Assembly (NCBI GenBank): GCA_025499705.1
Contig: JAFMVE010000005.1
Location: 124,001 to 188,000 of the forward strand
Direction of reading: 5' to 3'
Length of the DNA stretch: 64,000 bases
Source: Carboxylicivirga caseinilyticus
GTDB lineage: Bacteria; Bacteroidota; Bacteroidia; Bacteroidales; Marinilabiliaceae
Both the position numbers and the translations under genes were made by a program. A model generated the notes under the pieces. It was not told the DNA's origin and ran no database searches. It saw nothing but the letters and a program-made list of their open reading frames with translations. Position 1 is the stretch's first letter, and the number at the start of each line of letters is the position of its first letter. This document shows positions 1 through 64,000 of the stretch, piece after piece.

Positions 1-1571
1 TCAAAATTTTCAAGTGTTGGTGGAGAATCCACTTCCCATTCCAGAGTTCTTCCTCCCCATGGGTTTTTACCGGCTTTAGGTCCGCTTTTTGCTCCTTTAA
101 TCAGATTAACCAGGATGATAATTAAACCTGTGATCAATACCCACGAACCCACCGTGGAAATAATATTAGGTCCGTGAAAACGATCTACATAATCATAGTA
201 ACGTCTTGGCATTCCATCAATACCTAAAAAGAACATTGGCAGATATAACGTGGTAAAACCGATAAAAAACAAAATCCATCCAGTAGTTGCAACTCTGGTA
301 TTATACATTCGTCCCCATATTTTAGGAAACCAGTAATGAATAGCCCCCATGAAGGCAAAACCGACACCTCCAAATACAATAAAATGAAAGTGAGCAACCA
401 CAAATGCAGTATCATGCAAATGCACATTCGTTGCTAAAGCTCCTAATGCTAATCCCGAAAGCCCTCCGATCATAAACACAAACAAGAACGATGCAGCCCA
501 AAAGAATGGTGGCTCTAATTGTATAGATGCTTTATGAAGTGTTCCAACCCAGTTAAAGACTTTTATAGCACTTGGTATTGCAACCAAAAAGGTAAGGAAC
601 GAAAATGTATACAAAGCCGTACCACTCATTCCGGAAGTAAACATGTGATGTCCCCAAACAAAATATCCTACGAATGCAATTGCCAAGGTAGAAATCACAA
701 TGGCCTTATATCCAAAAATTGATTTATTGGCAAAGGTTGGAATGATTTCAGAAATAGCTCCCATGGCAGGTAATATCATGATATAAACAGCCGGATGGGA
801 ATAAATCCAGAATAAGTGTTGATATAAAATCGGATCTCCTCCTAATGCAGGATCGAAAAAACCTATATGAAATAATCTTTCTCCAACAATCATAAGTAAG
901 GTGATTCCTACAATTGGAGTTGCCAGAATCTGAATCCAGGCAGTACCATACAATGTCCAGGGAAATAATGGTAAACGGAACCATGTCATGCCCGGAGCTC
1001 TCATCCTATGTATTGTTACAATGAAATTGATACCAGTTAGAATAGATGAAAAACCTAAAACAAATGCCCCTATAACAGCGGGAAGCATATTTGTATTGGT
1101 TTTAAAACTATAGGGAGCATAAAAAGTCCAGCCTGTATCAGGAGGTCCACCGCCCATGAACAAAGCGGAAAGAGCTATAATCGCTCCTGCAATATACACC
1201 CACCACGACATCAGATTTAATTTTGGAAAAGCAACATCCTTTGCCCCAATCATAATAGGTAGAAAGAAGTTACCAAATACTGCAGGTAACCCTGGCACTA
1301 CAACCAAAAAAATCATTATCACACCATGAAGTGTAAAGATGGCATTGTATGCTTCTGGATTCATGATGGTCTTTCCTGGTGCAATCAGCTCTAATTTCAT
1401 AGCAGCCCCTAACGAAACCCCTACAAGAAAGAACGTAACAATGGCATATAAATACAAGAGGCCAATTCGCTTGTGATCAGTTGAAAAAATCCAGGCAAAA
1501 ATACCTTTGTATTTTCCTTTCTCTTCTCTAAAACTCACATGTGTTGTAGTTTCCGATTCGTGATTTGACAT
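1..1571 (-). CDS. cytochrome c oxidase subunit I, partial (3' end beyond window edge)
   Basis: This is the catalytic subunit of a heme-copper oxygen reductase. It reduces O2 to water and pumps protons across the inner membrane. About 523 residues are visible from the ATG at 1571; the C-terminus lies beyond the left edge. The protein is highly hydrophobic, with many membrane segments. Heme and CuB ligands are readable: His82 (TLHGVIM), His259 with the cross-link Tyr263 (YSHPAVY), His308-His309 (WGHHMF) and His394/His396 (VAHFHF). YSHP replaces the GHPE seen in A1 enzymes, which marks an A2-type D-channel. It lies 21 bases downstream of the SCO copper chaperone on the same strand. Subunit II is not in the window and may lie further left. 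The complex encoded at 11.7-19.5 kb is its likely electron donor. Confidence 0.95.
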   Translation of the reverse strand, partial: MSNHESETTTHVSFREEKGKYKGIFAWIFSTDHKRIGLLYLYAIVTFFLVGVSLGAAMKLELIAPGKTIMNPEAYNAIFTLHGVIMIFLVVVPGLPAVFGNFFLPIMIGAKDVAFPKLNLMSWWVYIAGAIIALSALFMGGGPPDTGWTFYAPYSFKTNTNMLPAVIGAFVLGFSSILTGINFIVTIHRMRAPGMTWFRLPLFPWTLYGTAWIQILATPIVGITLLMIVGERLFHIGFFDPALGGDPILYQHLFWIYSHPAVYIMILPAMGAISEIIPTFANKSIFGYKAIVISTLAIAFVGYFVWGHHMFTSGMSGTALYTFSFLTFLVAIPSAIKVFNWVGTLHKASIQLEPPFFWAASFLFVFMIGGLSGLALGALATNVHLHDTAFVVAHFHFIVFGGVGFAFMGAIHYWFPKIWGRMYNTRVATTGWILFFIGFTTLYLPMFFLGIDGMPRRYYDYVDRFHGPNIISTVGSWVLITGLIIILVNLIKGAKSGPKAGKNPWGGRTLEWEVDSPPTLENF

Positions 1572-1592
1572 ATACTAACGATTGATTTGAAT

Positions 1593-2354
1593 TTAATTAG
1601 TAGCTTTCCTTTTAGGTTTTACAGTTAGAACTAAAAGAACCAAGCCGGCAATTACAATTATTAAAACACCGGCCAACTTGGTCACATTCAAAACATATGA
1701 CTGTCCAACCGGATCGTAACTATAACAAAACTGTAATATTCTATTAACAGTAGGTCCTGGAATTCCTTTGGATGATTCTATAACCGCAAGTTTGAATTCG
1801 AATGGTAGAAAATAAGTTCCGTTAAGGTAACGGGTTATTTTACCTTCGGGACTTATAAGAATTAAACCTGCTGTATGAATAAAATCTGAACCTGTTTTTT
1901 TATAACTAAAACCTAAAGACTGAGTTAATCGGGATACATTTAAACTATCGGCTGTAAAAAATAACCATCCATCTTCCATTCCTTCCTTTTTAACCAGCAT
2001 CGAATAGTTATTTCTTTTTTTCATGGCAAGATCAGCACCTTCTGTAAAATCAAAACTTACCGTTACAATCTGATAATCTTCCCCCAACACCATATCTGAT
2101 CCATTGACAAGCTCTGTTATTCCATCCATTAATGGAGTACATATTCCGGGACAACGATAATAGACAAAATTTAAAACGGTGGGTTTTGTAAACAAAGAGC
2201 CAATCTGTACCTTCTCATTATTCACATCAACCAGTTCAATATCTGACGGAACCAACTCATCCAAATGCTCAATTATACCGATCTTTTCAGGATCCTGACC
2301 CAGAATATCAATTATTATTAAACCTAGAAATAAAAAAACAAATGCTATTCTCAT
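1593..2354 (-). CDS. SCO1/SenC family copper chaperone
   Basis: This is a thioredoxin-fold protein that delivers copper to, or reduces, the CuA site of cytochrome c oxidase at the outer face of the membrane. The 253-residue protein has an N-terminal signal or anchor segment (residues 1-19). The copper ligands are Cys68 and Cys72 in CPGIC and His160 in the DFIHTAG context. A second hydrophobic helix near residues 225-245 makes it membrane-anchored at the C-terminus. It lies directly upstream of the oxidase subunit I gene on the same strand, so co-transcription is likely. The position of the Cys pair and distal His matches the family, and the role follows from that and from the neighbour. Confidence 0.93.
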   Translation of the reverse strand: MRIAFVFLFLGLIIIDILGQDPEKIGIIEHLDELVPSDIELVDVNNEKVQIGSLFTKPTVLNFVYYRCPGICTPLMDGITELVNGSDMVLGEDYQIVTVSFDFTEGADLAMKKRNNYSMLVKKEGMEDGWLFFTADSLNVSRLTQSLGFSYKKTGSDFIHTAGLILISPEGKITRYLNGTYFLPFEFKLAVIESSKGIPGPTVNRILQFCYSYDPVGQSYVLNVTKLAGVLIIVIAGLVLLVLTVKPKRKATN

Positions 2355-2571
2355 AGAAAGATGTTTTGGACTTAATCGCTAAAATACTATTAATATTTGT
2401 TTATCTTTTATTCTTTTTAACACTTCAACCATCTAAATGTTTTCTCATGTCAGACCTACAAACAACGATATATTAACGTTTTAAAACATTTATTGTAGAG
2501 CACTTTTATAACAATAAAGAGTGCGTAAGGTTTAAGAGGTGTTAAATTTCTTATATACAAACACAAAAAAA

Positions 2572-2592
2572 GGGCTGCCAGAACGGCAACCC
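2572..2592 (-). terminator. intrinsic terminator after psd
   Basis: On the minus strand, GGGTTGCC and GGCAGCCC pair around a short loop with one mismatch. A run of seven T follows, 27 bases beyond the psd stop. It ends the rsfS-ftsH-lutC-cdsA-psd transcript. Confidence 0.75.
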
Positions 2593-2618
2593 TCTTATAT
2601 ATTTTTTCAATCAGCTTT

Positions 2619-3272
2619 CTACTTCAACCAACCAATGATAGTTTGTCGACCCGTTACTTTTTGTTCAAGCTGAACATCAATTCTGGAATCCAAAGGTAAA
2701 TAAAGATCAACTCTGGAACCGAACTTAATAAATCCCATCTGCTCACCCTGAGAAATGGCTTTTTCTTCTTCAGCATAACATACAATACGACGAGCCATTG
2801 CTCCTGCTACCTGACGAACAAGAATCTGAGTCCCTTTATGGTTTTCAATCACCACAGTTGTTCTTTCGTTTTCAGTAGAAGATTTTGGCAAATAGGCAGC
2901 CATAAATCTACCGCTGTGATGTCTGAAATACTTAACAACTCCTTTAATTGGAAACCAGTTGATATGTACATTTGTAACCGACATAAAGATAGACACCTGA
3001 AGACATTTGGTTTTTAAATATTCATCTTCTACCACTTCTTCGATAGTTACCACTTTACCATCAGCCGGTGCAATAATTGCACCATCCTGGATAATAGCAT
3101 CACGTTTTGGACTCCTGAAAAAGTTAACTATCAGGAAATAAAATAACGCCGACACAAAAGTTGTAATATTTGTGATTTCAATACCAGCTAAAAAATAAAT
3201 GCCGGCATTTAGGCCCAGCAGTACTATAAGTACTACAAATAACGTCGAGTAGCCTTCTTTATGTATAGTCAT
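2619..3272 (-). CDS. psd: phosphatidylserine decarboxylase (short, Psd-A type)
   Basis: It converts phosphatidylserine to phosphatidylethanolamine in the inner membrane, using a pyruvoyl cofactor made by self-cleavage. The protein has 217 residues, the compact class common in Bacteroidota and archaea. The N-terminal 50 residues form two membrane helices. Residues 69-72 (PADG) and the VNVHINWFP block are family signatures. The self-cleavage site is Gly185-Ser186 in FIKFGSRVD, giving a beta chain and a pyruvoyl alpha chain of about 32 residues. It lies 15 bases downstream of cdsA, so the CDP-diacylglycerol and PE steps are encoded together; PS synthase is not in the window. Confidence 0.95.
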   Translation of the reverse strand: MTIHKEGYSTLFVVLIVLLGLNAGIYFLAGIEITNITTFVSALFYFLIVNFFRSPKRDAIIQDGAIIAPADGKVVTIEEVVEDEYLKTKCLQVSIFMSVTNVHINWFPIKGVVKYFRHHSGRFMAAYLPKSSTENERTTVVIENHKGTQILVRQVAGAMARRIVCYAEEEKAISQGEQMGFIKFGSRVDLYLPLDSRIDVQLEQKVTGRQTIIGWLK

Positions 3273-3287
3273 ATTTATAAATTACAA

Positions 3288-4097
3288 TTATCCGAATAAA
3301 ACAAAAAGTGCAAATACCATTGGTGCTGCAAAGAGCACAGCATCAAAACGATCTAATATTCCACCATGCCCAGGTAAAATATTTCCCGAATCCTTTGTAT
3401 CAACATTACGCTTTAACATCGATTCGATTAAATCGCCCATTGTACCAAATAGCGAAATAATAACTCCAGCTCCCAGCCAAACACCCAGAGATGCCAAACC
3501 GGTTAGCTTAAAAATAATATATGCGGCCGCAAATGTAAATATAACTCCGCCAATAAATCCTTCCCAGGTTTTTTTTGGTGAAATTCTTTCGAAAAGCTTA
3601 TGCTTCCCAATGCTAACTCCTACAAGGTATGCTCCTGTATCATTGCACCATACCATTGCAAAGAATCCCAGTAAATAGTATCCATTAAATGCACCATCAA
3701 CCCATCCAGTAAGATACAGAAACGATAATGGCAAAGAAACATATATAGGAACAAGTAAGGTTAGTCCAATTCTCAGGAAAGGATTATCTCCTCCTTTAAA
3801 TAATTCACGAACAAATGGAATCCAGATAATTGGCATCAAAACTACATACCAACTTTGGCTAATAATATCCATTGTATCTAAAAAAACAAGAATTTGAAAG
3901 GATAGCCCTAATGATAATGAAGCAAGCAAATTTACTTTGTCGTATTTACGCTCAAGCAGGCGCTTTAGCTCTAACATACCAACCAATGCCACGACCAAAC
4001 ACACGATAAAAAATAGAACAGGATGATATAGGATAGACCCTACAACCGTTACTACGAAAAGGATACCTGTTAAGGTGCGTTGTATAAAATTATTCAT
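3288..4097 (-). CDS. cdsA: phosphatidate cytidylyltransferase
   Basis: It makes CDP-diacylglycerol from phosphatidate and CTP, the branch point of membrane phospholipid synthesis. The protein has 269 residues with about eight hydrophobic segments. The C-terminal signature is intact: KRNVDTKDSGNILPGHGGIL followed by DRFDA near residues 225-250, which holds the metal- and CTP-binding acidic residues. It is followed at 15 bases by psd. An exact TAnnTTTG promoter box lies in the 51-base gap to lutC, so it may also be transcribed independently of ftsH. Confidence 0.96.
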   Translation of the reverse strand: MNNFIQRTLTGILFVVTVVGSILYHPVLFFIVCLVVALVGMLELKRLLERKYDKVNLLASLSLGLSFQILVFLDTMDIISQSWYVVLMPIIWIPFVRELFKGGDNPFLRIGLTLLVPIYVSLPLSFLYLTGWVDGAFNGYYLLGFFAMVWCNDTGAYLVGVSIGKHKLFERISPKKTWEGFIGGVIFTFAAAYIIFKLTGLASLGVWLGAGVIISLFGTMGDLIESMLKRNVDTKDSGNILPGHGGILDRFDAVLFAAPMVFALFVLFG

Positions 4098-4117
4098 TGA
4101 TTGACGTTAATGCGCTG

Positions 4118-4125
4118 CAAAGTTA
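4118..4125 (-). promoter_or_regulatory. possible internal promoter -7 box for cdsA-psd
   Basis: On the minus strand TAACTTTG matches the Bacteroidota -7 consensus TAnnTTTG, 20 bases before the cdsA ATG. The nearest TTG lies about 24 bases upstream, which is longer than the usual 19-21. The site is plausible but unproven. Confidence 0.4.
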
Positions 4126-4148
4126 ATATATCCTCGCTAATTTTAAAA

Positions 4149-4799
4149 TCAAGCTTCCAAGTCAATCAAAACAATTAATTCTTTAGGTCCGTGTGCTCCC
4201 ATAACGAGTGTCTTCTCAATATCTGCAGTGCGGCTTGCACCCGTAATAACTGTCATTTGAGAAGGCATATTACCGTCATATCTTTCTTTCATTCCATCAA
4301 TCGCCTCCTCTAAAAATGGAACCAGCTGAGATGCTTTTGCCACCACAATATGTACAGGTGGAAAAATATTCATTAATCTACCTGATGGATGAGCAGAACT
4401 AATAACAACGGATCCGGTTCTTGCCACCAAGAACTCACATTTTGTTATACCAACTTCCATTTCCACAAAGTCATCATCTTCAGAAGAAACTTTCACAACC
4501 TCTTTCAGTTGCTCTTTTAATTCCGGATCACGAGTAAAGAGATATTTACATCCTTTTTCATCCAGGATATTTTTAACCAATGCGGAAAATTCTCCCCCCC
4601 CTTTATAAACATATGATAATCCCTTTATTTTCTCCAACTCCTCTCTAAAGATAACAAGTAAATCCTCAGGGTAGGGAAAAACACGAACGGATCGATCTCC
4701 TGGCGAGAACGATCCGTCTGTAGTATTTTGAGCCGCTTTAAGTCTGTTCAGAATCTTTTCGCGGTCGTTTTTTGACTTATTTTGCTGATTATTGCTCAT
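4149..4799 (-). CDS. LUD domain protein (LutC/YkgG family)
   Basis: LutC-type proteins are known mainly as part of the LutABC L-lactate utilization complex. Here no lutA or lutB is adjacent. The start chosen is the ATG at 4799 (MSNNQQNK), which gives 216 residues and overlaps the ftsH stop by 11 bases. The overlap suggests translational coupling. The C-terminal part carries conserved LUD features: an ARTGSVV segment, a PSGRLMNIFPPVHIVVA block and a GASRTADIE motif. It has no Fe-S cysteine motif. Its position between ftsH and cdsA suggests a role different from lactate oxidation, but the sequence does not show one. Confidence 0.85.
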   Translation of the reverse strand: MSNNQQNKSKNDREKILNRLKAAQNTTDGSFSPGDRSVRVFPYPEDLLVIFREELEKIKGLSYVYKGGGEFSALVKNILDEKGCKYLFTRDPELKEQLKEVVKVSSEDDDFVEMEVGITKCEFLVARTGSVVISSAHPSGRLMNIFPPVHIVVAKASQLVPFLEEAIDGMKERYDGNMPSQMTVITGASRTADIEKTLVMGAHGPKELIVLIDLEA

Positions 4800-6843
4800 T
4801 TTTTTCAGTTGTTTCAGATGGAGAATCAGCCACTTCATCTTCAACAGCAGGAGTTTCGATAGAAGTTTCTGCTTCCTTCGATTCTTCCAAATCCTCTTCC
4901 TCAATTACATGTTCTGAGAGTTTTCGCTTACCGAATAATTTTTCCAGATCCTCGCTAAAAATAACTTCTCTCTCTAACAACACTTCAGCTAGCTGAACAT
5001 GTTTATCATGATTTTCAACCAAAATCTTTTTCGCACGGGCATATTGTTCGTCAATGATACGGCTGACTTCTTCATCGATTAGCTCAGCTGTTTTTTCGCT
5101 ATATGGCTTTTGGAATGAATATTCCGACTGACCTGATGAATCAAAGAAACTCTTATTTCCAAGTTTATCACTCATACCAAAATAGGTCACCATAGCATAA
5201 GCCTGTTTGGTTACTTTTTCAAGGTCATTCAAAGCCCCCGTACTTATTTTACCAAACATGATTTCTTCAGCAGCACGACCTCCCAAAGCAGAACACATCT
5301 CATCCAGTATTTGCTCAGTTGTGGTCAACTGACGTTCCTCAGGAAGATACCATGCAGCACCTAAAGCTTTACCACGAGGTACAATGGTAACTTTTACCAA
5401 TGGGTGAGCATATTCAAGCAACCAACTGATGGTGGCATGACCAGCCTCATGATAGGCAACGGCCTTACGCTCGTCTTTTGATATAATCTTATTTTTCTTT
5501 TCCAGTCCGCCAACAATACGGTCAACAGCGCTAAGGAAATCTTCTTTCTCAACAATCTTTTTATTACCGCGGGCAGCAATTAAAGCAGCCTCGTTACAAA
5601 CATTGGCAATATCGGCACCCGAGAATCCAGGTGTCTGCTTTGCCAAAAATTTGCTTTCAACCTCTTTACTCAGTCGCAATGGACGTAAGTGAACATCAAA
5701 AATTGCTTTACGTTCCTTCAGGTCAGGTAACTCAACATGTATCTGACGATCGAAACGGCCAGCACGCATCAATGCACGATCAAGAATATCTGCACGGTTG
5801 GTAGCTGCTAATATGATAACACCACTATTGGTTCCAAAACCATCCATTTCTGTCAATAGTTGGTTAAGGGTATTTTCGCGTTCATCGTTGGCTCCCATGT
5901 TAGGACTTTTACCTCGAGCTCGTCCAATGGCATCAATCTCATCGATAAAAACAATACATGGTGCTTTTTCTTTTGCTTTCTTAAACAAGTCACGTACGCG
6001 GCTGGCTCCAACTCCCACAAACATCTCAACAAAATCGGAACCCGACATGCTAAAGAATGGTACATTTGCTTCACCAGCAACCGCTTTTGCAAGCAATGTT
6101 TTACCTGTTCCCGGAGGGCCTACCAAAAGTGCACCTTTGGGAATCTTACCTCCCAGTTCGGTATATTTTTCAGGTCTTTTCAAAAACTCGACTATTTCTT
6201 CCAATTCCTGTTTTGCTTCAACCAAACCAGCTACATCCTGGAATGTAACATTAATGGCTGATTCCTTATCAAACATTTTGGCACGCGACTTACCTACATT
6301 AAAAATATTGCCGGCACCACCACCGCCACCTTGAGCTCCCATACGACGGAAAATAAATACCCAAACTGCAATTAAAAGCAATAGAGGCCACATAAATGCG
6401 AAGAAATCACCAAAAAAATCGGTTCGTTTTTCATATTCAACAGGAATACTTATGCCAAGTTTTTCTTCTGTCTGCATTCTTAATTCCTCAAATTTATCAA
6501 TCGAAGGAATCTCTACTTTAAAATGAGGACCTGAAGCAGGAGGCCCGGAATTGGTTAGATTCTCCTTAAAAAGGTCTTTAAATTTATCTAACCTATCTTC
6601 TTGCATGGTAATTTCAGCAATCCCTTCGTTGCGAATTACCACTATTTGTTTAATATCACCACTTTCAAGGATTTCTTTTCTGAATTCGCTATAAGAAATA
6701 CTATGTGGTCCTTGTCCAAAGTCCATTTGACTCACCAGCAACAAGGCAACAGCAATCAATCCATAAGCCCAATACATATTGAACTTTGGCAACTTTGATT
6801 TCTCTTTATCGTTCCCTTGACCTTTTGGTTTTTCGTTTGCCAT
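4789..6843 (-). CDS. ftsH: ATP-dependent zinc metalloprotease FtsH
   Basis: This is a membrane-bound AAA+ protease that degrades unassembled membrane proteins and short-lived regulators. The protein has 684 residues. Two membrane helices lie near residues 23-42 and 148-166, flanking a periplasmic domain. They are followed by a Gly-rich linker, Walker A GPPGTGKT (about 240), Walker B CIVFIDEID, the SRH region with NRADILDRALMRAGRFDRQ, and the zinc site HEAGH in the M41 peptidase domain. The acidic tail is low-complexity and probably unstructured. It follows rsfS by 19 bases and overlaps lutC by 11 bases. Confidence 0.98.
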   Translation of the reverse strand: MANEKPKGQGNDKEKSKLPKFNMYWAYGLIAVALLLVSQMDFGQGPHSISYSEFRKEILESGDIKQIVVIRNEGIAEITMQEDRLDKFKDLFKENLTNSGPPASGPHFKVEIPSIDKFEELRMQTEEKLGISIPVEYEKRTDFFGDFFAFMWPLLLLIAVWVFIFRRMGAQGGGGGAGNIFNVGKSRAKMFDKESAINVTFQDVAGLVEAKQELEEIVEFLKRPEKYTELGGKIPKGALLVGPPGTGKTLLAKAVAGEANVPFFSMSGSDFVEMFVGVGASRVRDLFKKAKEKAPCIVFIDEIDAIGRARGKSPNMGANDERENTLNQLLTEMDGFGTNSGVIILAATNRADILDRALMRAGRFDRQIHVELPDLKERKAIFDVHLRPLRLSKEVESKFLAKQTPGFSGADIANVCNEAALIAARGNKKIVEKEDFLSAVDRIVGGLEKKNKIISKDERKAVAYHEAGHATISWLLEYAHPLVKVTIVPRGKALGAAWYLPEERQLTTTEQILDEMCSALGGRAAEEIMFGKISTGALNDLEKVTKQAYAMVTYFGMSDKLGNKSFFDSSGQSEYSFQKPYSEKTAELIDEEVSRIIDEQYARAKKILVENHDKHVQLAEVLLEREVIFSEDLEKLFGKRKLSEHVIEEEDLEESKEAETSIETPAVEDEVADSPSETTEKNEQ

Positions 6844-6862
6844 ATGTTAATGCATCTAATTT

Positions 6863-7234
6863 TTAAAATAAATTCTCTATGTCCGTGCGTGCTGCATCGG
6901 CCCATAGACCTTCCAAATTATAGAACTCCCTTTGTGATCGCTGAAATACGTGTACAACAACGTCAAAATAATCGAGAAGAATCCATTCAGCATTTGTAAA
7001 TCCTTCAGTATGATTCGGTTTCTCTCCTGCATATTCTCGCACATAATCTTCCACCGAATTTGCTACAGCATCAACATGAGTGTTACTGTCGCCATCACAA
7101 ATTACAAAATACTGACAAATGGTATTATCCAACTCAGTAAGGTCGAGTATCGCAATATTTGTGCCTTTCTTTTCTTGTATTCCTTCAACAATGGTGTCAA
7201 CTAATTGTTTGGCAGTCATATTTTCTTCCTTCAT
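6863..7234 (-). CDS. rsfS: ribosome silencing factor RsfS
   Basis: It binds ribosomal protein L14 and blocks joining of the 30S and 50S subunits when nutrients are short. The protein has 123 residues, slightly longer than the family core. Family features include DLTELDNTICQYFVICDGDS, the TNAEWILLDYFDVVVHVF block and REFYNLEGLWADA. It is the first gene of the minus-strand group leading into ftsH. An exact TATCTTTG promoter box lies at 7345-7352, implying a leader of roughly 105 bases. Confidence 0.95.
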   Translation of the reverse strand: MKEENMTAKQLVDTIVEGIQEKKGTNIAILDLTELDNTICQYFVICDGDSNTHVDAVANSVEDYVREYAGEKPNHTEGFTNAEWILLDYFDVVVHVFQRSQREFYNLEGLWADAARTDIENLF

Positions 7235-7344
7235 TCCTTATCTGCTTCTTTTTTCTTTAATTTTTTCTCTGGATATTTTAGATTAATTCTTCATAAGCCG
7301 ATGCTTTGTAGCTTGTTAGCACACATCGTACAAAATGATTCTGT

Positions 7345-7352
7345 CAAAGATA
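7345..7352 (-). promoter_or_regulatory. -7 promoter box for rsfS-ftsH group
   Basis: The minus strand reads TATCTTTG, an exact match to TAnnTTTG, in the divergent rsfS/birA spacer. I see no good TTTG -33 element at the standard distance. Confidence 0.45.
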
Positions 7353-7441
7353 GCACTTTTAGATAGATATAATTGATGTATTTTTACCTTTCGATTAAGT
7401 TAGCAGTATTTAACTGACAATTTTACACTAACACTGAAAGG

Positions 7442-8221
7442 ATGGCACACATTTTTAAAATTGCCTACATAAAACATGCTGAGTTAAAATCTACCAATGA
7501 AGAAATGAAGTCATTGCTGTCTCGACAAAAACCGGAAGAAGGAACTGTTATTCTCACTGATCATCAGGTAGCCGGAAGGGGACAAGCTGGAAACTCATGG
7601 GAAAGCGAGAAAAACAAAAACCTCACCTTCAGCCTGTTGTTACGACCTCATTTTCTGGAACCACACAAGCAATTTTATATTTCTAAAATAGTGTCATTAG
7701 GATTGATTGATACAATCCGGGAATTTTTATGTGGTGTTACCATAAAATGGCCTAACGATATTTATATTGGTGATAAAAAACTGGCTGGTATCTTAATCGA
7801 GAATTCTATTCTTGGATCCCGCCTCGATTATTGTATCATTGGCATTGGATTGAATGTTAATCAAACTGAGTTTATCTCTGATGCCCCTAATCCGATTTCG
7901 CTAAAAAACATCACTTTGACGGAATTCGACTTAAACGATGTTCTGGAGAAATTACTCACTCATATAGAGAATAGATACATTCAATTGCAAGAAGGTATGG
8001 AAGAGGAAATAGACAGAGAATATTTTAGTTTACTCTACCGTAATATTGGTAAGCATCCATTTAAGGATGTAAGTGGAGTTTTTCGCGCTTCCATCAAAAG
8101 TGTCAGTGAAATGGGACTACTTACTTTGAAAGACGACCAAGGTAACTTTAGGGAATATGCTTTTAAAGAAGTAGAATTTATTCAGGAACCTACATCCGGT
8201 CAAATGCCTGGAAGATGTTAA
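7442..8221 (+). CDS. birA: biotin--[acetyl-CoA-carboxylase] ligase
   Basis: It attaches biotin to the carrier domain of biotin-dependent carboxylases via biotinyl-AMP. The protein has 259 residues and lacks an N-terminal helix-turn-helix, so it is a class I ligase without the repressor function of E. coli BirA. The biotin/ATP loop is GRGQAGNSW (about residue 44). KWPNDIY and KLAGILIEN form the catalytic core. A small SH3-like C-terminal domain follows (about 200-250). It is divergent from rsfS across a 207-base spacer. The weak box TACCTTTC near 7385 may be its promoter. Confidence 0.95.
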   Translation: MAHIFKIAYIKHAELKSTNEEMKSLLSRQKPEEGTVILTDHQVAGRGQAGNSWESEKNKNLTFSLLLRPHFLEPHKQFYISKIVSLGLIDTIREFLCGVTIKWPNDIYIGDKKLAGILIENSILGSRLDYCIIGIGLNVNQTEFISDAPNPISLKNITLTEFDLNDVLEKLLTHIENRYIQLQEGMEEEIDREYFSLLYRNIGKHPFKDVSGVFRASIKSVSEMGLLTLKDDQGNFREYAFKEVEFIQEPTSGQMPGRC

Positions 8222-8326
8222 CAATACTCATAGCACAAGATTTAATCACATTAAAACGATAAACTTTTCATTTCAAAAATTAAAACTTTAGGGCCTATAT
8301 TGTGTTTTTTGAATAAATATCAGACC

Positions 8327-8932
8327 ATGAAACTATCTCAACATTATATGGCCGCCATCGAATTAATAGATCAGGCATATCAAACGGAACCCAACATCGA
8401 AATATATGATGGAAAAAGTTATCCACGGGAGTATCTGTATGCCCAACGAATGGTAACTGAACTCATGACATTTCAACCAAATGCCAGCGAAACAGAATTG
8501 ATAGCAGCCAGATGTCAACATCTTAATCGATGGGATATACCTCGTACAGATTATCCGAATGGCAGAAAAGGTTATCATGATTGGCGTACAACTCTTTATG
8601 ATTATCAAGCTCAAAAGGCAGCCGATATAATGCAAAAAGTCGGATATGATCAGCAATCAATTGATGAAGTTAAAGCAATGGTTGGAAAAGTTCATATTAA
8701 ACTCAACAACCAAACGCAATTAATAGAGGACGTAGCTTGTCTGGTATTCTTAGAATATTATATCCAACCTTTTGTTGATAAACACAAGGAGGATGAAATA
8801 AAATTAGTCAGGATAATTCATCGTACCTGGGGAAAAATGTCAGATAAAGGACATGCAGCTGCTCTGCAATTAAATATTCCTAAACCTATACTGGCACTTA
8901 TTATGAAAGCCCTTGAAAGAAAGGAATCCTGA
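8327..8932 (+). CDS. DUF4202 family protein
   Basis: This is a conserved protein of unknown function, 201 residues from the ATG at 8327; a TTG nine codons upstream (8300) is a less likely start. The sequence is largely helical and soluble, with no signal peptide. It contains an ordered set of His and acidic residues: YLYAQRMVTELM, AARCQHLNRWDIPR, GYHDWR, EDVACLVFLEYY and HRTWGKMSDKGH. These resemble the spacing of metal-binding residues in HD-domain proteins. That resemblance is an inference and no activity is assigned. It is convergent with the SRPBCC gene and ends at a shared hairpin. Confidence 0.8.
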   Translation: MKLSQHYMAAIELIDQAYQTEPNIEIYDGKSYPREYLYAQRMVTELMTFQPNASETELIAARCQHLNRWDIPRTDYPNGRKGYHDWRTTLYDYQAQKAADIMQKVGYDQQSIDEVKAMVGKVHIKLNNQTQLIEDVACLVFLEYYIQPFVDKHKEDEIKLVRIIHRTWGKMSDKGHAAALQLNIPKPILALIMKALERKES

Positions 8933-8949
8933 TATTTAAGATATATAAG

Positions 8950-8987
8950 AATGGATCGCATTTATATCAGATAAGATGCGATCCATT
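8950..8987. terminator. bidirectional terminator hairpin
   Basis: The arms AATGGATCGCAT and ATGCGATCCATT form a perfect 12-bp stem around a 14-base loop. The hairpin lies between two convergent genes. Short T/A runs flank it on both strands, so it can serve both transcripts. Confidence 0.75.
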
Positions 8988-8993
8988 TTAATG

Positions 8994-9401
8994 TTATTGA
9001 TATTGATGCTTAGCAATAGCATCAGAAAGTACTTCCAGAAATTTATTAATTGGTTTACTGGCTACCATTTTAATCATCGGATTCATATCAGCCTTAATGG
9101 TAAGTTTGATACGAGTATCATCCTCTGCAACTTCTTTCAATTGAATCCAAAGAAAGAAATTAAAAGGAGTTTTACCTTCAGCGGTATATTTTATGGTTTT
9201 AAATTCTTCTTTCTCAACAATTCGCAATCCTACTTCACCTACAGGATCAATAGTAAAACGACACGAATCGCTATTTGACTGCCAGTTTGTTATCTTATCC
9301 TTTGGAATCAGATCACCAAAATGATCAAAATCAGCAAGGAAATTAAAAATAGTTTCAGAAGAATAGGTCGACTTCTTAATGTCACTTTCAAACGTTGTCA
9401 T
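8994..9401 (-). CDS. SRPBCC (START-like) domain protein
   Basis: This 135-residue protein reads as a single ligand-binding helix-grip fold. It has N-terminal strands with the START-like phrase SSETIFNFLADFDHFGDLIP, a central run of beta strands and a long C-terminal helix (residues about 112-132). Such proteins bind lipids or other hydrophobic ligands. Nothing here identifies the ligand. It has no signal peptide. It is encoded 61 bases downstream of pyrE on the same strand, so it may share the pyrE transcript. Confidence 0.75.
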   Translation of the reverse strand: MTTFESDIKKSTYSSETIFNFLADFDHFGDLIPKDKITNWQSNSDSCRFTIDPVGEVGLRIVEKEEFKTIKYTAEGKTPFNFFLWIQLKEVAEDDTRIKLTIKADMNPMIKMVASKPINKFLEVLSDAIAKHQYQ

Positions 9402-9462
9402 GACTTACAAAATAAAAGAGCAAGCCATTCACTGACTTGCCCTGAGTTTATTTACAAATTTC

Positions 9463-10095
9463 TTACTTATTCCAGTTGGCAGGATCTTTTCTCCACTCTT
9501 GCAGTGTTGCCACGTCATCGGCTGTTACATAGCCCGACTCCTTAGCATATGGAATCATTTGTTCGTACGAACTAAGTGTTGTTAATTCAACATTGGCTTC
9601 ATCAAATGCCTTCTCGGCAACACCGAAACCATAGGTAAAGATAGCTAACATACCCATTACTTCAGCTCCGGCTTCACGAATGGCTTCAACAGCTTTTAAA
9701 CTGCTACCCCCTGTTGATATCAAATCTTCAATCACAACCACTTTTTGTCCAGGTTGTAAATCACCTTCAATAAGGTTAGTCATACCATGCGACTTGGCTG
9801 CCGATCGAATATAGATGAATGGTTTATTAATAGCATCTGCCACCAAAGCTCCCTGCGCAATAGCACCAGTAGCAACTCCGGCAACCACATCTACCTCCGG
9901 GTATTTCTCTAATACCAGGCGGGCAAATTGCAACTTAATAAAATCGCGCACTTCTGGGTAAGAAAGTGCTTTACGGTTATCACAATAGATCGGAGATTTC
10001 CATCCCGATGCCCATGTAAATGGGTTTGCAGGTTGCAACTTAATTGCCTTAATTTGCAACAGCTGATTGGCTATGATTTCTGCTAATTTTTCCAT
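9463..10095 (-). CDS. pyrE: orotate phosphoribosyltransferase
   Basis: It makes orotidine 5'-phosphate from orotate and PRPP in pyrimidine synthesis. The start chosen is the ATG at 10095 (MEKLAEII), giving 210 residues; upstream in-frame starts would run through the divergent NUDIX gene. Family features are WASGWKSPIYCDNRK near the N-terminus, VAGVATGAIAQGALVA, and the PRPP-binding loop VVVIEDLISTGGSS (about 118-131). The start lies only 7 bases from the NUDIX start on the other strand. A TACATTTG promoter box ends 4 bases before the ATG, so the transcript may be leaderless. Confidence 0.96.
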   Translation of the reverse strand: MEKLAEIIANQLLQIKAIKLQPANPFTWASGWKSPIYCDNRKALSYPEVRDFIKLQFARLVLEKYPEVDVVAGVATGAIAQGALVADAINKPFIYIRSAAKSHGMTNLIEGDLQPGQKVVVIEDLISTGGSSLKAVEAIREAGAEVMGMLAIFTYGFGVAEKAFDEANVELTTLSSYEQMIPYAKESGYVTADDVATLQEWRKDPANWNK

Positions 10096-10099
10096 GCCG

Positions 10100-10107
10100 C
10101 AAATGTA
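10100..10107 (-). promoter_or_regulatory. -7 box immediately before pyrE
   Basis: The minus strand reads TACATTTG, an exact TAnnTTTG match, separated from the pyrE ATG by 4 bases. It overlaps the NUDIX start codon at 10103. The -33 element is weak, so confidence is moderate. Confidence 0.45.
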
Positions 10108-10717
10108 TAAAGTTTTTTTCAACGATAGAATACTTTTTTTAACCGACTCGCTCGAACAAGACCTTATTAATAACGACTTTGATGCCTTGCATAAATTCAC
10201 ATCGCATCATGAACTGAAGCAATTTGTTGAGTCGTTTGAGAACAATAAGGATTTGCAACAAGCTTTTCTTTACGGTCGTCCAAAAGAGCAATTATTAACC
10301 GAACTGAAAAAGTGCTTTAAATTTTTAATGGCAGCCGGAGGATTAGTATCTAATAACAATGATGATTTATTGATAATTCATCGTTTGGGTGTATTTGATT
10401 TACCCAAAGGAAAAGCCGAAAAAGGCGAAAGCATTGAAGAAACAGCATTACGTGAGGTTACTGAAGAGTGCAGCATTGCACCGCTTTGTCTAGAAAACAA
10501 ATTATGCTCTACTTTTCATACCTATCTGCAAAAAGGAACCAACTATCTGAAAGAAACAGTCTGGTTTATGATGAAGTTTGAAGGCTCTGAAAATCCTGTT
10601 CCTCAAACAGAAGAAAATATTGCAAGTGCCCAATGGTTAAGCGTCACACAATTGGATAAGGTTAAGAAAAACACGTATCCTTCAATAATCGAAGTTTTAA
10701 ACACAGCCGGATATTAA
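10103..10717 (+). CDS. NUDIX hydrolase
   Basis: NUDIX proteins hydrolyse nucleoside diphosphates linked to another moiety. The start chosen is the ATG at 10103 (MYKVFFND), giving 204 residues; a TTG at 10067 in the same frame would overlap pyrE by 29 bases. The Nudix box runs from GKAEKGESIEETALREVTEE (about residues 112-131), with the REVTEE metal ligands intact. An N-terminal domain of about 80 residues (FNDRILFLTD start) precedes it, a layout common in Bacteroidota paralogs. The substrate cannot be told from the sequence. Confidence 0.88.
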   Translation: MYKVFFNDRILFLTDSLEQDLINNDFDALHKFTSHHELKQFVESFENNKDLQQAFLYGRPKEQLLTELKKCFKFLMAAGGLVSNNNDDLLIIHRLGVFDLPKGKAEKGESIEETALREVTEECSIAPLCLENKLCSTFHTYLQKGTNYLKETVWFMMKFEGSENPVPQTEENIASAQWLSVTQLDKVKKNTYPSIIEVLNTAGY

Positions 10718-10852
10718 CTGTAACCAATCCTTTTTAATTCATTTTAACACACTTAAAGCAACAAAAAAGGCCGTTAACGTGTAAAAAAAGTAGAAATTGT
10801 GCAAAATCAATAGTTTTTTAAACTATTTTAGTGCTTAATTAAAACACCTGAC

Positions 10853-11608
10853 ATGTCCGAAAACGAGTTCACCGAGCAAAAAACAAGGCTTCGGATAGAA
10901 GCTATGGAAAAAGAAATAGAGCGATTACGCTCTTCCAGCCATAAAAAATCTAATAAAATAGGATCGCTTCGTCGAAACTTATACTTTCAGCTGGTATTTT
11001 TTGTGTCCTTATTTTCGATTCTTTTATTTAAAGGATTGATCTTGCTTCCCGGCATCAGTAGCTCAGTAGACAAAGCACCTATGCAAGCAGAGGTGATTAT
11101 ACCACAAGATACCATAGTTACTAAAACTGAAATCAAAACTCAGGAAGATACAATCAGTCAGATCGTTTACAACACTCATAAAGGAGCCTTGCCCAAAGAA
11201 GACTACGATGGTATTCTATTTGCCATTCAAATAGGTGCCTATACTGGTATTGATCTTGATAAATACGACGGTAACCTTTTAGGCATCAAACAGGATAGTT
11301 TTGAAGGAATCAATCAGTTTACATTAGGTGAATTTATTGAATACAATGAAGCTGAAGAATTTTTAAATATCGTAAAAGGCATGGGCTTTAAGGATGCCTT
11401 TATCATGTCGTTCAAGAATGGACGCCGAATTAATATACAGAATGCGCTTGCCATGCGACTACAGGAACAACCTGTAGAAGTAACCGTTAAAGAAGCATAT
11501 GAAGAAGAAGGCACTTCTGATGCTAATCTGGCATCAACCACACTTACTGAAAATGATACAAAAGAGAGTATTACAGTACCAGTTTCTACAGATGGAATAA
11601 GATTATAA
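10853..11608 (+). CDS. membrane-anchored protein with coiled coil and SPOR-like domain
   Basis: The protein has 251 residues and no recognised name. Residues 8-28 are a charged coiled-coil segment. One membrane helix follows (about 44-66), so the bulk is periplasmic. Residues 118-195 read like a SPOR fold: FAIQIGAYTGIDLDKY, then GNLLGIKQDSFEG, then EYNEAEEFLNIVKGMGFKDAFI. SPOR domains bind denuded peptidoglycan at division sites, which suggests an envelope role. The C-terminal 45 residues are acidic and low-complexity. It is a single gene with its own terminator. Confidence 0.7.
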   Translation: MSENEFTEQKTRLRIEAMEKEIERLRSSSHKKSNKIGSLRRNLYFQLVFFVSLFSILLFKGLILLPGISSSVDKAPMQAEVIIPQDTIVTKTEIKTQEDTISQIVYNTHKGALPKEDYDGILFAIQIGAYTGIDLDKYDGNLLGIKQDSFEGINQFTLGEFIEYNEAEEFLNIVKGMGFKDAFIMSFKNGRRINIQNALAMRLQEQPVEVTVKEAYEEEGTSDANLASTTLTENDTKESITVPVSTDGIRL

Positions 11609-11626
11609 CATAGATAAAATAACAAG

Positions 11627-11660
11627 AAAGCCACCGTTGCAATCGCTCCGGTGGCTTTTT
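11627..11660. terminator. terminator between the SPOR-like gene and actE
   Basis: AAAGCCACCG pairs with CGGTGGCTTT (10 bp), followed by a T run on the plus strand. An A run precedes the stem, so it could also end the act operon on the minus strand. Confidence 0.85.
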
Positions 11661-11676
11661 ATTTAAATACAAACTA

Positions 11677-12237
11677 TTACTGATGCAGTTCTTGTCGGAT
11701 GTAAGTAATAATTTTCCAACGATCGTCGGGGATCACTTGTGCAGCATGTGACCCCATCATTCCAAAACCAATCGTTATTACATGAAAAATTTCTCCATCC
11801 GGATTATTTCTGATCTTATCTGATAAAAGTGTAGCTGGTGGATAAGGATACTTACCTGAAGTATATAAAAATCCTTTACCATCCCCTTTATCACCATGAC
11901 AGTTAATACAATATATTCCGTACAACTCTTTCCCTCTTTCCACAATTTCAGTTTCACCATGATATGGATTTTCTAACTCCTGACCAGCCCAGGTACGATT
12001 CACATCGGTTTTTTCAAAATCATATGGAATCATTTCACGAGGAACAGTTCCCTCTGGTGGTAACTGATTTGTTTTACCATCTTTCCAAACAGGATTTTCA
12101 GCATATGTCTCATATGCCTGTGATTGTTCCATATCAGGAAAGTAACTATAACCTGGATGATTTCTGTTTTTATCACACGAAGCCAGTATAGCAAGAAAGG
12201 CAACACCCAGGGTTAATGTTTTTATAGATTTCTTCAT
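11677..12237 (-). CDS. actE: Alternative Complex III subunit ActE, monoheme cytochrome c lipoprotein
   Basis: This subunit carries one c-type heme of the quinol-oxidizing Alternative Complex III. The start chosen is the ATG at 12237 (MKKSIKTL), one base after the actF stop; it gives 186 residues. A lipoprotein signal ends at Cys21 (ILASC). The heme site is Cys110-Cys113-His114 (CINCH), with a Met-rich segment GFGMMGSH downstream that may supply the axial Met. It is the last gene of the act cluster. ActE follows the second NrfD-like subunit here, whereas the letter order places it before. Confidence 0.9.
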   Translation of the reverse strand: MKKSIKTLTLGVAFLAILASCDKNRNHPGYSYFPDMEQSQAYETYAENPVWKDGKTNQLPPEGTVPREMIPYDFEKTDVNRTWAGQELENPYHGETEIVERGKELYGIYCINCHGDKGDGKGFLYTSGKYPYPPATLLSDKIRNNPDGEIFHVITIGFGMMGSHAAQVIPDDRWKIITYIRQELHQ

Positions 12238-12238
12238 A

Positions 12239-13405
12239 TCAGCGAATGTTGTCATAATCAAAACTCTCTTTAAAGTATGGATGATTCTCAGGTACCACGG
12301 GAGCTTTAGCAAACTGTTTGAAAAACAGAAATAAAAAGATACCGGCAACAAGTATTGTCATACCAATTTCAAGCACTCCAAATTCAGCATGCCCGACGGC
12401 ACCGGGCCATATGGATACATACATATCTATCCAATGTCCTACAAATACTATTATTGCAGCAATAAGCAACCAATTCATCTTTCGTTTTGTACCTCGTGGC
12501 ATCAAAATTAAAAATGGTGTTAAAAAGTTGATGATTACATTAGTCCAAAAGATAAACTGAAAATCATTCTGCCGCGTCACAAAGTATACTGTTTCTTCAG
12601 GAATGTTACTGTACCAAATTAATAAATACTGCGATATCCACAGATACATCCAGAATATACTAAATCCAAACAAATATTTTCCAAGATCATGCATGTGTTC
12701 ATCATTAACATGATCCATATATCCCATTCGTCTTAAAACAAATAATAGAATGATGATAACAGCAACTGCCGAAACAAAGGAACTTACAAAAATATACCAG
12801 CCAAATAACGTACTGTACCAATGGGCATCTATAGACATGATCCAATCCCATGCTGATGTAGAACTGGTAATGGCAAAAAGTACAATAAAAATACCTGCCC
12901 AATTACGACTGCGGGTAAATAGTTTTAAATCTGTTGATCCATCCGAAGCCAATGACAGCTTACGTATTTTTCTCACAAGAAAAGTCCAAAGTGCGATATA
13001 TACAACTGTACGTATACTAAAAAACAAAGGATTTAGAAATGCGCTTTTACCTTGGAGCACTTCATCCAGATCCTCGGTATGACTCCAGTGGTAAATATCG
13101 TGCATACCCACCAATACCAAAAACATGATGACTCCGCCATAAGGAACATATTGTCCCATGGCCTCAGGGATACGCTGAATAGCGGTATGCCAACCTGACT
13201 CACCTAAAATATGAACCACCACAAAAAAAGCTGCGCCCATTGCAATGGCAGTAAAATAAAAACCATTTAACAGCACATTTGCCCAAATTCGATGGGTATG
13301 GTCGAGGTTAAGAAACACCCCGGCAACTGTTAATACAGCCCCGATAACCATCAGCACAATCAAGAAGGTTTTTAGCTTTTGCGTAAATTCAAATGACTTA
13401 TACAT
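12239..13405 (-). CDS. actF: Alternative Complex III subunit ActF, quinol-binding membrane protein
   Basis: This is an NrfD-like integral membrane subunit of Alternative Complex III. The 388-residue protein has about ten membrane helices. Recognisable blocks include GESGWHTAIQRIPEAMGQYVP, TSSTSAWDWIMSIDAHWYST and LIWYSNIPEETVYF. The WDWIMS and nearby His/Asp residues are typical of the quinol-proximal bundle in this family. It lies 9 bases downstream of actD and 1 base upstream of actE. Function follows from the operon and family. Confidence 0.93.
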   Translation of the reverse strand: MYKSFEFTQKLKTFLIVLMVIGAVLTVAGVFLNLDHTHRIWANVLLNGFYFTAIAMGAAFFVVVHILGESGWHTAIQRIPEAMGQYVPYGGVIMFLVLVGMHDIYHWSHTEDLDEVLQGKSAFLNPLFFSIRTVVYIALWTFLVRKIRKLSLASDGSTDLKLFTRSRNWAGIFIVLFAITSSTSAWDWIMSIDAHWYSTLFGWYIFVSSFVSAVAVIIILLFVLRRMGYMDHVNDEHMHDLGKYLFGFSIFWMYLWISQYLLIWYSNIPEETVYFVTRQNDFQFIFWTNVIINFLTPFLILMPRGTKRKMNWLLIAAIIVFVGHWIDMYVSIWPGAVGHAEFGVLEIGMTILVAGIFLFLFFKQFAKAPVVPENHPYFKESFDYDNIR

Positions 13406-13414
13406 GATTATCGT

Positions 13415-13936
13415 TTATGATTTAACTTCGTGTAATTGAACTCCCAATGCTCCCACTGATTGTAATGACTCATGCAGTGACTCAGCATTTCCCTCTTTGG
13501 CCTCCAATAAAATCTGGAATCTATCATTGGTTACCTCTTCGTCAAAAATATGGTTATCGGCTCCCGGCCCCAGATTACTTCTTATAAGAAAGCCAAAAAC
13601 TAATGCAAAAGCTGCAAACAATACAGTTAATTCAAAAGTAACCGGCACAAATGAAGGTACTGATAAATAAGGTTTACCACCGAAATTCAATGGCCAAGCT
13701 TCAGTAAAAACCCAGGCCTGAAATCCAAAACCTATTATGGAACCAATTGCTCCAGCCACAAAGCCAGCCCGAGGCAATCTTGAACGGCGCATCTTTAATA
13801 CTTTATCTAATCCATGCACAGGAAAAGGAGTGCGAACATCTGTGATATCCACATTTTTTTCCTGTAGCTCTTTAATGGCTATTATCAAATCCTTATCATC
13901 CGGAAAATATCCTGAAACGTATGTCTTATTCTTCAT
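13415..13936 (-). CDS. actD: Alternative Complex III subunit ActD (DUF3341)
   Basis: This small membrane subunit of Alternative Complex III has 173 residues. It has an N-terminal soluble part with the typical phrase VRTPFPVHGLDKVLKMRRS. Two membrane helices follow (about 57-77 and 100-121) with an intervening loop GGKPYLSVPSFVPVTFE, then a C-terminal soluble tail. DUF3341 is diagnostic of ActD. It lies 6 bases downstream of actC and 9 bases upstream of actF. Confidence 0.93.
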   Translation of the reverse strand: MKNKTYVSGYFPDDKDLIIAIKELQEKNVDITDVRTPFPVHGLDKVLKMRRSRLPRAGFVAGAIGSIIGFGFQAWVFTEAWPLNFGGKPYLSVPSFVPVTFELTVLFAAFALVFGFLIRSNLGPGADNHIFDEEVTNDRFQILLEAKEGNAESLHESLQSVGALGVQLHEVKS

Positions 13937-13942
13937 AGCTCT

Positions 13943-15310
13943 TTATTTTCCTTTTTTAATAAATTTCTCTGCAGATGTTTTTAATACACTCTTAACCTCA
14001 GCAATCGCTATTACAGGGAAGAAGCGAATAAACAAGAAGAACAATGTAAAGAACAATCCAAAAGTTCCTAAATAGATTCCGACCTCAACCCAGGTTGGAG
14101 AATACATACTCCAGCTTGATGGCAGAAAGTCGCGGTGCAGAGAAGTAACAATAATTACAAAGCGTTCGAACCACATACCAATATTCACAAATATTGAGAT
14201 GATAAAAGTGGCAACAAAACTGCGTCGTATCTTTTTAATCCAGAATAACTGAGGAGTAATAACATTACATGTCATCATAATCCAGTAAGCCCACCAATAA
14301 GGGCCGAACGCACGGTTAATGAATGCATATTGTTCATATATAACTCCTGAATACCAAGCTATAAATAACTCAGTAATATATGCTATACCAACAATCGAAC
14401 CGGTCGCAATTATAATCTTGTTCATCGACTCAAGATGCGCCTTGGTAATATAGTCTTCCAGATTGATCGCTTTTCGGGTAATAATCATCAATGTCAATAC
14501 CATGGCAAAACCTGAAAATACCGCACCCGACACAAAATATGGCGGAAAGATGGTTGTATGCCAACCCGGTATAACAGAGGTGGCAAAGTCGAAACTTACA
14601 ATGGTATGCACTGAAAGTACCAATGGAGCAGCCAAACCTGCCAAAATCAAACTCATCGATTCATGTCTCATCCAGTGACGAGCTGATCCTGTCCAACCAA
14701 AACTCAAAAAAGCATAAATCTTCTTTTTAATACCATTTTTAAGTCTGTCGCGTATTGTACCAATATCAGGAATCAATCCCATATACCAGAACAATAAAGA
14801 AACAGTCAGATAGGTTGAAATCGCAAAAACGTCCCAAAGAAGTGGGGAGTTAAAGTTGACCCATACATCCCGTGTGTTTGGATATGGAAAAATAAAAAAT
14901 CCCAAAGGCAAACGTCCCATGTGAATCAGTGGGAAGAGCCCGGCACACATTACAGCAAAGATGGTCATTGCCTCTGCACTTCTGTTAATGGATGTACGCC
15001 ACTTCTGACGGAATAATAATAAGATGGCAGAAATAAATGTACCGGCATGACCAATACCAACCCACCATACAAAGTTGGTAATACCCCAACCCCAACCGAT
15101 GGTCCGGTTCAGTCCCCAGGTTCCAATTCCATCCCATACCGTAACAAAGATGGAAAACAAACCAAACATCAATGCAATAAGTGCCAATGTAAGACCAGCA
15201 TACCAGGTTTTACCCGGCCGGCCTGTCATCGGTGCATATATTTCCTCGGTGACTTTACTATAGCTTTTTTCTCCGCTAATGAGCGGTTCTCTTACTGGCG
15301 ATACGTACAT
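13943..15310 (-). CDS. actC: Alternative Complex III subunit ActC, NrfD/PsrC-like membrane protein
   Basis: This is the larger NrfD-like subunit and the likely site of menaquinol oxidation, 455 residues with about ten membrane helices. Typical blocks are [53 protein letters not shown] and [20 protein letters not shown]. The start codon overlaps the actB stop in the sequence TAATG, so the two are translationally coupled. It pairs with ActB to pass electrons from quinol to the Fe-S and heme chain. Confidence 0.95.
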
Positions 15311-18273
15311 TAGCTTAGCGTTTTATTTTGATCTTTATTTCTTACTTTACTCAAATAAACAACCGATGGTAAGGTATGCAGCTCTTCCAATAATCCATAC
15401 TGACGGGCATCTTTCAATAATTTAGATACTTTACTGTTTGGATCATTCACATCACCAAAAGTGATCGCATCGGCAGGACAAGTCTGTTGGCAAGCTGTTT
15501 TTATTTCTCCGTCTTCCAGCATTCTTCCTTCACGCTTAGCTGTTAATTTCTTCTCCTGAATACGCTGAATACACATCGAACATTTCTCAATAACTCCTTT
15601 GGCTCGTATGGTAACATCCGGATTGAGAACCATTCGTTTAAGATCAAGCGTCATTCCGGCAGGATCGACACGGTTATTCGGAATAGTGTCGGCTCCGGTA
15701 TAATCATACCAGTTAAAACGACGCACTTTATAAGGACAGTTATTATTACAATAGCGAGTACCAATACAACGGTTATAAGCCATCTGGTTAATACCTTCGG
15801 AGCTATGGTTAGTAGCAGCTACCGGACAAACGTTCTCACAAGGAGCATTATCGCAATGCTGACACATTACCGGTTGACGAACCACTTCGGGATTATCAGA
15901 TTCGCCTGCGTAATAACGATCCAATCTTAACCAGTGCATTTCATGTGACCGGCGTACTTCATTTCGTCCTACAACCGGCACATTATTCTCCGCCGAGCAA
16001 GCTACAACACAAGCATTACAACCGATACATGAATTCAGATCGATAACTAATCCCCAATGGTGTCCTTTGTATTCATGCTCATGATAAAGGGTTGTATGCA
16101 GTTTTTCAACCTCTTCGTGTTTTTCATTTCCTGAGGCAGGATTCTTTAGGTATTCGGCAATGGTTGTTTCCCTCACCAAAGCTCGTCCTTCCATGGAATG
16201 ATGAGACTGTGTGGCAGCCAACTCGTAGGTTGCTCCTGTTGCAACAGCATCAACATTCTCAACGAAATACTGGCGATTGCCATTCTTCATTTTCACCAAA
16301 GGATAAACATTCTTACCCAGATCAGTTGCGACTCGGCCGGCATTCTTACGTCCATAACCAACAGCAATAGCCAAGGTATTTCTTGCCTGCCCTGGTTGAA
16401 TCAAAACAGGTAATTCAATTCCATTCACTGCAACAATATCACCCTGACTCCATCCCCTTAATGCCGCAAAAGCTGGCGAAACAGCTACATAGTTATCCCA
16501 ACAAACGCGACTAACCGGATCGGGCAATTCCTGTAACCAGGGATTATTGGCCAATGTTCCATCTCCAATCGGAACATTCTGATAAAGAACAAGCTCCAAT
16601 TCATTTCCTGAAACAGGATTGGCATACTTTGATATAAAACTGGTGTCAACCCCAGAAAAGGATGGGACACTATTTTTCTTTGTATCATCAAATACCAAAC
16701 CATCTCTAAGGGAAGTCTTCCAGAATGTTTCGAACTGTTTACCTTGTGACAAGTTTATATTATAGATATTCTCTTTCCAGTTTGACTTGATAAAATCGTA
16801 ATACTTACCTTCAACACCAGCCCATGCCATCAGGTTTTCCTGGGCATGTCGTGTTTTAAACAGAGGACGGATAGCTGGTTGAGTAAGCGTAAATAACCCT
16901 GAAACCAACTCTGAGTCATCCCAACTTTCGAGAAAATGTGGAGCCGGCAAAACATATTTACATGCTAATGCAGATTCTGTTTGCTGCGAATGAACCGCAA
17001 TTTTCAGATCCACCTTAGCCAATACATTCTGAGTTTTTTCATCCAATGGAAGGTGATACAAAGGATTGGTATTCCATAACATAACAGCTCCAACCTGATC
17101 GGCTTCAATTCTATTTAACAGATCTTCAAAATCCTTATCCTTTCCTTCAAATAAACTGATTGGGTAATCCAAGCGAATGGTATTTCCTTCACTTTCGAGG
17201 ATATGATTGATACCACATACCATTGATTGTACATCCACATCATTACTACCCGATACAACCAGAGATTTACCTTTTGCAGACCAAAGTTCTTCTGCAATTT
17301 TCTGTATTTGTTCAGGTGCGTTTACTGTTGGTACCGACACACCGGCTTTACCGGCTAATAAAGAAAATAAGGCTGCGATATAATGTGCTTCGTCTGAAGC
17401 AGCCATCGGAACACGTTCATCGGAATTTGAACCCGTTAATGTCATGGTGGATTCGAACTGTACATGACGCATCATCTCGCGTTGTCCTTCGGTTAACTTC
17501 CTTGCTGAAGCATACTGACGACCAAAAGTAACCGGTTGCAACCAGGTCCCCAGAAAATCAGCATTAAAACCAACCACCAGTTTAGCCGCATTAAAGCGAT
17601 AAGAAGGTATGATTGCCTCACCATAATTTAATGCAAATGATTCGCGTAATGCTGAATACGAATATGCATCAAATGTTTCATGAACAACAAATGGATATTT
17701 TGCTTTAAAATCAGCCAGTAGCTTTTTTGTTGAAGGACTTATGATAGTTGATGTCAGAATCACAAATTCCTTCCCTGCATCCCATTCACTCAATATTTTC
17801 AACATATCAGCATCCACCTGCTCCCAGGTAGTAGCTTTCCCGTCCACCATTGGTTGAGCCGGACGTGACTCATCATATAAATTGAGTAACGAGGCTTGTA
17901 TTCTTGCAGATGCCGAACCTCCGGTCATCTTACACATGTCATTTCCTTCAATCTTTATTGGGCGACCGTCTCTGACCTTAACGAGGATGGGCACCATTTC
18001 TGATCCATCGTAAAACGAAGATGCGTAATAATTAGCTGTGCCGGGCTTCACCTCTTCCGGCTGTATCAATAAAGGGATGGCTTTCTTTACAGGGCGTTCG
18101 CATCCTGCCAGAACAGCAGCCGAGGCGATACTAAATCCGAAGTACTTCAGAAAGTCGCGACGCGAATTTGTTGAAGAATCCTTCCCGTCGTTCAATATAT
18201 AAGAAGATTTCTTCTCCTGAACAACTTCTTCTTCGGGTATTAATTCTTCAATGCTTTTCCAGTATTGCTTCAT
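15310..18273 (-). CDS. actB: Alternative Complex III subunit ActB, molybdopterin-fold and Fe-S protein
   Basis: This is the large peripheral subunit, 987 residues: an N-terminal molybdopterin-oxidoreductase fold (not known to carry Mo in this family) fused to a ferredoxin-like C-terminal domain. A Tat-type signal (SRRDFLK, about residues 38-44) ends in a possible lipobox LAGC. Four Cys motifs are readable in the last third: [37 protein letters not shown] and CSMC with CQQTCP. The third has Thr where a Cys would be, which fits one [3Fe-4S] and three [4Fe-4S] clusters. It lies 58 bases downstream of actA. Confidence 0.95.
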
Positions 18274-18331
18274 AGTAATAACTGATTTATTTTGGGTAAC
18301 AAGGCAATTCCTTAATTAAATTTCTCTTTGA

Positions 18332-19480
18332 TTAATGATGACAATTCATACAATCATTTGCACCAACATCAGCAGCCTTAATTGAGTCAAGAACTCCTTC
18401 TGCAATGTCTTTATGCAAGGCTTCAAATGTTTTGTAATAATCGTTATCGTAGAAGTTTACATTGGTCTTTTTATGACAATCCAAACACCAGCCCATTGAC
18501 AGATCATTTTCTTGCTTAAGAATGTGCATCTCTTCAACTGTTCCATGACATTCAGCACAATCAAGCTGACCCGCATTTACATGTTGAGAGTGATTAAAAT
18601 AAACATGGTCCGGTAAATTATGAATTCGTATCCACTCAATGTCTTTATTATTCTCATAAGCATCAACAACCTTGGCAATTTCAAACTGCCCGGAATTAGT
18701 ACCATTACGCACTACCATATGACAGTTCATACATAAACCAGCACTTGGAATTCCGGCTGACTTTCCGTGTTGAGCATTATAATGACAGTAATTACAATCT
18801 ATCTGATTATCCTGAGCATGCACTTTATGCGAAAATTTAATAGGTTGATCAGGCATATAATCCGGACTTCTTCCAAAATCAGTTAATGTATGTGCAATAA
18901 CTTTACCCTGATAGGCCAGTCCACCCATAATAATAAGAATATGAACAAGTTTAAACTTAACCCTTTTGGTAAAAAAGATATCAACCAATGCAACAGCCAT
19001 TAGTACTCCCAACAACAAGAAAATCAAAATTGTATTGATTGACATTTTCTTTTCAGGAACACCATTTTGAGATAATTCGGTAAGATAACCATGAAGATGA
19101 AACAGCTGCTCATCAGTCAATTCGTAATTGATATGAACCTTCTCCCTCATTGCCCCAGACGGTGTCAACAAGTGACTTTTAAAAGTTGCAAGATCCATAT
19201 CAGCAGCCACTTTGGCCATTTCCAATGCCGAAGGATTCCAATTGATGGTGTCGGAAGTGTAATAGGTATGACAAGATGCACAGGCTTTCGCATCTTCTCC
19301 CGTTGGAATTAATCCATAATACAGCCGTTCGCCAACTTTTAAATCAGGTTCGGGTGTTCCCTTTTTACCGCGTTTTTCTTCTGCCCCAACATTTATTGTT
19401 GAAAGAACAACAAAAAAAAGTAAGAAAAACTTTAAGAAAATCTTCCCGGAAGAACGGGACTTAGATAAAGTTTGAACCAT
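18332..19480 (-). CDS. actA: Alternative Complex III subunit ActA, multiheme cytochrome c
   Basis: This is the heme subunit at the head of the act operon, 382 residues. An N-terminal signal helix is followed by one CASCH motif. Two hydrophobic helices come next (about 146-168 and 177-198), then five more CxxCH motifs: CNYCH, CMNCH, CAECH, CLDCH and CMNCH. That gives six motifs, against the five hemes described for ActA of Rhodothermus marinus. The extra site lies in a separate N-terminal cytochrome-like part. Additional His residues (FSHKVHA, YFNHSQHV) can serve as axial ligands. Confidence 0.93.
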   Translation of the reverse strand: MVQTLSKSRSSGKIFLKFFLLFFVVLSTINVGAEEKRGKKGTPEPDLKVGERLYYGLIPTGEDAKACASCHTYYTSDTINWNPSALEMAKVAADMDLATFKSHLLTPSGAMREKVHINYELTDEQLFHLHGYLTELSQNGVPEKKMSINTILIFLLLGVLMAVALVDIFFTKRVKFKLVHILIIMGGLAYQGKVIAHTLTDFGRSPDYMPDQPIKFSHKVHAQDNQIDCNYCHYNAQHGKSAGIPSAGLCMNCHMVVRNGTNSGQFEIAKVVDAYENNKDIEWIRIHNLPDHVYFNHSQHVNAGQLDCAECHGTVEEMHILKQENDLSMGWCLDCHKKTNVNFYDNDYYKTFEALHKDIAEGVLDSIKAADVGANDCMNCHH

Positions 19481-19659
19481 ATTAACGTATTATTTATCAT
19501 CTAAAAGAATTCTCTCACACACGTAAGTATCATCTAATCAGAAGATTTAGAGTTAATGACAATTAATCTTTTTTAACATTTCAACTTTTAACCATTCATA
19601 ACGATTTAAGTTGAAGATTGTTTAAGAGCTTTATTTGATTTTAAAGATTTTTTTCTCTT

Positions 19660-20769
19660 TTATTCTTTTAAGTTTTCGGTAAGTTTTTTAACCAACTTAT
19701 AATTAAAGAAGAACTCCCTGGCAACCACACGGATTATTGTATACACAGGTATAGCCAAAAACATTCCAAGTATGCCTGACATATATCCGGCCATTAAAAT
19801 AATCAGGAATATTTCAAGAGGATGTGCTCTCACACTTGATGAGAAGATAAACGGCTGGAAAATGAGATTGTCCATTAACTGAACAATCAGATAAACAAAA
19901 AATATCCCCAGAATAAAGTTCAGAAAATCGGGTGGAACACTTAATTGAACATACACTATTAAACCCACAAGAAAACCAAAAAAGGCTCCAATCAATGGCC
20001 CAAGGTAAGGTATTACATTAATGAAACCAGAAAATAAACCAATGATTACAGCATGTTGAAACTCAACTCCAACAATTAAAAACCCTACTGTTACAAAAAC
20101 AGATATAAGTGTAATCTGAATTAAAACTCCTATGAAATAACGCCTTAGTAAAGTCTTAATGGATAACAGCATATGCTTTAAGGCACCTTCAAAATGTGTC
20201 GGAATAAATAAAAGAAGTCCTTGAATAACCAACCATTCTTCTTTAAGAAAGAAAAAGGTCATAAACGAAACACTAAAAACAAAAATAAAGACGCCTCCAA
20301 GAAAACCTAATACTCCGGTAAATATGCTTCTCAATTGTGTGAAATCAAAAAATGTAATAGCTGTTTCTTTCAATTGATTCTCCAATACATCAAGACCGGC
20401 CTTACCAAATTCTGAATGATTAAGCGGAGCCAGAACATTCTCCAACAAACGGTTACCTTTACTAAAAACAACATCAATATCCACATTTGATAAAAAGTGA
20501 ATTTCTTTGATAACAAATGGGACTGCAACCCTAAAAAATGTAAAAACAAAAATCCACAAAACCAGAACGGTTATCAATGCAGCTACAGAATTCGATAATT
20601 CCCATTTTTTAACTCTGATTCGTTTAAGCAAATCAAAAACGGGACGTATAACAAGGGAAATTACAACAGAAACGAGAACGAAAGACACCACCGCTCTGAA
20701 GTACCAAAGTAGCAACGCTGTCAGGCAAGCCAGTAAAATCCATAATAAATATTTAATTCTTTCTGTCAT
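19660..20769 (-). CDS. AI-2E family transporter (PerM-like)
   Basis: This integral membrane protein belongs to the AI-2E exporter family, which includes TqsA and various ion or solute exporters. The chosen ATG at 20769 (MTERIKYL) has an AGGGG ribosome-binding site 5 bases upstream and gives 369 residues; an ATG at 20790 is the alternative. It has about eight membrane helices and the signature blocks FSGFINVIPYLGPLIGA and LMDNLIFQPFIFSSSV. The substrate cannot be told. It sits 179 bases upstream of actA on the same strand. Confidence 0.88.
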   Translation of the reverse strand: MTERIKYLLWILLACLTALLLWYFRAVVSFVLVSVVISLVIRPVFDLLKRIRVKKWELSNSVAALITVLVLWIFVFTFFRVAVPFVIKEIHFLSNVDIDVVFSKGNRLLENVLAPLNHSEFGKAGLDVLENQLKETAITFFDFTQLRSIFTGVLGFLGGVFIFVFSVSFMTFFFLKEEWLVIQGLLLFIPTHFEGALKHMLLSIKTLLRRYFIGVLIQITLISVFVTVGFLIVGVEFQHAVIIGLFSGFINVIPYLGPLIGAFFGFLVGLIVYVQLSVPPDFLNFILGIFFVYLIVQLMDNLIFQPFIFSSSVRAHPLEIFLIILMAGYMSGILGMFLAIPVYTIIRVVAREFFFNYKLVKKLTENLKE

Positions 20770-21019
20770 ATAGCCCCTAAACTGATTCATGAGATGCTAT
20801 TAACAAGTTATTCCAAATATTTGAGAATAGCATATTTTCTTTTCAAATCATATGGTCAAAAAGTCATCAAAATCCACTATTTAAGCATTATATATTCCAA
20901 TTTTATATACAAAATATATAGAGATATATGTTTTTTCACTACATTCATCCCCAAGATGAACACTGAACCCATTTAGAGAGAGCGCACCATTTTTTTAAAG
21001 CCCATTACCCACACAAATC

Positions 21020-21832
21020 ATGAGAGGATCAATAATCGGAGACATTATTGGCTCTGCTTTTATAGAGTCACCACAAAGCACAACAGATTTTCAGCTTTTA
21101 AAGCCATTTTCGGCCTACACAACAGATACTGTTCTGACGATTGCCATAGCTGATGCCATTATAAAAAAACAATCATACGAGGATAGTTTACGTCATTGGG
21201 TCAGTAAATTTCCAAAAGCAGGTTACAGAAAGAAATTTATGGATTGGGCATTATCCGATAAACCTAATCAACAATATAACAGTTCGGGTGATGGAGCTGC
21301 ACGAAGAGTAGCACCCATCGGTTTTTCTGCTCAAACTCTTGAAGAAGCAATGGAACAGGCTAAAGAAGCTACCATTATAACGCATGCCCTTGAACCTAAA
21401 ATTAAGGCCGCACAAGCTATGACCGGGGCTATATTTTTAGCAAGAAAAGGTGAAAGCAAAGAAGAAATCAGTGAATTCTTAAAAAGTAAAATAGGGTACG
21501 AGCTTCCAACTTCACTTAATAAAGAAGAAATAAACCCATTAATTAAAAAATATAAATCTCCGGCTCCGGCTGCTTTGTTAGCTTTTCTGGATTCAACCAA
21601 TTTTGAAGATGCTATTCGCAAAGCAATATGGCTGGAAGGACCAACCAATACTATTGCATCTATAACCGGTGGTTTAGCACAGGCTTATTATAAACATATT
21701 CCTAAAGCATTAGTTAGAAAAACACTCTCCAGAATTGATCCCGAAATGGAAAGCACAATGGAGGACTTTGAAAAAATACACTGTAAGGAAGTTTTACAGA
21801 GTAATCAGGACATTAAATTTAATTTTCATTAA
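21020..21832 (+). CDS. ADP-ribosylglycohydrolase-family protein, metal site degenerate
   Basis: DraG/ARH-family enzymes remove ADP-ribose from proteins or other acceptors using two divalent metals. This 270-residue protein keeps the fold: MRGSIIGDIIGSAF at the N-terminus, QQYNSSGDGAARRVAPIGF (about 84-102) and ITGGLAQAYYKHIP (215-228). The metal ligands are mostly lost. The usual TDDT reads Thr34-Thr35-Asp36-Thr37, the usual GGDSDT reads Gly207-Pro208-Thr209-Asn210-Thr211, and the usual THNHPE segment reads THALEP. It may bind but not hydrolyse ADP-ribose. It is a single gene with its own terminator. Confidence 0.85.
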   Translation: MRGSIIGDIIGSAFIESPQSTTDFQLLKPFSAYTTDTVLTIAIADAIIKKQSYEDSLRHWVSKFPKAGYRKKFMDWALSDKPNQQYNSSGDGAARRVAPIGFSAQTLEEAMEQAKEATIITHALEPKIKAAQAMTGAIFLARKGESKEEISEFLKSKIGYELPTSLNKEEINPLIKKYKSPAPAALLAFLDSTNFEDAIRKAIWLEGPTNTIASITGGLAQAYYKHIPKALVRKTLSRIDPEMESTMEDFEKIHCKEVLQSNQDIKFNFH

Positions 21833-21838
21833 AATAAA

Positions 21839-21865
21839 AAAGGTCAGCTCTCGCTGACCTTTTCA
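21839..21865. terminator. bidirectional terminator between the ARH-like gene and lon
   Basis: AAAGGTCAGC and GCTGACCTTT form a perfect 10-bp stem with the 4-base loop TCTC, flanked by A and T runs. It lies between convergent genes. Confidence 0.9.
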
Positions 21866-21866
21866 T

Positions 21867-24320
21867 TTATATACTAAGTGGCTTTTTCACTTTTTCATCC
21901 AATAAGGCAAATGCCAATACCTCTGAAATTTCCTTCACAAAATGGAAAGTCAATCCTTCAAGGTATATGTCATTGATCTCATCAATATCTTTCTTGTTAT
22001 CCTGAGACAGAATAATATCTGTTATACCAGCCCGCTTTGCAGCCAGAATTTTCTCTTTGATACCACCAACAGGTAAAACTTTACCTCTCAATGTAATTTC
22101 TCCGGTCATTGCCAAACGGGCCCTGACTTTACGCTGTGTAAATATCGAAGCTAACGAAGTTACCATTGTAACACCTGCAGATGGACCGTCTTTTGGAATG
22201 GCTCCTTCCGGAACATGAACGTGAATATTCCATTCATCAAAAGTTTCGGTTTTTAGACCCAGCATTTCGGCATTTGCTCTTAAATACTCAAGAGCCAAAA
22301 CAGCTGATTCTTTCATAACATCACCTAAGTTACCGGTAAGTGTTAATTTACCTTTTCCTTTACTAATGCTACTTTCAACAAAAAGAATTTCACCTCCAAC
22401 AGCCGTCCATGCTAAACCAGTAACAACACCGGCAGTTGAATTATCCTGCCATTTATCCTTCGAGAATCGCGGAACACCTAAGAATTCTGCCACATCTTTG
22501 ATGGTGAGATTCTTCTTAACTTCTTCGTCTTTGGCGATCTTTAATGCAACTTTTCTGCAAAGTTTAGCCAAAACCTTATTCAGTTCACGAACCCCTGATT
22601 CGCGTGTATAGGATTCAACAATATAACCCAATACATTTTTATTGATGGATAGCTTACCTTTTGCGATCCCATGATTTTCCATCTGATAAGGCAGCAAATG
22701 ACGTCGGGCAATCTCAACTTTCTCATCTAATATGTATCCGCTAACATCGATCAACTCCATACGATCAAGTAATGGTTGTGCAATATTACCAATGGTATTT
22801 GCCGTAGCAATAAACATTACATTCGAAAGATCGAAATCAACCTCCAGATAGTTATCATGGAAATGTTCATTTTGTTCGGGATCCAGAACCTCAAGCAATG
22901 CTGAAGCCGGATCGCCATGAAAACTACTGCTTATTTTATCGATCTCATCAAGAATAAATACCGGGTTTGCTGATCCCCCCTTTTTAATATTCTGTATGAT
23001 ACGACCTGGCATTGCACCAATATATGTCTTTCTGTGTCCCCGGATTTCTGCTTCATCATGAACTCCTCCAAGCGACATACGAACATACTTACGTCCTATG
23101 GCATTGGCAACAGATTTACCTAATGAGGTTTTACCTACTCCCGGAGGACCGTATAAACAGATGATAGGTGATTTTAATTCACCTTTCAGTTTCAATACCG
23201 CCAGATGCTCAAGAATACGTTCCTTCACTTTATCCAAACCGTAATGATCACGATCAAGGAATCTCTCCGCCCGTTTCAGGTCATAATTATCTTTGGTATA
23301 ATCATTCCAGGGAACATCCAATAATGTTTGCAGATAATTATACTGAACCGAATACTCACCTGCTGCAGGATTCAAGCGCTGAAGTTTATCAATTTCTTTA
23401 GCGAATAAATCAGCCACCTCCTTATTCCATTTTTTCTTTTCAGCTCTTTCTCTTAAATCGCGAACCTCCTGCTCAATAGGGCTTGAGCCTAACTCATCCT
23501 GAATGGTTTTAATTTGCTGCTGAAGCAAATATTCTCTCTGCTGCTGATCAATATCCTGTTTTACCTTGCTTTGGATATCATTCTTCAGCTCCTGCATCTG
23601 AACTTCACGTGCCAAATGCTCTAACAATGCCATTCCTCTATCCAATAGGCTCTCACATTCCAGCACGTCTTGCTTTTCCTTAACCGACATTTCAGAGTTG
23701 GAACCCACGAAGTTGATCAGGAAACCATCATTTTCAATATTTTTTATTGCAAACGATGCTTCAGGTGGAATATGTGAAGATGCTTTAATAACCCGTAGCG
23801 AAAGATCTTTGATGGAACTTACTACTGCTTCAAACTCACTCTTGGTATTGTCATTAGGCAAAATATCTTCCAGACCTGTCACTTTAGCCAAATGATAGGG
23901 CTCATCAGTCACAATCTCATCTAATCGAAAACGTTTTTTACCCTGTATGATTACGGAAGTAGAATTATCAGGCATTTCAAGTATTTTAATAACCTTGGCC
24001 ATCGTTCCCACTTCGTAAAGATCTTCTTTCTGAGGATCATCCACTTTCACATCACGCTGAGCGATAGCTCCAAAGTAACCTTTATTGCGCTGCACTTCTT
24101 TAATTAACTGAAGTGATTTGGCCCTACCCAAAGAAATAGGAATAATCACCCCAGGAAACAACACCGTGTTTCGAAGCGGTAAAATCGGCAATGTGTCAGG
24201 TACCTCAAGCTCATTTACGCTTTGATCATCCCCTTCTGCAACGATTGGAATAAACTCAGCATCAGACTCAAACACCTCTGATAGATAGATACTATTTTGC
24301 TTTGTCTTATTTTTATTCAT
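21867..24320 (-). CDS. lon: ATP-dependent Lon protease
   Basis: This is a cytoplasmic AAA+ serine protease for damaged and regulatory proteins. The start chosen is the ATG at 24320 (MNKNKTKQ), giving 817 residues; 21 more residues are open upstream but lack a plausible leader. Domains in order: N-terminal substrate-binding domain (LPILPLRNTVLFPGV), a coiled coil around QQREYLLQQQIKTIQDE, Walker A GPPGVGKT, Walker B VFILDEIDK, and the Lon protease domain with catalytic Ser in KDGPSAGVTM and Lys in ILAAKRAGI. No transmembrane segment is seen, so this is LonA. Confidence 0.97.
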   Translation of the reverse strand: MNKNKTKQNSIYLSEVFESDAEFIPIVAEGDDQSVNELEVPDTLPILPLRNTVLFPGVIIPISLGRAKSLQLIKEVQRNKGYFGAIAQRDVKVDDPQKEDLYEVGTMAKVIKILEMPDNSTSVIIQGKKRFRLDEIVTDEPYHLAKVTGLEDILPNDNTKSEFEAVVSSIKDLSLRVIKASSHIPPEASFAIKNIENDGFLINFVGSNSEMSVKEKQDVLECESLLDRGMALLEHLAREVQMQELKNDIQSKVKQDIDQQQREYLLQQQIKTIQDELGSSPIEQEVRDLRERAEKKKWNKEVADLFAKEIDKLQRLNPAAGEYSVQYNYLQTLLDVPWNDYTKDNYDLKRAERFLDRDHYGLDKVKERILEHLAVLKLKGELKSPIICLYGPPGVGKTSLGKSVANAIGRKYVRMSLGGVHDEAEIRGHRKTYIGAMPGRIIQNIKKGGSANPVFILDEIDKISSSFHGDPASALLEVLDPEQNEHFHDNYLEVDFDLSNVMFIATANTIGNIAQPLLDRMELIDVSGYILDEKVEIARRHLLPYQMENHGIAKGKLSINKNVLGYIVESYTRESGVRELNKVLAKLCRKVALKIAKDEEVKKNLTIKDVAEFLGVPRFSKDKWQDNSTAGVVTGLAWTAVGGEILFVESSISKGKGKLTLTGNLGDVMKESAVLALEYLRANAEMLGLKTETFDEWNIHVHVPEGAIPKDGPSAGVTMVTSLASIFTQRKVRARLAMTGEITLRGKVLPVGGIKEKILAAKRAGITDIILSQDNKKDIDEINDIYLEGLTFHFVKEISEVLAFALLDEKVKKPLSI

Positions 24321-24416
24321 ATTAAGTCTTTCAAAAAGGCAGACATTCCTGTCAATATGTCCGCAAAGCTCATTAAAATACAACGATACCTATTGTATCA
24401 ATACATGTGCCAAAAA

Positions 24417-25631
24417 CTAGCGCAGGGCACTTCTAAACTTAATTGTATCATTGAAAACCGTCTTCAGTATGCTACGATCTGTATCGGTAAAAGATACATT
24501 TCTTCTTCCCATTGCAATGGTTGCAACATTTTCAACAGCCTTCAGCCCGTTAATCCTGTATCCCTGTGGTCCTCCAATCACAAATGAAGGAACAAAATTC
24601 CTAGGAAAACCGCTACCAAATAAGTTACTACCCACACCTACAACAGTACCTGAATTAAATGCAGTATTAATAGCACAGCGGGAATAGTCCCCCATCACTA
24701 AACCACAAAACTGAAGATCTGTTTTCTGAAAGCGTTCAGTTTCATAATCCCACAGCTTAACCAGTGCATAATCATTCTTCAGATTTGAAGTGTTAGTATC
24801 AGCTCCCAAATTACACCATTCTCCTATGATTGAATCACCTAAATATCCGTCATGCACTTTATTACTATATCCGGTTATGATTGAATTACTCATCTCTCCT
24901 CCAACCTTAGACCATGGACCGATGGTAGCACCTGGATAAATTTTTGCACCCATGCTAATTTGTGATGATTCGCATAGAGCAATCGGCCCGCGCAGCATGG
25001 CACCTTCCATAACCACCGCATTCTTACCAATGTAGATGGGGCCGCTTTGTGGATTCAGATAAGCATATTCTACACTTGCCCCCTCTTCTATAAATATCTG
25101 ATCAATTAATTGGGGATTTTTATTTAATCCCACCACATTGACTGTGTCACTTAAGGGCTGACTTCTTCTTCCTCGTGTAATGAGTTCGAAATCATTCCTG
25201 ATCTCGTCCTGATTGTAGGGAAGTAATCGAAATATCTTATCCAGATATTTTATTTCACCATCATACTCTTTAATATTAAATGATGATGTTTTTCCTTCTA
25301 TAATTTCTGATGTAAAATCTTTTGAAGATCGCACTGCCAGCAAAAGTCCTTCTTTTACAAGGGCTTCATTAAAGCCTAAAGCACTTACTTCGTCAACTAA
25401 ATTATTCGCTGGCAGTAACGAAGCCGAAACAAATAAATTATCTTCTGCCAGTTCGCCTCCATATTTGGCAGAGAGCTCAACAGATGTCAGATAGCCGGCA
25501 GACCGACCTAGATGTAACTCCCATTTTTCTTTGATAGTTAATATTCCACAGCGTAAAGCAGCTTGTGGTCGGGTAAAAGTTAGCGGCAACATTGCCGCAT
25601 TATGTTGGTTGTCAAATAATATGAGATTCAT
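24417..25631 (-). CDS. GlmU-like putative sugar nucleotidyltransferase
   Basis: The 404-residue protein has an N-terminal part related to sugar-nucleotide pyrophosphorylases (MNLILFDNQHNAAMLPLTFT) and a C-terminal left-handed beta-helix built of hexapeptide repeats (about 200-370, for example GPIYIGKNAVVMEGAMLRGP). The classical GlmU uridylyltransferase loop GxGTRM is not seen, so UTP-dependent activity is not assured. In Bacteroidota this family is annotated as a GlmU-related putative nucleotidyltransferase. It follows rpmE2 after a hairpin terminator. Confidence 0.8.
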   Translation of the reverse strand: MNLILFDNQHNAAMLPLTFTRPQAALRCGILTIKEKWELHLGRSAGYLTSVELSAKYGGELAEDNLFVSASLLPANNLVDEVSALGFNEALVKEGLLLAVRSSKDFTSEIIEGKTSSFNIKEYDGEIKYLDKIFRLLPYNQDEIRNDFELITRGRRSQPLSDTVNVVGLNKNPQLIDQIFIEEGASVEYAYLNPQSGPIYIGKNAVVMEGAMLRGPIALCESSQISMGAKIYPGATIGPWSKVGGEMSNSIITGYSNKVHDGYLGDSIIGEWCNLGADTNTSNLKNDYALVKLWDYETERFQKTDLQFCGLVMGDYSRCAINTAFNSGTVVGVGSNLFGSGFPRNFVPSFVIGGPQGYRINGLKAVENVATIAMGRRNVSFTDTDRSILKTVFNDTIKFRSALR

Positions 25632-25658
25632 CGCAATAATTTTACACTTAAAAATACA

Positions 25659-25690
25659 AAAAAAGCTCCGGAAGTTCCGAAGCTTTTTTT
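25659..25690. terminator. terminator between rpmE2 and the GlmU-like gene
   Basis: An A run, then AGCTCCGG pairing with TCCGAAGCT (one C-A mismatch), then seven T. On the minus strand it lies after the rpmE2 stop. Confidence 0.75.
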
Positions 25691-25709
25691 ATATCTTAAC
25701 AAGTAGTAA

Positions 25710-25970
25710 TTACTTACGCTTGTCGAAATGCTTTTGATAACGGCTCATAAATTTATCAACACGTCCAGCTGTATCAACTAATTTCATTTTACCTGTGTAA
25801 AATGGGTGTGATGTGTTAGAAATTTCCAACTTCACCTGAGGATATTCAGTCCCGTCAATCTCAACAGTATCTTTTGTTGCAACAGTAGAACGAGTAATGA
25901 ATGTTTCCCCGTTTGACATATCGGTAAAAGCTACCAATCTGTAATTATCCGGATGAATTCCTTGTTTCAT
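25710..25970 (-). CDS. rpmE2: 50S ribosomal protein L31, type B
   Basis: This is a ribosomal large-subunit protein, 86 residues. It begins MKQGIHPDNYRLVAF and has the type-B block ISNTSHPFYTGKMKLVDTAGRVDKF. The zinc-binding CxxC of type A L31 is absent, so it is the C-minus form. In many bacteria that form replaces the zinc form under zinc limitation, but in Bacteroidota it is often the only copy. A perfect promoter lies at 26016-26046. Confidence 0.97.
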   Translation of the reverse strand: MKQGIHPDNYRLVAFTDMSNGETFITRSTVATKDTVEIDGTEYPQVKLEISNTSHPFYTGKMKLVDTAGRVDKFMSRYQKHFDKRK

Positions 25971-26015
25971 TGTTATATGCTTTAAATCCTTACTATTCTA
26001 ATTCTATTCGGGCTG

Positions 26016-26046
26016 CAAAGATAATTCATAAATTATTAACGACAAA
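26016..26046 (-). promoter_or_regulatory. canonical Bacteroidota promoter of rpmE2
   Basis: On the minus strand TTTG (26046-26043), exactly 19 bases, then TATCTTTG (26023-26016). It matches TTTG-N19-TAnnTTTG and sits 46 bases upstream of the rpmE2 start. Confidence 0.8.
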
Positions 26047-26063
26047 AGATTTAAACACAGAAA

Positions 26064-27263
26064 TTACAAATCTTTTTTGTCTTCATTTGAATACTTTGTA
26101 TCCACAGGTATTTCTGTAGCCCTTTCTTTACTTATTTTCTGACCATTAAAGAGGTATCGATAAGTAATGTGTTTCTTGCCAAAAGCCGCACCCATCGATT
26201 CCTGTAGCACTCTCATCTTAGGATTAAAATCTCCTACCCACGAAAGTTCAAGCTCTTTTATATGTGATTTCTTCTCTACCGCTCCTTTTAAATTCCAAAA
26301 CAGACCAGATTCAATACCCGACCTTTGAAACTTCGGTACAACTCCCAAAATAACAACTCTTGCCCGGGTCATTTTATTAGAATATTTGCGCCACAGAAAC
26401 TTAAGCTTATTTACGCCATTCAATTTACCTTTGAATCCTTTTATGATTTGATTCACATCAGGAAACAACACAATAAATCCAATGGGATCGTCATGGTGAT
26501 AAGCAAACCATATCAAATCTTCCATCATAAAAGGCTTGGCTTTCTCCATGGTTTTATTCAGCACCTCCCGATCAATGGGTTTAAAGTTCTCATGAAATTG
26601 CCAGGCATCATTATAGATGGTTTCGAAATCATCCAGAAACTTTTCTGATTGTGTCCAACTAAAATGTCTGAAATTAAAACCCTCTTTTTTAACCACCCAA
26701 CCTGCAATTTTCCAAAATCGCTCAGGGAAAGGAACTGTCAAATCCAGATGATTGGTTATCTGTTCGAAATAGTTGGAGAATCCGTATTCCTCGAAAAATT
26801 GTTTGTAATAAGAAGGATTGTACTGCATTCCAAATCCTGGCTGTGTAAATCCATCAACAAGCAGCCCCCAAAAATTATCGTTCTCTCCAAAATTAATGGG
26901 CCCATCCATGGCTTCCATGCCACGCTCTTGCAACCATTCTTTGGCTTTATCAAACAATAGAAAGGCAGCCTCTTTGTTATCGATACATTCAAAAAAACCT
27001 AACCCACCTGTTGGCTGCTCAAATCCAAAAGCCTTTTTTTCATTGATAAAAGCAGCAATTCGACCAATTACCCGATCCCTGTCTTTTAGAATAAAACGAG
27101 TAGCTGTACCGTGTGTAAAGAAAACATTTTGCGTAGGGTCAAAAATTTCTTCGATCATACCATCTAAAGGACGAACATAAGCATGGTCGTTTTGATAAAT
27201 TATTTCAACGACATCTAAAAACTGCTTATTCGAAATTTTATCTTTTACCTCAAATATTTTCAT
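26064..27263 (-). CDS. GNAT-like acyltransferase-fold protein
   Basis: I do not recognise a named family member. The start chosen is the ATG at 27263 (MKIFEVKD), giving 399 residues. The C-terminal half has GNAT-like phrases: VVILGVVPKFQRSGIESGLF (a Q/RxxGxxG/A-like acyl-CoA loop) and ELSWVGDFNPKMRVLQESMG. The N-terminal half (about 45-130, DRDRVIGRIAAFINEKK and FFECIDNKEAAFLLFDKA) looks like a second GNAT-type fold. It resembles the long double-GNAT proteins of Bacteroidota whose substrate is unknown. It has no signal peptide. It lies upstream of rpmE2 on the same strand. Confidence 0.7.
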   Translation of the reverse strand: MKIFEVKDKISNKQFLDVVEIIYQNDHAYVRPLDGMIEEIFDPTQNVFFTHGTATRFILKDRDRVIGRIAAFINEKKAFGFEQPTGGLGFFECIDNKEAAFLLFDKAKEWLQERGMEAMDGPINFGENDNFWGLLVDGFTQPGFGMQYNPSYYKQFFEEYGFSNYFEQITNHLDLTVPFPERFWKIAGWVVKKEGFNFRHFSWTQSEKFLDDFETIYNDAWQFHENFKPIDREVLNKTMEKAKPFMMEDLIWFAYHHDDPIGFIVLFPDVNQIIKGFKGKLNGVNKLKFLWRKYSNKMTRARVVILGVVPKFQRSGIESGLFWNLKGAVEKKSHIKELELSWVGDFNPKMRVLQESMGAAFGKKHITYRYLFNGQKISKERATEIPVDTKYSNEDKKDL

Positions 27264-27328
27264 AGGACAATAAAAAAATGGTGAAACCACAGGCCTCACC
27301 ACAAAAGTATATGATTATTTTAACTTTC

Positions 27329-28798
27329 CTAAAACTCAAACCAGTTCACATAGTCTTCCGGAAGCTTTGCAGGGACATCTTTGTGATAGAATTCATTTCT
27401 GGAAGCAACATAATTATAATCCCCTTCCCATTCTTGCCATTTATCTGCAATGGTTTTTACTGCATCAATAATATAATCCAATTCCTGATCAGTCATTGTA
27501 GGATGAATTGACATACGTATCCAACCCGGTTTTTCAGATAAATCACCATGATTTATTTTACTGGTAATCTTATTAGATGTATAATAATCAACATGTAACA
27601 GATAATGCCCATAGGTACCGGCACAAGAGCAACCGCCGCGAACCTGAATACCGTATCGATCATTCAATAATCGTACTGCCAGGTTAAAATGAAGATTATC
27701 AATATAAAATGAGATGGCACCCAATCGTTCTTCTGCATTATCAGCCAGTATATTCATTCCGGGAATCATACGAAATTCCCGAAAGATCTTTTCAATCATT
27801 TCCTTTTCACGAAGATGAATATTTTCAACACCCATCTCCTCCTTTAATTTAATGACCATTGCAGCTTTTATGGATTGCAGAAATCCGGGAGTTCCACCGT
27901 CTTCGCGTGCTTCAATATCATCAATATATCTGTATTTACCCCAACGATTGGTCCAGTCTACCGTTCCTCCTCCTGAATTATCTGGCGCCACATTATGATA
28001 CAATGCTCGATTAAAAACCATTACTCCAGAACTTCCCGGACCCCCAAGAAATTTATGAGGTGAAAAAAAGACCGCATCCAAACTTTCTTTTGGATCTTCA
28101 GGATGCATATTAATCTCATCATAAGGAGCCGATGCAGCAAAATCGACAAAACAGAACCCTCCATTCTCATGCATTATCTTTGCTAAATCATAAAACGGAG
28201 TTCTAACGCCTGTAACATTCGAACACGCTGTAAAGGATCCTATCTTTAATATGCGGTTTTCATATTTTTTAATTTCTCTGCGCAGTGAATCAGGATCAAC
28301 CAACAATTGATCGTTGGGTTCCAGTACAACCACATCAGCATTGGTCTCTAACCAGGAAGTATGATTTGAATGATGCTCCATATGGGTTATAAAAACGACC
28401 GGACGTTGATCAGCAGGCATGCTGCAGAATCGCTTTGCTTGCTCTGGAACTCTCATTCCCAGGATTCGTTGTAGTTTATTAATAACATTGGTCATTCCAA
28501 AACCGGCTGTAATAATAATATCATCATCCCCGGCATTAACATGCTTTTTTATAATCTTATGAGAAAGTTTATAAATATTGGTCATGATCATTCCAGTATC
28601 ACTCGACTCGGAATGTGTATTCGCAACCATCGGACCAATTTTTTCCTTCATTACTGATTCGATGGGCTCATACAGCCGTCCACTGGCAATCCAATCGGCA
28701 TAAACAAGAGGTTTTTCACCAAAGGGAGTTTGAATAATTGCATCGTACCCAATTGTATTCTTTCGAAACTTTTCGAAGTGAGATTCAAGCTTGCTCAT
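27329..28798 (-). CDS. class V aminotransferase-fold PLP enzyme (cysteine desulfurase-like)
   Basis: The protein has 489 residues, longer than the roughly 400 of SufS or IscS. The PLP Lys is in FFSPHKFLGGPGSSGVMVF (about 250). Other PLP-contact blocks are ITHMEHHSNHTSW and GSFTACSNVTGV. A Cys-rich loop VRGGCSCAGTYGHYLL (about 395) corresponds in position to the catalytic-Cys region of cysteine desulfurases. No SUF or ISC scaffold genes are nearby, so desulfurase, selenocysteine lyase or another activity are all possible. It is followed by the GNAT-like gene. Confidence 0.8.
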   Translation of the reverse strand: MSKLESHFEKFRKNTIGYDAIIQTPFGEKPLVYADWIASGRLYEPIESVMKEKIGPMVANTHSESSDTGMIMTNIYKLSHKIIKKHVNAGDDDIIITAGFGMTNVINKLQRILGMRVPEQAKRFCSMPADQRPVVFITHMEHHSNHTSWLETNADVVVLEPNDQLLVDPDSLRREIKKYENRILKIGSFTACSNVTGVRTPFYDLAKIMHENGGFCFVDFAASAPYDEINMHPEDPKESLDAVFFSPHKFLGGPGSSGVMVFNRALYHNVAPDNSGGGTVDWTNRWGKYRYIDDIEAREDGGTPGFLQSIKAAMVIKLKEEMGVENIHLREKEMIEKIFREFRMIPGMNILADNAEERLGAISFYIDNLHFNLAVRLLNDRYGIQVRGGCSCAGTYGHYLLHVDYYTSNKITSKINHGDLSEKPGWIRMSIHPTMTDQELDYIIDAVKTIADKWQEWEGDYNYVASRNEFYHKDVPAKLPEDYVNWFEF

Positions 28799-28913
28799 TC
28801 AATTAATCATTTAATAAGTCGACACATTGATAATATTATCATATCTACATTAATACAAATATAAACTTTCAATCAGTAATGAAAAATGACTTTTACCAAC
28901 TTCAAAAGTTAAT

Positions 28914-29603
28914 CTATTTACCTTCATCAACGAACTGAATTTCGCTTATAATATCTTGTGCAGTAATTTTCAGCGGCTCTGATTCCGATTGACTTGCTTC
29001 TTTCACCCAATTTTTAAGCTTTGGTGTGCTTATTCCATTAACACGCAACATTTTTTTAACTGCAAAAGCAATTGATTTTAGATAAAAATAATCTTCTTGC
29101 CACAAACGATCATTAATCAGGTTATCTATCTCTTGTGTACTCGTCTTCTGTGAGTAATAAACAGACCATCCTTTTGTATAATTAGATAAAATCTGCAACC
29201 ATTTATTATCAGCTTCTCTCCATTCATTAACCAATTCATCTGCAATAGGCAACTGCCCCCAGAGCAACATAGATGTTCGTTCAACCAAATCGATATTATT
29301 GATTAAAGCAGCCCAGTCTCTGCATCTTTCAATGGTCATCTCTTTAGCAGGCACCAACATGGCTGCCAACAACATCGTTTCTCTGATTTCTTTATGCCAT
29401 AAACGTTCGGCCAATGTATAATCTGATCGATGCATTGAAGCAAGTTCTTTTAAATGTGGAAATCCAACACCATAGTTAACACGGTATCGAATGCCTCTTC
29501 CCTCCATTTGTCCCACTGTTGTGCCATTCATCCGTAATCGTATACGATTTATAATTGACTCAAGCTCGCTATCCAACTCCTTATTTTCGATAAAAAACTT
29601 CAT
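28914..29603 (-). CDS. DNA alkylation repair-like HEAT-repeat protein
   Basis: The start chosen is the ATG at 29603 (MKFFIENK), giving 229 residues; an ATG at 29639 is possible. The protein is all-helical, and helix pairs recur in a HEAT-like pattern. The phrase INNIDLVERTSMLLWG resembles the region of AlkD-type glycosylases around their catalytic Asp, and WHKEIRETMLLAAMLVPA also fits the family. AlkD enzymes excise alkylated bases without base flipping. Similarity is moderate, so a diverged non-catalytic member cannot be excluded. Confidence 0.65.
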   Translation of the reverse strand: MKFFIENKELDSELESIINRIRLRMNGTTVGQMEGRGIRYRVNYGVGFPHLKELASMHRSDYTLAERLWHKEIRETMLLAAMLVPAKEMTIERCRDWAALINNIDLVERTSMLLWGQLPIADELVNEWREADNKWLQILSNYTKGWSVYYSQKTSTQEIDNLINDRLWQEDYFYLKSIAFAVKKMLRVNGISTPKLKNWVKEASQSESEPLKITAQDIISEIQFVDEGK

Positions 29604-29750
29604 CTCGATAAAATTTACATCTTTTAACCTCGACTCCAACCATCAGAATTACCAAACTGATATCCAATGTATTTATTTTGATTATCACTCTGAAATATCG
29701 ATGAATAATCGGATACAAAGTAAAAGATTTAAAATTTTATTGCCTAACTA

Positions 29751-29782
29751 TTGCAAGATTCAATTTGATAATATTATCTTTG
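29751..29782 (+). promoter_or_regulatory. promoter of tRNA-His
   Basis: TTG at 29751-29753, 21 bases, then TATCTTTG at 29775-29782, an exact TAnnTTTG box, 17 bases before the tRNA 5' end. Confidence 0.65.
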
Positions 29783-29799
29783 CATCGCTTTAGAAAAAT

Positions 29800-29874
29800 G
29801 GTGAATGTAGCTCAGTCGGTTAGAGCGCTGGATTGTGGTTCCAGAGGTCGCCGGTTCGAACCCGGTCTTTCACC
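29800..29874 (+). tRNA. tRNA-His (anticodon GTG)
   Basis: A full cloverleaf can be folded. The acceptor is at 29801-29807 with 29867-29873. The D arm is GCTC/GAGC. The anticodon stem CTGGA/TCCAG has loop TTGTGGT (anticodon GTG at 29835-29837). The T arm is GCCGG/CCGGT with loop TTCGAAC. The extra G at 29800 pairs with discriminator C at 29874, the identity feature of tRNA-His. The acceptor stem has a U-U mismatch at its sixth pair. The CCA end is not encoded. Confidence 0.97.
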
Positions 29875-29879
29875 CAGAA

Positions 29880-29909
29880 AAAAGGTCAGCAATTTTGCTG
29901 ACCTTTTTT
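29880..29909 (+). terminator. terminator after tRNA-His
   Basis: AAAAGGTCAGCA pairs with TGCTGACCTTTT in a perfect 12-bp stem with a 4-base loop, starting 6 bases after the tRNA and ending in a T run. Confidence 0.92.
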
Positions 29910-30033
29910 AGTTTACACTATTTCTGATTTAAAACACTCACCATTGATTTACTGTTAATGTAAAATATTAACTCGTTTATTCTTCTTATTAGTCTGTCTG
30001 ACCAAAAGGAAAATTATAAACCGGGTATTTTAC

Positions 30034-30041
30034 TATTTTTG
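30034..30041 (+). promoter_or_regulatory. -7 promoter box before the trypsin/TPR gene
   Basis: TATTTTTG is an exact TAnnTTTG match, 19 bases before the ATG at 30061. The -33 element is not clear. Confidence 0.45.
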
Positions 30042-30060
30042 GTACACCTAACAAGAAATA

Positions 30061-31527
30061 ATGATTCGCATCAAATTTATATTATCAATACTCTTACTAA
30101 TTATTTCAATTGTTTCTGTTCACTCTCAAAACCTGATAGAAATAATCGAGAAAAGTGAAAAAGCTGTATTTGAGTCGCATAGTTACGACAACAAAGGCCA
30201 TGTGATTGGTAACGCCGCAGGTTTTTTTATATCACCCAACGGTCTGGCCATAACCATGAGTTCCATTTTTGAAAAGGCTGATTCGGCCAGTATTGAATTA
30301 AGGAGTGGACGCAAATATAGTATTGAAAGGGTCATTTCAGTTCATCCGTATACAAACCTGGCATTAATAAAGGTTGAGCCAAGCAGATCACGCCCGTTTA
30401 ATTATCTGTTACCCTCGAAAATATCATTCAGAGAAAATGAAGAAATTCTGACCATGATATTACCTCAAAAGGATGATGATGCAGATGGCACCTATCTGGC
30501 AGAAGTTTCGGAAATTAAATACTTTCCATTTATCAGCCGATCAGGAGTTATTAATCAAAACGTTTCCCATCATACCAACGGAGCACCGGCAATTAATTAT
30601 AAGGGGGAATTGGTTGGTATTCTTAAGAGTCATGCTCAAAAAAATAAAAAGATCATTTACAATTCATATCTACTGAACGATTCGAACTGGGTTGATATCA
30701 ATCAAAAGGTGCCGAATGTTAAAATGAATCCTGAAATAAGCTCTTTGTTAAGCCCCGAGATTAGTGAAGGTATCTTCAATATTATAGTCGAAGATTATAT
30801 TGATGCCGCACGAGAGTTAAGCAAGCATATCAACCAAACCATTGAAGACGTAGAAGGCAAATGCCTTAGAGCTTATGCCAGGCATAAATACAACAATAAG
30901 GTTGGAAGCAGAGAAGATTTTGTTGATTGTAACCGTATTGATCCTAATTACTTTTTACAGTATTATTTAAAGGGATTGATTGATATGGAAGAGAACAAAA
31001 AAGACGATGCCCATATAAATTTCACTTTGTGCCTTGACAATCAACCCAATTTTGCAGCAGCCATTGTTCAACAGGCCATGATTGATCTTGACCGAAGAGA
31101 AAACATTCAGGAAGCATTTAACCGTTGCTCAGAAGCCATTCTGCATGATTCGCTGGAAGCTACAGCCTATTACGAACGCAGTCGACTACGATTTCAACAT
31201 TCCGACAATAAAGAAGGAACATTGGATGATGTAAATAAAACCATTTACCTTAATCCCAACCTTCCCGGCATTTACACGCTTCGTGGCATTATTCGTGCTG
31301 ACAACCAGGATTTACTGGGTGCTATTGAAGATTACGATCGAGCCATCGAAAAGGATCCGAAAGATGTTCATGCCTATATTAATCGTGGAATAGCCAAATA
31401 TAATATTGGGTTAAAGGAAGAAGCCTGTAACGACTGGAGCACCGCCGGAAATCTGGGTAATTACAATGCTTACAAATACCTCTCGAGATATTGTAAAGAG
31501 GTTAACAGAAGTATTTATCCCAATTAA
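30061..31527 (+). CDS. secreted trypsin-fold/TPR protein with substituted catalytic triad
   Basis: The protein has 488 residues with a signal peptide ending near VHSQ (residues 20-23). Residues 30-205 align with an HtrA/trypsin-type protease: GFFISPNGLAIT, then TNLALIKV, then HTNGAPAIN. Each triad position is changed: the His position is Ser68, the Asp position Asn99 and the nucleophile Ser position Asn173. About residues 235-480 are TPR-like helical repeats (for example YYERSRLRFQ, YTLRGIIRADNQDLLGAIED and YINRGIAKYNIGLKEEA). It probably acts as a periplasmic binding or scaffold protein rather than a protease. Confidence 0.8.
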   Translation: MIRIKFILSILLLIISIVSVHSQNLIEIIEKSEKAVFESHSYDNKGHVIGNAAGFFISPNGLAITMSSIFEKADSASIELRSGRKYSIERVISVHPYTNLALIKVEPSRSRPFNYLLPSKISFRENEEILTMILPQKDDDADGTYLAEVSEIKYFPFISRSGVINQNVSHHTNGAPAINYKGELVGILKSHAQKNKKIIYNSYLLNDSNWVDINQKVPNVKMNPEISSLLSPEISEGIFNIIVEDYIDAARELSKHINQTIEDVEGKCLRAYARHKYNNKVGSREDFVDCNRIDPNYFLQYYLKGLIDMEENKKDDAHINFTLCLDNQPNFAAAIVQQAMIDLDRRENIQEAFNRCSEAILHDSLEATAYYERSRLRFQHSDNKEGTLDDVNKTIYLNPNLPGIYTLRGIIRADNQDLLGAIEDYDRAIEKDPKDVHAYINRGIAKYNIGLKEEACNDWSTAGNLGNYNAYKYLSRYCKEVNRSIYPN

Positions 31528-31594
31528 TTATTTTTTCTTTTTGACTTGAAAAGGTCATTTAAAGCATTTGAACCAAAATATCCTGTTGGTTTGT

Positions 31595-31602
31595 TACCTT
31601 TG
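31595..31602 (+). promoter_or_regulatory. -7 promoter box of prfB
   Basis: TACCTTTG is an exact TAnnTTTG match, 17 bases before the prfB ATG. A TTTG lies 24 bases further upstream (31567-31570), somewhat long. Confidence 0.5.
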
Positions 31603-31619
31603 TATCAAATATAAAAACA

Positions 31620-32727
31620 ATGATTACACAAGAAACACTTAAAGATTTAGCAGGACGCGAGTTAGCGTTAAGGAGGTATCTTTGACGTCGATCGTAAACT
31701 GATTGAAATAGAAGAAGAAGAAATGCGATCACAAGCTCCTGATTTTTGGGATGATGCCAAAAAAGCAGAGGAGCAAATGAAAAAGCTTCGTGAATTAAAA
31801 AGCTGGGTTAATGATTATAATGAAGTGAAAGCTTCAGTAGACGACCTGCAGGTATTGTTTGATTTTCAGAAAGCAGGAGAAGCTGATGCTTCTGATGTTG
31901 ATGAGCAATACGAATTGACCCTTGATTTAATTGAAAAGCTGGAACTGAAAAACATGCTTCGCCGCGATGAAGATAAGATGGGTGCTGTATTAAAAATCAA
32001 TGCAGGAGCAGGTGGCACCGAAAGTCAGGACTGGGCGCAAATGCTGATGCGTATGTACATTCGCTGGGGTGAAGCACATAAGTATAAAGTTAAGGAAGTA
32101 AACTATCAGGAAGGTGATGAAGCCGGTATTAAAACCGTGACTTTACAGTTTGAAGGAGATTTTGCTTACGGTTATTTAAAAAGCGAGAACGGTGTACACC
32201 GTTTGGTACGTCTTTCGCCATTTAACTCAGCCAATAAACGAATGACATCATTCACATCTGTTTTTGTTATTCCTCTTATTGATGATAGTATTGAGATTGA
32301 GGTAAACCCAAGTGATATAGAATGGGATACTTTCAGATCTGGTGGAGCTGGTGGACAGAATGTAAATAAGGTAGAAACCGGAGTTCGACTGCGACACATT
32401 CCATCAGGCATCATTATCGAAAATACTGAATCACGTTCACAGTTAGGAAATAAAGAAAATGCCTTGCGTCTTTTAAAGTCGCAGCTATACGAGATTGAAC
32501 TTCGTAAAAAACTGGAAGAACAAAACAAGATTGAATCGCAAAAGAAGAAAATCGAGTGGGGATCTCAAATAAGATCATACGTACTTCAGCCATATAAATT
32601 GGTTAAGGACGTGCGAACCAATCACGAGACTTCGAATGTTGCAGGGGTGTTAGATGGTGATATTGACGATTTCATTAAGGCATACCTGATGGAATATGGT
32701 GCTCAGGAAGTATTTGAATCGAACTAA
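31620..32727 (+). CDS. prfB: peptide chain release factor 2, with programmed +1 frameshift
   Basis: RF2 ends translation at UGA and UAA codons. The gene is read as 31620-31682 (21 codons), then a +1 shift to 31684-32727, giving 368 residues. The in-frame TGA at 31683-31685 stops synthesis when RF2 is plentiful. The second frame has the anticodon-like tripeptide SPF (in [11 protein letters not shown]) and the catalytic GGQ ([13 protein letters not shown]). An internal ATG at 31723 exists but would drop the conserved N-terminus. The frameshift signal is described separately. The ArsC-like gene follows 11 bases after the stop. Confidence 0.97.
31671..31685 (+). promoter_or_regulatory. prfB programmed +1 frameshift site
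   Basis: AGGAGG, an internal Shine-Dalgarno, is followed by TAT, the slippery CTT codon and TGA with a C after it. This is the classical autoregulatory RF2 recoding signal. The downstream frame continues without interruption to 32727. Confidence 0.97.
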
Positions 32728-32738
32728 AAGCAAGCTTT

Positions 32739-33080
32739 ATGATACAGATTTTTCATAATCCACGATGCGCAAAAAGCCGGGAAGGGTTAAAGCATCTTGA
32801 AGACAAAGGGATCGAATTTGAAATCATTAAATACCTCGATGAGCCACTAACCCCGGATGAGCTTACTGATGTATTACGCAAATTAGGCAAGCGACCAATG
32901 GAGATTATCCGCACTAAAGAAGATATCTTCAAGGAAGAGTTTGCCGACAAGGAACTTTCGGATGAAGAATGGATTCTGGCAATGCTCGAATATCCACGAT
33001 TAATAGAACGTCCGATAATCAGTAACGGCGAAAAAGCGGTTATAGGAAGACCTGCTGAGAATATTGATAGCATACTATAA
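32739..33080 (+). CDS. ArsC/Spx-family thioredoxin-fold protein
   Basis: The protein has 113 residues, the normal length for glutaredoxin-type arsenate reductases. The active-site segment is HNPRCAKSR with Cys10. Downstream are IEFEIIKYLDEPLT and the C-terminal LIERPIISNGEKAVIGRP block that holds the Arg residues contacting arsenate in ArsC. No arsenite pump or ArsR is adjacent, so arsenate reduction is only the family-level prediction. It is probably co-transcribed with prfB. Confidence 0.85.
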   Translation: MIQIFHNPRCAKSREGLKHLEDKGIEFEIIKYLDEPLTPDELTDVLRKLGKRPMEIIRTKEDIFKEEFADKELSDEEWILAMLEYPRLIERPIISNGEKAVIGRPAENIDSIL

Positions 33081-33083
33081 TTG

Positions 33084-33118
33084 AAATCCCGATGAACATA
33101 ATTTCATCGGGATTTTTC
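33084..33118 (+). terminator. terminator after the arsC-like gene
   Basis: AAATCCCGATGAA pairs with TTCATCGGGATTT (13 bp) around a 6-base loop, followed by T. It also sits right before the stop of the convergent T9SS gene. Confidence 0.9.
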
Positions 33119-33122
33119 TTGA

Positions 33123-34673
33123 TTATAACTTTATAAACCTTACATAGGTATCATCCTTTTTCAAAATATATAAACCTCCTTTCAGATCACTCACATTTAT
33201 GCGATTAGCAAAACATTTATGTGATTTAACTTTTTCTCCTGAAATAGAATAAATCGAGACGATATCACCTTTGCTTATATTAGAAATAGTCATCCAATCT
33301 GTAACAGGGTTTGGATAAATAATTATTTCATCAGTTTTAGATATTCTCTCAATTGATGATGATACGCCATTCCATTCTACCTCGACAAACAATCTGTCGT
33401 AAGGATAATAAGTAGTAATATCTCCCGAAACTGAAGTAGTAACGTTATCAGATGAAAAACCAAGTGCATTCACCTCTTCATTTAACATTCCATAGTTGGG
33501 CATTGGAGTAAATGTCTTGCCTAAAAACAATTCTTCAGTTTCAGTATTTTCAAAAGTAAGTCCATCCAGATTTTTTAAAGTTATACCATCATAATTGAAA
33601 ACCTTTGGATATTGATCTTGCAGGAAAACAATGATATTGGCTGATCCATCATTTAGAGGGTACAAATTAGCCTTTGTTGTAATATCACCATCCATAAAAG
33701 GAGTGAAAGAATTATCGAAATTGATTCCATTTTTACTTAACCAAATCGTTGGTCCAGATGGCTCGTTATTTTCGATATACATGAAAAAATAATTTCCACC
33801 CTTATCTGCATCCAAATCAAAATAATGATAATTCCCTTTAGTAGTTGTCCTCAACCTTGTTGGTGTTTGCCAAACACCGTTGACCTTATGTGCATAATCA
33901 ATATAATATGTTCCCAACGAAGGTGCCTGTTTATAATACACCAGATGTTGATCTTCATTATCAATAATTTGCCTACCTATCCATGAAGTTCCTCTATCAA
34001 CCGTTCCTTCTGAATATTTATAAATTTGGGTCATAGTACCCCAATTAACCTGCTCATTACTGTAATCAACAATTACCTCGTGCAATTCTCCTCCATAGTT
34101 CCACCATCCGCGTCGATGCAAAATAATATGAACCTTTCCTTCTGAATCCGTATTAATAGCAAAAGGTACTAAAGCATAATTATACGACCACGAATCCTGT
34201 AATTGTGTATAATAAACCTTCTCTTCCCACCCTTCCATTGTTTCAACCAATACAACAGTTGTTTGCCAAAATTCATATCCATAAGATGTTCTGGCCCCAT
34301 AGTTAAAATAGGGATTATACGAATATGCTATGACACGCTGATTATTTCCTGTAAGACCAATAAATGCAATATAAATATCCCCGTCATGACCTGTAGGAAT
34401 TAATTCTTTTGTCCAGACATCTGTTCCACGTTGATTAGTAAAACAATGTAACTCGTAATTATCAACTATCAGAGAATAAAGTGTCCCATTCTCATTTAAT
34501 ATTGTTGAATATTCCAGATAATTTGCTGGTGAAGTGTAGTATTGCCTCTGAAATTGAAGCGATTGAGCATAGGTATAAGATGAGAGCTGACCCGACTCAT
34601 TTTGAGCTGATACAGGTAAAGAAACGATTATTAAAATAACCAAAAATTTAAGAAGTAGACATTTTGTTTTCAT
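33123..34673 (-). CDS. secreted protein with type IX secretion C-terminal sorting domain
   Basis: The protein has 516 residues. A signal peptide spans residues 1-23 (ending PVSAQ). The bulk (about 30-430) is rich in beta strands and aromatic residues with repeated Trp/Tyr blocks, resembling a beta-propeller, but I do not recognise a named family. The last 75 residues form a type A T9SS sorting domain: IIIYPNPVTDWMTI, then VSIYSISGEKV, then ending GLYILKKDDTYVRFIKL. It should be exported through the outer membrane and attached at the surface or released. It is divergent from the 34915 gene. Confidence 0.8.
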   Translation of the reverse strand: MKTKCLLLKFLVILIIVSLPVSAQNESGQLSSYTYAQSLQFQRQYYTSPANYLEYSTILNENGTLYSLIVDNYELHCFTNQRGTDVWTKELIPTGHDGDIYIAFIGLTGNNQRVIAYSYNPYFNYGARTSYGYEFWQTTVVLVETMEGWEEKVYYTQLQDSWSYNYALVPFAINTDSEGKVHIILHRRGWWNYGGELHEVIVDYSNEQVNWGTMTQIYKYSEGTVDRGTSWIGRQIIDNEDQHLVYYKQAPSLGTYYIDYAHKVNGVWQTPTRLRTTTKGNYHYFDLDADKGGNYFFMYIENNEPSGPTIWLSKNGINFDNSFTPFMDGDITTKANLYPLNDGSANIIVFLQDQYPKVFNYDGITLKNLDGLTFENTETEELFLGKTFTPMPNYGMLNEEVNALGFSSDNVTTSVSGDITTYYPYDRLFVEVEWNGVSSSIERISKTDEIIIYPNPVTDWMTISNISKGDIVSIYSISGEKVKSHKCFANRINVSDLKGGLYILKKDDTYVRFIKL

Positions 34674-34861
34674 GATAACTTAATTTAGATAGGTGTAAAA
34701 AGTGCATTAAAAAAGTTAATCAATATAAGAGACAAAATCAAGCACAAAACAATTCTATATATTTTATTATCTATATATTAAAGATTGTTCAACGTTAGTT
34801 AAACAAGATTATATATAACAATTTTGACATAATTCAGATCCTACCTATATTAGACAGTTAC

Positions 34862-34870
34862 GCAACCATT
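34862..34870 (+). promoter_or_regulatory. GCAACCATT upstream motif (copy 1), possible alternative-sigma -35
   Basis: GCAACCATT lies 44 bases before the ATG at 34915. The same nonamer occurs at nearly the same distance before the genes at 47590 and 48073. The AAC core resembles ECF sigma -35 elements. Confidence 0.5.
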
Positions 34871-34914
34871 CGTCTATATATTCATCATTAAAACATAAGA
34901 ATCTAAACCCACAA

Positions 34915-35649
34915 ATGATGAAAAGACATATCTTGCTTATTGCAATCTGTATAATTAGTATTTCAACCTTCGCTCAGAAACATAACAGTACGGTATATCT
35001 GAAAAATGGTACTGTCATCAAATGTGACATATTAGAAATACTGCCGAACGATGGTGTTAAAATACAAACCGGTTCGCATGTCTTAATGTTATCAAACAAT
35101 GAGATTGATCGTATTGAAATGAATAACAAGAAAAGCAACTTAAATTTTGAGAACGAAAAAGAATACAAGGGAGTTTTTAATAAAACCTCATTGGGCATAT
35201 TAGCAGGCAATACTTCCAATAATGAAAAAGCACCCCTAACCTTTACTTCAACTTTTGGGGTTCATGTAACACCGAAAATTACCCTGGCTGCCGGATCTGG
35301 TGTGGAATTTTATAAAGAAACCATTATTCCGGCTTTTGCAGAAATCCAGTATTTCTTTAAAACAAAAAAACTAACACCCTATCTATATTCAAATGGCGGC
35401 TGGTCTTTTAGCATTGATGATAGGAAAAGTACTTCATCATATGAATACAATTCACACGGAGGAATCAGATATGGTGGAGGTGCAGGCATTCGTATATGGA
35501 CTAATTCAGGTATAGGCTTAATTATAGAGGCCGGTTATCAATACCAGGAAATTAAAACAGACAAAACACAAAGCTATATGCAATACGAATCGACATTAAC
35601 TGATGAATACAATCGTTTTGCTTTTAAAATAGGACTATACTTTAACTAA
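34915..35649 (+). CDS. predicted outer-membrane beta-barrel-like protein
   Basis: The family is not recognised. The protein has 244 residues with a signal peptide (residues 1-21, ending FAQK). Residues 28-70 form a small strand-rich domain (VYLKNGTVIKCDILEILPND). From about residue 85 the sequence is a run of amphipathic beta strands ending YNRFAFKIGLYFN, with a C-terminal aromatic residue pattern typical of outer-membrane barrels. It lies 8 bases upstream of a lipoprotein gene, so the two form a pair. The GCAACCATT motif lies upstream. Confidence 0.65.
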   Translation: MMKRHILLIAICIISISTFAQKHNSTVYLKNGTVIKCDILEILPNDGVKIQTGSHVLMLSNNEIDRIEMNNKKSNLNFENEKEYKGVFNKTSLGILAGNTSNNEKAPLTFTSTFGVHVTPKITLAAGSGVEFYKETIIPAFAEIQYFFKTKKLTPYLYSNGGWSFSIDDRKSTSSYEYNSHGGIRYGGGAGIRIWTNSGIGLIIEAGYQYQEIKTDKTQSYMQYESTLTDEYNRFAFKIGLYFN

Positions 35650-35657
35650 ACCCAACC

Positions 35658-36101
35658 ATGAAAACAAAATTATTATTGACTTTTTTTGCCGGTTTATTGA
35701 TACTAAGCAGCTGCAAGAAAGAATGTGATCCATGCATGACACCCCCGGCTCCATTTTATTTTGATATTAAAGATGCCGAAAGTGGTGAAAATATTTTTAC
35801 ATCAGGTATAGCCAGTTCTGATGATCTGGAACTAATTAACACATCAACCAACGAAAGCATGGATTTTGATTTTATTGATGATGAGGATGTGAACATACTA
35901 ATGATAAACAGCATTGGTTGGAAAACAGAAATTATTTCGGCTAAACTGCTATTAGATGGAGAAGAAGTATTTACGTTAACCGTAGATGCAGAAAGAAATT
36001 CAGGTAATTGTTGCAGCTGGACGGAGTATAACGACATTGAAATTAGTAATGCTGATTTTACGATAGACAATATTTATGGTACCTATATCGTTTATTATTA
36101 G
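35658..36101 (+). CDS. small hypothetical lipoprotein
   Basis: The protein has 147 residues with a lipoprotein signal ending in the lipobox LSSC (Cys19), followed by KKECDPC. The mature part is strand-rich and very acidic (for example DFIDDEDVN). No family is recognised. It follows the barrel-like gene by 8 bases and probably shares its promoter and site of action in the envelope. Confidence 0.6.
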   Translation: MKTKLLLTFFAGLLILSSCKKECDPCMTPPAPFYFDIKDAESGENIFTSGIASSDDLELINTSTNESMDFDFIDDEDVNILMINSIGWKTEIISAKLLLDGEEVFTLTVDAERNSGNCCSWTEYNDIEISNADFTIDNIYGTYIVYY

Positions 36102-36152
36102 AAGTCTGATACCCCATTTGTATTAGAACCTCATTTTACCCCTATAAAAACG

Positions 36153-36189
36153 AAGTCCCTGCAGGCCTAAAACCTACAGGGACTTTTCT
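36153..36189 (+). terminator. terminator after the lipoprotein gene
   Basis: AAGTCCCTGCAGG pairs with CCTACAGGGACTT with one mismatch around a 7-base loop, followed by T. It could also serve the convergent DUF4097 gene at 36212. Confidence 0.75.
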
Positions 36190-36211
36190 ATTTATCACTT
36201 ATTACCAAATT

Positions 36212-37243
36212 CTATCTGTATGACTGGCCACCTGAACTGGTGTTACCTACAACTTTGATAGGTCCCCGCTCTATAACCAGATTTTTCTTACCACTACTAC
36301 CTTTTGCATTTAATCCTCCGGAAGATGCTGTTAAAGCAAAGCTCAATTCTTCAACATCATTTAAGAAATCCATGCTTACACTGCCCGATGAAGCCTTAAA
36401 GTATGAAGCTCCGGTTAATTTAATGTTAGTACCTCGCTGGCTTCCACTTGAACTTGAAAGATTAACAGCACCGGTTACTCTATCCAACTTCATACTGCCT
36501 GATGACGTGCTTGCTTTTACATCTCCAGTAACATCAGTAATATTTAAACTACCGGATGTTGCCGTTGCCCAAAGATTACCTTCTACCATATTAATGGATT
36601 GTCCACCGGAAGAAGTATTCATATCAAGATCACCACCAATATTTTCAGCCTTGATACTACCTGAAGAAGCTTTTGTTTTCACATTTCCTTTCACACCAAC
36701 AATACGTTGCGAACCTGAAGAAGTACCGGCACGTAAATCACCACCTATATCTTCGATTGACAAACTTCCGGAAGAAGCGCTAATGTTCAGATCAGAATTA
36801 ATATTACGGGCTTTGATACTTCCACTGGATGCTTTCAGTCGAATATTGCTCTGTCCTATACCTTCAACACTAACACTACCACTTGAATTATCCACCATAA
36901 TATTGGTATTCTCAGGCACCTTAAATTCCAGTTTACCTTTAAGGTTACCACTGATAGAATTAGGACGATCAATCCAGACACGAAGAGTTCCACCACTTAC
37001 ATTATGACGAATTTTCATATCATAATTTTTAGATGCATAGATCTCACCAGTAAAAGACACATCATTGGTTGACTCTCCTGTGATGATTACCGAACAGAAA
37101 GAACCTTCAACCTCAACGGATGTTACATTGCTATAATTTTCATTTACCTGATCAAGCAGATTTTGTGCCTGTAGGCACGAAACGGAAAGGGTTAATATCA
37201 TTGCCAGGGACAACACAAACCCTAATCTGTGCATATTTCTCAT
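36212..37243 (-). CDS. DUF4097-family protein with 18-residue SSGS repeats
   Basis: The protein has 343 residues with a signal peptide ending near SCLQAQ (residues 22-27). From about residue 118 to 265 the sequence repeats with an 18-residue period, each unit starting SSGS (for example SSGSIKARNI, SSGSLSIEDI, SSGSMKLDRV). One turn of a right-handed beta-helix per unit is the likely structure. DUF4097 proteins are called adhesin-like, but their function is not established. Whether the Cys at 23 is lipidated is unclear. The antisense strand is open over 255 codons, a by-product of the repeats. Confidence 0.8.
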   Translation of the reverse strand: MRNMHRLGFVLSLAMILTLSVSCLQAQNLLDQVNENYSNVTSVEVEGSFCSVIITGESTNDVSFTGEIYASKNYDMKIRHNVSGGTLRVWIDRPNSISGNLKGKLEFKVPENTNIMVDNSSGSVSVEGIGQSNIRLKASSGSIKARNINSDLNISASSGSLSIEDIGGDLRAGTSSGSQRIVGVKGNVKTKASSGSIKAENIGGDLDMNTSSGGQSINMVEGNLWATATSGSLNITDVTGDVKASTSSGSMKLDRVTGAVNLSSSSGSQRGTNIKLTGASYFKASSGSVSMDFLNDVEELSFALTASSGGLNAKGSSGKKNLVIERGPIKVVGNTSSGGQSYR

Positions 37244-37358
37244 TTCAAGGGGTATTTAATTAATAATCTATCTATCACTTAGTTTTATGACTACGATAAA
37301 TAGGACGCCTTGACATAATAAGAAGTTACAAGCCTTTTTACTTTTTTTGTAGAATCGC

Positions 37359-37413
37359 AGATTTGTTGAATTGTTTAATTGCTCATCCACAGTTCAACAA
37401 CTAAACAAATTAG
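37359..37413. repeat. degenerate 8-base word array, inverted
   Basis: In the 181-base spacer before mpl, words such as ATTTGTTG, AATTGTTT and AATTGCTC follow each other at 8-base steps. The complementary strand shows ATTTGTTT, AGTTGTTG and AACTGTGG in the same register. The two arms can pair imperfectly. Confidence 0.55.
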
Positions 37414-37424
37414 CACTCACGGTA

Positions 37425-38780
37425 TTAAATCAATTCTGCAGCCAGAGCTTTTAAATCAACACCTGAGAAATTGCCTGATGTCATAATCAGTAAATTTGAA
37501 TTTTTCAGATCTTGTTTCTTTAACCAACCGACTAACTCTTCCGATTCAGTCATCACCAACAATCCTTCCTGATCAAAAGCATCACTTACCTCCAACTTTG
37601 AAATATCAGGCAATCGTTTGTGTTTTAACACTTCAGGATTATAGAAAACAATGGCTTGATCGGCCATTTGCATTGTATGTTTGTACTGTGGTAAAAAGTT
37701 TTTATTCAAGCTACTAAAGGTGTGTAATTCCATTACGGCTATTAACCTGCGGTCAGCAAACTGCTGCTTCATGGCATTGGTGGTTGCCTTTAGTTTAGAT
37801 GGAGAATGCGCAAAATCGAGATAGATATTGGTATACTCATTCTTTTCTAATAATTGAAGTCGCTTAGCAGCCCCTTTAAAGGTACCAATGGCTGTCAGAA
37901 ACTCATCATCTGAAATACCAATCTTATTACAAACCATGCGGGCACCATTCATATTCTGAAGATTGTGATCACCAAACACCGACATTGGATATTCTTTACC
38001 TTCCCATTTCACAACCACTTGCCCCATTTTGTTTTCGTAGGGCAAGGTGGAATAAGCCTGTACATCCAACTTATCTTTTTTCTCAGTGGCCAGCTTAACC
38101 AATTCTTCATCACCATCAAAATAAATAAGGGCGGCCCTTTCAGGCATGCTGTCTGCAAAAATGGTAAACTGACTAATATAATTCTCCCATGTTGGGAAAA
38201 CATTCATATGGTCCCAGGCAATACCAGTCAACATAGCAACCTGTGGTTTGTACCAATGAAATTTAGGAGTCAGATCAATAGGTGAAGACAAATATTCATC
38301 TCCTTCAAACACTGCTATCGGAGCTTCTTTTGTCAGTCGAACCATGGTGTCAAACCCTTCCAGCTGTGCACCTACCATGTAATCAAAATCTTTCTCCAAT
38401 GTCTTCAGAACATGCATTACCATGGCAGTTGTTGTTGTTTTACCATGACTTCCACCAATAACAACACGGGTTTTATCTTTGGTTTGCTCATACAGATATT
38501 CAGGATATGAATAAATCTTTAATCCCATCTTTTGAGCTTTCAATAGTTCAGGATTATCTTTTCGGGCATGCATACCAAGAATGATGGCATCCAGTTCGTC
38601 ATTAATATTGGCTTCATCCCAACCTTCTTTCTTAGGTAATAAGCCATGAGTTGCCAATCGTGATTTGGAAGGTTCAAAAACCTCATCATCCGAACCAGTA
38701 ACAGTAAAGCCTTTCAAATGCAAGGCAATAGCCAGATTATGCATAGCACTTCCACCAATGGCAATAAAATGAACCCTCAT
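37425..38780 (-). CDS. mpl: UDP-N-acetylmuramate:L-alanyl-gamma-D-glutamyl-meso-diaminopimelate ligase
   Basis: This is a murein-recycling ligase that joins a recovered tripeptide to UDP-MurNAc. The protein has 451 residues, the length of the Mur ligase family. It has the N-terminal Rossmann block MRVHFIAIGGSAMHNLAIAL, the ATP loop GGSHGKTTTTAMV (about 108-120), the Mg site FEGDEYLSS, then LTGIAWDHMNVFPT and a C-terminal LDFAHSPSKLKATTNAM block. MurC-type enzymes share this plan, but the N-terminal GSD and length fit Mpl. It is divergent from rimM. Confidence 0.9.
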   Translation of the reverse strand: MRVHFIAIGGSAMHNLAIALHLKGFTVTGSDDEVFEPSKSRLATHGLLPKKEGWDEANINDELDAIILGMHARKDNPELLKAQKMGLKIYSYPEYLYEQTKDKTRVVIGGSHGKTTTTAMVMHVLKTLEKDFDYMVGAQLEGFDTMVRLTKEAPIAVFEGDEYLSSPIDLTPKFHWYKPQVAMLTGIAWDHMNVFPTWENYISQFTIFADSMPERAALIYFDGDEELVKLATEKKDKLDVQAYSTLPYENKMGQVVVKWEGKEYPMSVFGDHNLQNMNGARMVCNKIGISDDEFLTAIGTFKGAAKRLQLLEKNEYTNIYLDFAHSPSKLKATTNAMKQQFADRRLIAVMELHTFSSLNKNFLPQYKHTMQMADQAIVFYNPEVLKHKRLPDISKLEVSDAFDQEGLLVMTESEELVGWLKKQDLKNSNLLIMTSGNFSGVDLKALAAELI

Positions 38781-38828
38781 AGCAGTTTTATTTGATTTTT
38801 TGAACAGCTAAAAGTAGTAATAGTTTTT

Positions 38829-38942
38829 CAGGCAGAAGGCAGAAGACAGGAGTATTTTAGCCTATCAAGACTCTTTTAGAAGACTATAGACAGAAGGCTT
38901 GGATTATGGATATCGGACTTCGGACTGATTGCTGCGGTCTTT
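38829..38942. repeat. degenerate 7-base word array
   Basis: In the mpl/rimM spacer, words follow at 7-base steps: GGCAGAA, GGCAGAA, then AAGGCTT, GGATTAT, GGATATC, GGACTTC, GGACTGA. The array is degenerate and G-purine-rich on the plus strand. Confidence 0.55.
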
Positions 38943-38971
38943 CATTATTGAGAAATTAAGTTTAAACCATA

Positions 38972-38999
38972 TTGATATGATAGAGAATACTTACTTTTG
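38972..38999 (+). promoter_or_regulatory. promoter of rimM
   Basis: TTG at 38972-38974, 17 bases, then TACTTTTG at 38992-38999, an exact TAnnTTTG box, 17 bases before the rimM ATG. Confidence 0.65.
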
Positions 39000-39016
39000 C
39001 AAAAAACTCAATAAAA

Positions 39017-39544
39017 ATGATTGATAAGCACGAGTGTAAACAGATTGGTATCATTGTAAAAACACACGGTATAAAAGGTGAATTGGTAGTTCGTTTATTT
39101 GATGAATTCAATATTGATCATATGGATACCGAGTTTTTGTTTATTGAGTTAGATGGTGGTCTGGTACCTTTTTTCCTGGAAGAAGCCCGAGAAAAAAACA
39201 AAACCGATGTTTTGGTTAAGCTTGAATTAGCTAAAGAAGAAACCGAGATTGAACGCCTGATTGATGGACGTGTGTTTGTTAAAAAAGGCAATGTTGATGA
39301 AGCTTCTGATGATGAGGCCTTCTCTGCATATCAATTAGTAGGTTATTCTGTTCAGGTCATTGGCATTGGTCCACTTGGTAAGATTATTGCCATTAAAGAC
39401 ATCTCGAAAAACCCGTTGTTCGAAATCGAATTTGAGGGTCGCGAAATTCTAGTGCCTATCGTAGAAGATTTCATTGTGAATATCGACGACGAAAATGAGG
39501 TTATTATTTTTGAATTACCCGAAGGGTTGATTGATCTTGATTAG
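39017..39544 (+). CDS. rimM: 16S rRNA processing protein RimM
   Basis: This is a 30S assembly factor that works with ribosomal protein S19 in maturation of the 16S rRNA head. The protein has 175 residues. It has an N-terminal RimM barrel starting KQIGIIVKTHGIKGELVVRL and a C-terminal PRC-like barrel with YQLVGYSVQVIGIGPLGKI and REILVPIVEDFIVNID. Unlike the usual rpsP-rimM-trmD arrangement, it stands alone here. Confidence 0.95.
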   Translation: MIDKHECKQIGIIVKTHGIKGELVVRLFDEFNIDHMDTEFLFIELDGGLVPFFLEEAREKNKTDVLVKLELAKEETEIERLIDGRVFVKKGNVDEASDDEAFSAYQLVGYSVQVIGIGPLGKIIAIKDISKNPLFEIEFEGREILVPIVEDFIVNIDDENEVIIFELPEGLIDLD

Positions 39545-39613
39545 TAGAATTGCTGAATTGTAGAACTGTTCAATCGTCGACTCAACAAATTAACAGCTCA
39601 ACAATTAAACAAC
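39545..39613. repeat. degenerate 8-base word array, inverted
   Basis: Forward words AATTGCTG, AATTGTAG, AACTGTTC, AATCGTCG meet, at the palindrome GTCGAC, reverse-strand words AGTTGTTT, AATTGTTG, AGCTGTTA, ATTTGTTG. The whole spacer between rimM and the convergent thioesterase gene is built this way. Confidence 0.6.
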
Positions 39614-40036
39614 TTAAGACCATTTCTCCGCCTCACCAATTCTCATACGCCAATCAGATAAAATCTCTATAGCCTGATGCATTTTAGTATCAAAGGCAAC
39701 CATCACTGATTTACATACCACCTTGGTTTCCTGTGTCCTGACATCAACTATATGTTGTTCCATATTCAGACTCTTGGTGCCAATTTTGACAATGGCCGTT
39801 TTCACCTCAATCTGATCTTTTAAAAATACCGGAATAATAAAATCGGTATGGATAGATGCAATGATTAAAGCCTGTGTTCTTTTAAAAAAGTCATCTCCAA
39901 AAACGTCATGAATATAGTGCATACGACCTAAATCGAAATACTCCTGTAAAGTAGCATTGTTTACATGTCCAAATGAATCAATATCGTTAAAACGAATTTG
40001 AACCGAGGTGCTATGATGAAATGTTATTTCTTGCAT
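39614..40036 (-). CDS. acyl-CoA thioesterase (4HBT/hotdog fold)
   Basis: The protein has 140 residues, one hotdog domain. The active-site segment is FNDIDSFGHVNNATLQEYFD, with the Asp at about residue 19 as the likely catalytic residue, followed by the long helix typical of YbgC/FadM-like enzymes. It lacks a signal peptide. The substrate is not shown by the sequence. Neighbours are convergent rimM and, upstream, the YrdC-like gene, separated by a repeat-rich spacer. Confidence 0.85.
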   Translation of the reverse strand: MQEITFHHSTSVQIRFNDIDSFGHVNNATLQEYFDLGRMHYIHDVFGDDFFKRTQALIIASIHTDFIIPVFLKDQIEVKTAIVKIGTKSLNMEQHIVDVRTQETKVVCKSVMVAFDTKMHQAIEILSDWRMRIGEAEKWS

Positions 40037-40040
40037 CTTT

Positions 40041-40134
40041 AAATCTGTTAGCTATTAGCTGATAGCCAATAGCTTTTTACATTAATATTATATCTTACGA
40101 AATTAAGTCTAAAAGCTAACTGCTAGTATCCGAA
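40041..40134. repeat. degenerate 7-base word arrays, inverted arms
   Basis: Words TTAGCTA, TTAGCTG, ATAGCCA, ATAGCTT follow at 7-base steps (40048-40075). A second arm around 40110-40134 (AAAGCTA, ACTGCTA) runs in the opposite sense. It lies between two genes on the minus strand. Confidence 0.55.
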
Positions 40135-40140
40135 GCTTTA

Positions 40141-40704
40141 TTATTCCCTGATAATCTTAATCTCCCCGCCTTTTCCAAGCTTAACAATACTTGAAGGTGC
40201 CGGATTACTGGTTTCATTCTGACGGTATTCAACAATAAAGTCGACCCCATCTTTAATTACATCACTTATCTGGCTAAAGTTCTGCGGAGAAGGTTCTCCA
40301 CTAACATTTGCCGAAGTACTGACAATAGGCTTTTTAAAACGGGAACACAACTCTTTTGAAAAATCTTCTTCTGTAATACGGATACCAATACTACCATCTT
40401 CCGCTATCAGATTTGAGGCCAGATTTTTGGCATCATCATAAATAATAGTCAATGGCTTATTGGTTAACTCTGCCATATCATAGGCTACTTCCGGAATATC
40501 ATTCACATACGAGGCCAGCTTGGCAGTATTATCAAGCAAAACAAGCATACTTTTAGAGTCGGCTCGTTGCTTCAATTCATAAATTCGCTTCACTGCCTCA
40601 GCGTTGGTAGCATCGCATCCAATACCCCAAATGGTATCTGTTGGATATAATAGTATACCCCCGTTGCGTAAAACTTCAAGGGCCTTTTTTAAATCGTCGT
40701 GCAT
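40141..40704 (-). CDS. YrdC/Sua5-family L-threonylcarbamoyladenylate synthase
   Basis: It makes threonylcarbamoyl-AMP, the precursor of t6A37 in ANN-decoding tRNAs. The start chosen is the ATG at 40704 (MHDDLKKA), giving 187 residues. Signature blocks are LLYPTDTIWGIGCDATN, ELKQRADSKSM (the KxR-SK motif that binds substrate) and PIVSTSANVSGEP. It is the short TsaC/YrdC type without the extra Sua5 domain. Confidence 0.93.
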   Translation of the reverse strand: MHDDLKKALEVLRNGGILLYPTDTIWGIGCDATNAEAVKRIYELKQRADSKSMLVLLDNTAKLASYVNDIPEVAYDMAELTNKPLTIIYDDAKNLASNLIAEDGSIGIRITEEDFSKELCSRFKKPIVSTSANVSGEPSPQNFSQISDVIKDGVDFIVEYRQNETSNPAPSSIVKLGKGGEIKIIRE

Positions 40705-40853
40705 AATCAATATACTAATGATTGAGGCTGCAAGATAAGAAGAAAGCAAAATTATTTAACCATTGATTGTAATAAATACACGGTTATTAGACTTACTCTG
40801 TGTTCATTAATTATTCAATGGTTTTCGGCCTGGTACATTCCAATATAATTCTA

Positions 40854-42266
40854 TTAATATGCACGCTTTCCGGAAACTTTAACCGTTACAATATAAACAA
40901 ATAAAGCAGTAGCTATTCCATAAATATTAGCATCAAATCCCAAAGGTAATTGTCGCCCTGAGAGAATAAGTAGCAATGTAGTTGTACCTCCTGTAACCAT
41001 TGATGCCAAGGCAGCAATAGAACTGGTTTGCTTAGTGAACATAGCTGCCAATACCGGAACAATCATACCTGATACCATAAAAGAGTAGGAATGCAGCATT
41101 AGATCAAGTACACTTGTCATTTTAAGTGCCAACAGAAGAGCTATCACACCAATAATTAATGTAAGTATTTGTGAATACAGAAGACTCTTTTTTGCTCTGT
41201 GTTTTTTCAGCACATCGGTCAATATATTACCGGACGCTGCCATTAAACAGCTATCGGCTGTTGACATTATTGCAGAGAAATAGGCAGATAAAACAACACC
41301 CAGAAAACCGACAGGTAAAATAGTCTTAAGTAAGACAGGCAGCCCCATTTCCGCATCCAGGCTATCGAAAGTATAACCTGGCAATTGATTATTTTCCATC
41401 GCTACTCTCGCAAACATTCCCAGTATCACACCAATAAAAGCCATGATGGGATATTCGAACAGTCCAGCGATAAACCAGCCACGTTGCGCTGTTTTGGTAT
41501 CTTTAGCAGCATAGATGCGTTGATAAAGAGTCATTCCGATAAACCAGATAGGAATGATGGTAAACATCCAATTCACAATTTTTTGCCAGCTTATTGCCTG
41601 CAAACTCAAAAATGAAGGATCCAGAGTTTCCCGAATCGCCTCAATGCCACCAATTTTAATATAGGCAAAGGGCAGACCAACCAAAACTAATCCACCCATT
41701 AATACAATCCACTGAATTGTATCCGTATAAATTACTGCTTTTAATCCTCCCAAAACGGTATAAACAACCGCCACAGTCCCCATTACCAACAAAGCCTGAT
41801 TAATTGAAAGAGCTGGAAAAGTTGAAGAAGCCAATTTAGCCCCAGCAAGAATTTGCGAACTGGTGAAACCTATATATCCAATAGCAGAAATTAATCCGGC
41901 TAAAAGCGCTACACGTTTATCAAACACATGCTCTAGGTATTGAGGAAAAGACAAAAATCCTTTCTCTCTAGCCAAGTCCGAAACTTTTGGGATCAATAGC
42001 ACACCGCTCAACCAGGCACCCAACAAGCCAGTAAACAACAACCAGCTCCCTGATAATCCCATTGTAAACCCCAGTCCTCCAAGTCCTATTGAAAATCCTC
42101 CACCAACGTCAGTTGCAACAACTGACAGGCCAATATGTAAGCTACTTAATTTACGTCCTCCAACATAATAATCCTCTGTAGAGTTATTTTTTCGCATGAA
42201 ATAAAAACCTACCCCGAGCATTACAATCAGATAGGAACAAAAAATGAGAATATCTACTATATGCAT
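40854..42266 (-). CDS. sodium:solute symporter family protein
   Basis: The protein has 470 residues with about 13 membrane helices, typical of the SSS family (PutP, PanF and relatives). It begins with helix 1 followed by NSTEDYYVGGRKLSSLHIGLSV, the usual loop before helix 2. A Na+-site region ATDVGGGFSIGLGGLGF follows. Transported solutes in this family include proline, pantothenate, sialic acid and sugars; the sequence does not decide. Its ATG abuts the marC stop (no gap). It is the last gene of the abl-containing group, so compatible-solute uptake is a reasonable guess. Confidence 0.85.
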   Translation of the reverse strand: MHIVDILIFCSYLIVMLGVGFYFMRKNNSTEDYYVGGRKLSSLHIGLSVVATDVGGGFSIGLGGLGFTMGLSGSWLLFTGLLGAWLSGVLLIPKVSDLAREKGFLSFPQYLEHVFDKRVALLAGLISAIGYIGFTSSQILAGAKLASSTFPALSINQALLVMGTVAVVYTVLGGLKAVIYTDTIQWIVLMGGLVLVGLPFAYIKIGGIEAIRETLDPSFLSLQAISWQKIVNWMFTIIPIWFIGMTLYQRIYAAKDTKTAQRGWFIAGLFEYPIMAFIGVILGMFARVAMENNQLPGYTFDSLDAEMGLPVLLKTILPVGFLGVVLSAYFSAIMSTADSCLMAASGNILTDVLKKHRAKKSLLYSQILTLIIGVIALLLALKMTSVLDLMLHSYSFMVSGMIVPVLAAMFTKQTSSIAALASMVTGGTTTLLLILSGRQLPLGFDANIYGIATALFVYIVTVKVSGKRAY

Positions 42267-42881
42267 TTAGCTAATAATTTTTGCCCAATACCCCAATCCA
42301 TTCATTATTAATTCAATGGAAACAGTACCGATAAGAAGAGCAATTACACGTCCGGCAATATCAATGTATTGTTCAATAAGCTCCTCTTTTTGTTGCTGTA
42401 TTTTGTCGTGAATATGTTTTAAAATAAGTATGATAGAAGTACAAAGACCAATTGCCAATACAATTGCTATTACAGCCTGCATTTTATTTAGACGTTCGCC
42501 AATAAACACACTGTAACTAATTGTTCCGGGACCTATAAAAATAGGCATAGCAATCGCACCTGCCACATACTTAGATTCACCTCTCAACGTCTCTATCGAA
42601 GCACTGCCTTTAAACACAAACTGTATACCCGTTATCAGAAAAACAACTCCCCCAAATATTTGAAATGAAGCAAAACTGGCATTAAATACCGAGTCAAAGA
42701 TAGTATCGCCCAGCAATGCGAAAGAACAAAACACAACCGAACTAATCAACGAAGCTCTGATCATCACCTTTGTAAATATTGCTTTCGACTTTTTCTTAAC
42801 AATATCTATCAGGTAAACAATAATAAGAAAGGGATTAAGCAGAACCAACAACATGGTAACAGATTTAAGTATTTGCTCCAT
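42267..42881 (-). CDS. MarC family integral membrane protein
   Basis: The protein has 204 residues with six predicted membrane helices. Signatures are LLVLLNPFLIIVYLID at the N-terminus and AIAMPIFIGPGTISYSVFI in the middle. MarC proteins were once linked to multiple antibiotic resistance but have no confirmed role. It immediately precedes the SSS symporter and follows the small wHTH gene by 17 bases, so it belongs to the same transcript. Confidence 0.88.
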   Translation of the reverse strand: MEQILKSVTMLLVLLNPFLIIVYLIDIVKKKSKAIFTKVMIRASLISSVVFCSFALLGDTIFDSVFNASFASFQIFGGVVFLITGIQFVFKGSASIETLRGESKYVAGAIAMPIFIGPGTISYSVFIGERLNKMQAVIAIVLAIGLCTSIILILKHIHDKIQQQKEELIEQYIDIAGRVIALLIGTVSIELIMNGLGYWAKIIS

Positions 42882-42898
42882 TCTTTATGTATTGATTA

Positions 42899-43126
42899 TT
42901 AATGTTCGAGCTCAACGTTTAATTCATAATATGATGACCTTCCTACATTTTTGATATAACCTTTATACGTCAATGATAAGATTATCTCTGAGCCCTTTGT
43001 TGGTGGAATTTTTAAATCTTTAAAAATATTACCATACAAAACGCTTCCTTTCTTTTGAAGAAATTTTAATACCTTTTTTTCACCCTCCGGGATTGTCGAT
43101 AGTTTTAAGTTTCTCTTTTCTGTCAT
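42899..43126 (-). CDS. small winged-helix-like protein
   Basis: The 75-residue protein reads as one winged-helix domain: helix 1 (GEKKVLKFLQKKG), helix 2 (YGNIFKDLKI), recognition helix (PTKGSEIILSLTYKGY) and a beta wing (IKNVGRSSYYELNV). It could be a local transcription regulator. Its start lies 47 bases inside the preceding Cys-rich gene in another frame, a large overlap. No alternative ATG exists downstream. Confidence 0.6.
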   Translation of the reverse strand: MTEKRNLKLSTIPEGEKKVLKFLQKKGSVLYGNIFKDLKIPPTKGSEIILSLTYKGYIKNVGRSSYYELNVELEH

Positions 43127-43298
43127 TTACTTCTTTTAAATCTTTTTGATTAATAATATATGTTTTACAGTTACCCCAACCATTTACTCCCCTGTAACAA
43201 AAAACATTGCGATAAAGGGCCAACGGTGTATCTCCAGTTTCTCCTTTACCTGCAAAAACAGGACAGCTTTTTGAATTAGGACATAAGTTTTTTGACAT
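43080..43298 (-). CDS. small four-cysteine protein in the abl cluster
   Basis: The 72-residue protein is of unknown family. Four cysteines (6, 12, 34 and 43) lie in NLCPNSKSCPVFAG, VFCYRG and GNCKTY, a spacing that could hold a metal ion or an Fe-S cluster. It has no signal peptide. The start codon is 1 base after the ablB stop. A lysine-rich C-terminus overlaps the start of the winged-helix gene. Confidence 0.6.
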   Translation of the reverse strand: MSKNLCPNSKSCPVFAGKGETGDTPLALYRNVFCYRGVNGWGNCKTYIINQKDLKEVNDRKEKLKTIDNPGG

Positions 43299-43299
43299 A

Positions 43300-44139
43300 T
43301 TAAATGTGTTTAAAATAAACGTTCATACTTTCGATGGTACCTGCAATATTCGTGTTTTTAATCAAGGTTCCGGAATAACGGTAACCAGCCCGTAAAAAAG
43401 TTTTATTCATAGGTACGGAATTAAGCCTGGCTATGGTATATAAAGTATAAATACCCTGCTCCTTCATCTCTTTCTCCATCGCTTTGAGTAAAATACTTGA
43501 CAAGCCATTGCCACGATGAACAGCACTGGTTGCAAAATCAGTCATCTCAGCATTTTTGCCTTTGCAATCAACTTCTGAAGAAGCTAACGCCCCAATCACT
43601 CCATTCTTAAATGCACCAAAATATTGAATATTCTCATTCATTGTTTTCTTAATATAATCGGCTTCATGAATAGGGAAAGGGTATGTTTCAAACACTTCCT
43701 TATATATTGCTACCATTTCGTCAACATCTTCCTTATTTAATCGCCTTACTTCATAACCCGACTCACTACTATCATAAATCAATTTTGATTGCATTTCGTC
43801 CTGAAGTAATGAACTTAAGATACTTAACTGATCTTTTTCAATATGAAGAAGTCGATCAGAACTTAAAAACTTAGCCATAAAACAAGCATCATGCTCACCT
43901 TCATAAAAATGAGGAATATGCCCTTCCATTATGTACCCATCAGCAATAAACAACGGGGCAACCTTCTTGGGAATTTTGCAGAATATTTTTGTATAACCAT
44001 TCTGTCGTGCAAGAACTGAAAGTTGTTGAATAACCAATTCAGCTTCCTGTACATCCAATTTCATTAAATAAATCCGATTGTTGTGTTTACCATGTTGAAT
44101 TAGCGAACTATTTCCAATGGTTTCGGCAACATCATGCAT
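43300..44139 (-). CDS. ablB: beta-lysine N6-acetyltransferase
   Basis: It acetylates beta-lysine to N-epsilon-acetyl-beta-lysine, a compatible solute known from methanogens. The chosen ATG at 44139 (MHDVAETIG) overlaps the ablA stop by 8 bases and gives 279 residues; ATGs at 44145 and 44166 are alternatives. The N-terminal half has [17 protein letters not shown] and a [14 protein letters not shown] block. The C-terminal GNAT domain has [15 protein letters not shown] (acyl-CoA loop) and [16 protein letters not shown]. The assignment rests on the GNAT fold and on being next to ablA. Confidence 0.88.
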
Positions 44140-45448
44140 TATCATCTCTTCTTTGAAAACGCTCATTATTTTCAGGTATTAAAGATATTGTATCATCATT
44201 GTCAGATAGAAGCTTTTCAATTCCAACAGCTTCCAATTCTTCATTATTCTCATTTATTTGTAGTTCCAGGTCACACTCTTCACAATTTCTGTCACACATT
44301 TTTGGCTCATAGCTATCCGGCTCTTTATAAGTTGTTATCACTCCTTCATAATTACGCAACACTACTTTATTTGTGGACCATGAAATAATATAGTTAGGCA
44401 TGGCAGGAATCTTGCCTCCTCCACCTGGCGCATCAATTACATAGGTAGGACGGGCAAATCCACTGGTGTGTCCTATCAAACTTTCCATTATCTCAATTCC
44501 TTTACCAATTGGCGTACGGAAATGCGAAAGACCTTCGGACAAATCACATTGGTATAAATAATATGGACGAACCCTGTTTTGAACCAATTTGTGTAATAGT
44601 GTCTTCATTATTCGGGGGCAATCATTAACATCAGCTAACAGAACTGATTGGTTACCTAAAGGAAATCCCGCATCAGCCAGTTTTGCCAGAGCCTCCTTTG
44701 AAGAGGTTGTAATTTCATTCGGATGATTAAAATGGGTATTAATCCATAGTGGCTGATATTTTTTAAGTATCGAAATTAATTCATCAGTAATTCTATAAGG
44801 AAGAACAACCGGCATTCTTGTTCCTATACGAACTATTTCAACATGTGGGATCTTCGTTATTTCAGCTAACAGCCAATCTATTTTACTATCTGGCAGCATA
44901 AACGGATCTCCTCCAGAAAGCAAAACATCCCGAACCTGTGGAGTTCTCTTAATATATTCTATTCCTTCCATTAATTCATCATTTGAAGGTACAAAATCCA
45001 CATCTCCAACTTTCCGCTTTCGGGTACAATGCCTGCAATACATTGAACAAATATTACTAACATGAAACAAAACACGATCGGGATAACGATGAGTAATGCC
45101 TCTAACCGGACTATCTTTATCCTCCGATAAAGGATCATTTAGCTCTGACTTCAAAGTAATTAACTCATCAACGCTGCCAAATGATTGCTTAAAAACAGGA
45201 TCGTTCTTATAATTGTTTTTATCAATCAACGATAAGTAATAAGGCGTAATAGAAAGCGGAAACTTTTCAAATGTCCTCTTAAGATCATTTCGTTCTTTTT
45301 CACTAAACTTTATACCCGTGAGGTATTCAAATTTTTCGAGTGACCGAATGGAATGTTTCAATTGCCATTTCCAATCCTTCCAATTAGAGAACTTGGAAGA
45401 TTCAGCAATTTTAAAAGCAATTTCTTTTTGTGCGTTGTCGTATATCAT
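44132..45448 (-). CDS. ablA: lysine 2,3-aminomutase
   Basis: This radical SAM and PLP enzyme converts L-lysine to beta-lysine. The start chosen is the ATG at 45448 (MIYDNAQK), giving 438 residues; an ATG at 45481 would add 11. The 4Fe-4S/SAM motif is [16 protein letters not shown] (CxxxCxxC). The PLP region has [18 protein letters not shown] Cys-rich tail ([12 protein letters not shown]) can bind metal. It overlaps ablB by 8 bases, and dapD (lysine synthesis) and a MarR regulator lie upstream on the same strand. Confidence 0.93.
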
Positions 45449-45694
45449 AATTTGTTCGTATGTGATGTATTTGTTGAACACTTCTGGTTCAATGAAAAAT
45501 AATTTTACACCTCAATAGATGTATAGCACTCTATTTATGGATACTAATATTGAAAAACACTATTAACCAATACCAGAAAAGAGGCTCAGAAGTTATTTTT
45601 GTTTCTATGCGAACAAATTTACAAAAAAATATAATAATCCCAGAATAATCTATACTTATTCAGAATATCCCAATCAATAAGAAATTAAGAAGAA

Positions 45695-46192
45695 CTATTG
45701 ATTCAATACTTCATCCTCTTCCAGATCACTTTCAAGCGTAATCAAAGGCGAAGCCTCTACCTGTTCAATATTAAGCAGTTTTACCAATGTATTTAAACTA
45801 TGCTGCACGCTTTCTAATTCTTTAGAATCTAATTTTTGGAGTCTTTCAGATAACTGCTCATGAAGTAACGCAGGTATACGATCCAATAAAGAATCACCTG
45901 CTGAAGTTAACGCAATATTAACAACCCTTTTATCTCCGGTTTTTGGCAAACGGGCCAGATAACCTTTTTTTTCAAGCCGGTTAATAATGCCGCTAACAGT
46001 TGATGAATTGAGATTTAAAAATTTACGAATCTCACCCTGAGTAGCCTGATAATTACTTGAGTCATGAAGAAAATTTAAACACAACACCTGTGGAATACTA
46101 ACACCATATTCTTTTTGAATCTTTTTTGATTCAATATCAACAGATCGAACAATCTTTCTGATCTTTATTAAAATTTCGTTTGTATCCATCAT
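45695..46192 (-). CDS. MarR family transcriptional regulator
   Basis: The 165-residue winged-helix protein has helix-turn-helix ATQGEIRKFLNLNSSTVSGI and wing NRLEKKGYLARLPKTGDKRVVNI. MarR proteins respond to small ligands or, in some families, osmotic and oxidative stress. The gene lies 213 bases upstream of ablA on the same strand, which makes it a candidate regulator of ablAB. An acidic tail ends the protein. A good promoter lies at 46206-46238. An ATG for MDTNEILIK is one codon inside the longest frame (MMDTN). Confidence 0.85.
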   Translation of the reverse strand: MMDTNEILIKIRKIVRSVDIESKKIQKEYGVSIPQVLCLNFLHDSSNYQATQGEIRKFLNLNSSTVSGIINRLEKKGYLARLPKTGDKRVVNIALTSAGDSLLDRIPALLHEQLSERLQKLDSKELESVQHSLNTLVKLLNIEQVEASPLITLESDLEEDEVLNQ

Positions 46193-46205
46193 AAGGTATC
46201 GATTA

Positions 46206-46238
46206 CAAAAATAATATTTTTCTCAAAACCTTTACAAA
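46206..46238 (-). promoter_or_regulatory. promoter of the marR-type gene
   Basis: On the minus strand TTTG (46238-46235), 21 bases, TATTTTTG (46213-46206), an exact -7 box, 14 bases before the ATG. Confidence 0.65.
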
Positions 46239-46242
46239 TAAA

Positions 46243-46271
46243 AAACCGCCAAGCTACTGCCTGACGGTTTA
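46243..46271 (-). terminator. probable terminator after dapD
   Basis: AAACCGCCA and TGACGGTTT can pair with one mismatch around a 10-base loop. It lies about 55 bases beyond the dapD stop, before the MarR gene. No strong T run follows on the minus strand. Confidence 0.5.
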
Positions 46272-46324
46272 ATTTTATTCTATTTAAGTCATTTACGACT
46301 TCTTGAAAATCGTTTAATAACATA

Positions 46325-47140
46325 TTACACTGCTACATTATTTTCGCGCAACGCATCGTTTAAGGAAGTCTTTTTATCTGTCGACTCTTTGCGCTTACCA
46401 ATGATTAATGCTGCTGGTACCTGAAAATCACCAGCAGGGAATTTCTTGGTATACGAACCCGGAATAACTACCGAGCGAGGTGGAACATATCCTTTATATT
46501 CTATTGGCTCATCACCGGTAACATCAATAATTTTTGTAGACCCGGTTAATACCACATTAGCCCCCAATACAGCTTCTTTACCAACACGACACCCTTCAAC
46601 CACGATACAACGTGATCCAATAAAAGCATCATCCTCAATTATAACCGGAGCAGCCTGTACCGGTTCCAATACACCTCCAATACCTACACCTCCACTCAAG
46701 TGAACATTTTTTCCTATTTGTGCACAGCTACCTACTGTTGCCCAGGTATCAACCATGGTCCCTGTTTCAACATGTGCTCCAATATTAACATATGAAGGCA
46801 TCATCACCACTCCACTTTCAATAAATGAACCATAACGTGCAACGGCATGAGGAACTACTCGAACACCCAATTTCTGATAATCTTTTTTCAATGCTATTTT
46901 ATCATGAAATTCAAATGGCCCCACTTCGATGGTTTCCATTTTCTGAGTCGGGAAATATAAAATCACTGCTTTTTTCACCCACTCATTTACAATCCACTCG
47001 TCACCATTAGGCTCAGCTGTTCGTAATTCACCCTTATCCAGTTTTTCAACCACCGTTTTAATGGCTTCAACGGTTTCTGTGTTATTTAATAAGCTTCGGT
47101 CTTCCCAAGCTTGTTCAATCATATTTTTTAAATCGCTCAT
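46325..47140 (-). CDS. dapD: 2,3,4,5-tetrahydropyridine-2,6-dicarboxylate N-succinyltransferase
   Basis: It catalyses the succinylation step in diaminopimelate and lysine synthesis. The protein has 271 residues, the family length. The N-terminal helical domain has EDRSLLNNTETVEAIK. The C-terminal left-handed beta-helix has hexapeptides such as MPSYVNIGAHVETGTMVDTW and GVGIGGVLEPVQAAPVIIED. A canonical promoter lies at 47165-47194. It lies upstream of the MarR-ablAB genes, so the lysine supplied could be turned into beta-lysine. Confidence 0.96.
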   Translation of the reverse strand: MSDLKNMIEQAWEDRSLLNNTETVEAIKTVVEKLDKGELRTAEPNGDEWIVNEWVKKAVILYFPTQKMETIEVGPFEFHDKIALKKDYQKLGVRVVPHAVARYGSFIESGVVMMPSYVNIGAHVETGTMVDTWATVGSCAQIGKNVHLSGGVGIGGVLEPVQAAPVIIEDDAFIGSRCIVVEGCRVGKEAVLGANVVLTGSTKIIDVTGDEPIEYKGYVPPRSVVIPGSYTKKFPAGDFQVPAALIIGKRKESTDKKTSLNDALRENNVAV

Positions 47141-47164
47141 TGTGATGATTTTTTAATTTTGCTG

Positions 47165-47194
47165 CAAAAATAAGGCTTAAAAATAAGTAATCAA
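47165..47194 (-). promoter_or_regulatory. canonical promoter of dapD
   Basis: On the minus strand TTG (47194-47192), 19 bases, TATTTTTG (47172-47165). It sits 24 bases upstream of the dapD start. Confidence 0.75.
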
Positions 47195-47536
47195 CCCGAA
47201 AAAGACTACTTCGTCTGATTTTAACCAATTCATCTCTAGTTGTTAATATTTTAAAACTATTAATACAACTCTATAGTTCATATGAATTTTCAACTCACGA
47301 CGTGGTTGTTTATCTCTTATTTCGTAAACTCCTCGCTTCGTGCAGGGTTATTGATGAATATGTCTATCTCACATTTCAAAACCCCCAAAGGAAGTAATAT
47401 AATTAGCCCAGAATTACAGCGGTGGTATACAAATGTATCATAAAAGAATCCCATCGTGATTCAACTGTTAATTCGCATTATTGTCAAGTTCTATAACCTT
47501 ACAAATTAAAATTTCAACATGTTTTAAACATATCAG

Positions 47537-47545
47537 GCAACCATT
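47537..47545 (+). promoter_or_regulatory. GCAACCATT upstream motif (copy 2)
   Basis: It lies 44 bases before the ATG at 47590, within ATCAGGCAACCATT, which is repeated exactly at 48014-48027. Confidence 0.55.
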
Positions 47546-47589
47546 ACCCAATCATTAGCATTATTTAAACAAGGTAATAATCCTGACTC

Positions 47590-47988
47590 ATGAAATTAAA
47601 CCCCCTTTCGTCGTTATGTATTGTCATTCTGCTTTTTTTAAGCACTAATTTACAAGCCCAGTTCGAACTCGAAACTGGAATAAACGGACAAGTAATAAGC
47701 TCAATAGACAGCTCACCAATTCCTTATACACAGATAGGTGTTTATGGTCGAAACCTGATGTTTGCAACCGATTCATTAGGCAGATTTAAGATTGTTTTTC
47801 CGGAAGGCGACAGCCTAAAAGCACTGGCTCTGGGTTACGAAACGGCCATTCTTTATGCGGATTCACTCTTTAATCAAGAGACAATTGTTAAATTCATTCA
47901 ATTAAAGCCCAAACTTTTTCAAGTGACAAAGATTGATATCACCCCATATAAAAAAGAAGTCGATTCTACCGAAATTGTTAATGATTGA
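47590..47988 (+). CDS. secreted CarboxypepD_reg-like protein 1
   Basis: The protein has 132 residues. A signal peptide (residues 1-23, ending LQAQF) precedes one carboxypeptidase-regulatory-like beta-sandwich: NGQVISSIDSSPIPYTQIGV, then FATDSLGRFKIVFPEGDSLK, then ALGYET. This domain occurs in SusC/TonB-related and surface proteins. It is the shortest of three tandem paralogs, with only a short tail after the domain. Function is unknown. Confidence 0.75.
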   Translation: MKLNPLSSLCIVILLFLSTNLQAQFELETGINGQVISSIDSSPIPYTQIGVYGRNLMFATDSLGRFKIVFPEGDSLKALALGYETAILYADSLFNQETIVKFIQLKPKLFQVTKIDITPYKKEVDSTEIVND

Positions 47989-48018
47989 AATAAAATCTAA
48001 TTTAATAATTCTCATCAG

Positions 48019-48027
48019 GCAACCATT
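48019..48027 (+). promoter_or_regulatory. GCAACCATT upstream motif (copy 3)
   Basis: It lies 45 bases before the ATG at 48073, in a leader that also shares GCATT and an AATA-rich stretch with the leader of the 47590 gene. Confidence 0.55.
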
Positions 48028-48072
48028 TAATCCTGATTTGCATTTAACTTAGATAATATGATTTCATAACGA

Positions 48073-48837
48073 ATGAAAAACCTCCCTTTCTATATCATCC
48101 TTATTTTTTCATTTTTAGTAAAGCTGAATTCAGTTGCTCAACAGCCAGAATTAATATGGATTCATGGAAAAGTAATTAATCATTCCGACAGTATCCCCAT
48201 ACCCAATGCACAGGTTGCCAGTTTTAAAATGGTAAGAATCTTTGCCTGTGATTCATTAGGTGAGTTCAAATCTACATTTCCAAAAGGCGACAGCCTGATG
48301 GTAACAGCTCTTGGCTTTGAGCCAAAGGTTTTCAGCAGAGACAGTTTAAATAATGATGAACTGGTTATTTTCGATCTTGAATCAAAAAGCTATATGCTTG
48401 ATAAAGTAGATGTAAGTGGATTCAAAGAATTTCGAGAATTCACTGATTACCTGATAGAGGAAAGAGAGAAACAAAAAGAACTGGAATTTCCTTCCTATGT
48501 ACCATACGACACAATGGCCTATGCTAAACCTATTTATCACAACAAACCTCCCATCTTAGTAGCATTATTTCAACCCATTAATTACATCTATTATTATACA
48601 AGTCCTTCTGAACGACAAAAAATAAAATCTTTACGAGAGGTGCAGGAAGATAAAATAAGAAGTCGTCTAACCAGAAACCTCGTTCATCAACTTACTGAGC
48701 TTGATGGTGAGAAACTGGATAAATTTTTAATATATTGCAACACCAAAATACATCTTACCGAACAAGACAATGAAATATCTATTACCAATAAGGTAATGGA
48801 TTTATACTTTCATTACCAGCAAGAAAAAGAAAAATAA
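48073..48837 (+). CDS. secreted CarboxypepD_reg-like protein 2
   Basis: The protein has 254 residues: signal peptide (about 1-22, ending SVAQQ), a CarboxypepD_reg-like domain (about 28-110) with IHGKVINHSDSIPIPNAQVA and FACDSLGEFKSTFPKGDSLM, then a charged helical C-terminal region (about 115-250) without a recognised domain. The domain is clearly related to the protein encoded at 47590 (shared SIPIP and DSLGxFKxxFPxGDSL). The TGA stop overlaps the ATG of the third gene (A TGA/ATGA arrangement at 48837), so the two are coupled. Confidence 0.75.
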   Translation: MKNLPFYIILIFSFLVKLNSVAQQPELIWIHGKVINHSDSIPIPNAQVASFKMVRIFACDSLGEFKSTFPKGDSLMVTALGFEPKVFSRDSLNNDELVIFDLESKSYMLDKVDVSGFKEFREFTDYLIEEREKQKELEFPSYVPYDTMAYAKPIYHNKPPILVALFQPINYIYYYTSPSERQKIKSLREVQEDKIRSRLTRNLVHQLTELDGEKLDKFLIYCNTKIHLTEQDNEISITNKVMDLYFHYQQEKEK

Positions 48838-49610
48838 TGACGGGAAAAAGACTTATTGTTTTATGTGCAATAATATTGTTGATTGTGGGTAACAGCATTG
48901 CTCAAACATCAACAAAGGGAAGAATTTTGGCAAAAATACAGGATCAAACAACTAATAATCCTGTTCCGTTTGCATTTGTAGCCAACAGCAAAACAGGTAT
49001 TGGAAAAGAAACCAATGAAAAGGGTATTTTCAGAATGGATATTGCAGCGACCGACACACTACTTTTCAGATGTATGGGTTTCGAGGATAATAATTGGGTA
49101 CTTGCTGATCTGGATTTAAATAATGATACATTAATATTGAATGTGACTCCTAAAGCCTATGCTTTAGATGAAATAAAAGTATTTCATTTTAGATCCTATG
49201 CTTCATTCAGAAGTATGGTTGCCAATATGCCTATGATGGAAACAGGTGAATATATTCTTCCGTTTAAAATTGACATAAAAGAAGCTTTGGCCTTTCAGAA
49301 AGCAGAAAAAGGTGATTTTAGCTACAGTTTAAGTTTTGGAGGCAAAAGTCAAACACATGAACAAAAGCATTATAGTCATGTATTAGCGGAAGAACAACTT
49401 TACTCACTTTATAATAAGGTTACTTCTCGCGACAACTTACAAGCATTTACACAATTAGAAGGCGCAAGCCTTGACTCATTCATTGTTTTTTTAAGAACGA
49501 AACACAATATCGATCCTAAACTATCGGAATATGATATGATGGTAGAGGTAAGTAAAGCTTATGATAATTTTTTAGCATGCAAATCAGATAGTATTTCTAC
49601 CTCTTTTTAA
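48837..49610 (+). CDS. secreted CarboxypepD_reg-like protein 3
   Basis: The protein has 257 residues: signal peptide (about 1-22, ending SIAQT), a CarboxypepD_reg-like domain (about 26-105) with RILAKIQDQTTNNPVPFAFV and KETNEKGIFRMDIAATDTLL, then a helical C-terminal region of similar length to paralog 2 (both contain LxxLDGxxLDxFxxF-like endings: LEGASLDSFIVFLRTKHNI here). It overlaps the paralog 2 stop. Function is unknown. Confidence 0.75.
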   Translation: MTGKRLIVLCAIILLIVGNSIAQTSTKGRILAKIQDQTTNNPVPFAFVANSKTGIGKETNEKGIFRMDIAATDTLLFRCMGFEDNNWVLADLDLNNDTLILNVTPKAYALDEIKVFHFRSYASFRSMVANMPMMETGEYILPFKIDIKEALAFQKAEKGDFSYSLSFGGKSQTHEQKHYSHVLAEEQLYSLYNKVTSRDNLQAFTQLEGASLDSFIVFLRTKHNIDPKLSEYDMMVEVSKAYDNFLACKSDSISTSF

Positions 49611-49848
49611 AAATTGAAATCCCTTAATCTGAACTTACAATTTTATTTGATATTATTTAACTGTCAAAAAACCGACCAAATGTTCTAATTATCTGTATTT
49701 CTGGCTTATTAAATAATACCCCGAAGTCCTTTAATGTTTTCGCATTTTCGAACTTATATAATTACAGAAAGAATACATAAAAACAATAAGCTATTTATAC
49801 GACAAGCTTTCAATTATTAATTTTTTTTGGATTTTTTTTGATTATTTC
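49611..49848. other. 238-base spacer before the ilv promoter
   Basis: AT-rich spacer after the third CarboxypepD_reg-like gene. No gene or clear terminator is seen. Confidence 0.5.
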
Positions 49849-49879
49849 TTTGGAGTTAACGAAATCAATTCTACATTTG
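49849..49879 (+). promoter_or_regulatory. canonical promoter of the ilv-leu locus
   Basis: TTTG (49849-49852), exactly 19 bases, then TACATTTG (49872-49879). This is the best match in the window to TTTG-N19-TAnnTTTG. Transcription would start near 49885, about 19 bases before the leader ATG. Confidence 0.82.
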
Positions 49880-49903
49880 CTACCGTAAAAAGCACAAGCA
49901 TAG

Positions 49904-49966
49904 ATGAAATTCAACTTAACACTCGTTCTCGATATTATTATTATTCTCTTAGTCATTATTAGCTGA
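49904..49966 (+). CDS. ilv-leu leader peptide
   Basis: The short open frame of 20 codons plus TGA reads MKFNLTLVLDIIIILLVIIS. Thirteen of 20 codons are for Leu, Ile or Val, including nine in a row (codons 11-19). It lies between a strong promoter and a terminator, upstream of ilvD. This is the hallmark of ribosome-mediated attenuation: scarcity of charged branched-chain tRNAs stalls the ribosome and lets the operon be read. It is not expected to have a function as a peptide. Confidence 0.88.
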   Translation: MKFNLTLVLDIIIILLVIIS

Positions 49967-49971
49967 GGGTC

Positions 49972-50046
49972 GTGAGAATGGTGTATAGTTAATTGAATAT
50001 AAGATATTATTAAGCCTTTCTCACACATGAGAAAGGCTTTTTTTTT
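49972..50046 (+). promoter_or_regulatory. ilv-leu attenuator (antiterminator and terminator)
   Basis: The terminator is AAGCCTTTCTCA (50012-50023), loop CACA, TGAGAAAGGCTT (50028-50039), then a T run to 50046. The antiterminator is GTGAGAA (49972-49978), which can pair with TTCTCAC (50018-50024) and so destroy the terminator arm. TTCTC in leader codons 14-15 (49944-49948) can in turn pair with GAGAA (49974-49978) when no ribosome stalls there. Confidence 0.85.
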
Positions 50047-50070
50047 AAGCAAAACAACCATAAAAATCAA

Positions 50071-51900
50071 ATGAAACGAATTTTAAGAAGCGCAACAACA
50101 ACAGAAGGAAGACGAATGGCAGGAGCCCGCAGTCTTTGGCGAGCCAACGGAATGAAAGAAAATCATTTTGGCAAGCCTGTTATTGCAGTTGTTAATTCAT
50201 TTACACAGTTTGTACCTGGTCATGTTCATTTGCACGACATAGGTCAAATGGTAAAGCAACGCATTGAAGCAAATGGATGTTTTGCTGCTGAATTCAATAC
50301 AATAGCCATCGACGATGGTATTGCCATGGGGCACGATGGTATGTTATACTCTTTGCCATCTCGTGATATTATTGCCGATAGTGTTGAATACATGGCCAAT
50401 GCACACAAAGTAGATGCAATGGTTTGTATCAGTAACTGCGATAAAATTACTCCGGGAATGTTGATGGCTTCCATGCGATTGAACATCCCAACTATTTTTG
50501 TTTCCGGTGGACCAATGGAAGCTGGTAAAGTAGGAAACAAAGCATTAGACTTGGTTGATGCAATGGTAATGGCTGCTGATGACTCAGTTTCGGATGAAGA
50601 AGTTAATGCTGTTGAGCGCAATGCATGTCCTACATGTGGTTCATGTTCAGGTATGTTTACTGCAAACTCAATGAACTGCCTGAATGAAGCAATCGGATTA
50701 GCTTTACCAGGAAACGGAACCATTGTTGCGACTCATCAGAACCGTAAAGGTTTATTTGAAAAAGCAGCCGACTTAATTGTAGATATTACTTATAAATATT
50801 ATCGCGATGGTGACGATTCTGTATTGCCTCGCTCAATTGCCACTTACAAGTCATTCGAAAATGCAATGACATTGGATATAGCCATGGGTGGTTCAACTAA
50901 TACAGTATTGCATATTTTAGCAATCGCCCACGAAGCAGGCGTTGATTTCAACATGGATGATATTGACCGCTTATCGCGTAAAACTCCTGTATTATCTAAA
51001 GTAGCTCCAAACTCGCATTATCATATCGAAGACGTTAACCGTGCTGGTGGGATCTTGGGTATCTTAGCCGAATTAAACCGCGGAGGATTATTACATACTG
51101 ATGTAAGTCGTATTGATTACCCAACGTTGGCTGATGCATTGAAAGATTATGATGTTGCAGGTGGTACTGCCACTGAAAATGCTTATGAAGTGTATTCAAG
51201 TGCTCCGGCAGGTATGTTTAATCTTACTATGGGTTCGCAAAAAACAAAATATGCTGAGTTGGATTTAGATCGCCAGAAAGGTTGTATCCGCGATATCGAA
51301 CATGCCTATTTTCAAGATGGAGGTTTAGCTGTTTTATTTGGTAACTTGGCAGAAAAGGGATGTATCGTAAAAACTGCCGGTGTAGATGAATCAATCTTCA
51401 CCTTTAACGGAACTGCTCGTGTTTATGAATCGCAAGATGAAGCCATCGATGGTATTTTGTCTGATGAAGTTAAAGCAGGTGATGTGGTAATCATCAGATA
51501 CGAAGGACCTAAAGGCGGACCAGGTATGCAGGAAATGCTATATCCAACTTCTTATCTTAAATCAAAACATTTAGGAAAAGCCTGTGCCTTATTAACTGAT
51601 GGTCGCTTTTCAGGTGGTACCTCTGGTTTATCTATTGGTCATGCATCACCCGAAGCCGCAGCCGGTGGAAACATTGCATTGGTACAAAATGGTGATCCTA
51701 TCACAATTGATATTCCCAACAGAAAAATTGAACTCAATATCTCAGACGAAGAACTGGCTCAACGCCGTAAGGAAGAGGAAGCAAAAGGAAGTTTAGCTTT
51801 CAAACCCGGTGATCGAGTCAGGAACATTTCTAAAGCTTTAAAAGCCTACGCCAGCCTGGTAAGTTCAGCTGATAAAGGCGCAGTGAGATTAATTGATTAA
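50071..51900 (+). CDS. ilvD: dihydroxy-acid dehydratase
   Basis: This Fe-S enzyme dehydrates dihydroxy acids in the third common step of Ile and Val synthesis. The protein has 609 residues. Cluster cysteines are in [11 protein letters not shown] (about 122) and [20 protein letters not shown] (about 188-207). The C-terminal block [20 protein letters not shown] holds the catalytic Ser. It is the first structural gene after the attenuator. The antisense open frame inside it is a shadow. Confidence 0.97.
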
Positions 51901-51962
51901 AAACAGAGACTATAATTTAAAAACGAGTTTCTGATAAAACATCCATAAAAACTCCAAGTGAT

Positions 51963-53699
51963 ATGGAAACAAAAACGCAACCAGAAACAAAGGAGGCAAA
52001 TCCAATGAAAAAGCAAAGAATGAATGGCTCAGAAGCCGTAATTCAGTCGTTACTGCACGAAGGTGTAGACTTAATTTTTGGATATCCGGGAGGCGCTATC
52101 ATGCCAGTATATGATGCCCTATACCACTATCAGGAAAAATTACGCCACGTGTTGGTACGTCATGAGCAAGGTGCTGTTCATGCAGCTCAGGGATTTGCAC
52201 GGGTAACAGGTAAAGTTGGTGTTTGTGTAGTAACCAGTGGTCCGGGTGCTACTAATGCAGTAACCGGCATTGCTGACGCAATGATTGATTCAACACCAAT
52301 GGTAGTAATCAGTGGCCAGGTAGCTTCTCCATTGTTAGGTACTGATGCATTTCAGGAAACAGATGTAGTTGGTATTACCCAGCCCATTACCAAATGGAAT
52401 TACCAGGTTAAAAGAGCCGAAGAAATTCCTGAAGCCATTGCCAAGGCTTTTTATATAGCCAGAACAGGCAGACCTGGCCCTGTTGTGCTTGACATTACAA
52501 AAGATGCCCAATTTGGCATGCTTGACTTCGAATACAATAAGCAAGTTAAAATACGTAGTTACAAACCTACATTTCCAATAAAAAAGGATTCAATTGCTGA
52601 GGCAGTACGTTTAATCAACCTTTCTAAAAAACCATTGGCTTTAGTTGGACAGGGTGTTATCTTAGGTGGTGCTGAAGATGAATTGAAAACATTCCTTGAG
52701 AAAACAGGAATTCCTGCAGCATGGACCTTATTAGGATTATCTGCATTACCATCTGATCACCCTTTAAATGTTGGTATGTTGGGAATGCATGGTAACTATG
52801 GCCCCAATGTTAAAACCAACGAAAGTGATTTAATCATCGCCATTGGTATGCGTTTTGACGATAGGGTGACAGGTAATGTTCAGAAATATGCTACCAATGC
52901 AAAGGTTATTCACCTTGAAATTGATAAGGCTGAAATCAATAAAATCATATATGCTGATGTTCCGGTTGTTGGTGATGTTAAACAATCGTTACCTATGATT
53001 ACCGAAATGGTTTCAGAAACAAACCATGATGAATGGGTAAAGGAATTCAGAGCATGTGATAAGATCGAAGACCAGAAAATCATCACTCCGGAGTTATATC
53101 CTGCCAAAGAAGGATTAACCATGGGAGAAGTGGTTCGCAGAGTGACTGAAGCTTATGACAATGACGCTATCATGGTGACTGATGTAGGTCAGCAGCAAAT
53201 GATTGCTTCGAGATATTTCAAATTTAAAAATACCAGAAGTGTAGTTACCTCAGGTGGCCTTGGAACCATGGGATTTGGATTACCAGCTGCTCTTGGAGCA
53301 CAATTAGGTATGCCAGAAAGACCGGTGTGTCTGTTTGTTGGTGACGGAGGTATTCAGATGACCATTCAGGAGCTGGGAACAATTTATCAGACTAAAGCGC
53401 CTGTAAAAATTATTCTTCTGAATAATAACTACCTGGGAATGGTACGCCAGTGGCAGGAACTATTTTTTGACAGAAGATATGCATCAACGCTATTGGAAAA
53501 TCCTGATTTCCAAACTATCTGTAAAGGATATTACGTCGAAAGCTCGATTGTTCATAAACGTGAAGAATTGGATGATGCAGTGAAGAAAATGGTAGAACAT
53601 GACGGACCGTATCTACTTGAAGTAAGAGTAGAAAAAGAAGGTAATGTATTTCCGATGGTACCAACAGGTGCATCTGTTTCAGAAATACGCCTTGAGTAA
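51963..53699 (+). CDS. ilvB: acetolactate synthase, catalytic subunit
   Basis: This ThDP/FAD enzyme makes acetolactate or acetohydroxybutyrate, the first common step. The protein has 578 residues. It has the ThDP-activating Glu region RHEQGAVHAAQGFARVTGK, FAD-binding segment LGMHGNYGPNVKTNESDLII, and Mg/ThDP motif GDGGIQMTIQELGTI followed by LLNNNYLGMVRQWQELFF. It is preceded by a 62-base spacer after ilvD. Confidence 0.97.
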   Translation: METKTQPETKEANPMKKQRMNGSEAVIQSLLHEGVDLIFGYPGGAIMPVYDALYHYQEKLRHVLVRHEQGAVHAAQGFARVTGKVGVCVVTSGPGATNAVTGIADAMIDSTPMVVISGQVASPLLGTDAFQETDVVGITQPITKWNYQVKRAEEIPEAIAKAFYIARTGRPGPVVLDITKDAQFGMLDFEYNKQVKIRSYKPTFPIKKDSIAEAVRLINLSKKPLALVGQGVILGGAEDELKTFLEKTGIPAAWTLLGLSALPSDHPLNVGMLGMHGNYGPNVKTNESDLIIAIGMRFDDRVTGNVQKYATNAKVIHLEIDKAEINKIIYADVPVVGDVKQSLPMITEMVSETNHDEWVKEFRACDKIEDQKIITPELYPAKEGLTMGEVVRRVTEAYDNDAIMVTDVGQQQMIASRYFKFKNTRSVVTSGGLGTMGFGLPAALGAQLGMPERPVCLFVGDGGIQMTIQELGTIYQTKAPVKIILLNNNYLGMVRQWQELFFDRRYASTLLENPDFQTICKGYYVESSIVHKREELDDAVKKMVEHDGPYLLEVRVEKEGNVFPMVPTGASVSEIRLE

Positions 53700-53745
53700 A
53701 TCGATATCAGATTCTTATAAAATTAGATTTTAGAAATTAAAAATG

Positions 53746-53786
53746 GAGAATGATAATAAGCCATTAAGCTAGCTTCGATCATTCTC
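53746..53786 (+). promoter_or_regulatory. hairpin before ilvN
   Basis: GAGAATGAT pairs with ATCATTCTC (9 bp) around a 23-base loop that itself contains the palindrome AAGCTAGCTT. No T run follows. It ends 19 bases before the ilvN ATG and may affect mRNA stability or translation. Confidence 0.55.
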
Positions 53787-53805
53787 ATATCTAAAAAAAG
53801 AAAAG

Positions 53806-54348
53806 ATGAAACAAGAATTCACCCTATCAATATACTCAGAAAATCATGTCGGTTTGTTAAATCAGATTACAACTATTTTCACACGCCGTCATATCAACAT
53901 CGAAAGTTTGACCACTTCTGAGTCAGCCATACCAGGTGTGCACAAATTTACCATTGTGGTCTTTACATCTCGTGATCAAATTAATAAATTGCTTGGGCAA
54001 ATCGAACGTCGTATCGATGTATTAAAAGCCTTTGTATTTACAGCGGAGGAAGTTATACATCAGGAAATTGCTTTATATAAAGTAAAAACAGAAGCTTTGC
54101 TCAACAGCAACGAGATTGAAAAACTGGTTCGCCAATATGGAGCAAGGATACTGGAAGTAACTTCTGAATATACAGTAATTGAAAAAACGGGTCATAAAGA
54201 TGAAACGCAGGAGCTCTTTGATAAACTGAATCGGTTTGGAGTTTCTCAGTTTGTTCGATCAGGCCGAATTGCAGTTACCAAACTCAATCAGGAATTACTC
54301 TCAAACTATCTGGTTAAATTAGAAAACGATCTATCAATATTAGATTAA
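53806..54348 (+). CDS. ilvN: acetolactate synthase, regulatory subunit
   Basis: It activates IlvB and gives it feedback inhibition by valine. The protein has 180 residues: an N-terminal ACT domain (EFTLSIYSENHVGLLNQITT, then RHINIESLTTSES) and a C-terminal domain with TGHKDETQELFDKLNRFGV. It is on the long side of the small-subunit family but single-domain in plan. Confidence 0.95.
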   Translation: MKQEFTLSIYSENHVGLLNQITTIFTRRHINIESLTTSESAIPGVHKFTIVVFTSRDQINKLLGQIERRIDVLKAFVFTAEEVIHQEIALYKVKTEALLNSNEIEKLVRQYGARILEVTSEYTVIEKTGHKDETQELFDKLNRFGVSQFVRSGRIAVTKLNQELLSNYLVKLENDLSILD

Positions 54349-54350
54349 AA

Positions 54351-54387
54351 AGCTATCTGCCTTCAGCTAATAGCTATCAGATTTAAA
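54351..54387. repeat. degenerate 7-base word array before ilvC
   Basis: AAAGCTA, TCTGCCT, TCAGCTA, ATAGCTA, TCAGATT follow at 7-base steps in the ilvN-ilvC spacer. Confidence 0.55.
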
Positions 54388-54412
54388 CATAAACATTAAT
54401 CAATATTTTATC

Positions 54413-55459
54413 ATGGCAAAAATTAATTTCGGAGGAACTGAAGAAAACGTTGTAATGAGGGAAGAGTTCCCATTGGAAAAAGCACGCGAAGTATTAAAAG
54501 ACGAAACCATTGCGGTAATCGGATATGGTGTGCAAGGTCCTGGACAATCTCTTAACCTTAAGGATAACGGTTTCAACGTAATCATTGGTCAGCGTAAAGA
54601 ATCAAAAACATGGGATAAAGCAATTGCTGACGGATGGGTTCCCGGAGAAACACTTTTTGAAATTGAAGAAGCTCTAGAACGCGCAACAATTATTCAGTAT
54701 CTTCTTTCTGACGCTGGTCAGATTCAGATGTGGGATACAGTTAAAAAACACTTAACTCCTGGAAAAGCCCTTTACTTCTCTCACGGATTTGGTATTACTT
54801 ACAAAGAACGCACTGGTATTGTACCTCCTGCCGATGTAGATGTTATTTTGGTTGCTCCTAAAGGATCAGGAACCAGCTTACGTCGCATGTTCCTTGAAGG
54901 ACGTGGTTTGAACTCAAGCTTCGCTATCTTTCAGGATGCTACCGGTAAAGCATGGGATCGCGTAATTGCATTAGGTATCGGAGTAGGTTCTGGTTACCTG
55001 TTCGAAACTGATTTTAAACGTGAGGTTTATTCTGACTTAACTGGTGAGCGTGGTACTTTAATGGGATGTATCCAGGGTATTTTTGCTGCTCAGTACGAAG
55101 TATTACGTGCAAATGGTCACTCTCCATCTGAGGCTTTCAACGAAACAGTTGAAGAATTAACTCAAAGTTTGATGCCATTGGTTGCTGAAAACGGTATGGA
55201 CTGGATGTATGCCAATACATCAACTACAGCTCAGCGTGGTGCATTAGACTGGTGGAAACCATTCCGCGATGCTACCAAGCCAGTATTTGAAAAATTATAT
55301 AGCGAAGTTGCTGCCGGTAACGAGGCACAACGTTCGATTGATTCAAACAGCCAGCCAGATTATAGGGTTAAACTGGAAGAGGAACTCAAAGAACTCCGCG
55401 AATCGGAGATGTGGCAAGCAGGTGCTGCTGTCCGTAAATTGAGACCAGAAAACCAGTAA
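54413..55459 (+). CDS. ilvC: ketol-acid reductoisomerase
   Basis: It isomerizes and reduces acetolactate using NAD(P)H and Mg, the second common step. The protein has 348 residues. The nucleotide loop is GYGVQGPGQSLNLKDNG followed by GQRKESKTWDKA. The catalytic region includes YFSHGFGITYKER, VILVAPKGSGTSLR, and SDLTGERGTLMGCIQGIFAA with metal-binding acidic residues. Confidence 0.96.
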   Translation: MAKINFGGTEENVVMREEFPLEKAREVLKDETIAVIGYGVQGPGQSLNLKDNGFNVIIGQRKESKTWDKAIADGWVPGETLFEIEEALERATIIQYLLSDAGQIQMWDTVKKHLTPGKALYFSHGFGITYKERTGIVPPADVDVILVAPKGSGTSLRRMFLEGRGLNSSFAIFQDATGKAWDRVIALGIGVGSGYLFETDFKREVYSDLTGERGTLMGCIQGIFAAQYEVLRANGHSPSEAFNETVEELTQSLMPLVAENGMDWMYANTSTTAQRGALDWWKPFRDATKPVFEKLYSEVAAGNEAQRSIDSNSQPDYRVKLEEELKELRESEMWQAGAAVRKLRPENQ

Positions 55460-55477
55460 TAATATTCAACCATACTC

Positions 55478-55512
55478 AACACCGGATAAAACAAAACAAA
55501 TTATCCGGTGTT
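55478..55512 (+). terminator. hairpin after ilvC (weak terminator)
   Basis: AACACCGGATAA pairs with TTATCCGGTGTT (12 bp) around an 11-base loop. Only TTT and then A-rich sequence follow, so read-through is likely. It separates ilvDBNC from leuACD. Confidence 0.65.
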
Positions 55513-55526
55513 TATAAAAGGTTGAA

Positions 55527-55561
55527 ACTCCATTAATACTTAGGGGAAAAGGTAATGGAGT
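55527..55561 (+). promoter_or_regulatory. hairpin before leuA
   Basis: ACTCCATTA pairs with TAATGGAGT (9 bp) around a 17-base loop, 21 bases before the leuA ATG. It resembles the hairpin before ilvN in stem length and distance to the start. Confidence 0.5.
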
Positions 55562-55582
55562 AATCATTTAAACCCGATTATC

Positions 55583-57079
55583 ATGAGTAATAAAGTATAT
55601 ATATTCGATACAACTTTAAGAGACGGCGAGCAGGTGCCGGGATGTCAGTTAAACACTATTGAGAAAATAGAAGTAGCCCGTCAGCTCGAGAAGCTTGGTG
55701 TGGATGTAATCGAAGCAGGATTCCCCGTTTCAAGCCCGGGTGATTTTAACTCGGTGGTTGAAATATCTAAAGCTGTAACAAACCCAACTATTTGTGCTTT
55801 GACACGTGCCGTTAAAAAAGATATTGAAGTAGCAGCAGATGCACTTAAATATGCAAAAAACGGACGTATCCATACAGGTATCGGTACTTCACCATACCAT
55901 ATAAAGTACAAATTGAATTCTAATGAAGACGAAATTATTGAAAGAGCTGTTGAAGCTGTTAAATATGCTCGCCGTTTTGTTGAAGACGTAGAATTCTATG
56001 CCGAAGATGCCGGTCGTTCTGATAACGAATATCTGGCACGTGTAGTTGAAGCAGTTATTAAAGCCGGTGCTACCGTAATTAATATCCCTGACACAACCGG
56101 ATATTGCTTACCAGCTGAATACGGAGCTAAAATTGCTTATTTGGTTAACAATGTTCCAAACGTTGATAAAGCCATTCTTTCAACACATTGCCATAACGAT
56201 CTTGGTATGGCTACCGCTAATACTTTATCTGGTGTGATTAATGGTGCCCGTCAGGTTGAGGTTACCATCAACGGATTAGGTGAACGCGCGGGTAATACGT
56301 CTTTAGAAGAAGTGGTAATGGCAATGCGATGCCACCACGATTTGAATTTCGATACTTCGATTGATACCACTCAGATAATGAAAACCAGTAAGCTGGTTTC
56401 AACATTAATGCGCATGCCTGTTCAGGCTAACAAGGCTATTGTAGGCCGAAACGCTTTTGCTCATTCATCGGGTATCCATCAGGATGGAGTATTGAAAAAT
56501 CGTGAAAACTACGAAATTATCGATCCTGCAGATGTAGGCGTAAAAGAGTCGAGTATTGTATTAACCGCCCGTAGTGGTCGTGCTGCTCTTAAGCATCGCC
56601 TGAGTGTATTGGGATACGATTTCGACGGAGAAGAACTAAACGACATCTATCAGCGATTCCTGGAATTGGCTGACAGAAAGAAAGATGTTGCTGACGAAGA
56701 TTTGGAAGCTTTGGCTGGTACTGAGCGAATCAAAGAAGATCGTTCTATCAAGCTTGAAACCCTTCAGGTTGTTGCAGGTAGTTCTACTGTTCCAACTGCA
56801 ACCGTTGCAGTAAGCTTTAATGGCGACACATTTGTTGAAACAGCCTCAGGAAACGGACCAATTGACGCTGCTTTTACAGCCGTTAAAAAGTTGGTTAAAC
56901 GTAAAGTTCACCTTGAAGAATTTTTGATTCAAGCTATCACACGTGGTAGTGACGACATTGGTAAGGTACATGTTCAGATTGATCATAAAGGCCAGTCGTT
57001 CTATGGCTTTTCTGCCAACGTTGACATTGTAACTGCTTCGGTGGAAGCATTTTTAGATGCTATCTCAAAAATAGGATAA
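55583..57079 (+). CDS. leuA: 2-isopropylmalate synthase
   Basis: It condenses acetyl-CoA with 2-ketoisovalerate, the first step of leucine synthesis. The protein has 498 residues. [16 protein letters not shown] is the active-site DRE-TIM start, [14 protein letters not shown] holds metal-binding His residues, and [19 protein letters not shown] follows. A C-terminal regulatory domain (about 390-498) can bind leucine. A second, distant paralog is encoded at 59300. Confidence 0.95.
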
Positions 57080-57091
57080 TTATTTAGACAT

Positions 57092-57180
57092 AAGATTTAA
57101 AGTATCAACCCATAAGACATTTATTACCTACAATTGGTAAATACTCTTGATAGTTGATACTTAAATCTTGATACTTTAAA
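57092..57180. repeat. inverted repeat and 7-base words before leuC
   Basis: AAGATTTAAAGTATCAAC (57092-57109) is mirrored by GTTGATACTTAAATCTT (57153-57169) with one extra base. The right side also shows TTGATAG, TTGATAC, TTAAATC, TTGATAC at 7-base steps. Confidence 0.6.
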
Positions 57181-57184
57181 AAAA

Positions 57185-58588
57185 ATGGCAAAAACATTAT
57201 TTGATAAAATATGGGACAGTCACGTTGTCAAGACTATTGAGGACGGACCTAATGTCTTGTATATCGACCGTCATTTCATCCACGAAGTGACAAGCCCTCA
57301 AGCTTTTGGAGGAATAAAAGCAAGAGGTATTCAGGTTGCCCGCCCTAATCAGGTGATCGCAACTCCCGATCATAATATTCCAACAGTTGATCAGCACCTT
57401 ACCATTCATGATGAATTATCAAGAGTGCAGGTTGAAACATTGAAGAAAAACTGTGAAGAGAATGGAATTACCATGTATGGTTTAAATCATCCTTACAATG
57501 GTATTGTTCACGTAGTTGGACCAGAAATGGGTATCACTCAACCAGGTATGACCATTGTTTGCGGTGACAGTCATACTTCTACTCATGGTGCCTTCGGAAG
57601 CATTGCTTTTGGAATTGGTACCAGTGAGGTTGAAATGGCCTTGGCTACACAATGTATTATGCAGCCAAAACCTAAAAAGATGCGCATTAACATTGAAGGT
57701 ACTCTAGCCAACGGTGTTACATCAAAAGATATCATTCTTTATATCATTTCAAAAATCTCAACCGGAGGTGGTACAGGATATTTCGTTGAGTTTGCAGGTT
57801 CTGCTATCCGCAGCCTTTCAATGGAAGCCCGTATGACTATCTGTAATATGAGTATTGAAATGGGAGCGCGTGGTGGTATGATTGCTCCTGACGAAACTAC
57901 TTTTGAGTATGTTAAAGGTCGCGAATATGCACCACAAGGTGAACAGTGGGAAAAAGCTGTTGCTTACTGGAAAACATTGGTAACTGATGAGGATGCTGTT
58001 TTCGATAAAGAATTACATTACGAAGCGGCTGATATTGAGCCAATGATTACCTATGGAACCAATCCGGGAATGGGTGAAAAAATTGTAGGTAACATTCCTA
58101 CTTTGGATAGCATCGATGCCAGCTCTAAGGTAACCTTTCAAAAATCGATGGATTACATGGGATTTGCTCCTGGTGATAAACTGGAAGGAAAACAAATCGA
58201 TTATGTATTCTTAGGTAGTTGTACCAACGGTCGTATTGAAGACTTACGTGCTTTTGCTGCTGCAGTAAAAGGTCGTAAAAAAGCTGACAATGTAACTGCA
58301 TGGATTGTTCCTGGTAGTAAGCAGGTTGAAAAACAGGCCATTGCCGAAGGTATCAAAGAAGTATTGGAAGAAGCAGGATTTGAATTACGTCAGCCAGGAT
58401 GTTCAGCTTGTTTGGCTATGAATGATGATAAAATTCCTGAAGGCAAATACGCTGTATCAACTTCAAACAGAAACTTTGAAGGTCGTCAGGGACCCGGTTC
58501 ACGCACGTTACTGGCAAGTCCGCTGACTGCTGCTGCAGCTGCTGTAACCGGTACTATTGCCGATCCAAGAACCATTTTTAATTTGTAA
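57185..58588 (+). CDS. leuC: 3-isopropylmalate dehydratase, large subunit
   Basis: This [4Fe-4S] hydro-lyase subunit interconverts 2- and 3-isopropylmalate together with LeuD. The protein has 467 residues. Cluster ligands are Cys in [13 protein letters not shown] and the two in [14 protein letters not shown]. Further signatures are [14 protein letters not shown] and [16 protein letters not shown]. It starts 16 bases upstream of leuD's own start region (stop at 58588). Confidence 0.97.
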
Positions 58589-58604
58589 AACGGAGGAATA
58601 CATT

Positions 58605-59204
58605 ATGCCAATAGATAAATTTGTAACAGTACAAACTACGGTAGTTCCATTACCAATTGAGAATGTGGACACCGATCAGATTATTCCGGCCCGTTTCTTA
58701 AAAGCAACAACAAAGGATGGTTTCGGAGATAATTTATTTTTCGACTGGCGTTACGACAAAGCTGGTCAGCCAAAAGCAGATTTTGTTTTGAATAATCCAA
58801 TTTATTCAGGAAGTGTGTTAGTGGCTGGTAAAAACTTTGGTAGCGGATCGAGTCGTGAACATGCTGCTTGGGCTATAGCAGGCTATGGATTCAAAGCAGT
58901 TGTATCAAGTTTCTTTGCTGATATTTTCCGCAATAACTCATTAAACAATGGTGTTTTGCCAGTGCAGGTAACGGATGCATTTCTAGCCGGTCTGTTCAAA
59001 TCAATTGATGCAGATCCAAAGGCAGAGGTAAAGATTGATTTGGAAAATCAAACTATTACCAATGTCAGTACAGGTGAATCTGAATCATTCGAAATCAATT
59101 CATATAAAAAGAATTGTCTTGTGAATGGATACGATGATATCGATTACTTATTGAGTCTAAAAGACGAAATAAGTGCGTACGAAAAGCAAGCGATAAAATT
59201 TTGA
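58605..59204 (+). CDS. leuD: 3-isopropylmalate dehydratase, small subunit
   Basis: This is the swivel-domain partner of LeuC. The start chosen is the ATG at 58605 (MPIDKFVTV), giving 199 residues, because GGAGGA at 58592-58597 is a strong ribosome-binding site at the right distance. Signatures are [14 protein letters not shown] and [20 protein letters not shown]. It is followed by a strong terminator-like hairpin. Confidence 0.96.
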
Positions 59205-59215
59205 TTCTTTGTTTG

Positions 59216-59251
59216 AACCTACCGATACTTGCCATTATCGGTAGGTTTTTT
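59216..59251 (+). terminator. strong intrinsic terminator after leuD
   Basis: AACCTACCGATA pairs with TATCGGTAGGTT (perfect 12 bp) around an 8-base loop, followed by six T. It lies inside the locus, 48 bases before the next gene. Confidence 0.88.
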
Positions 59252-59299
59252 GCATAACCACTATAAAGCAAAACACATAAACCAAAAACCATAAAGGGG

Positions 59300-60826
59300 A
59301 TGACTATAGAGCTAATGGATACGACCCTCAGGGATGGCGAGCAAACAACAGGCGTTTCTTTTAACGATTCTGAGAAGCTTACCATGGCGCGTATTCTTCT
59401 TCAAGAACTAAAAGTAGACAGAATAGAGGTAGCATCAGCCAGGGTTAGTGCAGGGGAGTTTAAAGCTGTTCAAAAAATTAGTGAATGGGCAGCAAAAAAT
59501 AACCTGCTTGATAGAATTGAGGTTTTAGGTTTTGTCGACAACGGAGTATCTCTCAATTGGATAAAGGATACCGGTGCAAGGGTTTGTAACCTTTTAACAA
59601 AAGGTTCTTTAAAACATGTAACCAGCCAGTTACGAAAAACTCCTGAAGAACATATTGAAGACATCAGGGGTGTTTTAAAACAAGCCCGTGAGATGAATAT
59701 TGATATTAATATTTATCTTGAGGACTGGTCGAACGGCATGATTGACTCACCTGAATATGTATTCTTTTTATTAGATCAATTACAGGATGATTCCATTAAA
59801 CGATTTATGCTACCTGATACACTTGGTGTTTTAAATCCTGATCAAGTAAAAGAATTTTGTTCAGCCATCATCACCAGATATCCAAATCTGCATTTCGATT
59901 TTCATGCGCATAACGATTATGATTTAGCTGTTGCAAATGTTTTTGCAGCCGTAAAATCTGGATTTAAAGGTATTCATACCACCATTAATGGTTTGGGCGA
60001 AAGGGCAGGAAATGCACCAATGGCTAGTGTTGTAGGGGTGTTGACTGATCAACTGAAAGCTAAAACCAATATCGACGAATCGAAATTAACCAGAGCCAGT
60101 CAGGTTGTAGAAAGTTTCAGTGGCATTCGTATTCCGGCCAATAAACCACTAACCGGCGAATACGTTTTTACACAATGTGCAGGTATTCACGCCGATGGTG
60201 ACAGTAAGGATAATCTGTATTTTAACAATCTGATGCCTGAGCGTTTTGGAAGAGTCAGAAAATATGCTCTAGGAAAAACTTCAGGAAGAGCCAATATTCT
60301 TAAAAACCTTGAGGAACTTGGCATCAGTCTTTCAACAGAAGAGATGCAACGCGTCACCAAAGAAGTAATAGAACTGGGTGATAAAAAGGAAACTGTCACT
60401 ACGGAAGATCTTCCTTATATTATTTCTGATGTTTTAAAGAGTTCTTCCATCAATGAGTATATAAAGGTTAACAATTACAGCTTATCTTTGACACGCGGAA
60501 TGAAGCCAACGGCTTCGTTAAGCATTAAGATCAATGATAAAGATTACCAGGCTTCCTCAGCTGGCGACGGTCAGTACGACGCATTTATGAAGGCACTCTG
60601 GAAAATCTACGATGAGTTGAAAAAACCACATCCTTTATTGGCCGATTATTACGTAACGATCCCTCCTGGCGGTAAAACCGATGCCTTTGTTGAAACGGTT
60701 ATATCGTGGGAGTATAATGATAAAGTATTTAAAACACGGGGATTGGATGCCGACCAGACAGAAGCAGCCATCAAAGCAACCGTTAAAATGCTAAACTTAA
60801 TAGAAAACGAGAACATTAATTTATAG
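59300..60826 (+). CDS. second isopropylmalate/citramalate synthase-like enzyme
   Basis: This DRE-TIM Claisen-condensing enzyme has 508 residues. It has the active-site start [18 protein letters not shown], the metal site FHAHNDYDLAVANVFAA, then [11 protein letters not shown] and a C-terminal LeuA-type regulatory domain (about 390-500, with SAGDGQYDAFMKALWKIYDE). It is clearly different from the leuA product encoded at 55583. A citramalate synthase role (pyruvate plus acetyl-CoA towards isoleucine) is likely from family and context, but isopropylmalate synthase cannot be excluded. It comes after a terminator. Confidence 0.82.
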   Translation: MTIELMDTTLRDGEQTTGVSFNDSEKLTMARILLQELKVDRIEVASARVSAGEFKAVQKISEWAAKNNLLDRIEVLGFVDNGVSLNWIKDTGARVCNLLTKGSLKHVTSQLRKTPEEHIEDIRGVLKQAREMNIDINIYLEDWSNGMIDSPEYVFFLLDQLQDDSIKRFMLPDTLGVLNPDQVKEFCSAIITRYPNLHFDFHAHNDYDLAVANVFAAVKSGFKGIHTTINGLGERAGNAPMASVVGVLTDQLKAKTNIDESKLTRASQVVESFSGIRIPANKPLTGEYVFTQCAGIHADGDSKDNLYFNNLMPERFGRVRKYALGKTSGRANILKNLEELGISLSTEEMQRVTKEVIELGDKKETVTTEDLPYIISDVLKSSSINEYIKVNNYSLSLTRGMKPTASLSIKINDKDYQASSAGDGQYDAFMKALWKIYDELKKPHPLLADYYVTIPPGGKTDAFVETVISWEYNDKVFKTRGLDADQTEAAIKATVKMLNLIENENINL

Positions 60827-60828
60827 AA

Positions 60829-60867
60829 CTAGCAACTAGTTGCTAGCTTCTAGCAGCCAGATAAAAC
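60829..60867. repeat. degenerate 7-base word array before leuB
   Basis: AACTAGC, AACTAGT, TGCTAGC, TTCTAGC, AGCCAGA follow at 7-base steps in the spacer before leuB. Confidence 0.58.
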
Positions 60868-60878
60868 TATCTAAGATA

Positions 60879-61940
60879 ATGAAATTAAATATTGCAGTTT
60901 TGCCAGGAGATGGCATCGGACCAGAAATTGTAGCACAAGCTCAAAAAGTAATTGATGCTGTTGCTGTTAAATTCGGACATGAAGTAAACTATAACAATGC
61001 TTTGGTTGGCGCCACTGCCATTGATCAGGTTGGAGATCCATACCCGGAAGAGACACACGAAATTTGTATGAAAGCTGATGCGGTTCTATTCGGTGCCATT
61101 GGTGATCCTAAATTCGATAACGATCCTAAAGCTAAAGTTCGTCCTGAACAAGGACTTTTGGCGATGCGTAAAAAATTAGGCTTATATGCCAATATTCGTC
61201 CTGTTACAACTTTCCCTTCATTGCTTGACAAAAGCCCTTTGCGATTAGATATTGTTGAAGGTGCCGACTTTGTTGTGGTTCGCGAGTTAACAGGCGGTAT
61301 CTATTTCGGTGATAAAGGTCGTTCTGAAGATTTGAAAAAAGCTTTTGACACCTGTACCTACACGACCGATGAGGTTGAACGCATCCTTAAACTGGCTTAT
61401 TCATATGCTGAAAAACGTAATAAACGATTAACCATTGTTGATAAAGCAAACGTTTTGGCAACCTCTCGTCTGTGGAGAGAAACAGCTCAGGCTATGGAAG
61501 GCGATTATAAGGATATTGAAGTTGATTACATGTTTGTTGATAATGCCGCCATGCAATTAATCCAGTGGCCAAAGAAATTTGATGTGATGGTTACTGAAAA
61601 CATGTTTGGTGACATCCTTAGCGATGAAGCTTCAGTAATCACTGGATCACTAGGCTTATTACCATCGGCTTCAGTTGGTATTCACACCTCTGTTTTCGAA
61701 CCAATTCACGGATCGTATCCACAGGCTGCAGGAAAAGACATTGCCAACCCGGTTGCAACTGTTCTTTCAGCTGCCATGTTATTAGAATCGCTTGATTTAT
61801 TGGATGAAGCACAAGCTGTGCGCGATGCGGTTAATAAATCATTGGAAGAAGGCGTTGTTACAGAAGATATTTCAAGAGGCGCAAAAGCCTTTAAAACATC
61901 TGAAGTCGGCGACTGGTTAGCAGATTACATTAAAAAGTAA
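60879..61940 (+). CDS. leuB: 3-isopropylmalate dehydrogenase
   Basis: It oxidizes and decarboxylates 3-isopropylmalate to the leucine keto acid. The start chosen is the ATG at 60879 ([17 protein letters not shown]), giving 353 residues; the longer frame begins inside the repeat array. Signatures are [14 protein letters not shown], the catalytic Lys region [15 protein letters not shown], and [20 protein letters not shown] with metal-binding Asp residues. Confidence 0.96.
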
Positions 61941-61947
61941 CATAGAA

Positions 61948-61979
61948 ACACCGGTCAGATTCATGGCCGGTGTTTTTTC
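61948..61979 (+). terminator. terminator-like hairpin between leuB and ilvA
   Basis: ACACCGGTCA pairs with TGGCCGGTGT (10 bp with one G-U pair) around a 6-base loop, followed by six T. It ends about 12 bases before the ilvA ATG, so some read-through or a partial terminator is implied. Confidence 0.8.
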
Positions 61980-61990
61980 TTATCAACAAA

Positions 61991-63268
61991 ATGAAAAACA
62001 ATAATCAATCAACACAAAATCCTTACTCTCCCAAAGTTGAGGATATACTTGCTGCCAAACTTACACTCAATAATATTGTTGAGACTACTCCCATTACTAA
62101 AAACCGCAATTTATCAGCCAAATACCAGGCTAATATATTTCTGAAGAGAGAAGACCTTCAAACGGTACGATCTTATAAAATAAGGGGTGCTTATAATAAA
62201 ATAAAGAGCCTTTCTGACGAACAAATCAAAGCAGGCATTGTATGTGCCAGTGCCGGTAACCATGCACAGGGAGTTGCATATTCATGCCAGATGCTGGGGA
62301 TTGATGGTATTATTTACATGCCAAGCACAACACCCAAACAAAAGGTGAACCAGGTTAAAATGTTTGGTCAGGATAAAGTTAAGGTAGTATTGATTGGCGA
62401 CACTTATGATGATTCGTATAATGCTGCCATGGATGAATGTACCAAAACAGGCAAGACCTTCATACATCCGTTTGACGACCCCAAAATAATAGAAGGACAG
62501 GGAACTGTTGGATTGGAAATACTGGAGCAAACCAAAGAAAAGATTGATTATATTTTCGTTCCTATTGGAGGTGGTGGTTTGGTAGCCGGATTAGGAAGCT
62601 ACATAAAGCACATGAGTCCTGACACCAAAATAATTGGTGTTGAACCTGCCGGAGCACCTGCTATGTTCGAATCGCTTAAAACAGGTGAAGTGATTGAACT
62701 GAAGGAGATTGATAAATTCGTTGATGGTGCAGCCGTTCAAAAAGTAGGTAGCTACACTTTTGCAATATGTCAAAAGATTATAGACGATATGATTCTGGTT
62801 CCGGAAGGAAAAATTTGCACCAAGATTCTTGAATTATATAATTTTGATGCTATTGTGGTTGAGCCTGCCGGAGCATTAAGTGTCGCAGCACTTGAGTTTT
62901 ATGCAGACAAAATCAAAGGTAAAAACGTGGTGTGCATTCTTAGCGGAAGTAATAATGATATTACCCGCATGGAAGATATTAAAGAGCGATCACTCCTTTA
63001 CGAAGGTTTAAAACACTATTTTATCGTTCGTTTTCCTCAAAGAGCAGGTGCTTTAAAAGATTTTGTTGATCAGGTTTTAGGACCCGGTGATGACATTACC
63101 CACTTTGAATATCGCAAGAAAACCAGTCGTGAAAAAGGTCCGGCTCTTGTTGGAATTGAACTTCACAAAAAAGAAGATTTTAATGGCTTAACTGAACGAA
63201 TGAAGGCCAATGGGTTTGTTGTTGAATACCTCAACGATAATCCCGATTTGTTTCAATATCTTATTTAA
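61991..63268 (+). CDS. ilvA: threonine ammonia-lyase
   Basis: This PLP enzyme turns threonine into 2-oxobutyrate, the classical entry to isoleucine synthesis. The start chosen is the ATG at 61991 (MKNNNQST), giving 425 residues. The PLP Lys is in VRSYKIRGAYNKI. The phosphate loop is CASAGNHAQGVAY, and PIGGGGLVAGLGSYIK follows. A single C-terminal ACT-like domain (about 330-425, HYFIVRFPQRAGALKDFVDQ) suggests feedback control by isoleucine. This is the short form with one regulatory domain. Confidence 0.95.
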   Translation: MKNNNQSTQNPYSPKVEDILAAKLTLNNIVETTPITKNRNLSAKYQANIFLKREDLQTVRSYKIRGAYNKIKSLSDEQIKAGIVCASAGNHAQGVAYSCQMLGIDGIIYMPSTTPKQKVNQVKMFGQDKVKVVLIGDTYDDSYNAAMDECTKTGKTFIHPFDDPKIIEGQGTVGLEILEQTKEKIDYIFVPIGGGGLVAGLGSYIKHMSPDTKIIGVEPAGAPAMFESLKTGEVIELKEIDKFVDGAAVQKVGSYTFAICQKIIDDMILVPEGKICTKILELYNFDAIVVEPAGALSVAALEFYADKIKGKNVVCILSGSNNDITRMEDIKERSLLYEGLKHYFIVRFPQRAGALKDFVDQVLGPGDDITHFEYRKKTSREKGPALVGIELHKKEDFNGLTERMKANGFVVEYLNDNPDLFQYLI

Positions 63269-63276
63269 AAACATTG

Positions 63277-63312
63277 AAAAGCCAGACTCTGAAGAATCTG
63301 GCTTTTATTTTT
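63277..63312. terminator. terminator at the end of the ilv-leu locus
   Basis: AAAAGCCAGA pairs with TCTGGCTTTT (10 bp) around a 10-base loop, with T/A runs on both sides. It serves ilvA and the convergent gene. Confidence 0.85.
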
Positions 63313-63330
63313 AATAAATATATCTGCGTC

Positions 63331-64000
63331 TTATAGCTCGATACCAATTAAAAGTACATCATCTACCTGCTTATATTCTCCCATCCAGTCATAGAATGAT
63401 TGGGCAAAATGACGTTCGAAATGGGCCATTGTTTGGTTAGGAACTTCAGTAAGGGTTTCACGAATTCTCTTAGACTGGAATTTACGCCCTTCTGGTCCAC
63501 CTATCTGATCAGGTAATCCATCAGAGAAAATAAAGAATTGGTCTCCTTTCTTGTACTTTATCAGATGGTTTTCAAAGTCTTTCTCAACTTTCTTCAATAA
63601 TGGTTTTCCTCCAATTCCTTTTCGTGTTCCTTTATACTCAAGCAATTCTCCTTCCGATAAAAGATATAATGGGTTATGTGCTCCGGCAAACTGCATCTCA
63701 TCCGATTCCAGATCAATCTTAACCAAAGCCAGATCCATACCATCTCTGCCATTGGCACCTTCCTGATCCTGTCTCAAAGTACGACGTACATCCAGATGAA
63801 GCATATCCAGGAGTTCTGCAGCTGTTACATCGTTGCTGGCATTTACAATATTATTCATAAGGAAATACCCAATAAACGACAACAAAGCTCCTGGCACACC
63901 ATGTCCGGTACAGTCAACCGCTGCCACATAAAAATGATTATCTTTTTTGAACATCCAGGGGAAATCGCCACTTACCACATCTTTTGGTCGATAGAAAATA
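63331..64000 (-). CDS. SpoIIE/PP2C-type serine phosphatase, partial (5' end beyond window)
   Basis: This is the C-terminal part of a metal-dependent Ser/Thr phosphatase of the SpoIIE/RsbU class, which typically dephosphorylates an anti-sigma-factor antagonist. The frame is open to the right edge: the codons before the GTG at 63978 read IFYRPKD, continuing the motif RPKDVVSGDFPW. AAVDCTGHGVPGALLSFIG is the metal-binding core, and FIFSDGLPDQIGG and VDDVLLIGIEL are further motifs. N-terminal sensor domains, if present, lie outside the window. Confidence 0.9.
   Translation of the reverse strand, partial: IFYRPKDVVSGDFPWMFKKDNHFYVAAVDCTGHGVPGALLSFIGYFLMNNIVNASNDVTAAELLDMLHLDVRRTLRQDQEGANGRDGMDLALVKIDLESDEMQFAGAHNPLYLLSEGELLEYKGTRKGIGGKPLLKKVEKDFENHLIKYKKGDQFFIFSDGLPDQIGGPEGRKFQSKRIRETLTEVPNQTMAHFERHFAQSFYDWMGEYKQVDDVLLIGIEL

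Follow-up and report, generated by a model that had tools for sequence, protein, structure and literature searches.

The ilv-leu operon and the region before ilvD

The window, by which we mean the whole 64,000-nucleotide stretch of DNA that was analysed, belongs to a 5.65-Mb Bacteroidales genome (G000) and contains an ilv-leu operon. Its genes follow one another on one strand in the order ilvD-ilvB-ilvN-ilvC-leuA-leuC-leuD-cimA, 3' of the leader region described here, and are probably co-transcribed. The last gene gave CimA as its best NCBIfam match, at 665.8 bits against a cut-off of 950, and is best called citramalate-synthase-like. Among named records, the IlvD closest to that of the window came from Carboxylicivirga linearis (95%; L104), and most of the remaining top records were also from Carboxylicivirga. 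By eye, we noted two further features: between ilvB and ilvN (53742-53790), a repeat that resembles a hairpin, GGAGAATGATAA ... GATCATTCTC, and, from 60879 onward, a leuB-like frame that begins after cimA. The features of the locus, in window coordinates, are as follows.

49849-49879, forward strand: promoter of Bacteroidota type, with TTTG (49849-49852), a 19-base spacer and TACATTTG (49872-49879); from sequence and a script check
49904-49966, forward strand: leader peptide ORF MKFNLTLVLDIIIILLVIIS, ATG at 49904, stop TGA at 49964-49966; from sequence, script and conservation
49919-49930, forward strand: region 1, the main protector arm ACACTCGTTCTC, in codons 6-9; from the minimum-energy fold and synonymous recodings
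49944-49948, forward strand: TTCTC in codons 14-15, a repeat of the protector motif; pairing with region 2 seen in 95.5% of cells across 30 ilvD leaders
49972-49984, forward strand: region 2, comprising the antiterminator GTGAGAA (49972-49978) with GG (49980-49981), and the protector's other arm GAGAATGGTGT (49974-49984)
50012-50046, forward strand: region 3:4, an intrinsic terminator with a 12-bp stem, CACA loop and T run; from sequence and fold
50071-51900, forward strand: ilvD, which encodes dihydroxy-acid dehydratase and opens the operon; scores over cut-off for NF009103 and TIGR00110
51963-60826, forward strand: ilvB, ilvN, ilvC, leuA, leuC, leuD and the cimA-like gene; NCBIfam matches over cut-off for ilvB through leuD

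The original prediction, made by reading the sequence, had proposed a TTTG-N19-TACATTTG promoter at this site, and both direct reading and a script confirmed it. TAnnTTTG has been described as the flavobacterial -7 box (PMC9723704), and a TTTG-N18-20-TANNTTTG arrangement was present within 420 bases of ilvD in 25/30 relatives' regions, the window counted. The proposed 20-codon leader was also found as described, with 13 Leu, Ile or Val codons, nine of which are consecutive and make up codons 11-19. The same holds for the 12-bp terminator with its T run, which consists of a 5' arm (50012-50023), a loop (50024-50027), a 3' arm (50028-50039) and Ts up to 50046. Terminator and antiterminator have TTCTCAC (50018-50024) in common. 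Every coordinate given in the original prediction was confirmed. RNA from 49880 to 50060 folded at -42.6 kcal/mol, compared to a shuffle mean of -28.06 (sd 3.46; z -4.20), and none of 200 shuffles was as low.

Could the leader be a chance ORF? Across both strands of the whole window, two ORFs had at least seven consecutive Leu/Ile/Val codons, one of them the leader, and five shuffled windows had 1, 1, 0, 0 and 2. A run of such codons is thus not rare by itself, but the conserved arrangement is, and chance was rejected as an explanation; it is position, terminator and conservation, rather than the codon run alone, that set the leader above chance. By eye, no second Leu/Ile/Val-rich leader was seen before leuA in the 55459-55583 gap, or in other gaps that were read.

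Leaders in relatives and before other amino acid operons

To avoid selecting loci by the leader itself, relatives were chosen with IlvD only. Sixty were searched and 48 matched, one of which (G026) was left out as a fragment at a contig end. In all of the best 30 IlvD loci, the 420 bases next to ilvD contained a leader rich in Leu/Ile/Val and, after it, a terminator. The leader was also present in 15 of 17 further loci (L092 and L094 had none), giving 45/47 upstream regions with a leader, the window counted. A second set comprised 80 named records, again chosen by IlvD and partly overlapping the first in species, of which 79 were used (L130 had too little upstream DNA). Here a leader was present in 66/79 regions and a leader with terminator in 57/79, compared to 7/79 and 1/79 on the reverse strand and 22/237 and 0/237 in shuffles. 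Whether the leader codons stayed Leu/Ile/Val-rich in relatives had been set beforehand as a test of the original prediction, and in these two sets they did. Records from Bacteroides, Alistipes, Dysgonomonas, Thermophagus and Mangrovibacterium are among the carriers; L180, which is counted in the 66, is doubtful, as its title is Spirochaetales and it is without a terminator.

The leader attenuator is not universal before ilvD. By the criterion used, it was absent in 13/79 named regions, including one Paramuribaculum and one Muribaculaceae record. Six of these carry Bacteroidota titles (L120, L149, L158, L166, L171, L174) and seven are titled outside Bacteroidota (Desulfobulbaceae, Spirochaetaceae bins and the like). 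The latter (L133, L151, L159, L163, L165, L168, L172) encode an IlvD about 71-74% identical to that of the window; ilvD may have been transferred without its regulator, or the bins may be mislabelled.

A covariance model, R1, was built from 30 leaders. It matched once in the genome of the window, in 55/395 class genomes at E<=0.01 and in 79/295 order genomes at E<=0.001; these genome counts are low estimates, since the model is tuned to the ilvD-leader family and the search filters were strict. At E<=0.1 there were 117 matches, of which we used 80 and excluded 37; nearly all of the excluded matches were the terminator read on the opposite strand, and two were weak matches on the same strand (L038, L059). 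Because the model was trained on 30 of the 80 leaders, their likeness is partly by construction, and the IlvD-chosen sets, which have species in common, are the fair test.

The R1 loci that were fetched were not confined to ilvD. They included leaders before leuA (7 in one batch of loci, 13 in another), before ilvE-like genes that are followed by ilvD, before an aspartokinase gene (L044) and before hisG (L043). The genome of the window itself has two His-rich leaders in series before hisG, each with a terminator; these are MANRIHHHHHLNLQVR and MNYNRHHKFHHLHTNPQG (L101:1070-1316; G000:C94), with antiterminators at p 0.04 and 0.01. In the same genome, a terminator lies before trpE (L102; G000:C112), together with a leader frame in which two Trp codons stand side by side. 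Thr/Ile-rich leaders stand before an aspartokinase gene at L044, L045, L054 and L058, the gene having been identified for L044 and assigned by eye at the other three, and in them a GGTGTA motif is separate from region 2. A Met/Cys-rich leader frame, MKLTFNLIMCMCFMCLRMRNGSTMHYCKR, with a strong terminator, precedes a nitrite/sulphite reductase gene (L051:132-275); as an attenuator this candidate was rejected, its antiterminator being unsupported (p 0.58). Branched-chain, His, Trp and Thr/Ile leaders thus each precede an operon of the corresponding type, which supports a reading as leader attenuation.

A terminator and antiterminator would look similar if the sensor were a T-box, a riboswitch or an RNA-binding protein and the ORF incidental. 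We regard this as very unlikely, since the codon content follows the operon's product, and at gathering score neither the window nor any of 14 related loci yielded a T-box or riboswitch. The only Rfam match in the window at that score was a tRNA (29801-29874), and the 14 related loci had none. At E<=1, the best scores in the leader region were ncr1575 (30.9 bits, cut-off 60) and a PyrR site (28.4 bits, cut-off 54), so a T-box, a riboswitch or a further Rfam family was set aside with no match near cut-off.

Competing helices and modelled ribosome stalling

The central claim of the original prediction, that GTGAGAA (49972-49978) competes for TTCTCAC (50018-50024), was examined in alignments and in an alignment-free test. 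In the 30-row alignment, the antiterminator pairs in 80.6% of cells, compared to 41-58% in slid controls. There were 15 doubly changed cells, compared to 5.8 in shuffled columns, and 0/500 shuffles were as high; pairs with both sides changed numbered 4 compared to 2.5, with 48/500 shuffles as high, which is only mildly above expectation. For the terminator, compensatory changes on both sides occurred in 6/11 pairs across 30 relatives. Covariation in the two alternative stems, as had been foreseen, was therefore found in the doubly changed cells of the antiterminator and the compensatory changes of the terminator.

In the alignment-free test, the stretch before the terminator was paired as a duplex with the 5' arm and loop of the terminator, and its strength was compared with dinucleotide shuffles. 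The antiterminator reached p<=0.05 in 60/75 model-found leaders (75 of the 80, five having no recognised terminator) and in 59/71 IlvD-chosen leaders, with a mean z of -3.8 (71 of 97 loci, namely those with a leader and a recognised terminator), which upholds the proposed competition. Region 2 varies widely by lineage, for example GTGAGAATGG, CGGGAGAAAGG in Alistipes records and GTGAGGAAGG in Bacteroides pyogenes, and the terminator arm matches the lineage-specific region 2 every time.

Of the helices, the protector has the weakest support; among distant leaders only a minority show it at significance. The original prediction had named TTCTC in codons 14-15 as the arm that sequesters region 2. 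This copy is present and pairs with region 2, but the main arm lies in codons 6-9: in both the minimum-energy fold and the duplex calculation, the stronger partner of GAGAATGGTGT is ACACTCGTTCTC. Across the alignment, 92-95% of protector cells pair but hardly vary, and so give little evidence by covariation. In the window, the protector outperformed synonymous recodings (z -3.3, p 0.005). With recoding by operon codon usage, 19/30 and 14/45 leaders passed, and 18/71 did so in the IlvD-chosen set; when the leaders' own codon usage served as the null, only 6/30 and 11/45 passed.

Codon choice within the leaders follows the pairing. Of the Leu codons, 4% are CTC in the window's eight operon genes versus 61% in the 30 leaders, and of the Val codons, 5% are GTC in the operon genes versus 44% in the leaders. 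CTC is the codon that the TTCTC pairing calls for, and this rare codon might also heighten ribosome stalling. A GGTRTR motif follows region 2 in 24/55 leaders (49980-49988 in the window), compared to a shuffle mean of 6.2 and maximum of 11. A role for it as a polymerase pause signal was considered and dropped, as in many leaders the duplexes show the motif to be the distal arm of an extended protector; the Thr leaders, in which it is placed apart from region 2, may be an exception.

Small hydrophobic membrane peptides of the type I toxin sort exist, and the 20-residue product of the leader ORF is strongly hydrophobic, so that it could be a functional peptide of this kind with a terminator of its own. 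What persists among relatives, however, is the Leu/Ile/Val content, the position before ilvD and the RNA pairing, whereas the peptide sequence drifts. The rare CTC and GTC codons are retained as pairing requires, and the leaders of other amino acid operons are rich in their own amino acid, all of which makes a membrane peptide extremely improbable. A fixed terminator that merely lowers basal transcription without sensing, as might be read from the window terminator being thermodynamically stronger than the antiterminator duplex (about -16.7 versus -14.9), would leave the conserved antiterminator and leader purposeless and is hardly credible.

To model the switch, the transcript was truncated just before region 4 and folded with a ribosome at each codon, an equilibrium calculation without kinetics. 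With the P site at codons 9-15, antiterminator pairs reached at least 85% of maximum in 30/30 ilvD leaders, and with the ribosome at the stop codon they were at or below 30% of maximum in 30/30. For the window, 10.0-11.1 antiterminator pairs were expected with a stall, compared to 3.1 at the stop and 3.7 without a ribosome. The switch modelled in this way agrees with the original prediction that a stall allows the antiterminator and a ribosome at TGA removes it, and a stall switch is well supported by the model. Without a ribosome, the antiterminator remained at 80% of maximum or more in 18/30, at 51-66% in 3/30 and at or below 50% in 9/30, the window among the nine; termination of untranslated transcripts is thus only in part supported by these predictions. 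In the window, the TGA comes early and would halt the ribosome directly ahead of region 2. Six of the 30 relatives (L016, L019, L021, L022, L023, L026) have an ORF that continues through region 2 and stops beyond it, which would likewise block region 2.

Collectively, these findings suggest that 49849-50070 is a ribosome-mediated transcription attenuator of the ilv-leu operon, a reading from sequence and modelling to which we give a probability of roughly 93%. RNA polymerase would transcribe the leader ORF with a ribosome trailing behind. When charged Leu, Ile or Val tRNA is scarce, the ribosome would stall in the Leu/Ile/Val run and free region 2 from region 1; region 2 could then pair with region 3 ahead of the synthesis of region 4, a pairing seen in silico with presumed kinetics, so that no terminator would form and the operon would be read. 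When the amino acids are ample, the ribosome would reach the TGA, where its leading edge overlaps the beginning of region 2, leaving regions 3 and 4 to form the terminator. If the leader is untranslated, region 1 would hold region 2 and transcription would terminate, an outcome that the model predicts in the window and in only a minority of relatives.

Proposed serial attenuators and relation to known systems

Two complete units occur in 3/127 ilvD regions (L125, L126, which is Mangrovibacterium lignilyticum, and L140), where each unit has a leader and a terminator, and its antiterminator reaches p<=0.02. Five loci selected for a look at tandem arrangements were also double, namely the hisG locus L101 and L067, L079, L049 and L047; the first unit of L079 had p 0.16, and the other units had 0.05 or less. 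Apart from L101, the paired attenuators at these loci are of the branched-chain kind and stand before ilvD, ilvE or ilvN. A tandem attenuator with two ORFs has been described for Salmonella mgtCBR, where the signal is different (PMC3641672).

The genes preceded by such leaders raise a broader proposal, that Bacteroidota regularly attenuate their ilv, leu, his, trp and thr operons, some with two serial gates that would both need opening. We hold this to be about an even bet.

Classical leader-peptide attenuators are those of the trp, his, leu, thr and ilv operons of Enterobacteria. Like them, the element before ilvD combines a short ORF rich in end-product codons with antiterminator and terminator helices and a putative protector that share strands, and its stop codon adjoins region 2. 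Unlike them, it belongs to another phylum and leaves the Rfam leader families unmatched at gathering score; its region 1 lies inside the Leu/Ile/Val codons, often as two ATTCTC copies, and the ORF of some relatives continues through region 2. Our literature search, which covered mainly freely accessible papers, found nothing published on Bacteroidota ilv or leu leaders or on amino acid leaders in series. The comparative surveys of Vitreschak and others (2004) and of Lopatovskaya and others (2010) are both said to include Bacteroidetes candidates.

Transcriptome data from Flavobacterium psychrophilum were reported to give strong clues to attenuation by leader peptides ahead of amino acid operons (PMC9723704). 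That proposal concerns the same phylum and mechanism but, in the accessible parts of the paper, names no ilv leader and gives no conserved model or covariation test (PMC9723704). Leader-like small ORFs are mentioned for Bacteroides thetaiotaomicron (PMC7366714). The Bacteroid-trp RNA motif, RF01692, is a candidate cis-regulatory RNA of Bacteroidetes that, by its name, lies before trp genes (PMC2864571); neither the window nor the trpE locus L102 matched it at gathering score. In the actinobacterium C. glutamicum, a branched-chain leader precedes the ilvBNC genes (PMC11857589, PMC10272879), and this system, set beside the window by description only, differs in phylum and in first gene. The kind of attenuator is therefore already known and its version in Bacteroidota was previously suspected, and the element in the window is a well-supported addition. 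What appears to be new is a well-supported Bacteroidota family in which some genomes have two complete attenuators in series.

This family is absent from Rfam and now has a covariance model, and its leader ORFs are likely missed by gene callers. The element before ilvD offers a concrete case for asking if ribosome-RNA polymerase coupling in Bacteroidota, a phylum with differing initiation rules, suffices for attenuation. If Bacteroidota do attenuate their amino acid operons regularly, tight transcription-translation coupling would be required in a phylum mostly without Shine-Dalgarno initiation, and the series arrangement would permit sharper or multi-amino-acid control than a single attenuator.
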